A stretch of DNA of 32,889 nt. Origin: an uncultured Clostridia bacterium. GTDB taxonomy: Bacteria > Bacillota > Clostridia > UBA1381. This document shows positions 1-32,889 of the stretch, in pieces (within the stretch, counting starts at the first letter, position 1; every line of letters starts with the position of its first letter). The notes below the pieces were generated by a model that was not told the origin of the DNA, searched no databases, and was given only the letters and a program-made list of their open reading frames with translations. The position numbers and the translations under genes are program-made. The stretch is from assembly GCA_904420525.1 (NCBI GenBank), contig CAJFVT010000068.1:1-32889 (forward strand), given 5' to 3'.

Positions 1-714
1 ACGAGAGGAGAAAACCGCAGCGGCTTCAGCAGCTTTTGCTCCGCAGATGAGCTGGTCAGGAGCTGCGATACTGTGTTCATAACCGTCAATGACGCGGCTA
101 TCGCGGAGGTATGGCACGGTATCGGAGCGGATGCGGCAGACGGCAGGGTGATATGTCATTGCAGCGGCTCAGCGGCATCGGATATATTTGAGGGCGCAGA
201 TGAAGAGCTGGTGTGTTCTGTGCATCCTATGCTTGCATTCAGCAGTAAGGAAACATCGGCGGAGCAGATAAGGCGCGCCTTTTTCACGCTTGAGGGAGGG
301 AGCAGCGCCGTTATGAGAATGACGGAGCTTCTTGACAGCTGCGGAAATGAATATAAGATCATAAGCCGTGATTGCAAGCCGCTCTATCATGCCGCCGCAT
401 GCTTTGCGTCAAATCTGGTCACTGCCGTGTGCTCGGAAGCGCTGGAGCTTATGCGGAAATGCGGATTTTCAAATAATGAGGCGCTTGAGGCGCTCACGCC
501 GCTTATCGAGGAGAATGTGAGGAATATCTGCGAAAAAGGCATAAAACAGTCGCTCACAGGTCCGGTTTCGAGAGGAGATGCCGTTACAGTGTCGGAGCAT
601 CTCAGAGCGCTTGACGGAAGACAAAGGGACATATATATTCAGCTTAGCCGTGTGCTCGCGGAGCTTTCGGGACATACGGAGCTTGCTGATCTGCTGAGCG
701 GGGAGGACAGATAG
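1..714 (+). CDS. DUF2520 / Rossmann-like domain-containing protein (5' truncated by window edge)
   Basis: Frame 1 is open from base 1 (TRGENRSGFSSFCSADELVRSCDTVFITVNDAAIAEVW...) through the tracked ORF at 73; 'VICHCSGSAASDIF...CSVHPMLAFSSKE' and the C-terminal helical region fit Rossmann/DUF2520 proteins. Confidence 0.8.
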   Translation, partial: TRGENRSGFSSFCSADELVRSCDTVFITVNDAAIAEVWHGIGADAADGRVICHCSGSAASDIFEGADEELVCSVHPMLAFSSKETSAEQIRRAFFTLEGGSSAVMRMTELLDSCGNEYKIISRDCKPLYHAAACFASNLVTAVCSEALELMRKCGFSNNEALEALTPLIEENVRNICEKGIKQSLTGPVSRGDAVTVSEHLRALDGRQRDIYIQLSRVLAELSGHTELADLLSGEDR

Positions 715-717
715 AGC

Positions 718-3700
718 ATGGATGAAAGATCTAAGGTGACAGATAAAGTGTCCTGGGAAGGAGCTGAATGGATCAGTTCTCCGGGCGACACTATAAATGC
801 GGACGCGCTTGTAAAATATTCTATAGAAGCTGATGTGAGTATTGTCTCCGGGAGCGTTATCGGCATAGCGATAGCGGCAAGGAATAAGGATAATTATGTT
901 TTAGCGGAGATAGATATGGCCGGGCGGCTCGTGCGTTTTTTTGAATACAGCGACAACGCTTGGACTGATGGAGTTCCGGCCGTGACCGTTCTGGGAAAAA
1001 TGCGCGGATATGGGATAGGAGCGGATGCAGGCGCGGAGCGAGATATGCATCATATCGTGCTGTCTGTAGACAGGGCAAGGGTGACACTAAAGCTTAACGG
1101 CATATGTGTTGCAGATGATGACGTGATACCACAAGATCAGGTTTTCATGCCAAGGAAGCAGTGTATGCTGAATTTCGGTTTTAAGCAGGTGGAGGGGTGC
1201 GCCGTATATGACAGCATAACAGTACGGGCTGGTGAAAGGAATATTCTTTTATCTGATGATTTTGCGGATGACAGCGGTGTGCTTTCATGTCTCGGCAAGG
1301 TCACGGACAACGCGCTTGCTGTAGAGAATGAATTCAGACTGGTGAATGCAGTGCCGTCTGTGAACGTGCGCAGGTTTTTCAGGATCGATAGGGCGGTGAG
1401 GGATGCTAGGCTGTATGCTTCGGCCATGGGCTTTTATGAGGCGTATATAAACGGATCAAAGGTAAATGACACATTTTATGATCCCGGTTTTACCGATTAC
1501 CGGAAACGAATGTATTATCAGGAATTTGACGTTACCGGTCTGCTGAAGAACGGTGCGAACGTCATAGGCGCAACTGTAGCAAAGGGCTATTATACAGGGT
1601 ATATAGGCTATAATGCGCAGCCTATGGTATACGGCAGGAAGAACGCATTTATCTCAAAGCTTGTGATCGTATACGAGGACGGCATGGAAGAGACAATTGT
1701 TAGTGACGAAAAGTGGCAGTTTACATGCAAGGGTCCTGTAATGAATGCCGACTATCTGCAGGGAGAGGACTATGATGCCCGGCTGTGCATAGACTGGGCG
1801 GACGCGGATGACAGGCGCTGGGGGCAATGCGGTATAGTGCCGTGGCCGTGTGAGCCGGTGCCGACCAATGGTGTGCTTGAAAGAGAAAGCTTTGTTTTTG
1901 AAGCGCAGAGAGGTCCCGGTGCGGGTATTGAGCGCGTGTTGACGCCTGTATCAATTCATGAGCAGCCAAAAGGACATTTTATATATGATCTCGGCCAGAA
2001 CATGGTAGGGACTGTGCGGATAAGGCTGAACGGCATGAGAGGAGAGTCGATAAAGCTCAGATATGGTGAGATGTGCCGTAAAAGCGGGGAGCTTTATACA
2101 GCAAATCTCAGAAATGCTGCCAACACAGATACTTACACGCTGAGAGGAAGAGGAACTGAAGAGTTTATCCCGTCATTTACCTCTCACGGTTTCAGGTATA
2201 TAGAGATAACAGGGAATGGATATGCTCTGACACGTGAAAAGCATGATCTGATGATAAAAAGCATTGAAGGTCTTGTTATCACAAACGTAAGGGAAATGAC
2301 AGGCAGCTTTGAATGTTCTGATCCGCTTCTGAACAAGCTGCAAAAGAATATAGAATGGGGACAGCGCGGAAATTCACTGCTTGTATTTACCGACTGCCCG
2401 CAGCGCAATGAGCGTATGGGTTGGACGGGCGATGTCCAGGTTTTTGCCAAAACAGCCGCGTATAACATGAATGTAAAGGCTTTCATGAACAAATGGCTCA
2501 CAGATATGCGTGACGCGCAGCTTATGTATAATTTAAACGGCGCAGTCCCGGACACTGCGCCTCTGGGCGGTGACAACCGTAAAACAGGAGGCTGCGCCGG
2601 CTGGGGCGATGCAGCTGTGATAGTCCCGTGGGAAATGTACATAGCTTACGGTGATGAGACAGTGCTTCGAGATAATTATGAAATGATGAAGGCGTGGGTC
2701 GATTATCAGAGCAGGGAGGACAGGCAAAATCATGGTATGCGCACTGTTGACGGTGAGGAGGTGCCTGAATGTTCGGATCTCGCATCGATACCATATATAC
2801 AGATACAGCAGTCACGCGGTGATCACCTTGCGTTTGATGAGTCAACACCTTTTATACTCAGCGCCACAGCGTATGCTGCGCGCGCGGCCGAGCTGATGTA
2901 TAAAACAGCTGAGATACTCGACAGATATGAGGATGCGGAAAAATACCGCGCACGCTGTGAAAAGGTCAGAAGAGCATTCCGGGAAGCGTGGGTACAGGAG
3001 GACGGATCTCTGGCATATTGGGGAGAGATGAGCAAGTCCTGCGGGGATGTGAACGGAAATGTTATAAACAGGACGAGATATTGCAATTCTCCCGGCTCGG
3101 CTGCGAGACCCAGCCAGACGGCATATGCGCTTGCAATAGATTTTGGTCTGATACCGGAAGATAAGCTTATGCGCGCAGCAGAATGCTTTCAGCAGTCAAT
3201 AGACGACAGAAACGGGTTGCTTTCAGTAGGCTTTCTGGGGATATCGCATCTGGCTCCGGCGCTCACGAAAGCCAGACTTACAGAAACGGCATATGCGCTT
3301 TTGGAGCAGAAGGAGGATCCAAGCTGGCTCTACAGTGTGAGGAACGGCGCAACGACGATCTGGGAACGATGGGATTCATACATAGCTGAAACGGACGCTT
3401 TCGGAGCTGTGTCGATGAATTCATTTAATCATTATGCATACGGAGCAATCGGCGAGTGGATGTTCGGGACCATACTGGGTATAAACTCAAGCGAGAAAAA
3501 AGGCGAGACCGGTTATAGGAAGATAATACTGAAGCCAACGCCCGGCGGAAGCCTGAGCTTTGCTAAGGGAAGTTATATATGTCCTTACGGGATCATAAAA
3601 TCGGAATGGAGGATTGAAAACGGTATATTCAGCTATAATTGCACGATACCTGAAAATACGACTGCTGTATTGTATTTGCCCTTGATCGGAAATGCAGAAT

Positions 3701-3792
3701 ATTCAGGGCAAACTGAGCCGGTCAGGATGGAAAAATACAGAGCAGTTTATGAGCTGGACAGCGGAAGCTATAGCTTCAAAGCAATACTTTAG
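718..3792 (+). CDS. Glycoside hydrolase family 78 alpha-L-rhamnosidase with N-terminal LamG-like region
   Basis: 1024 aa; GH78 signatures 'DCPQRNERMGWTGDVQVFAKTAAYNMNVKAFMNKWLTDMRDAQ' and 'GATTIWERWDS...SFNHYAYGAIGEWMF'. No signal peptide visible. Confidence 0.93.
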   Translation: MDERSKVTDKVSWEGAEWISSPGDTINADALVKYSIEADVSIVSGSVIGIAIAARNKDNYVLAEIDMAGRLVRFFEYSDNAWTDGVPAVTVLGKMRGYGIGADAGAERDMHHIVLSVDRARVTLKLNGICVADDDVIPQDQVFMPRKQCMLNFGFKQVEGCAVYDSITVRAGERNILLSDDFADDSGVLSCLGKVTDNALAVENEFRLVNAVPSVNVRRFFRIDRAVRDARLYASAMGFYEAYINGSKVNDTFYDPGFTDYRKRMYYQEFDVTGLLKNGANVIGATVAKGYYTGYIGYNAQPMVYGRKNAFISKLVIVYEDGMEETIVSDEKWQFTCKGPVMNADYLQGEDYDARLCIDWADADDRRWGQCGIVPWPCEPVPTNGVLERESFVFEAQRGPGAGIERVLTPVSIHEQPKGHFIYDLGQNMVGTVRIRLNGMRGESIKLRYGEMCRKSGELYTANLRNAANTDTYTLRGRGTEEFIPSFTSHGFRYIEITGNGYALTREKHDLMIKSIEGLVITNVREMTGSFECSDPLLNKLQKNIEWGQRGNSLLVFTDCPQRNERMGWTGDVQVFAKTAAYNMNVKAFMNKWLTDMRDAQLMYNLNGAVPDTAPLGGDNRKTGGCAGWGDAAVIVPWEMYIAYGDETVLRDNYEMMKAWVDYQSREDRQNHGMRTVDGEEVPECSDLASIPYIQIQQSRGDHLAFDESTPFILSATAYAARAAELMYKTAEILDRYEDAEKYRARCEKVRRAFREAWVQEDGSLAYWGEMSKSCGDVNGNVINRTRYCNSPGSAARPSQTAYALAIDFGLIPEDKLMRAAECFQQSIDDRNGLLSVGFLGISHLAPALTKARLTETAYALLEQKEDPSWLYSVRNGATTIWERWDSYIAETDAFGAVSMNSFNHYAYGAIGEWMFGTILGINSSEKKGETGYRKIILKPTPGGSLSFAKGSYICPYGIIKSEWRIENGIFSYNCTIPENTTAVLYLPLIGNAEYSGQTEPVRMEKYRAVYELDSGSYSFKAIL

Positions 3793-3802
3793 TCAAGAAA
3801 AA

Positions 3803-3837
3803 GGGCATCATCGCAAATTTTTGCATCGATGATGCCC
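3803..3837. terminator. Rho-independent terminator between convergent genes, best oriented for the minus strand
   Basis: GGGCATCATCG...CGATGATGCCC arms (11 bp); the minus strand continues into TTTTTCTT. Confidence 0.8.
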
Positions 3838-3878
3838 CTCCTGCATTTTTGGTACTCAAGCAGAGCAGAGACCAACGC

Positions 3879-4607
3879 TCAGTAGTTTATAGTTATTACA
3901 AGAGCTTCTTTGTCAAATGTGACTGCGCCCTCATAGTATGTATCGTGAGCCGCGTCATCCCATTTGAGATTATCTATTCCGCCTACGATGTATGCCAGCT
4001 TGCGAATAGGTACGTATACCGTATCATTTACCATCACCGGACAAGAGAAATTAAATCCGGCGCCGCCTCCGCTGCCGACCTGATAGACCTCTGTTTCCCC
4101 GTTCGGCGCGATCACCTCAATGAGCGGGAACTGACGGTTATAGCTGCCGGTCTGACCGTAGATATAATTGTCGGTTTCGTTTGTAACGTGACTTTTTAGC
4201 CACGTTGGACCGTGTTCCTGATCCTCGTAATAAGGGAAATCATATTTGATCTGATCTGCATATTTGCTCTTGTCAACATCGTATATGACCGTATATCCGA
4301 GCTTTTCATATACCTCGCGCAGAGGGATATAATAGCTGTCGGTATCGGTAGTCTGGTTAGTAGGGACCTTTATTATATCGACAGCATAGCTTCTCCCGTT
4401 TATGATAAGCTCCCCGTCCGGCAGGTCAAGCCCGTCCACGGCCGCCATAACGACAGTTGCGCAGATGGCTGTGCAGGTCAATGTGACGGCAGATACAGCA
4501 GCTGCGATGCGTGATATGCGTCCCTGACTTGAGCGTATTTTTGAAAATCGCTTCTGCAGCGTTTTTGCGCTGCTGCTCATCTTTGTGGTATATAATTTTT
4601 CCAGCAT
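3879..4607 (-). CDS. Membrane-anchored stalk-domain (copper amine oxidase N-terminal-like) protein; likely sensor partner of the M56 peptidase
   Basis: 'LIINGRSYAVDIIKV...YYIPLREVYEKLGYTVIYD' and 'VMVNDTVYVPIRKLAYIVGG' resemble stalk-domain repeats; one TM segment near the N-terminus. N-terminal 'MSSSAKTLQKRFSKIRSSQGRISR' resembles the post-peptidase region of BlaR1-like proteins. Confidence 0.75.
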   Translation of the reverse strand: MLEKLYTTKMSSSAKTLQKRFSKIRSSQGRISRIAAAVSAVTLTCTAICATVVMAAVDGLDLPDGELIINGRSYAVDIIKVPTNQTTDTDSYYIPLREVYEKLGYTVIYDVDKSKYADQIKYDFPYYEDQEHGPTWLKSHVTNETDNYIYGQTGSYNRQFPLIEVIAPNGETEVYQVGSGGGAGFNFSCPVMVNDTVYVPIRKLAYIVGGIDNLKWDDAAHDTYYEGAVTFDKEALVITINY

Positions 4608-4623
4608 CTCTATTCATCTCCTT

Positions 4624-5463
4624 TCATTCCGCAAGATACAGAATGGTTTTCATATAGAGCTTTTGCTCCTCATCAGACATATTTTTTGTTACAGACATAT
4701 CGCATGAAACCTCGCATGCTTCACTTATATTGGCGCAAAGCAGATAACATAAAGGATTGAACCAGTGCAGTGCATTTACAAATATAGAAAGCCATTTTAT
4801 AAACAGATCATTCCTTTTGTAATGAGTCAATTCATGCAGAAACACCATGTACATCTTTTCATCGGATATTTCCCTGCATGGGATATATACGATAGGGAAC
4901 AGGATTCCGGAAAGCATAGGTGAATTCACATCCTCTGCCATCCTGATCCGGATATTGCGTTTTATGCCCAGCTCCCTTTTTGCCTGCTCAAGTATAGGAC
5001 TGTATTCGATCCGCACAGAGTACGTTCTTTTGCGCGAAAGATAGATCATATAGCTCAGCAGCACCACAAGTAGGAAAACACATACTCCCGCAAACCATAT
5101 ATAGGCGATCAGATCAACCAGCCTTATGCTGTGTGAGGGACTTACGATTATCTCTCTTGAGGCTATAGGTGTGATTTCTGCTGTTATGGGACTGTCCGGA
5201 TCTGTATCTGATACCTGATCGGCCGCGATCTGTGTCTGCTGTATGACCGTAAGCTTTTGCGCTTCTTTTTTAGGGATAATCTTGTATACCGGGATAATCA
5301 TCGCAAGCAGCACAGCTACCCATACATAATACTGCCACTTAGCAGGAAATTTTTTTGATGTTACCGGCTTTAGACACAAGAGCACTGCTGTTATAGCCGA
5401 ACCAAACAGACTCAGAACGATGATTGTCCTGAAAAGCTCGTACATGATATCACTCCAGTTCAA
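4624..5463 (-). CDS. M56 family (BlaR1-like) metallopeptidase
   Basis: HELTH zinc motif (VFLHELTHYKRNDLFIKWLSIFVNALHWFNPL), N-terminal TM helices, overlaps a BlaI-family gene. Confidence 0.9.
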   Translation of the reverse strand: MNWSDIMYELFRTIIVLSLFGSAITAVLLCLKPVTSKKFPAKWQYYVWVAVLLAMIIPVYKIIPKKEAQKLTVIQQTQIAADQVSDTDPDSPITAEITPIASREIIVSPSHSIRLVDLIAYIWFAGVCVFLLVVLLSYMIYLSRKRTYSVRIEYSPILEQAKRELGIKRNIRIRMAEDVNSPMLSGILFPIVYIPCREISDEKMYMVFLHELTHYKRNDLFIKWLSIFVNALHWFNPLCYLLCANISEACEVSCDMSVTKNMSDEEQKLYMKTILYLAE

Positions 5464-5818
5464 ACATTTTTTTCAGCTCCGACATATCCTCTTTTGAAAG
5501 CTTCTTGTTTTCATAGAGTGCCGCGACAAGATTTTTGACCGAGCCGTTATACAGCTTTGAAAGGAAGCTCTGCGTTTCGCTCATATCGTAATCAGACTGC
5601 CTGAGCAGAGGATAATACAGATTTGTTTTTCCTTTTTTATCGCAGGAAACTATACCCTTTTTTAAAAGACGCTGCAGAAAAGTAGAAACGGTAGAAGCGG
5701 ACCAGTCATTGCCGAGGCCATTTACCACTTCAGCTACAGTCATCTTTGAGTTTGATCTCCAAAGCAGCTTCATTATCTCATATTCGGAATCTGTGATAGT
5801 CTGTTTCGTGTTTGACAT
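5450..5818 (-). CDS. BlaI/MecI/CopY family transcriptional regulator
   Basis: 'ITDSEYEIMKLLWRSNSKMTVAEVVNGLGNDWSASTVSTFLQRLLKKGIVS' winged-helix signature; SD-like AAAGGGAGG upstream on the minus strand. Confidence 0.95.
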   Translation of the reverse strand: MSNTKQTITDSEYEIMKLLWRSNSKMTVAEVVNGLGNDWSASTVSTFLQRLLKKGIVSCDKKGKTNLYYPLLRQSDYDMSETQSFLSKLYNGSVKNLVAALYENKKLSKEDMSELKKMFELE

Positions 5819-5885
5819 AGAACAAAACCTCCCTTTGTCTATGAACTTTTATTTCGATATAGCGGTGCCATCAGCTGCTAACACC

Positions 5886-5938
5886 GCTACATCTGTAGCT
5901 ACTATATACATTATATCATTTGTAGCTACATTTGTCAA
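5886..5938 (-). promoter_or_regulatory. blaI-type promoter (TTGACA-17-TATAAT) with two BlaI-like operators
   Basis: Minus strand: TTGACA = 5938..5933, 17-nt spacer, TATAAT = 5915..5910. Operators: GCTACAGATGTAGC (5899..5886) and GACAAATGTAGC (5936..5925), matching TACAxATGTA-type sites. Confidence 0.85.
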
Positions 5939-5990
5939 GATGTTTTTGCAAATTTAGTATTCATGATTTTTAGTGAGTTATCAAAGAAAA

Positions 5991-6032
5991 AGCCTCCCTG
6001 CAAAGATCATTGATGACCTTTGCAGAGAGGCT
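5991..6032 (-). terminator. Rho-independent terminator of the rhaB / small ORF transcript
   Basis: AGCCTCcCTGCAAAG...CTTTGCAGaGAGGCT hairpin; minus strand continues TTTTTCTTT. Confidence 0.8.
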
Positions 6033-6045
6033 GTGTATCAATCCC

Positions 6046-6156
6046 TTATCTGTTTAATAGAACGATAATAAACACCACTATAAGCGCCGCTAAAACGATG
6101 CCGAGTCCTGCTACAAGAAGCTTATATTTTAACAGCGGATCTTTTTTCTTGCTCAT
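6046..6156 (-). CDS. 36-aa single-pass membrane peptide (not in supplied ORF track)
   Basis: Read on the minus strand: MSKKKDPLLKYKLLVAGLGIVLAALIVVFIIVLLNR*; lies between the rhaB stop and the terminator; weak AAAGGG SD-like sequence upstream. Confidence 0.55.
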   Translation of the reverse strand: MSKKKDPLLKYKLLVAGLGIVLAALIVVFIIVLLNR

Positions 6157-6173
6157 TTATAATATCAATCCCT

Positions 6174-7664
6174 TTATTGTGTTTTTGCGATAATGCTCTT
6201 CCATTTTTCATAAGCGCTGTCCCATGCTTCACTGTCCTGCGGCTGATATTCGGCAATATCAAAGCTGTTCTTAACGATCCTGCGTCCCTCGTTAAGGTCT
6301 TTGATCGCTCCCATCGCGATACCCTGAACTATGATATTTCCGATGCTTGTTGCCTCAACAGGGCCCGCGTTTACTACTCTCTTTGTAGCGTTAGCGGTAA
6401 ACTGACATATCATCTTGTCCTTTATGCCTCCGCCGACTATGTTGACAACATTATATTTATTGCCCGTGACATCCTCCATGCCCTCTATCGTGTAGCGGTA
6501 ACGGAATGCCAGGCTTTCTGCGATGCACCTGATTATCTCGCCCTTTGTTTCAGGTACCTTTTGTCCTGTCTTTTCGCAGTATTCTCTTATACGCTTAGGC
6601 ATATTTCCGGGAGTCTGGAATGCGGCGTAATCAGGATCTATGAGGCTTGCAAAGGGTTCCGCAGCCCGTGCCTGCTGCTCAAGCTCATCGAATGAGAGAA
6701 GAGTTCCTTCTCTGTCCCACTGACGGCGGCTTTCCTGAATGAGCCATAATCCCATGATATTCTTAAGGAAACGGATGGTCTTATCAACGCCGCCCTCATT
6801 CGTAAAGTTGTATTTCATGGCCTCATCAGAGGTGTTGGGCTTATCGAGCTCAACGCCCATAAGCGACCATGTACCCGATGATATGTAGATGAAATCCTTT
6901 TTGTCGGCTACCGGCACTGAAGCTACAGCAGAGCCTGTGTCGTGAGAAGCGACTGCGATGATCGGCACCTCAGCGATCCCAAGCTCCTCGGCCAGCTCAG
7001 GCTTTAACGTTCCAACCACCTCACCTGGGTATATAACATCAGTAAGCATATCCGTTGGTATACCCATCTTCTTTAGCATATCATAAGACCATTCATGCTT
7101 TTCCGAATTGAACATCTGTGCAGTTGAGGCTATTGTGTACTCAGTTTTTTTAACTCCGGTAAGGAAGAAATTGAAAAGGTCAGGCATGAACAGAAGTGTT
7201 TTTGCATTTTCAAGGGTCACATCACCGCTGAGCTTCGCTGAAAGCAGCTGGAACACTGTATTGAACCAGTTAAAGGCGATACCGGTCTCTTTGAATATAT
7301 CCTCCTTCGGGACGAGCTTGAACGCCTCATCATACATTCCCTCTGTTCTGGTATCGCGATAGTGATATGGATTGCCCAGAAGCTTATCATCCTTGTCGAG
7401 AAGACCGTAGTCAACTCCCCAAGTATCGATACCGATGCAGTCTATATCTCTGTCACCGGAATTTGCGCACTTTAAAATGCCCTGCTTGATCTCAAAGAAC
7501 AAGCGAAGCACGTCCCAGTGAAGGCATCCGTTTATGTTTACAGGATCGTTTGAGAAACGGTGCTTTTCCTCAAGCGTAAGTTTTTCGCCATCGAATACGG
7601 CGAGAATAGCACGACCCGATGACGCGCCGAAATCGAACGCTAAGAATTTATATGTTTTTGCCAT
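6174..7664 (-). CDS. rhaB: Rhamnulokinase (FGGY family)
   Basis: 'FLAFDFGASSGRAILAVFDG', 'GIDTWGVDYGLLD', 'SHDTGSAVASVP', 'VNIVGGGIKDKMICQFTANAT' typical of RhaB. Confidence 0.93.
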   Translation of the reverse strand: MAKTYKFLAFDFGASSGRAILAVFDGEKLTLEEKHRFSNDPVNINGCLHWDVLRLFFEIKQGILKCANSGDRDIDCIGIDTWGVDYGLLDKDDKLLGNPYHYRDTRTEGMYDEAFKLVPKEDIFKETGIAFNWFNTVFQLLSAKLSGDVTLENAKTLLFMPDLFNFFLTGVKKTEYTIASTAQMFNSEKHEWSYDMLKKMGIPTDMLTDVIYPGEVVGTLKPELAEELGIAEVPIIAVASHDTGSAVASVPVADKKDFIYISSGTWSLMGVELDKPNTSDEAMKYNFTNEGGVDKTIRFLKNIMGLWLIQESRRQWDREGTLLSFDELEQQARAAEPFASLIDPDYAAFQTPGNMPKRIREYCEKTGQKVPETKGEIIRCIAESLAFRYRYTIEGMEDVTGNKYNVVNIVGGGIKDKMICQFTANATKRVVNAGPVEATSIGNIIVQGIAMGAIKDLNEGRRIVKNSFDIAEYQPQDSEAWDSAYEKWKSIIAKTQ

Positions 7665-7726
7665 GTTTTGTTTCTCCTTTACATGTATTTCCGGAAATTC
7701 TTGCTCCGGTTATAAATATTTATATT

Positions 7727-7755
7727 ATTATATAATATCTGAAAGACTATGTCAA
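7727..7755 (-). promoter_or_regulatory. rhaB promoter, TTGACA-17-TATAAT
   Basis: Minus strand TTGACA = 7755..7750, spacer 17, TATAAT = 7732..7727. Confidence 0.75.
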
Positions 7756-7860
7756 TTTAAACAGAAGTCTATTTTTATTAAATTACAGTGGATTTTGAAT
7801 GATTTTCAGATATATTTGGAACATGATCTGATCATTTACAGTAAATTTTCAAAATTGCAG

Positions 7861-7889
7861 TTGTTTTAAGCCTATTTTTATGATATAAT
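7861..7889 (+). promoter_or_regulatory. Putative promoter of the DUF1538 gene
   Basis: TTGTTT (7861-7866), 17-nt spacer, TATAAT (7884-7889). Confidence 0.55.
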
Positions 7890-7946
7890 TACATGTGTGT
7901 ATATTTATAATCAATATATTCAAGATAATACAGAGGAGGTTTTTGA

Positions 7947-9485
7947 ATGAATCAAAAGTTAAAGGAAAAAACACTTGAATCACTCTCCGCCGTATTACCT
8001 ATTACAGCTATAGTTTTAATATTAAGCATTTTTTTAGTGCCGATAGATATCGGCAGGATAGCTATGTTTTTTGTTGGGGCGTTTATGTTGATAATTGGTA
8101 TGGGAATGTTTCAGCTCGGCAGCGAGATGGCAATGTGTCCCATAGGTGAAGGGATAGGTGTTCAAACGTCAAAGTCGCGTTATATCTTTTCAACACTGAT
8201 AATAAGCTTTATTATGGGCGTGCTTATAACTGTTGCGGAGCCTGATCTGCAGGTGCTGTCAAATCAGGTCCCGGCTATTCCAAATATTGTATTGATCATG
8301 ACAGTCGCAATAGGAGTGGGTATATTCATGGCTGCTGCTGTGCTCAGGATCATAAAAAAGATCAATCTTTCAAATCTTTTGATAATATTGTACATAGTTC
8401 TGCTGTTGCTGTCGTTTTTTATACCCAGAGAATTTTTAGGGGTAGCTTTCGATTCCGGAGGTGTAACGACCGGACCTATAACTGTGCCGTTTATAATGGC
8501 GATGGGATTGGGACTTTCAAGAAACCGCAGTGATAAGGATGCCTCCAGTGACAGCTTCGGTCTGGTAGCGCTTTCGAGCGTAGGACCGATCCTTGCGGTC
8601 ATGCTGCTGGGATTTATATTTGATCCGACAGATGCCGTGTATTCAGGAGCGGAAGCATTTTCAGTAGAAACAACGCGCGATGTCGCGCGTGCCTTTGCGG
8701 TTGAGATACCGGAATACATAAAGGAGGTAGCGATATCGCTTTTGCCTATCATGGTCATGTTTGTTATTTTCCAGCTTATAAGCCGGAGATATAAGCGCAG
8801 ACAGAGGCGGCGTATCATAGTGGGCTTTGTATATAACTATCTCGGATTGGTTCTGTTTTTATGCGGCGTAAATGTCGGCTTTGCGCCGGTCGGAACGATG
8901 CTGGGCAGCGAGCTGGCAGGGGCATCGCACAGCTGGCTGCTCGTTCCGATAGGTATGCTGATAGGCTACTTTATAGTTAAGGCAGAGCCGGCGATACAGA
9001 TACTTAACAGACAAGTACAGGATGTTACTGACGGAACTATCCCGGCAAGATCTATGAATAAGTGCCTGTCGATAGGCGTATCCGTCAGCGTAGGGCTTGC
9101 AATGCTGAGGATACTTACAGGGATACCGATCGAATATATAATAATTCCGGGATATATAATCGCTCTTGTTATGTCCAAGCTCGTACCGAAAATATTTATA
9201 GGTATAGCGTTTGACTCCGGCGGCGTTGCCAGCGGTCCTATGACCTCAACGTTCCTTTTGCCGCTGTGTATAGGAGCGTGTGAAAGCGCAGGCGGGAATA
9301 TCATGACGGATGCTTTCGGCGTTGTGGCGCTGGTTGCTCTCACGCCTCTCATAGCAATACAGATCATGGGAATTCAGTACAAGCTCAAGCTGAACAGGAT
9401 CAACAGGATCGTAAGCTCCGGCAATATGATCACTGATGACAGCGATGATATCATAGAGCTAGAGGAGGATCAAAATTATGAGTGA
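7947..9485 (+). CDS. DUF1538 domain-containing multi-TM protein (internal duplication)
   Basis: 512 aa, highly hydrophobic; repeated motif FDSGGVTTGPITVPF (near 8448) and FDSGGVASGPMTSTF (near 9210) about 254 aa apart, as expected for duplicated DUF1538. Confidence 0.85.
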   Translation: MNQKLKEKTLESLSAVLPITAIVLILSIFLVPIDIGRIAMFFVGAFMLIIGMGMFQLGSEMAMCPIGEGIGVQTSKSRYIFSTLIISFIMGVLITVAEPDLQVLSNQVPAIPNIVLIMTVAIGVGIFMAAAVLRIIKKINLSNLLIILYIVLLLLSFFIPREFLGVAFDSGGVTTGPITVPFIMAMGLGLSRNRSDKDASSDSFGLVALSSVGPILAVMLLGFIFDPTDAVYSGAEAFSVETTRDVARAFAVEIPEYIKEVAISLLPIMVMFVIFQLISRRYKRRQRRRIIVGFVYNYLGLVLFLCGVNVGFAPVGTMLGSELAGASHSWLLVPIGMLIGYFIVKAEPAIQILNRQVQDVTDGTIPARSMNKCLSIGVSVSVGLAMLRILTGIPIEYIIIPGYIIALVMSKLVPKIFIGIAFDSGGVASGPMTSTFLLPLCIGACESAGGNIMTDAFGVVALVALTPLIAIQIMGIQYKLKLNRINRIVSSGNMITDDSDDIIELEEDQNYE

Positions 9486-10173
9486 AGCGGGAAATAATCT
9501 ATCATTGAGGATATTGATGCTTGTGGCGCCGCCAAAGCTTGCAAACAAGGCCACAAAGCTGTTTGGAAAAGCCGATGTTCCGCTGCATTACACGCTCAAT
9601 GCAATGGGCACGGCATCGAGTGAAACTATGGATATGCTGGGGCTGGGCACTCCTGACAGACGGATACTGATAAGTATCATGACGAGGCGGTACGCCGACA
9701 GGCTCATGTGTAAAATACGGAGTGATCTTAAGTTCGGAGCGCCGGGAACAGGCGTCGCATTTACGATACCTATAACTGGTGCAAGCAATCATGCAATAAA
9801 AATGCTCAAGGATTTAGATGAAAACAATATTTCACTGCCTAAGGGAAAGGAAGCGATAAGGATGTCAGATATAAACCGTGTGCTTATTGCAGCTATAGTA
9901 AATCAAGGCTGCAGCGAGGATGTAATGGATGCAGCGCGCACTGCCGGCGCCGGCGGCGGAACTGTTCTGCACAGCCGCAGCATTGCCGGTGCAGAGGTGC
10001 TGAGTCTATGGGGACTGGGCGCGCAGGAAGAAAAGGAGATAGTATTGATCGCAGCTGATTTAGAAAGCAAGCTTGATATAATGAGCTCAATAAGTGAGAA
10101 ATGCGGTATGCATAGTGACGCAAAGGGTATGGTCATATCGCTTCCTATAGAGAGCGCTATAGGTTTGGCGTGA
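9478..10173 (+). CDS. Two-domain PII-like signalling protein
   Basis: C-terminal half 'NRVLIAAIVNQGCSEDVMDAARTAGAGGGTVLHSRSI...EKEIVLIAADLESKLDIMSSISEKCGMHSDAKGMVISLPIESAIGL' follows the PII pattern; the N-terminal half 'LRILMLVAPPKLANKATKLFGKADVPLHY...' looks like a second, diverged ferredoxin-like PII unit. 8-bp overlap with the DUF1538 gene. Confidence 0.75.
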   Translation: MSEAGNNLSLRILMLVAPPKLANKATKLFGKADVPLHYTLNAMGTASSETMDMLGLGTPDRRILISIMTRRYADRLMCKIRSDLKFGAPGTGVAFTIPITGASNHAIKMLKDLDENNISLPKGKEAIRMSDINRVLIAAIVNQGCSEDVMDAARTAGAGGGTVLHSRSIAGAEVLSLWGLGAQEEKEIVLIAADLESKLDIMSSISEKCGMHSDAKGMVISLPIESAIGLA

Positions 10174-10187
10174 TCAGCAGCAAAAAG

Positions 10188-10220
10188 CAAGGCAGTACAG
10201 GTATTGACCGTACTGCCTTG
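10188..10220. terminator. Bidirectional rho-independent terminator between convergent genes
   Basis: CAAGGCAGTAC...GTACTGCCTTG (11-bp arms); + side TTCTCTTTCT, minus side GCTTTTTGC. Confidence 0.75.
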
Positions 10221-10231
10221 TTCTCTTTCTA

Positions 10232-10873
10232 TTAGTCTTCCTCTAAAACCGCGGTCAGCGTTACGGAGCCGTCTGTTTTGATCTTTTCACCGGAATTTAT
10301 CTCGAATTCGTATGAGTGAGAATCGATCGTGGAAAGATTGATGCTAGCTGCAACATTGTTTGCTATATCATAGACCAGGAGCCTGCCGCTTCCTTCGGCT
10401 CTGTATCTGCCGCTGTCAATATCGGCAGGGCATTTATGCTCACCCTCGCTGAGGGTTGTGGAACTGCCGTCTGTTTTTTGTGCTACCGATGAAAGGTTGT
10501 CTGAATATGTCTGCTTTTCGCTGAGCTGTGATTTCAGATCCGAATTAAGCTGAGAAGCATTTTCGATGTCTGAATTATAGCTGTTGAGCTGTTCTGTAAG
10601 AGAATCCACTTCTGTCATTAGAGTTCTGTTTTCATCTATTACAGTGTCATATTCTGATATCTGAGCCTGCAGCTCTTCCTTTTCTGAATTCAGCTCAGAT
10701 ATTTGCGAATTCATATCGCTGCGCTCGCCGGCCGCGATCAGGGCAGCCTTTGAATTCAGACCTATCCTGTTATGGAAGGCAAGAAGGATAACGCCTATTA
10801 TAACACTGATTATAATAGGTATCATGGTTAAATAAAAGCTTTTATTGGATCGCATATCTGTACCTCTCCTCAA
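10232..10873 (-). CDS. Membrane-anchored coiled-coil protein with C-terminal beta-rich domain
   Basis: N-terminal TM helix, long SSLTEQLNSYNSD/LKSQLSE coiled coil, C-terminal 'CPADIDSGRYRAEGSGRLLVYD...FEINSGEKIKTDGSVTLTAVLE'. Confidence 0.7.
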   Translation of the reverse strand: MRRGTDMRSNKSFYLTMIPIIISVIIGVILLAFHNRIGLNSKAALIAAGERSDMNSQISELNSEKEELQAQISEYDTVIDENRTLMTEVDSLTEQLNSYNSDIENASQLNSDLKSQLSEKQTYSDNLSSVAQKTDGSSTTLSEGEHKCPADIDSGRYRAEGSGRLLVYDIANNVAASINLSTIDSHSYEFEINSGEKIKTDGSVTLTAVLEED

Positions 10874-11907
10874 TTGATCGGTGAAAATTTAGTGGCGCTG
10901 TCGAGCCTTATTTTGTCTCCGCTTTCAAGTATGGCCTCAAGAGGTGTTGAACCCAGCCTTGAATTGTATTTTGATCTGCCTTCACTTGAGGCTGATACAA
11001 AGGTCCCTGTGCCTGTAATGGAGAATTTGCCGGGAGGTATATCCTCTCCTACGGTGTATTGTCCGGCTGAAAGTGTTATTATCGCTCCGGATTGGCTCTC
11101 GATCTGGGCGTTAAGATCATTTATCTGCTGCTGCAGCTCAGAATTTTCACGGTTAAGGCTGTCAAGCTCGTTTTTCTTTTCTTCGATCTGTGATCTCAGC
11201 GATGCTCTGGAGTTATCAAAGTCGGCAATGCTCTCGGAAAGCTCTTTCTTTTCTTCCGAGTCGCTGCGCAATGTGTTGACCTCCTCATTCAGCGAATCAA
11301 GCTGCTCCTTCAACGCGGTGTAGCTTTCTTCTGAACGCAGCGCCTCTACTGCAGAGTTCAGCATATTCTCGTCCTTGGTCATGTTAAGCGAGCAGATAAA
11401 TGCCGCAGCGATAATACAAACAGAAACGACTCCGCTTATGCAGCAGGCGATGATTGTTCTGCTCTTGCCGGAAAGGGCATAGCCGCTCTCATGTATCGAG
11501 TCATCCTGATCTGATGTATCCGCATCTTCTCCGCTGTCCCTTTTTATAAGCTGTATAAGCCTTACGGCGATAGAACGCGGAGTTCTGCTTTTTGGATCAT
11601 CCTGCGCAGGTGCATTTTCCTCCTCGGAGTACGGGATATTTTTATAGTAATCTATGATATCATCAAGTTCCTCTGCCTTAGCCGGGTCAATGCTGTCTGC
11701 GTATTCATCATATCCGGCCGCAGTATCATCGGTGTCCGGTATTGCCGTTTCAGGATCGGGTCCGGCTGCTGTGCTGTTCTCAGCCTCCGCGGTAATATCT
11801 TCAGATATTGTATCGGCCTCCAGTCTCTCAGCCTGCGCTGCAGCTGCGTTTGCAGCAGCGCTTGACACATCTTCGGTATGCGGTTTTTTGCTATCATCAT
11901 TTTTCAT
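10870..11907 (-). CDS. Membrane-anchored coiled-coil protein with acidic N-terminal cytoplasmic-like region and C-terminal beta-rich domain (paralog of adjacent gene)
   Basis: Acidic low-complexity N-terminus, TM (TIIACCISGVVSVCIIAAAFICSL), coiled coil, C-terminal 'LSAGQYTVGEDIPPGKFSITGTGTFVSASS...LESGDKIRLDSATKFSPIN'. 4-bp overlap with the downstream gene. Confidence 0.7.
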   Translation of the reverse strand: MKNDDSKKPHTEDVSSAAANAAAAQAERLEADTISEDITAEAENSTAAGPDPETAIPDTDDTAAGYDEYADSIDPAKAEELDDIIDYYKNIPYSEEENAPAQDDPKSRTPRSIAVRLIQLIKRDSGEDADTSDQDDSIHESGYALSGKSRTIIACCISGVVSVCIIAAAFICSLNMTKDENMLNSAVEALRSEESYTALKEQLDSLNEEVNTLRSDSEEKKELSESIADFDNSRASLRSQIEEKKNELDSLNRENSELQQQINDLNAQIESQSGAIITLSAGQYTVGEDIPPGKFSITGTGTFVSASSEGRSKYNSRLGSTPLEAILESGDKIRLDSATKFSPIN

Positions 11908-11945
11908 TATATCAGCTGACAGCTCCTTTCAGTTTTATTTTCAGA

Positions 11946-12827
11946 TCAATAAGCCGGTGCAGTGATAAAGACATCCTTGAATTGATATACAAAGCTGTCA
12001 TGAGATCTTTTCGCTGTGGCGTAATCGGGAAATATCCCGAAAACAGTAGGTCCGGAGCCGCTCATTTCCGCTCCGATCGCACCGTTTTTGATCATCTTTT
12101 CCTTTATGCCGCGCACGATCGGATGCATCGACTCTGTCACTGTGCTCATGACATTTGACAGCTGAGCAGCAACTGCCGAAGGATCGCCTGATACTAGCGC
12201 TCTGCCCATAGCGTCAGTATCAGGGCGAACCGTTATATCCTCGCTGTCGATCTTTTCATATATAGCGGCAGTTGATATGTTTATAGGCGGCTTCACCAGC
12301 AATATACTGCAGTTCGGCATGGGGGGCAGGGGGGAGAGCTTCTCTCCGATACCCTCCGCAAGATAGGTCCCGCCAAGTATGCAGTAAGGAACATCCGCGC
12401 CAAGCTTGAGGCCAAGCTCGCAAAGCTGCTGCTCGGAAAGCCCGGCATTGTAGAGCATATTAAGCGCGGCAAGCACTGCCGCTGCGTTGCCGCTGCCCCC
12501 GGCCAGACCTGCCGCGACAGGTATATTCTTGTGTATCATTATCTTGCATCCGCCGTTCATCCCTGTAGCATTGAAAAATTCACGTGCCGCTGCGTATGCC
12601 AGATTTTTTTCATTCGACGGAAGAAACCGCAGATTAGTAGTCACACTGATCCCGGAATGAGTCTTGTCGACCAGAACGAGATCGAATAGCGATACTGTCT
12701 GCATGATCATTTCTACATTGTGGTATCCGTCCTCACGCTTGTTAAGAACATCAAGCGTAAGATTTATTTTTGCGAATGACCGTGCCAGAGCGCGGCCGCC
12801 GGTAATAATTATATGATCGGAAAGCAT
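11946..12827 (-). CDS. ispE: 4-(cytidine 5'-diphospho)-2-C-methyl-D-erythritol kinase
   Basis: 'SFAKINLTLDVLNKREDGYHNVEMIMQTVSLFD', 'IPVAAGLAGGSGNAAAVLAALN', 'EMSGSGPTVFGIF' GHMP kinase motifs. Confidence 0.95.
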   Translation of the reverse strand: MLSDHIIITGGRALARSFAKINLTLDVLNKREDGYHNVEMIMQTVSLFDLVLVDKTHSGISVTTNLRFLPSNEKNLAYAAAREFFNATGMNGGCKIMIHKNIPVAAGLAGGSGNAAAVLAALNMLYNAGLSEQQLCELGLKLGADVPYCILGGTYLAEGIGEKLSPLPPMPNCSILLVKPPINISTAAIYEKIDSEDITVRPDTDAMGRALVSGDPSAVAAQLSNVMSTVTESMHPIVRGIKEKMIKNGAIGAEMSGSGPTVFGIFPDYATAKRSHDSFVYQFKDVFITAPAY

Positions 12828-12839
12828 GGCTGTACTCCT

Positions 12840-13652
12840 TTATATGTCCAGTGCGCTATGCGAGACGTCAACTACCCTGTGTATATCTTCATCTGAGATA
12901 AAATTATGTTCTCCTCCGTTTTTTTTCAGGTGTACAAGGTATTCTATATTTCCTTCAGGTCCCTTTACCGGAGAATAGGAAAGAGCGAGCGTATCGAATC
13001 CCGTTTCACTTGCAAAGTCCAGCACCGTTCGGATAACGTCAAAGTGGACGTTTCTGTCACGAACAACGCCCTTTTTGCCTACACGTTCGCGTCCCGCTTC
13101 AAACTGCGGCTTGATCAGAGCGACTACCTCACCATCGGGTGAAAGCAGCTTGTATGCGACCGGAAGCACCAGTTTCAGTGAGATGAACGAAACGTCTATG
13201 GAGGCGAAATCTATGCTCTCTCCGATGTCTTCAGGAGTCACATATCTTATATTTGTCCGCTCCATGTTAACGACTCTTTCATCATTGCGAAGCTTCCACG
13301 CGAACTGACCATATCCAACGTCCACAGCAAAGACCTTGCTGGCGCCGTTCTGGAGCATACAGTCCGTAAAGCCCCCTGTAGAAGCGCCTATGTCCATTGC
13401 GGTCTTGCCGCTGAGAGAGAGCTTGAATTCCTCAACAGCCTTTTCAAGCTTAAGCCCTCCTCGGCTCACATACCTGAGCTGCTCGCCGCGGACTTCGACT
13501 TCTGTTTCATTTTCATCTATCATTGTACCCGCTTTGTCGCATTTCTGATTTTTTACATAAACCTGCCCCGCCATGATCAAAGCTTTTGCGCGCTCACGGC
13601 TCTGCGCAAGCCCGTTTGCGACAATGTATGAGTCCAGTCTGATTTTTGCCAT
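12840..13652 (-). CDS. tlyA: TlyA family RNA methyltransferase (S4 + FtsJ-like domains)
   Basis: 'IRLDSYIVANGLAQSRERAKALIMAGQVYVK' S4 domain; 'AMDIGASTGGFTDCMLQNGASKVFAVDVGYGQ' methyltransferase motif. Confidence 0.94.
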   Translation of the reverse strand: MAKIRLDSYIVANGLAQSRERAKALIMAGQVYVKNQKCDKAGTMIDENETEVEVRGEQLRYVSRGGLKLEKAVEEFKLSLSGKTAMDIGASTGGFTDCMLQNGASKVFAVDVGYGQFAWKLRNDERVVNMERTNIRYVTPEDIGESIDFASIDVSFISLKLVLPVAYKLLSPDGEVVALIKPQFEAGRERVGKKGVVRDRNVHFDVIRTVLDFASETGFDTLALSYSPVKGPEGNIEYLVHLKKNGGEHNFISDEDIHRVVDVSHSALDI

Positions 13653-13656
13653 TGTA

Positions 13657-15516
13657 TTAATCCCTCATCATTTTTATTATTGAAACTGAGATCGTTTCAG
13701 CGTCCATCCCGTATTTTTTATCAAGCTCGTCAATAGTTCCGTGAACTATCGGTGTGAGAGGAAATCCGAAAGCTCTGAATTTGCACTGCACACCGTTTTC
13801 GAGCAGGATATCGGCGATATGCTCGCCAAGTCCGCCTGATTTTACATTATCCTCGATAGTGACCACATGTTTTGTTTTCATAGCTGCGGCTATAACGGCA
13901 GCCTCGTTGAGCGGATGTACTGTAGGCAGTTCAACGATCTCAACGCTGATGCCGCGGCATTTAAGGATATTCTCGATCTCCGCCGCACGTATCACCATGC
14001 GTCCTGAGGTGATTATAGTTATATCACGTCCGGCTTTTCTGATATATGCGTCATTTATACGGAAGCCCTCGTATTCGAACGGAGACTGAGCTCCGCCTCT
14101 GGGATAGCGTATAGCTATCGGACCGTTATGCTCGTTTACAGCATACTCAAGCATATCCTCAAGCTGCGCGAATGACGAGGGTGAGAGTATCGTCATATTC
14201 GGCATGCTTGAAAGGTATGAAAGATCATATACGCCCTGATGTGTTTCACCGTCGGCGCCGACAAGTCCGGCACGGTCTACGGGGAAAACAACATGTAGAT
14301 CCTGCAGGCAAACGTCATGCAGAGCCTGATCGTAGGCACGCTGTAAAAAAGTAGAATACAACGGTATTACCGGGGTGTATCCGGCAGCAGCCATTCCGGC
14401 GGCAAAGGTTACACCGTGCTGTTCTGCTATACCAACGTCAAAAAAGCGTTCTCTGAATTTTTTTGAAAATTCTACAAGACCGGTCCCCTCCGGCATCGCG
14501 CAGGTTATAGCGGTTACCTTTTTGTTCAGGGCGGCTATATCGATAAGCTTTTTACCGAAACAAGAGCTGTAGCTTTCTCCTCCCGGAGCGATCTCCCCGG
14601 TCCGCGGATCAAATTTCCCTACTCCGTGAAAGCATTCCGGATGCTTTTCAGCGGGCGCGTACCCCTTTCCCTTGACAGTCTTTACATGCAGTAGCACAGG
14701 TCTTTTTTCCAGCTTTGCATATTCAAGACATGTTATGAGAGATGCGATATCATGACCGTTTATAGGACCTATATATTTAAAGCCCATATCCTCAAAAAGA
14801 GTCGTGGGCAGCACCCTGCGGCGCACGATCGTCTTTATCCGTTCTATGGCGCCTCTGAGTATCCGTCCTGCGATCGGTACGCGGTCGAGGAAATTTGAAA
14901 CGCGCCGTTTTGAAAGAAAATACAGACGATTGATGCGTATATTCCTAAGGTGCTTTGAGACTGCTCCCACGTTTTTGGAGATAGACATAGCATTGTCGTT
15001 AAGTATCAGTATAAGCGGTGTTTTTGTATGCCCCGCGTCATTGAATGCCTCGTATATCTCTCCGCCGGTAAGCGCGCCGTCGCCGAAGAGAGCTATGATA
15101 TTCGATTTCCCGCCCTCCAGGTCACGAACACGCGCCATGCCAAGTGCGGCCGAAACAGAGGTGGAGGAATGTCCTGTATCAAAAGCGTCATAAATGCTCT
15201 CAGAGCGTTTTGGAAAGCCTGAAAGTCCGCCGAAGCGGCGGAGCGAGCCGAATTTGTCCCTGCGTCCCGTCAAGAGCTTATGAACGTATGACTGGTGTCC
15301 CACATCAAATATAAGAGTGTCAGACGGAAAATCAAACACCTTGTGCAGAGCGACAGTAAGCTCAACAGTACCCAGATTTGACGCCAAATGACCGCCGGTC
15401 ACGCTGACGTTTTCTACAAGAAATTCACGGATCTCATCACACAGCTGCTTCATTTCATGAGTATCAAGTTTTTTTACATCCCCTGGAGCTTGTATATTGT
15501 CAAGCAGTTTTTTCAT
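13657..15516 (-). CDS. dxs: 1-deoxy-D-xylulose-5-phosphate synthase
   Basis: 'SNLGTVELTVALHKVFDFPSDTLIFDVGHQSYVHKLLTGR', 'VALFGDGALTGGEIYEAFN' (FGDGALTGG), 'GIAEQHGVTFAAGMA'. Confidence 0.97.
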   Translation of the reverse strand: MKKLLDNIQAPGDVKKLDTHEMKQLCDEIREFLVENVSVTGGHLASNLGTVELTVALHKVFDFPSDTLIFDVGHQSYVHKLLTGRRDKFGSLRRFGGLSGFPKRSESIYDAFDTGHSSTSVSAALGMARVRDLEGGKSNIIALFGDGALTGGEIYEAFNDAGHTKTPLILILNDNAMSISKNVGAVSKHLRNIRINRLYFLSKRRVSNFLDRVPIAGRILRGAIERIKTIVRRRVLPTTLFEDMGFKYIGPINGHDIASLITCLEYAKLEKRPVLLHVKTVKGKGYAPAEKHPECFHGVGKFDPRTGEIAPGGESYSSCFGKKLIDIAALNKKVTAITCAMPEGTGLVEFSKKFRERFFDVGIAEQHGVTFAAGMAAAGYTPVIPLYSTFLQRAYDQALHDVCLQDLHVVFPVDRAGLVGADGETHQGVYDLSYLSSMPNMTILSPSSFAQLEDMLEYAVNEHNGPIAIRYPRGGAQSPFEYEGFRINDAYIRKAGRDITIITSGRMVIRAAEIENILKCRGISVEIVELPTVHPLNEAAVIAAAMKTKHVVTIEDNVKSGGLGEHIADILLENGVQCKFRAFGFPLTPIVHGTIDELDKKYGMDAETISVSIIKMMRD

Positions 15517-15612
15517 AGTTTTTTTTGCAACTCTTTCCCCAAAATATATTAAAAATTTAAGCTTTGGATTTTATTTCTTGTACTTGCTGAAAATACATTG
15601 TACCATATACTT

Positions 15613-15641
15613 ATTATACCACAGCAAAGCGGAAAAGTCAA
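15613..15641 (-). promoter_or_regulatory. dxs promoter, TTGACT-17-TATAAT
   Basis: Minus strand TTGACT = 15641..15636, spacer 17, TATAAT = 15618..15613. Confidence 0.75.
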
Positions 15642-15676
15642 TGAACGGCTTGTTAATTATATTGAGCCTCATATTC

Positions 15677-15705
15677 TTGACATGATACGGGTATGATGGT
15701 ATAAT
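15677..15705 (+). promoter_or_regulatory. rnr promoter, TTGACA-17-TATAAT
   Basis: TTGACA 15677-15682, spacer 15683-15699, TATAAT 15700-15705; divergent from the dxs promoter. Confidence 0.8.
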
Positions 15706-15813
15706 AAACACAGCAGAGGAAGCAAAGCCGTTCGGCCGGCTTTGCCGAGGATGTGTTTATTGTGCAGGTGTGAAGCGGCGCATCTGAGCGCCGCTCATAT
15801 GGTATAATAAACA
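15703..15813 (+). repeat. Nested inverted repeats and 15-nt direct repeat in the rnr leader
   Basis: AATAAACACA/TGTGTTTATT (15703-15712/15752-15761); GCAAAGCCG/CGGCTTTGC (15722-15730/15737-15745); AGCGGCGC/GCGCCGCT (15774-15781/15788-15795); ATGGTATAATAAACA at 15696-15710 and 15799-15813. Confidence 0.8.
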
Positions 15814-15951
15814 TATATGAGGAAAAATTCATATCACGGCGCCTATCTGTAAATAATAAGGTCAATAATGAAAAGATACGGAAATAACAGCCGGTCCGGT
15901 CTGAAAATGACAAGCCTCGGATCTGAGGTGTGTGATATAAATGGAGAAACT

Positions 15952-18222
15952 ATGAACAGAAAAGAGAAGTTATTGAGTTATATGACCAGCAGCACCTATG
16001 TGCCGCTGAAGTTTGATGAGCTTGTGATAGTTCTGGATGTTCCCAAGCAGGATAAAGACGAGCTTATGTCACTGCTTGAGCAGCTTGAAGCCGAAGGCAG
16101 GATATACAGGACCAAAAAGGGACGCTACTGTGCTGTCAGCGGCAGAACTCTCACAGCATCAGGCAAGCTTATGTGCAGCGCGCGCGGCGGGTTTGGCTTT
16201 GTGCGTCCGGATGAGGCGGGGGCACAGGATATATTTATTGCCTCTGAAAATCTCGGAGGTGCATATGACGGAGACAGAGTGCTTGTCAGGATCGACAAGC
16301 GAGATAATACCTACGGTCACAGCGAGGGACACGTTGCAGGGATAATAGAGCGCGGCAATGAGACTCTTGTGGGAGTAGTTATCGGTATAAAGAATAAATC
16401 GTATAGGATAGCGCCTGACAGGAAATCGTTTTTTTCACAGGTGCGCGTCTCTCCTGCGAAGCTCTGCGGGGCCGAGAAGGGTGACAGAGTAGTCGTAAGG
16501 ATCGAAGAATATAACCGAAAGGGAAAGCCTGTAGGCTCGGTAGTAACGGTACTTGGCAGGGCGGATTCTGCGGAGAGCTGCTTAAATGGTATAGTGGCTG
16601 ACAATTCGATAAGAACAGCATTCCCAAAGGCGGTGCTGGACGAGACAGAACGTATAAAAGACAGTGTGTCGGATGCGGAGATGAACGGTCGGGAGGATCT
16701 GCGTGACCGCTTGATATTTACGATCGATGGAGATGATTCTAAGGATTTTGATGATGCGGTATCGCTTGAAACAGCCAAGAACGGCAATAGTCTGCTCGGC
16801 GTGCATATAGCTGATGTGTCACATTATGTCAAGGAAGGTTCCGCTCTGGACAGAGAAGCGTTCAAAAGAGGAACAAGCGTATATCTTCCTCACAAGGTGA
16901 TACCTATGCTGCCTAAAAAGCTGTCGAACGGCATATGCTCGTTAAATCCTGATACAGACAGGCTCACATTTTCGGTCATAATGGAAATAGACGGCTCGGG
17001 AGAGGTCGTGAGCCACCGGCTGGTAAAATCGGTGATACATTCACATGCGCGAATGACTTATAATGACGTGAACAGGATATTAGACGGGGATACTCGGCTG
17101 AGAGAGAAGTATTCAGAGCTTGTTCCGACTCTGGAGGCGATGGACAGGCTTTCAGATGTGCTTGCTGCAAAGAGACGGGCGCGGGGGGCGATAGATTTTG
17201 ATTTTCCCGAGGCCCGGGTCGTATGTGGAAAGGACGCGGTCCCTGAGGATATAGTGCTGGAGGATAGGGGCAAGTCTCAGCGACTTATAGAATCCTTTAT
17301 GCTGGCTGCCAATGAAACGATCGCCGAGGCGGCTTATTGGGCTGAGCTGCCGTTTGTGTACCGTGTGCACGAGCCGCCGAGCAGCGATAAGCTCATGGCA
17401 TTTAACGAATTTATCAGAAATTTCGGGTATTCGCTGAAGGGCAAGCTCGATCCGGAAAGCATACATCCAAAGGATCTGCAGACTATAGCGGAGCAGGCTA
17501 AGGACACTCCGGAGGAGCTTATGATCTCGAAGGTAATGCTCCAGTCTCTTATGAAGGCATGCTACAGAGATACAAACAGCGGGCACTTCGGGCTTGCTGC
17601 AAGGTATTACTGTCATTTTACATCGCCTATAAGACGGTATCCTGATCTGATGATACACAGGGTGCTTTCTGGATTTGTCGGGACAGGCTTGAATGAGAGT
17701 ATGCATAACAGGCTTGTGCCGGCTGTGAGGGAAGCTGCGGAGAATTCAAGCGAACGTGAGATAGCGGCGGAAAAAGCGGAGCGTGATGCTGTTGATCTGC
17801 TCAAGGCGGTCTATATGCAGTCATTTTTAGGCGAATCATTTGATGCGGTAGTATCATCGGTAACATCATTTGGGATATTCGCAATGCTTTCAAATTCATG
17901 TGAAGGGCTTATACGATGTGAAAATATGAGCTCAGACTATTTTGAATATGACGAAAAACGCCATATGCTGATAGGCAGCAGAACGGGAAGGATATTCAAG
18001 ATAGGTGACAGGATACGTGTTACTGTGGCGGGATGCAATGTGCTTTTAAGGCAGATAGATTTTGTGCTGGAGGAGGACGGCAGTCCGGAGACCGTGCGGC
18101 GCATACAAAAACGGGGTGACCGCGCGGAGCATAGGAACGAGGGAAAAAAGCAGGCTAAAGGAAAAAATACTGAGCGCCGGAGCGGCAGGAACAAACGCGG
18201 CGCTAAGCGGCGAAGCAGATAG
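15952..18222 (+). CDS. rnr: Ribonuclease R (tracked ORF opens at 15868; start chosen at 15952)
   Basis: RNB catalytic motif 'FTIDGDDSKDFDDAVSLE', 'HYCHFTSPIRRYPDLMIHR', S1 domain and basic C-terminus; GGAG at 15943-15946 upstream of ATG 15952 followed by MNRKEKLLSYM. Confidence 0.93.
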   Translation: MNRKEKLLSYMTSSTYVPLKFDELVIVLDVPKQDKDELMSLLEQLEAEGRIYRTKKGRYCAVSGRTLTASGKLMCSARGGFGFVRPDEAGAQDIFIASENLGGAYDGDRVLVRIDKRDNTYGHSEGHVAGIIERGNETLVGVVIGIKNKSYRIAPDRKSFFSQVRVSPAKLCGAEKGDRVVVRIEEYNRKGKPVGSVVTVLGRADSAESCLNGIVADNSIRTAFPKAVLDETERIKDSVSDAEMNGREDLRDRLIFTIDGDDSKDFDDAVSLETAKNGNSLLGVHIADVSHYVKEGSALDREAFKRGTSVYLPHKVIPMLPKKLSNGICSLNPDTDRLTFSVIMEIDGSGEVVSHRLVKSVIHSHARMTYNDVNRILDGDTRLREKYSELVPTLEAMDRLSDVLAAKRRARGAIDFDFPEARVVCGKDAVPEDIVLEDRGKSQRLIESFMLAANETIAEAAYWAELPFVYRVHEPPSSDKLMAFNEFIRNFGYSLKGKLDPESIHPKDLQTIAEQAKDTPEELMISKVMLQSLMKACYRDTNSGHFGLAARYYCHFTSPIRRYPDLMIHRVLSGFVGTGLNESMHNRLVPAVREAAENSSEREIAAEKAERDAVDLLKAVYMQSFLGESFDAVVSSVTSFGIFAMLSNSCEGLIRCENMSSDYFEYDEKRHMLIGSRTGRIFKIGDRIRVTVAGCNVLLRQIDFVLEEDGSPETVRRIQKRGDRAEHRNEGKKQAKGKNTERRSGRNKRGAKRRSR

Positions 18223-18246
18223 GAAGAACGTAAAAAGAGGTGACAA

Positions 18247-19398
18247 GTGATGCAGGAAACATTTGAGATAATAATCCCAACGCTGTTCGGGATCGAGGCG
18301 ATAGTATCAAAGGAGCTTTACAGACTGGGCTATGACGTTACGCGTGTTGAAAATGGCAGAGTTACATTTGTGGGTGATTATGACGCTGTCTGCCGCGCTA
18401 ATATATGGCTGCGCTGCGGAGAGCGGGTTCTTATAAAGGTCGGAGAGTTTAAGGCTGAAACTCCGGATGAGCTTTATGAGGGAGTAAAGGCACTGGAATG
18501 GGAGAGGTTCATAGACCGCAGCGATGCGTTCCCGGTAAAGGGCAGAACTACACGTTCTAAGCTTGCGAGCGACAGGAACAGTCAGATTATGATAAAGAAG
18601 GCCATAGCTGACCGGCTGGGCGAGGAATATGGGATCACATGGCTGCCTGAGGACGGAGTGACATATCAGATACAGTTTACTATAATAGACGACATCGTAA
18701 CTCTCATGATAGACACCACCGGACCCGCGCTGCACAAGCGCGGATACAGGGCGCAGTCGAATATTGCTCCGCTGCGTGAGACTATTGCGGCGGCGATGGT
18801 GTTTCTGAGCTTCTGGAAATTTGAATATCCGTTTTCGGATCCGTTCTGCGGATCCGGAACTATCCCTATAGAGGCGGCTATGTTCAAGCGCAATATCGCG
18901 CCGGGACTGAGACGCAGGTTTGCATTTATGGATTTTCCTCAGATCCCGGATAGTATGGTAAGGGATGTTATAAACGAGGCGCGATCCGAGGTACATGAGA
19001 ATATCCGTCCGGAGATATTCGCCAGCGATATTGATCCGGAGGCAGTTAAGCTCACGGCTCAGAATGCTGAAAAGGCGGGAGTGGGCGATTTTATCAATAC
19101 TTTTGTAAAGGATGCGAGAAAGATCAGGTTTACGCGGCCTATGGGGACTATAATAACCAATCCGCCGTACGGCGAAAGACTCAGTGATATAGAATCCTGC
19201 AAGAAACTGTACAGAGATATAGGCAGGAACTTTTCAGAGCTGAACAGATGGTCGTATTATATTCTGACCTCCCATGAGGAATTTGAAAAGGAATTCGGAC
19301 GTCCGGCGGACAAACGCAGGAAGCTGTATAACGGTATGCTGAAATGCTGTCTTTATCAGTATTACGGAGCGGCTCCGGGCAAAAAGAAAGCGAGGTAG
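18247..19398 (+). CDS. THUMP domain-containing class I SAM-dependent RNA methyltransferase (YpsC/RlmL-like)
   Basis: 'DPFCGSGTIPIEAAMF' SAM motif and 'TNPPYGERL' catalytic motif, N-terminal THUMP-like region. Confidence 0.9.
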   Translation: MMQETFEIIIPTLFGIEAIVSKELYRLGYDVTRVENGRVTFVGDYDAVCRANIWLRCGERVLIKVGEFKAETPDELYEGVKALEWERFIDRSDAFPVKGRTTRSKLASDRNSQIMIKKAIADRLGEEYGITWLPEDGVTYQIQFTIIDDIVTLMIDTTGPALHKRGYRAQSNIAPLRETIAAAMVFLSFWKFEYPFSDPFCGSGTIPIEAAMFKRNIAPGLRRRFAFMDFPQIPDSMVRDVINEARSEVHENIRPEIFASDIDPEAVKLTAQNAEKAGVGDFINTFVKDARKIRFTRPMGTIITNPPYGERLSDIESCKKLYRDIGRNFSELNRWSYYILTSHEEFEKEFGRPADKRRKLYNGMLKCCLYQYYGAAPGKKKAR

Positions 19399-19401
19399 AG
19401 C

Positions 19402-19953
19402 ATGGCGCAGTATATAACTACATATACAGGGATCCATTTCTGCCCGACTGAGCCTGATGCAGACGGCATAAGAATAGAGGATATAGCTCATTCATTGTCT
19501 ATGCTCTGCCGTGCGAATGGACATTATAAGGAATTTTACTCTGTCGCGGATCATTCTATAGACTGCGCTGTCGAAGCGCAGGCGAGGGGACTGGGACCGT
19601 ATACAGCAATGGTATGCTTGCTGCACGATGCTGCAGAGGCTTATACATCCGATATACCGCGTCCTGTAAAGCGTGAGCTTCACGGTATATACAGGATCGA
19701 AGAAAGGCTGGCGGTATTGATATATGAGAAGTTTGCCGGCAAAGAGCCTACTCATGCAGAGCTTGCGGAAGTGAAGAGGATAGACGACGCGATGCTTTTT
19801 CAAGAGTTCAGAAAAAACATGGGCGAAAAGCTGGGACATGGTGAGACAGTATCGAAACGCAGCTTTGTATCAAGACCGCCGAAAAAGTCAGAGCAGGAGT
19901 TTTTAGAGCTGTTCGAAAAGATAAAGCATGAGCTTGAAAAGGCGGACGATTGA
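19402..19953 (+). CDS. HD domain phosphohydrolase (YfbR-like)
   Basis: 'VADHSIDCAV...VCLLHDAAEAYTSDIPRPVK' (H...HD...D). Confidence 0.85.
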   Translation: MAQYITTYTGIHFCPTEPDADGIRIEDIAHSLSMLCRANGHYKEFYSVADHSIDCAVEAQARGLGPYTAMVCLLHDAAEAYTSDIPRPVKRELHGIYRIEERLAVLIYEKFAGKEPTHAELAEVKRIDDAMLFQEFRKNMGEKLGHGETVSKRSFVSRPPKKSEQEFLELFEKIKHELEKADD

Positions 19954-19970
19954 TATGCGGTTATTGTATC

Positions 19971-20005
19971 GGAGGCTGACGCACTGAACCAATGCGTCAG
20001 CCTCC
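19971..20005. terminator. Bidirectional rho-independent terminator
   Basis: GGAGGCTGACGCA ... TGCGTCAGCCTCC (13-bp arms) followed by GTTTGGCTTTTT. Confidence 0.88.
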
Positions 20006-20015
20006 GTTTGGCTTT

Positions 20016-22790
20016 TTATACTATAACTTTTGCTTTGCTGCCTCCGGAGCGGTCCTTGGATACGATTATCTGCTTATCGATCCGGTCCTTCAGCTCAGCC
20101 ACGTGTGAGATGATGCCCACTATCCGTCGGCCCTCGGTCAGTCCGGCAAGCGCATTGACGGCATTATTTAACGCTTCGCTGTCGAGTGAGCCGAAGCCCT
20201 CGTCAATGAACATAGCGTCAAGCTGTATACCGCCGGATGCGGACTGGATCTCATCTGAAAGCCCCAGAGCAAGGGAAAGAGACGCCATGAACGATTCACC
20301 GCCGGATAGCGTGTTCACGCCGCGCTCAGTGCCGTTATAATGGTCTATGACGTCCAGCTCAAGGCCGGACTGCCCTCTCATGCTGTCATTTTCTCGGCGG
20401 CGGACAAGCTCGTACTGCCCGTTGCTCATGACCATAAATCGGACGTTTGCTCTGTCTATTATCCTGTCGAAATATGTCATTTGGATATATGTTTCAAGTG
20501 AGATCTTATACTTTCCGGTCATAGAGCCGTTAATGGTGTCGGAAACAGTGCTGACTGCCGTAAGATCCTCATCGATCCGGCTCAGATCGCTTATCAGCTT
20601 TTCCAACTGCTTGCCGAGCTTTGTATTGCTGTTGAGACGCGTCACTATATCGTCACGCTGTTTTGATAGCGTCTTCATCCTTTCGGTGAGCTGCCCGATC
20701 TCATGTTTGATATTTTCCGAGCGCGACTCTTTGGTTCCGCTTAGCTGTTTTTTCAGAGTCTCCGCGGCGGAACGGCTGTTTTCTACCTTGACACGGCAGT
20801 CTTCAAACGCCTTTCGCGCAGTCTGTTCTTCTTTCTCGATGCGTTCCGTCTCAGACAAAAGCTCCTTTATTTTTGTTTCAGCCTCAGATCTTGTTTTGAA
20901 GGTGAGTGAGCGTGCTATATCATCAAAACGGCTTATAAGAGGACGCATTTCCGAGTCCGCAGCGGCAGCATCCTGTCTGGCGGAGGTCACAGCATCATTT
21001 AGCTCGGATATTTTTTCTTCTTCCGCCGGTATCTTTTCGGTCAGCTCAGCCTTGCGCCTGCATTCCTCTTTAACGGAAGAGAGCTGTTCAGTGATATTTT
21101 TTATTTCCTGCTCCAGCAACAGGATCTGTGAGCTGATCTCCTTGTGTATAGTTTCGGGAGAGTATTCCGTGCCGAGCAGCGTGTCTGCGGTGTTCTGCAG
21201 TGAGCTTCGCAGAGAGTCCTCTCTGCCGGAGATAATTCCGCGTTCCGAGCTTGCTGTTTCAGTTAGCTTTCTCAGCTCCTCAAGCTTTTTCTTCATTTTT
21301 TCAAGCTGTTTTTTTGTCGGCGCGCCATTTGTAAGCGGAGCGGGCGAGGGGTGTGACAATGAGCCGCATACCGGGCATTTTTCGCCGTCAATGAGTCTCT
21401 GAGCCAAAATACCGGCCTGACCGTCGAAAAATAACCGTTCCGCGGCAAGATAGTTTTCCTGCTCTCGGACGTAATCTGAAACAGCGGCTGTGTATTGGCT
21501 GTCAGCGACTGAGAGCTTTTCGAGCAGCTCTATATGAGCCTTCGCGTTTTCTGAAAGCGTGTTGTATTCCACGAGCTTGTTCTGTGCTTTTTCCAGAGAA
21601 GCCTCCAGCCTGATCTGTTTTTCGCTGCAGTCCGCAATTTTTTCAAGCTCAGATCTGTAGGATTTAAGAGACAGATATATACCATTTTTTTCAGCATCTG
21701 ATGCTTCTGCCGTCTTTACTGACGCATCGCGCCTTTTCTTCAGCTCGTCTATCCGTTCGGCTATGCTGTCGGCTTCGTTGTAGATGCCTAGCTCGCCCTC
21801 TAGCGAGGCTGCTTCAAGCGTCAGTCTGCCGGAGTCCTTCAGCTTTGACGCAGCCGTATCGGCTTCCTGTTCCAGCTTTTTCAGGATCGGCTCATATTCG
21901 GCGAGAAATGCCTCCTCCTTTTCTATGTCCTTTTCGGTTTGTTCTCTCGCTTCCGCTCTTCCAAGCTGAGAATTCAGATTATCCAGTATTTTGCGCAGCC
22001 TTTCTGTTTCTGTGTCGTTTTCAGACCTTGCGGCTGTGTCCTCGCATATTATTTTTTCGAGGACCTCGAACGCGCTGTCGGCCGCGGGAAAGCCCTGTGA
22101 AGCCTGAAGCTCACCGAGAGGGTCTGAAAATAAACTTTCTTCGGAACAGGCGGCATCTTCGATACAGCCGCGTATAGAAGCGGCAGTTCTTTTGTATTCA
22201 GCCTCAAGCTCATTCTTCATGACCCTGAACCGATCCTGCAGCTCGGAGTACATGCCGGTCTTGAATATCGTGCTGAATATCCTGCCTCTATCTTTCGTTT
22301 TTGCAAGAAGCAGCTTCAGAAAATCTCCCTGCGCGATCATCGCTATCTGAGAGAATTGACTTTTGTCAAGACCGATCAGATCCGTTATCGCCTCGTTGAC
22401 ATCCCGCTCTGAGGAAACAGTCTTGCTGTCAGGCAGCGTTAGAACGGCATCAGCCTTCTGCTGAGTGAAGCCTTCTCCCTTTAGCTTGGGACGCTCGTAT
22501 GCGGGATTGCGGCGAACTGTGTATATGCTGCGGCTGTAGCTGAATTCAAGTTCAACGAAGGTAGGTGTGGCCGGAGCCGCATATTTGCTTCTCAGAGTAT
22601 CCGAGGTGCGAGCTGCGCCGCTTGCCTCGCCGTATAGGGCGTAGGAGATCGCATCAAAAATAGTGGTTTTTCCGGCGCCTGTGTCGCCTGTGATAAGATA
22701 AAGCCCGCTTTCGCCGAGCTTTGAAAAATCTATTATCTCAGTTCCCGAATATGGGCCGAAGGCTGATATAGTAAGCTTGATCGGTCTCAT
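20016..22790 (-). CDS. sbcC: SbcC exonuclease subunit (SMC-like ATPase)
   Basis: Walker A 'LITGDTGAGKTTIFDAISYALYGE', zinc hook CPVCGS, 'NTLSGGESFMASLSLALGLSD' signature, 'MFIDEGFGSLD' Walker B. Confidence 0.95.
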   Translation of the reverse strand: MRPIKLTISAFGPYSGTEIIDFSKLGESGLYLITGDTGAGKTTIFDAISYALYGEASGAARTSDTLRSKYAAPATPTFVELEFSYSRSIYTVRRNPAYERPKLKGEGFTQQKADAVLTLPDSKTVSSERDVNEAITDLIGLDKSQFSQIAMIAQGDFLKLLLAKTKDRGRIFSTIFKTGMYSELQDRFRVMKNELEAEYKRTAASIRGCIEDAACSEESLFSDPLGELQASQGFPAADSAFEVLEKIICEDTAARSENDTETERLRKILDNLNSQLGRAEAREQTEKDIEKEEAFLAEYEPILKKLEQEADTAASKLKDSGRLTLEAASLEGELGIYNEADSIAERIDELKKRRDASVKTAEASDAEKNGIYLSLKSYRSELEKIADCSEKQIRLEASLEKAQNKLVEYNTLSENAKAHIELLEKLSVADSQYTAAVSDYVREQENYLAAERLFFDGQAGILAQRLIDGEKCPVCGSLSHPSPAPLTNGAPTKKQLEKMKKKLEELRKLTETASSERGIISGREDSLRSSLQNTADTLLGTEYSPETIHKEISSQILLLEQEIKNITEQLSSVKEECRRKAELTEKIPAEEEKISELNDAVTSARQDAAAADSEMRPLISRFDDIARSLTFKTRSEAETKIKELLSETERIEKEEQTARKAFEDCRVKVENSRSAAETLKKQLSGTKESRSENIKHEIGQLTERMKTLSKQRDDIVTRLNSNTKLGKQLEKLISDLSRIDEDLTAVSTVSDTINGSMTGKYKISLETYIQMTYFDRIIDRANVRFMVMSNGQYELVRRRENDSMRGQSGLELDVIDHYNGTERGVNTLSGGESFMASLSLALGLSDEIQSASGGIQLDAMFIDEGFGSLDSEALNNAVNALAGLTEGRRIVGIISHVAELKDRIDKQIIVSKDRSGGSKAKVIV

Positions 22791-23947
22791 TGCTTTTCCG
22801 TCTCCTTTTTATCGTTTTTGCGTGCGCTTGTGATCTCCAGCAGTTCCTTTGTTATCTCAAGCTGGCGGCTGCTCATTTCCGCGCCGTTCTGGAGCTTGTA
22901 AAAGTCCATGATCAGCTCAAGCGGGCTTTTGCGTTCGTCAGATCTTGTTTCGGACACATGGAAGAGAGTATTTGTACGTGTGTTATCATACATGACCTGC
23001 ATAATGTTCGGATAAACCGCGCGCAGTTTGCCGATCGCGCAGTTTATCTCATTTTCATCGGTGAGTACAGCGCGTATATAATCCTCTTTATTTCCTTCTG
23101 TATAAGCCGATGATGCTGTAAGCTCCATATATGTGCCGCGTATGATGCGCAGATCATGGAGCGGTGAAAGCGGTATCTCGGTTATATCAGTGTTTCCTTT
23201 TTCTTTCATATCCACGACCGTTACTGTCTTTTTATGCTCAGCTTCGGAAAATGAATACTTGAGCGGCGTGCCGCAGTAGCGCACTCGTCCGCCGGAGAGG
23301 GATTGCGGTTTATGTATATGACCAAGAGCTGCATAGTCGAATTTTTCATATACGGCTGCTGAAATATTGTCAAGGCCGCCGACTGAGCGTTCCTCAGAAT
23401 CTGAGGTTACGGCTCCGGTAACGAATTGATGTGAAACTATTATGCTGCGCATGCTCTCATTGACATGAGCTTCCGAAACCGCGGCAAGCACTGCATCCTC
23501 ATAGGTCTCAACAGGCATGTCAGGGAAAAACGGCCTGACTTGCGCCGGCTTTAGGAACGGAAGAAGATATACGGAAATACGACCGTATTCATCATTTAAA
23601 ATAATGGGTTCTGTATGTCCCTCGTATACCTGCGAAAAATATATTCCCTCGCTCTTCATGATGTTTGAGCCGAAGGACAGGCGTTCTGCCGAATCGTGGT
23701 TGCCGCTTATTATAAATGCCTTTATGCCCATTTCGGCAATGGATGTTATGAAGCTGTCGAACAGCTTTACAGCGCTGCCGGGAGGTACGGGCTTATCGTA
23801 TATATCTCCCGCGATCATGACAGCGTCAGCATTCTGCTCTTCGATGATCCTGAGGATCTGGTCAAGTATATACCGCTGATCCTCAAGCATGGAGAATTCA
23901 TTCAGCTTTTTTCCGAGATGGAGATCGGACAGATGTATAAATTTCAT
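22787..23947 (-). CDS. sbcD: SbcD exonuclease subunit
   Basis: 'MKFIHLSDLHLGKKLNEFSMLEDQRYIL', 'IAGDIYDKPVP', 'ISGNHDSAERL', 'ALGHIHKPQ' calcineurin-like phosphoesterase motifs; overlaps sbcC by 4 bp. Confidence 0.95.
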   Translation of the reverse strand: MKFIHLSDLHLGKKLNEFSMLEDQRYILDQILRIIEEQNADAVMIAGDIYDKPVPPGSAVKLFDSFITSIAEMGIKAFIISGNHDSAERLSFGSNIMKSEGIYFSQVYEGHTEPIILNDEYGRISVYLLPFLKPAQVRPFFPDMPVETYEDAVLAAVSEAHVNESMRSIIVSHQFVTGAVTSDSEERSVGGLDNISAAVYEKFDYAALGHIHKPQSLSGGRVRYCGTPLKYSFSEAEHKKTVTVVDMKEKGNTDITEIPLSPLHDLRIIRGTYMELTASSAYTEGNKEDYIRAVLTDENEINCAIGKLRAVYPNIMQVMYDNTRTNTLFHVSETRSDERKSPLELIMDFYKLQNGAEMSSRQLEITKELLEITSARKNDKKETEKQ

Positions 23948-23983
23948 ATCCTGCGTCCTTTCATTTGTTTGCGTTATATATCA

Positions 23984-24012
23984 ATTATATTATTTTCCGG
24001 CGCGGGAGTCAA
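23984..24012 (-). promoter_or_regulatory. sbcDC promoter, TTGACT-17-TATAAT
   Basis: Minus strand TTGACT = 24012..24007, spacer 17, TATAAT = 23989..23984. Confidence 0.7.
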
Positions 24013-24125
24013 GACAAAAGCCGATAAAAATAGCGAAGATGTATGTATATTGCATGTTATCGGTAGAATGAGCAGCAAAGCATAAATATTTTCTATGCAA
24101 TTAAGGAAATATAGGCATAAATGGC

Positions 24126-24154
24126 TTGATTTTTCTGTTGGTGTATAGTATAAT
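24126..24154 (+). promoter_or_regulatory. nusB operon promoter, TTGATT-17-TATAAT
   Basis: TTGATT 24126-24131, spacer 17, TATAAT 24149-24154. Confidence 0.7.
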
Positions 24155-24189
24155 AAAGCTTGAAGGTTACTGAAAGGAACGGTCAAACT

Positions 24190-24600
24190 ATGAAAAAACA
24201 GACAAGAAGCGAAGCGCGCGAGGCGGTATTCACTCAGATATTCCAGCTTTCATCTCACAGAGACGATATGGAAGAAGCGCGTATGTACATGCTAAATGAG
24301 CTGCCGGAATGTGAGCAGAATATCGGTTATATAACCGAGGTAACTAACGGCGTTATAGATCACGAAGAAGAAATAATCGAGCTGGTAAACAAGAATTTGA
24401 AGCAGGGATGGTCGTTCAGACGTTTGTCTAAGGCGACAAAGACTATATTGAAGATCGCTGTTTACGAGATGAAATACTGCGATGATGTTCCGCCCAAGGT
24501 CGCGATAAACGAGGCTGTGGAGCTTGCCAAAAAATACTGCGATGAAAAGGAACCGTCCCTTATAAACGGAATACTCGGAAGCATAATGAGAAGCCTATGA
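24190..24600 (+). CDS. nusB: Transcription antitermination factor NusB (tracked ORF opens at 24160)
   Basis: 'TRSEAREAVFTQIFQL', 'RLSKATKTILKIAVYEMKYCDDVPPKVAINEAVELAKKY...FINGILGSI'-type NusB signature; ATG 24190 preceded by AAAGGAA. Confidence 0.93.
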   Translation: MKKQTRSEAREAVFTQIFQLSSHRDDMEEARMYMLNELPECEQNIGYITEVTNGVIDHEEEIIELVNKNLKQGWSFRRLSKATKTILKIAVYEMKYCDDVPPKVAINEAVELAKKYCDEKEPSLINGILGSIMRSL

Positions 24601-25526
24601 CAGCGCTGGGTATAGATACAAGCAATTACACAACATCTGTGGCACTGTATGCTGGAGGCGGAGAATACGAAATGCGGCGTAAAATACTTGACATAAAAAG
24701 CGGCAGCCGCGGTATACGCCAGAGCGATGCCGTGTTTATCCATAACAGGGAACTGCCATGCATGCTTGAGGAGCTTATCGGAGCGGCACGCGCCGGACTG
24801 CGCGCTGTAGGCGTAAGCACCAGACCGAGGTCAGTTGAAGGCTCATATATGCCGGTGTTCACAGTCGGACACGGTCATGCGAAAACTGCCGCCGCGGCGC
24901 TGGGAGTGCCTTTGTACGGTTTTTCACATCAGGACGGTCATATTATGGCTGCGATCATGTCAGCCGGCCGTTTTGACTTGCTTGAAGAGCTTTTTTTGTC
25001 AGTTCATATATCAGGCGGCACAACTGAGATACTTCGGACCGCGTACAATGGTTATAATTTTGAATGTGAAATAATCGGCGGGACGCTTGATATAAGCGCC
25101 GGTCAGCTCATCGACCGCGTCGGGGTTGCCATGGGGCTGAAATTTCCATGCGGTGCGGAGCTTGAGCGTTTAGCAGAGCGGGCGGCTGAAGAATACAGGC
25201 TGCCTTTTTCGGTAAAGGGATCGTATGTGAACCTGTCAGGGGCGGAAACAAAGCTGCTGAGGCAGATCTCGGGAGCGGACGCGGATATAGCGAGAACGGT
25301 CCTTTGCTATATAAGAGATGTGCTTGTTAGGATGATAGGCAACGCAGTTTCCGAGACGAGGATCAAGAAGGTCCTTATCGCCGGAGGCGTTGCCTCAAAC
25401 GGGATAGTGCGTTCAGGACTTTGTGAGGAGCTGGATGCTGAGGTTTATTTTGCAAGCAGGGAGCTTTCGACCGATAATGCGGTGGGAACAGCCTGCCTTG
25501 CATATATGGCATCGGTTCAGAATTGA
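24597..25526 (+). CDS. TsaD/Kae1-like (peptidase M22 family) paralog
   Basis: 'GIDTSNYTTSVAL', 'VGHGHAKTAAAALGVPLYGFSHQDGHIMAA' (HxxxH), 'SVHISGGTTEIL', 'LIAGGVASNGIVR', 'STDNAVGTACLA'. Confidence 0.85.
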   Translation: MTALGIDTSNYTTSVALYAGGGEYEMRRKILDIKSGSRGIRQSDAVFIHNRELPCMLEELIGAARAGLRAVGVSTRPRSVEGSYMPVFTVGHGHAKTAAAALGVPLYGFSHQDGHIMAAIMSAGRFDLLEELFLSVHISGGTTEILRTAYNGYNFECEIIGGTLDISAGQLIDRVGVAMGLKFPCGAELERLAERAAEEYRLPFSVKGSYVNLSGAETKLLRQISGADADIARTVLCYIRDVLVRMIGNAVSETRIKKVLIAGGVASNGIVRSGLCEELDAEVYFASRELSTDNAVGTACLAYMASVQN

Positions 25527-25546
25527 GCAGAAGGGGAGAGACGCGA

Positions 25547-26737
25547 ATGGAGGACAGCACCCAGATGGTCATTGGGACCGTATCAAGGGTCAATAATTAT
25601 ATTAAACGGCTTCTTGACAGTAAGCCGGTTTTAAGCAATCTATGGGTCAAGGGTGAGATATCGAATTATAAAAGACATTCATCCGGACATATCTACCTTA
25701 CTCTTAAGGATGAAAAGAGCGTTCTTCGGGCTGTAATGTTTCGGTCGGCGGCTTCAGGGCTAGCATTTACGCCGTCGGATGGGATGCGTGTGATAGCTCG
25801 CGGCAGGGTGTCGGTATATGAGGCCGGCGGAGCGTATCAGCTGTATATAGAGGAAATGATACCTGATGGAGTGGGGGCGCTGTATCTTGAGTATGAGCGC
25901 CTTAAAAACCGCTTGGCGGAGGAGGGGCTTTTTGACGAGCGATACAAAAAGCCTATCCCGCAGTATCCGTCAGTGATCGGAGTTGTAACAGCTCCGACCG
26001 GAGCGGCGGTAAGGGATATAATAAATGTGGCAACGAGGCGTTTTCCTCTCGCTGAGATCGTTATATACCCGGTCCTTGTTCAGGGCGCCGGCGCAAAGGA
26101 AAGCATAGTTAAAGCTATAGAATATTTCAATGAAAAGAATTCAGCGGATACTCTGATCGTCGGACGAGGCGGCGGAAGCATAGAGGATCTCTGGGCATTC
26201 AATGAGGAGATCGTGGCAAGAGCCATATTTGCATCGCATATACCGGTCATCTCTGCGGTGGGGCATGAGGTGGATTTTACGATAGCTGATTTTGTAGCTG
26301 ATATGCGCGCGCCTACACCCTCGGCTGCCGCTGAGATAAGTGTGCCCTCAGCCGCGGAGCTCTCAAGGATGCTCGCTATGCTCAGCTCGCGTATGCTCGG
26401 ATCGGTGCAGGCGAGGATCGAGAACGGTGCACTGCGGCTGAAGCGTCTTATGCCGAGAACGCCGCAGGATAAAATAAACGAATACCGTCAGCGGCTCGAT
26501 ATGTGTATAAAACGCTCGGAAAACGCATACAGGCTCAGACTTACGGAGTGTGCCGGAAGGCTTGGAGAGCTTTGCGGTAAGCTAGACGCGTTAAGTCCGC
26601 TAAAAACATTATCGCGCGGATATGCGATACCTATGCTGAGCGACGGGACAGTGCTGAGGCGTGCGGAGGATTTTAAAAGCGGTGAGGATTTTACACTGCG
26701 GCTGCGTGAAGAGTCAGTGGAATGTACTGTTAAATAA
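25547..26737 (+). CDS. xseA: Exodeoxyribonuclease VII large subunit (tracked ORF opens at 25523)
   Basis: 'VSRVNNYIKRLLDSKPVLSNLWVKGEISNYKRHSSGHIYLTLKDEKSVLRAVMF', 'TAPTGAAVRDI', 'VGRGGGSIEDLWAFNEE'; AAGGGGAG upstream of ATG 25547. Confidence 0.95.
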   Translation: MEDSTQMVIGTVSRVNNYIKRLLDSKPVLSNLWVKGEISNYKRHSSGHIYLTLKDEKSVLRAVMFRSAASGLAFTPSDGMRVIARGRVSVYEAGGAYQLYIEEMIPDGVGALYLEYERLKNRLAEEGLFDERYKKPIPQYPSVIGVVTAPTGAAVRDIINVATRRFPLAEIVIYPVLVQGAGAKESIVKAIEYFNEKNSADTLIVGRGGGSIEDLWAFNEEIVARAIFASHIPVISAVGHEVDFTIADFVADMRAPTPSAAAEISVPSAAELSRMLAMLSSRMLGSVQARIENGALRLKRLMPRTPQDKINEYRQRLDMCIKRSENAYRLRLTECAGRLGELCGKLDALSPLKTLSRGYAIPMLSDGTVLRRAEDFKSGEDFTLRLREESVECTVK

Positions 26738-26765
26738 AAATATCCGTGATCAGGAGGGATGCTGT

Positions 26766-26993
26766 ATGGCAGCAAAAACATTTGAAGAAAGTATGAAGGA
26801 GCTGGAAGCTGTTGCCGCAAAGCTGGAAAGCGGTGATGTTACTCTGGATGAATCGCTTAAGCTGTTTGAGACGGGGATAAAGCTGTCGAAGACGTGTCAA
26901 AAGAAGCTGGATGAGGCCGAAAAGAAAGTAAAGCTTCTTGTGGCTGATGCAAACGGCGAAATGGTGAAAAAGGATTTTGAGGCGGAGGAATAA
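26766..26993 (+). CDS. xseB: Exodeoxyribonuclease VII small subunit (tracked ORF opens at 26661)
   Basis: 'KTFEESMKELEAVAAKLESGDVTLDESLKLFETGIKLSKTCQKKLDEAEKKV'; AGGAGGG upstream. Confidence 0.95.
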   Translation: MAAKTFEESMKELEAVAAKLESGDVTLDESLKLFETGIKLSKTCQKKLDEAEKKVKLLVADANGEMVKKDFEAEE

Positions 26994-27874
26994 TGGATAT
27001 CAGAGGAGAACTTGAACTGAGGATAAAGACGATAGATGAGGCGTTGGAGAAGCGTCTGCCGAAGCTGGAAAATGAGCGCGCAGAGATATATGACGCTATG
27101 CGGTACAGCCTTTTCGCCGGCGGCAAAAGGCTGCGTCCGATGCTTATGTGGGAGGCCTGCGGGGCATGCGGCGGAAGCTGGGAGGATGTTGAGCCGTTTG
27201 CCTGCGCACTGGAGATGATACACACATATTCACTGATACATGATGATCTTCCGGCTATGGATAATGACGATCTCAGAAGAGGCCTGCCGACTAATCATAT
27301 AAAATTCGGTGAAGCAATAGCTATACTGGCCGGAGATGCGCTGCTGAATAAGGCTTTTGAGATAATATCTTCGGAGCGATATGAGTACCCGGAGCGTGCG
27401 CTCAAGGCTATTGCCGTTCTGGCGGAGTCTTCGGGCACAGAGGGGATGATCGGGGGACAGGTTCTTGATCTTGAGAGTGAAAACCGGCAGATATCACCGG
27501 AGGAGCTGAAGCACATACACCGTCTCAAGACCGGAGCGCTCATACGTGCTGCGTGCATTATAGGAGGGATAATGGCCGGCGCGGATAAGAGCGAAATAAA
27601 TGCACTTGATATATATGCCGAAAACCTAGGCATAGCTTTTCAGATACAGGACGATATACTTGATGTTACCGGCTCTGAGGAAGAGCTTGGCAAGCCGATA
27701 GGTTCCGACAAGGAAAGCGGCAAGAACACCTATGTTTCGTTGTATGGTATCGAGAAGGCAAAACAGCTCATGAAGGAATATTCTGAGAATGCAAAAGAGG
27801 CGGTCTCTGCTCTGGGGGATGGTGCAGGATTTCTTACTGTGCTTACGGAATATCTTGTAAACAGACGCAAATAA
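26993..27874 (+). CDS. ispA: Polyprenyl (farnesyl/geranylgeranyl) diphosphate synthase
   Basis: 'GGKRLRPMLMWEACGACGG', 'YSLIHDDLPAMDNDDLRRG' (DDxxD), 'QIQDDILDVTGSEEELGKPIGSD'. Confidence 0.94.
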   Translation: MDIRGELELRIKTIDEALEKRLPKLENERAEIYDAMRYSLFAGGKRLRPMLMWEACGACGGSWEDVEPFACALEMIHTYSLIHDDLPAMDNDDLRRGLPTNHIKFGEAIAILAGDALLNKAFEIISSERYEYPERALKAIAVLAESSGTEGMIGGQVLDLESENRQISPEELKHIHRLKTGALIRAACIIGGIMAGADKSEINALDIYAENLGIAFQIQDDILDVTGSEEELGKPIGSDKESGKNTYVSLYGIEKAKQLMKEYSENAKEAVSALGDGAGFLTVLTEYLVNRRK

Positions 27875-27881
27875 GGAGATT

Positions 27882-28334
27882 TTGATGAATTATTTACTGG
27901 ATCTATGCCAAAACAGCGTTTTACAGACAGCGCTGCTTTCATGGCTGGTGGCTCAGCTGCTTAAGGTCATACTTGTTTTGATAACAGAGCGCCGGCTTGA
28001 TTTCACAAGGATAACGGGTTCAGGAGGTATGCCAAGCTCGCATTCCTCGTTCACCGTGTCTCTTGCCGCGGCTATAGGATTTATAAGCGGCTTTGACAGT
28101 GTTGAATTTGGGCTGGCTGCGGCATTTTCTCTTGTTGTAATGTATGATGCATCCGGAGTCCGCAGGAGCGCGGGACAGCAGGCCGCGATACTGAACAGGA
28201 TCGTTGAAAAGCTCGGGAAGGAGGAGCTTTCCGCTACCGGAAAGAAGCTCAAGGAGCTTTTGGGGCATACGCCAATGGAGGTTGTTGCCGGCGCTATACT
28301 GGGACTTATTATTGCTATAATAAGGTACGTTTAG
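27882..28334 (+). CDS. Divergent PAP2 family (DUF212) membrane protein
   Basis: 'GGMPSSHSSFTVSLAAAIG', 'MYDASGVRRSAGQQAAILNRIV', 'LLGHTPMEVVAGAILG'. Confidence 0.92.
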   Translation: MMNYLLDLCQNSVLQTALLSWLVAQLLKVILVLITERRLDFTRITGSGGMPSSHSSFTVSLAAAIGFISGFDSVEFGLAAAFSLVVMYDASGVRRSAGQQAAILNRIVEKLGKEELSATGKKLKELLGHTPMEVVAGAILGLIIAIIRYV

Positions 28335-28392
28335 TATGCTGTGCTGAATACAGCAATACGGTATCATCGGATAAGTATCATCTTCGGCGGAT

Positions 28393-29484
28393 ATGCTTGA
28401 TTTGAAATATTATGTAATAGGGGATAATAACAGAATGAAAACTATAACAGAAAGAATACCCGGAATATTGCTGTGCCTTTTGATAGCGGTCCCGGCGGAG
28501 CTGCTTGTTAGATTTGTTCCGGCACTGGAGGTCGTTGGCGCGCCTGTCATAGCGATACTGGCGGGTATGATAATAACGCTCTTTTATAAGAAGAAAAACA
28601 AGACGGCAAAGGGCATAGCCTTTACATCAAAAAAGGTTTTGCAGTATGCCGTTATACTGCTAGGCTTCGGTCTGAATCTTTCAACTATAGCAAAAGTTGG
28701 AGCGCAGTCGCTGCCTATAATAATATCGACGATCGCCACATCCCTGATAACCTCTTTTCTGCTTTATAAGCTGATGAAGGTCCCGCCTAAGATATCGACA
28801 TTGATAGGCGTCGGCTCATCTATATGCGGAGGAAGTGCGGTCGCTGCAACTGCGCCTGTCATAGATGCTGACGATGAGGAGATAGCGCAGGCTATATCGG
28901 TCATATTTCTCTTTAACGTGCTTGCCGCTCTTATATTTCCCACGCTCGGAGGACTGCTTGGCATGAGCGATACAGGCTTTGCGCTGTTCGCGGGAACAGC
29001 TGTAAACGACACATCGTCTGTCACGGCAGCAGCTTCGACTTGGGAAACCTTGCATAACGCGGAGGGTGTTCTTGATAATGCGGTTATAGTAAAGCTTACG
29101 AGAACACTTGCAATAATACCGATAACACTGGTCCTGGCATTTTACAGACTGCGAAGGGCTAAAAAAGCAGGCGGCGGCGCAAACGTCAGCATAAAAAGCA
29201 TATTCCCCATGTTCATACTATGGTTTGTTGCAGCGTCTGTCATAACAACTATACTGAATGTTGCCTTAAGCGGAAACGCGCTTGAGACGGCAGAGTCAGT
29301 ATTTGCATTCCTAAAGTCGGCAAGTAAATTCTTTATAGTTATGGCTATGGGCGCTATAGGACTTAATACTGATATAGTAAAGCTTGTAAAAACAGGCGGA
29401 AGACCTATATTCATGGGCTTCTGCTGCTGGGTGCTCATCGCGCTCGTAAGCATACTGATGCAGCATTCCATGGGACTGCTCTGA
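28393..29484 (+). CDS. YeiH family putative sulfate exporter (start may be ATG 28435)
   Basis: '[17 protein letters not shown]', '[44 protein letters not shown]', '[13 protein letters not shown]' typical of the family. Confidence 0.9.
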
Positions 29485-29523
29485 TAACTGTGAATTTACT
29501 TTAGTACTGGAGGGGTAAGATAT

Positions 29524-30888
29524 ATGGACAACGATTTTTCGCAGGGAAGTGTGCGCAGACATATAATCTCGCAGGCGATCCCTTTGACGATAGCTCAGCT
29601 TGTCCAAATACTGTATAATTTGACTGACAGGATCTACATCGGTCATATCCCCGGCGCGTCAGGTCTGGCTCTTACCGGGATAGGACTTATATTTCCTATT
29701 GTGACCCTCGTAACTGCGTTTACTACGCTGTTTGGTATGGGCGGAGGCTCGCTTTGTTCAATAGCCCGCGGCGCGGGAAAAACGGAGCGCGCCGAAAAAA
29801 TAATGACGAATACCTTTGTGCTGCTTTGCGCGTCAGCGCTGATTTTGACTGTTCTGTGCTATGCATTCAAAAGACCGGTGCTGTATGCGCTAGGCGCAAG
29901 CGATGCGACATACGCGTATGCAGATGAATATTTAAGCATATATCTCATCGGGACTGTATTTGTTATGCTGAGCGTGGGCATGAACTGGTTCATAAACGCT
30001 CAGGGCTTTGCAAGGTTTGGTATGATAACAGTCGTATGCGGTGCGGTTTTGAATATCGCGCTTGATCCGCTGTTCATATTCGTATTTGATATGGGAGTAC
30101 GGGGTGCGGCTGTGGCAACTGTGATATCTCAGTTTGCATCGATGCTATGGGTTCTGATGTTTCTGTTCGGAAAACGCACTATATTGAGGCTGCGCAGAGA
30201 GTATGCCATACCGGATAAGCGTATAGTTAAGGATATTGCTTCATTGGGTATAGCGGGTTTTATAATGAACGGAACAAATGGGCTTGTCCAGGTCGTGTGT
30301 AATGTGGTTTTGAGCCGATACGGCGACCTGTACATAGGTATCATGACTGTGATAAATTCGATCCGCGAGATAGCGCAGCTGCCGGTATCCGGAGTGGCAA
30401 ACGGCGCTCAGCCGGTATTGGGATACAACTACGGAGCACACCGTCCGGATAGAGTAAAAAGCGGGATAAAGTTTTCTGTATTCCTTGGAACTGCTGTGGG
30501 TGTTATATTCTGGATATTGGTGATGCTGTTTCCTAAACAGTTCATGATGCCGTTTACATCGGATGCAGAAATGCTTATGGACGGAGAGCTTGCCATGCGC
30601 ATATATTACTGTGCGTTTTTTACAATGTCACTCCAGTTTGCGGGACAGAGCACATTTACGTCGCTTGGTATGGCAAAGCCGGCGATATTCTTTTCCCTGT
30701 TCAGAAAGGTCATCCTTGTTGTGCCGTTGACATTCCTTCTCCCGCATATAAGCAGCCTGGGGGTATACGGAGTGTTCGCGGCTGAACCGATATCAAATGT
30801 TATAGGAGGCACTGCATCATTTACGGCGATGCTCGTGATAGTATGGAGAATGCTGACACGCATGGAGAAGGCGCAAGATAGACACTAG
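29524..30888 (+). CDS. MATE family efflux transporter
   Basis: 'ITIAQLVQILYNLTDRIYIGHIPGASGLALTGIGLIFPI...', 'PVSGVANGAQPVLGYNYGA' conserved MATE signatures. Confidence 0.93.
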   Translation: MDNDFSQGSVRRHIISQAIPLTIAQLVQILYNLTDRIYIGHIPGASGLALTGIGLIFPIVTLVTAFTTLFGMGGGSLCSIARGAGKTERAEKIMTNTFVLLCASALILTVLCYAFKRPVLYALGASDATYAYADEYLSIYLIGTVFVMLSVGMNWFINAQGFARFGMITVVCGAVLNIALDPLFIFVFDMGVRGAAVATVISQFASMLWVLMFLFGKRTILRLRREYAIPDKRIVKDIASLGIAGFIMNGTNGLVQVVCNVVLSRYGDLYIGIMTVINSIREIAQLPVSGVANGAQPVLGYNYGAHRPDRVKSGIKFSVFLGTAVGVIFWILVMLFPKQFMMPFTSDAEMLMDGELAMRIYYCAFFTMSLQFAGQSTFTSLGMAKPAIFFSLFRKVILVVPLTFLLPHISSLGVYGVFAAEPISNVIGGTASFTAMLVIVWRMLTRMEKAQDRH

Positions 30889-30995
30889 TAGCCATCTGTT
30901 TTAGACAGTTTATGTTTATTTTAGGCAATAATTGGCACAGAATAAGAAAAATAAAAAAAAATCGGTTAAATTTTTAGCAAAATTAAAAAAAAGAC

Positions 30996-31024
30996 TTGCA
31001 TTTTCATTAATTCTATGATATAAT
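30996..31024 (+). promoter_or_regulatory. Promoter of the structured RNA upstream of recQ, with A/T-rich upstream tract
   Basis: TTGCAT 30996-31001, 17-nt spacer, TATAAT 31019-31024; A/T-rich UP-element-like tract about 30940-30990. Confidence 0.75.
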
Positions 31025-31030
31025 CAAATC

Positions 31031-31195
31031 ATAGGTTGATATGCGAAGTATCGTGTATCACCACATGAATATGCTAATTAGTTATAATTGGGCTGCATTT
31101 GCAGTCACACCATCCTTTTTTTCATATGCCCTTGCCGAAAGGCAAGGGTCCCCCTAAAAATTATGCAGTCTCTATTTTATAGGGACTGCTTTTTT
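31031..31195 (+). ncRNA. Unassigned structured RNA (independent sRNA, e.g. 6S-like, or terminator-controlled recQ leader)
   Basis: About 165 nt between a consensus promoter and an intrinsic terminator; contains hairpin GGCTGC-ATTT-GCAGTC (31091-31106) and CCCTTGCC-GAAA-GGCAAGGG (31129-31148). Family not established from sequence alone. Confidence 0.65.
31165..31195 (+). terminator. Rho-independent terminator at the end of the structured RNA
   Basis: GCAGTCTCTAT-TTT-ATAGGGACTGC (11 pairs, one G-U) followed by TTTTTT. Confidence 0.88.
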
Positions 31196-31219
31196 ACATC
31201 ACAGCGAGGATAATGTAAT

Positions 31220-32776
31220 ATGAATGATTTGGAAAAACAAACGCATACAGCGGAAGAGCTGCTCAAGAGCTATTTCGGACATGATTCGTTCCGGACAGGA
31301 CAGAAGCAGATCATAGATGAGCTTGAAAGCGGACGGGATGTGCTTGGGATAATGCCAACGGGCGGCGGGAAATCTATATGCTATCAGCTTCCGGCGCTTA
31401 TGGCAGACGGTATAACGCTTGTTGTTTCACCGCTCATATCGCTTATGAAGGATCAGGTGACCGCACTGGTCCAGTCAGGGATAAGGGGAGCGTTTTATAA
31501 TAGCTCTCTCAATGAGGCGCAGTGCAGGAAGGCATTGGCCAACATGGCGGCAGGAATGTACAAGATCATATATGTAGCTCCGGAGCGTCTTGAGACAGAG
31601 CGTTTTTTTGAGGTATGCCGCGGACTAAAGATATCATATATCGCGGTCGATGAAGCCCATTGTGTGTCGCAGTGGGGGCAGGATTTTCGTCCCAGCTATC
31701 TTAAGATACCCGAATTTATAAATAAGCTTCCAAAACGGCCTGTTATCGGAGCTTTTACGGCAACGGCAACAAGAGCAGTACGTTCAGATATCGTTAAGCT
31801 GCTGGGGCTTAACGATCCATATGTGCTGACTACAGGCTTTGACCGCCCGAATTTGTATTTTGAGGTGCGGCATGTCAGCACGAAGGCAGAACGCTTCGGA
31901 GAGCTTATGGATATTATCCTTTCGCACAGCAATAAAAGCGGCATAGTATATTGTGCTACAAGAAAGGCTGTCGATGAGCTGTATGAGCGTTTTTCCGATA
32001 TGGGGCTTGATGTAACACGTTATCATGCCGGGCTTACGCCGGAGGAACGCAGAGTGAACCAGGAGGCTTTTATATTTGACCGCAAGCCCGTTATTATCGC
32101 AACAAACGCGTTTGGTATGGGGATAGACAAATCAAATGTTTCGTTTGTTGTCCACTATAATATGCCTAAGAATATAGAGAATTATTATCAGGAGGCAGGC
32201 AGAGCCGGAAGGGACGGCTCAAACGCGGACTGTATACTTTTGTACAGTCCCTCCGATATTTTCACCATCAAATATTTCATAAATAACGGGGAACGCAGTG
32301 AGGAGCTTACAGAAGCTGAGCTTGAGCTGATAAAGAGCCGCGAGATAGGGCGCATGAACAGGATGATCGATTATTGTAGATTTGACGGCTGTCTGAGAAA
32401 TTATATTCTCAGATATTTCGGCGAAAGACCGACTGAGCCGTGCAACAATTGCTCTGAGTGTTTGGGGTATACAAAAACGCGCCGCACAGGACTTCCTATC
32501 AAGAAGAAGGTCCAAGCGGCAGGCAAGCATCAGGCGGAAATACGCGCCGAGGTCGATGCAGGACTGTTCGAGGAGCTGCGTAAAATGCGCGTAAGACTCG
32601 CTAAGATACAAGGTGTGCCGCCGTATGTTATTTTTTCTGATAATACATTGAAGGATATATGCCGGAAGCTTCCCGGAAACAAGGATGAGCTTATGGGCGT
32701 ATCAGGTATAGGCATGAACAAGGCGGAAAGATACGGGAATGACGTCCTTAGAATAATCAGCAATTATAAAAAATAA
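31220..32776 (+). CDS. recQ: RecQ family ATP-dependent DNA helicase (short form: helicase, Zn-binding, HRDC)
   Basis: 'GIMPTGGGKSICYQLPAL' Walker A, 'VDEAHCVSQWGQDFRPSY', 'YYQEAGRAGRDG', Zn cysteines CRFDGCLR..CNNCSEC, C-terminal HRDC-like segment. Confidence 0.94.
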   Translation: MNDLEKQTHTAEELLKSYFGHDSFRTGQKQIIDELESGRDVLGIMPTGGGKSICYQLPALMADGITLVVSPLISLMKDQVTALVQSGIRGAFYNSSLNEAQCRKALANMAAGMYKIIYVAPERLETERFFEVCRGLKISYIAVDEAHCVSQWGQDFRPSYLKIPEFINKLPKRPVIGAFTATATRAVRSDIVKLLGLNDPYVLTTGFDRPNLYFEVRHVSTKAERFGELMDIILSHSNKSGIVYCATRKAVDELYERFSDMGLDVTRYHAGLTPEERRVNQEAFIFDRKPVIIATNAFGMGIDKSNVSFVVHYNMPKNIENYYQEAGRAGRDGSNADCILLYSPSDIFTIKYFINNGERSEELTEAELELIKSREIGRMNRMIDYCRFDGCLRNYILRYFGERPTEPCNNCSECLGYTKTRRTGLPIKKKVQAAGKHQAEIRAEVDAGLFEELRKMRVRLAKIQGVPPYVIFSDNTLKDICRKLPGNKDELMGVSGIGMNKAERYGNDVLRIISNYKK

Positions 32777-32850
32777 TTTTACCAACCATTCCGCAATTTG
32801 CACGTATAATATAACAAAGGCTGATCAAGATAAAATATCTGAATTTTTGC

Positions 32851-32879
32851 TTGATATTAGAGTGTAATTATGGTATACT
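32851..32879 (+). promoter_or_regulatory. Putative promoter for a gene beyond the window end
   Basis: TTGATA 32851-32856, 17-nt spacer, TATACT 32874-32879. Confidence 0.55.
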
Positions 32880-32889
32880 ATAAGTATAA

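Follow-up and report, generated by a model that had tools for sequence, protein, structure and literature searches.

A divergent, often tandem PII protein accompanies DUF1538 membrane proteins and probably regulates a UmpAB-like ion exchanger

Why should the gene for a membrane protein of the DUF1538 family overlap the gene for a protein that resembles two PII units joined in one chain, and does the second product control the first? The pair is encoded in a stretch of 32,889 nucleotides (the window, as we call the whole of the DNA analysed) that is part of a 2.5-Mb draft genome, in 232 contigs, of an uncultured member of the Clostridia; the nearest relatives to be found are metagenome assemblies of Clostridia, several of them from ruminant gut samples. 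The features of the locus are collected in Table 1. Both open reading frames, their strand and their lengths are as given in the preliminary description, as is their overlap of 8 bases (ATGAGTGA), and a Shine-Dalgarno-like sequence (AGAGGAGG) stands shortly 5' of the start of the tandem PII gene. The same description had furnished the pair with its own promoter and a strong terminator. The TATAAT element and the hairpin do exist, but the promoter is unremarkable, having gone unreported by a consensus promoter scan because its first hexamer, TTGTTT, is poor, and the hairpin (in the plus-strand reading a perfect 11-bp stem with an 11-nt loop and a T-rich tail) is bidirectional and common to the gene pair and a convergent gene at 10232–10873.

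Table 1. Features of the DUF1538–PII locus, in window coordinates.
Feature	Position	Strand	Remarks
Possible promoter, TTGTTT-17 bp-TATAAT	7861..7889	+	read by eye; TATAAT at 7884–7889
Fused DUF1538 (UmpA/UmpB-like) membrane protein, two homologous halves	7947..9485	+	512 aa; Pfam, NCBIfam, AlphaFold2
DUF1538 half 1	7950..8642	+	residues 2–232; near-invariant acids E98, D169
DUF1538 half 2	8697..9404	+	residues 251–486; near-invariant acids E347, D423
Tandem PII protein	9478..10173	+	231 aa; start codon within the end of the DUF1538 gene
PII unit N	9493..9789	+	residues 6–104; unit model i-E 1.5e-25; assigned to the old duplicate lineage
PII unit C	9865..10167	+	residues 130–230; unit model i-E 5.8e-34; assigned as ortholog of the single PII
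Terminator-like hairpin, bidirectional	10188..10220	.	reported by the scan on the minus strand

The remainder of the window holds several recognisable genes. An alpha-L-rhamnosidase (1024 aa) and an FGGY carbohydrate kinase, probably a rhamnulokinase, are encoded within 718–3792 and 6174–7664, which suggests rhamnose use, and the kinase gene is preceded by a perfect sigma-70 consensus promoter (TTGACA-17-TATAAT, 7755–7727, minus strand). On the minus strand at 3879–5818 a BlaI/MecI-type repressor gene overlaps one for a BlaR1-type M56 peptidase, and after these comes a gene for a protein with a stretch resembling a copper amine oxidase N-terminal domain. Two further overlapping minus-strand genes (10232–11907) encode coiled-coil, probably membrane-anchored proteins of no convincing Pfam family.

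The 512-aa protein comprises two DUF1538 domains (Pfam PF07556, E = 7.5e-138 in two stretches; 457 bits against a cut-off of 22.6), and its motifs FDSGGVTTGPIT and FDSGGVASGPMT put D169 and D423 exactly 254 residues apart, in keeping with the two motif copies noticed earlier at a spacing of about 254 aa. The acids mirror each other between the halves, E98 with E347 and D169 with D423, and are conserved over 111 sequences at 94% (E98), 95% (D169), 100% (E347) and 99% (D423). The AlphaFold2 model (pLDDT 70, pTM 0.73) is all-helical, with helices broken near E98 and past D169; at this model quality Foldseek returned no confident fold match (best E 0.056, TM < 0.2), and a single-sequence search for solved relatives of the window proteins gave none that was meaningful. 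DUF1538 had been presented as an uncharacterised family, a view that the literature corrects: in Halomonas zhaodongensis the DUF1538 pair UmpAB, reported as a heterodimer, catalyses Na+(Li+,K+)/H+ antiport with a K0.5 of 0.26–0.46 mM and a pH optimum of 9.0, and UmpAB alone confers salt tolerance and antiport on the antiporter-deficient E. coli KNabc (PMC5484666). This activity, on Na+, K+ and Li+, is the sole measured DUF1538 activity that we found. Each half of the window protein matches the NCBIfam models of UmpA and UmpB at 1e-30 to 1e-21. The whole protein is homologous only and not an equivalog, scoring 193 bits for UmpA and 155 bits for UmpB against cut-offs of 490 and 500; since these scores are far under the cut-offs, the ion that we infer for it may differ from that of UmpAB.

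The 231-aa protein taken alone gives a single weak Pfam match to P-II (E = 0.16, residues 136–228), which at 12.7 bits falls under the family cut-off. Its relatives are more informative. A model of the PII unit, built from open reading frames next to DUF1538 loci in about 110 genomes and from plasmid records, matches both halves with the values given in Table 1, which rules out a false repeat as the origin of the second unit, and the P-II family (PF00543) is matched at E ≤ 1 by 37 of 37 single-unit and 39 of 42 tandem relatives, one example reaching 38.5 bits against a cut-off of 25. Through the relatives' model and their PF00543 matches, we assign the protein to the P-II family. By profile search the single-unit relatives reach solved P-II structures (best 9p1x, 2.4e-8), with archaeal GlnK at about 1e-4 and SbtB at only E = 0.1. 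Among Pfam families P-II gives the leading match, no better one being offered by PstA, CutA or SbtB, and CutA is absent among the Pfam matches listed for single and tandem relatives. AlphaFold2, run with six sequences, predicts two ferredoxin-like units (pLDDT 71, pTM 0.72), with a short helical stretch where a long T-loop would stand. The secondary structure of both halves is of the beta-alpha-beta-beta-alpha-beta type; presence of this fold in each half had been named beforehand as the point on which the idea of two PII-type units in one chain would stand or fall, and the idea is borne out by the prediction as well as by the relatives' model. The whole-chain Foldseek matches are two-unit ferredoxin-like chains at large rmsd and not PII specifically; among them are BMC-T shell proteins, which also carry two alpha/beta units per chain, a structural resemblance of a general two-unit kind, at high rmsd and with unrelated function. 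As the tandem chain has two units, it cannot be a plain one-unit homotrimer.

These PII units differ from GlnB and GlnK in the parts that matter for signaling. The canonical Tyr51 uridylylation motif (a PROSITE-type pattern) occurs in 0 of 215 units, and GDGK likewise in 0 of 215, while the loop is about 5 residues shorter than that of E. coli GlnB, so that the remark that a recognisable long T-loop with Tyr51 is missing from the window protein extends to its relatives. The ATP-site residues of GlnB are mostly replaced (Lys90 by I, Arg101 by G, Arg103 by A, N or C), which makes ATP in its classical binding mode an improbable ligand. With the uridylylation motif and the long T-loop absent and the ATP-site residues for the larger part exchanged, the proteins fall outside the canonical GlnB/GlnK group. 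A near-invariant lysine stands, by HMM alignment, at the position of Lys58 of GlnB, a 2-oxoglutarate-contacting residue, and is shifted by one in a MAFFT alignment. The sequence GRGTGIHE...IEPEKE is kept in single units and in the C units of lineages with split DUF1538 genes, where the GIHE loop motif shows the His at 91–100% and the Glu at 95–100%. The N units of the fused lineage have lost the His-Glu and the Ile of IEPEKE and keep the B-loop G.GIAF; in the window's own C unit the loop is degenerate (RSIAGAE) and the His is lost.

How general the association is can be judged from 124 DUF1538 operons (one contig being represented twice, as L003 and L010), of which 120 are followed directly by one or more PII genes. 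In three of the remaining four (L075, L079, L153) the contig breaks off, and the fourth, L125, belongs to a genome (G313) that carries a tandem PII on another contig. There (L174:3092–5597) the tandem PII gene lies away from DUF1538 and is divergent from a gene for a 455-aa membrane-like protein without a Pfam or NCBIfam match. Across 399 genomes of the window's phylum, 137 have both proteins, 2 DUF1538 only, 3 the PII only and 257 neither, that is, DUF1538 in 139 and the DUF1538-type PII (at E ≤ 1e-10) in 140 of the 399. The Fisher p-value for this co-occurrence, 3e-101, and a second linkage p-value, 5e-17, both ignore relatedness and thus show only that chance is no explanation. Within the order, a strong tandem PII profile match was obtained in 14 of 14 genomes with DUF1538 against 0 of 81 others, among which there are three weak P-II matches only. 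No other neighbour recurs at about 92 loci, the commonest upstream or downstream family being present in 4 of them, and nitrogen genes do not recur beside these operons either; a chance neighbourhood is ruled out by the co-occurrence together with this lack of any other recurring neighbour. The association extends to plasmids: in Alphaproteobacteria (Methylocystis, Chelativorans) these carry a split DUF1538 pair with one PII, and in Clostridia a fused DUF1538 with a 222–225-aa PII annotated as a P-II family nitrogen regulator. A search that left out the tandem PII alignment found no viral carriers. The linkage, the general absence of which had been named beforehand as a refutation of the proposed pair, is accordingly real and almost obligate, though linkage alone could reflect joint regulation or cassette transfer.

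The architectures of the two partners are matched as well. DUF1538 is fused in 68 of the 124 operons, encoded by two genes in 48 and alone in 8. All 66 fused cases with a PII neighbour have two or more PII units (64 a tandem PII, one a tandem plus one, one as two genes), against 25 of the 48 split pairs, where one PII unit is found in 23, two genes in 9 and a tandem in 16. In a tree of DUF1538 halves, the fusion amounts to one change and the PII architecture to about 12, so the association of fused DUF1538 with two PII units rests largely on one ancestral event. The tree of PII units is divided in two with a support of 0.83: one side takes 81 of 82 C units, 10 of 10 second genes and 30 of 30 singles, and the other 82 of 82 N units and 10 of 10 first genes, the sole exception being L170. 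This two-sided tree indicates that the PII duplication is old, occurred once as far as the data show, and kept its gene order. Mean identity is 40% among C units against 29% among N units. On these sequence grounds the C unit is orthologous to the single PII, and the N unit is one old duplicate with its T-loop residues lost.

The subfamily has another partner as well, a membrane protein about 440 aa long that adjoins a single PII of the DUF1538 type in five genomes (G441, G462, G412, G524, G553); one of the five copies is truncated where the stretch analysed ends. The three that were scanned are CitMHS proteins (E about 1e-90) with ArsB similarity, for which MamN is the best NCBIfam match and NhaB similarity is found in two of the three; the remaining two CitMHS/ArsB-type proteins were recognised by their sequence. 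The PII at these loci (L171:3158-5092, L172:3194-5058, L173:1828-3705, L179:1-1809, L180:1480-3203) is a single, short-loop unit that has lost the His-Glu (RGTAVKLLLGISIEPEKE), and together the genes look like a second PII–transporter pair. That the PII pairs with two unrelated families of ion transporters argues that its job is transport regulation. At another locus (L175:220-3350), a single PII of the subfamily comes after the gene for an NAD(P) transhydrogenase beta subunit, the product of which, at 837 aa with three PNTB stretches, exceeds the normal length.

On the basis of these data, we consider it fairly probable that the DUF1538 protein of the pair is a secondary transporter of the UmpAB kind, most likely exchanging Na+ or K+ for H+, and is regulated by a dedicated PII that docks on it. 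The strict joint inheritance of DUF1538 and PII across the phylum makes it very likely that the sensor controls the transporter, and the activity of UmpAB in E. coli, where no cognate PII gene accompanied it, fits a regulator and not a needed subunit. The two subunits of a UmpAB-type heterodimer would be fused into one DUF1538 chain that exchanges a monovalent cation, presumably Na+ or K+, for protons. The PII would dock on the cytoplasmic face, presumably by direct contact, and would switch the transporter on a cytoplasmic signal in the manner of GlnK–AmtB or SbtB–SbtA, the gating, its direction and the ligand being what we infer. The C unit would be the old sensor, with a T-loop sequence kept in most relatives, and the N unit a duplicate keeping the B-loop; as PII ligands bind at the interfaces of adjacent units, the two probably share the work within one oligomer, which three tandem chains would supply with six PII units. 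Known PII targets can, according to a review, be trimers, and UmpAB was reported as a heterodimer, which implies that DUF1538 may form a higher oligomer or be docked in a different mode. A wider claim is possible, of which we are doubtful enough to offer it as tentative: that the PII belongs to a subfamily for proton-coupled ion transporters of unrelated families (DUF1538/UmpAB, CitMHS/ArsB), has a ligand other than ATP/2-oxoglutarate and, in the fused lineage, is an obligate two-part chain with specialised N and C units on a transporter that is pseudo-dimeric and not trimeric.

The conserved GIHE of single units and split-lineage C units bears on the alternative of a CutA- or PII-NG-like PII that senses a metal or a small anion, with the loop His-Glu binding the metal, and of a DUF1538 protein that moves something other than Na+/K+ into or out of the cell, for instance ammonium, an organic anion or a divalent metal. 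Passages of PMC7726332 describe PII-NG as encoded with CzcABC metal/proton antiporters and proposed as metal sensors, and the UmpA/UmpB scores under the equivalog cut-offs leave room for a different substrate. However, the His-Glu is lost in the fused-lineage N units and the His in the window's C unit, CutA is missing from the Pfam matches listed, and measured DUF1538 activity is confined to Na+, K+ and Li+, so that on balance we regard this alternative as unlikely. A sensor of nitrogen or carbon status in the style of GlnK, reading ATP/ADP and 2-oxoglutarate on behalf of a DUF1538 carrier of a nitrogen-related solute, would suit a P-II family member and has a textbook model in GlnK–AmtB as well as the near-invariant lysine that the HMM alignment, though not the second alignment with its shift by one, places at Lys58. 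The replaced Lys90, Arg101 and Arg103, the lack of GDGK and of the uridylylation motif in all 215 units and the absence of recurring nitrogen genes next door speak against it, and we find it less likely still.

Finally, the genes might merely be transcribed and transferred together, with the PII acting on other targets and not directly on the transporter, and a transferable cassette would equally account for genes lying side by side with a scattered distribution (14 of the 95 genomes in the order). Yet the association has survived fusion and duplication of the genes and, in G313, their unlinking; copy number is matched, the association spans phyla, and an ion transporter of an unrelated family is a further partner of the PII. 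This makes mere co-transfer very improbable, the least likely of the readings considered, and regulation of a UmpAB-like exchanger by its own PII the one that we prefer.

Among known systems the nearest on the transporter side is Halomonas UmpAB, which shares the family of both halves and the subunit pairing; the window protein differs in being fused into one chain and in scoring far under the equivalog cut-offs. PII is not mentioned for UmpAB (PMC5484666); the cloned umpAB fragment has four open reading frames, none of them a PII, and umpB is the last listed. Known PII-gated transporters include AmtB, SbtA, Nrt and Urt (PMC10710835), and according to this review transporters under PII control can function as trimers. 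The likeness to GlnK–AmtB is that of a PII in an operon with a transporter, GlnK being a known PII plug of a membrane channel, whereas here the transporter is unrelated and the PII has a shorter T-loop, lacks the Tyr51 motif and the canonical ATP site, and is often doubled. SbtB–SbtA offers a PII-like protein dedicated to one secondary transporter, with modified ligand chemistry, but the sequence match to SbtB is weak (E 0.1) and the complex is trimer on trimer in bicarbonate uptake. PII-NG is a PII subgroup linked to a proton-coupled cation exporter, CzcABC (PMC7726332, citing Sant'Anna 2009), but that transporter is of another family, and in the passages concerned PII-NG is described as having arisen from GlnB/GlnK and no tandem form is mentioned.

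Both protein families are known already, and the PII is labelled as such in public annotation; no publication joining DUF1538 with PII was found in the open-access literature. What is new with respect to GlnK–AmtB and SbtB–SbtA is, on our best reading, the transporter partner and the PII architecture. Proton/cation antiporters keep pH and Na+/K+ constant, and to our knowledge the tie between their activity and metabolism is poorly known. If the proposed regulation is true, a PII sensor would act on antiporters encoded in 139 of the 399 genomes sampled from a large phylum, about a third. It would then link antiport to metabolism, add a new kind of target to the trimeric transporters from which PII control is known, and offer a first direct way into DUF1538 regulation. 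As PII proteins bind small cytoplasmic signals, the ligand would reveal what these bacteria monitor when adjusting ion exchange, and the tandem protein, with its two differently worn halves, would be a natural experiment that could tell the sensing PII loops from the acting ones.
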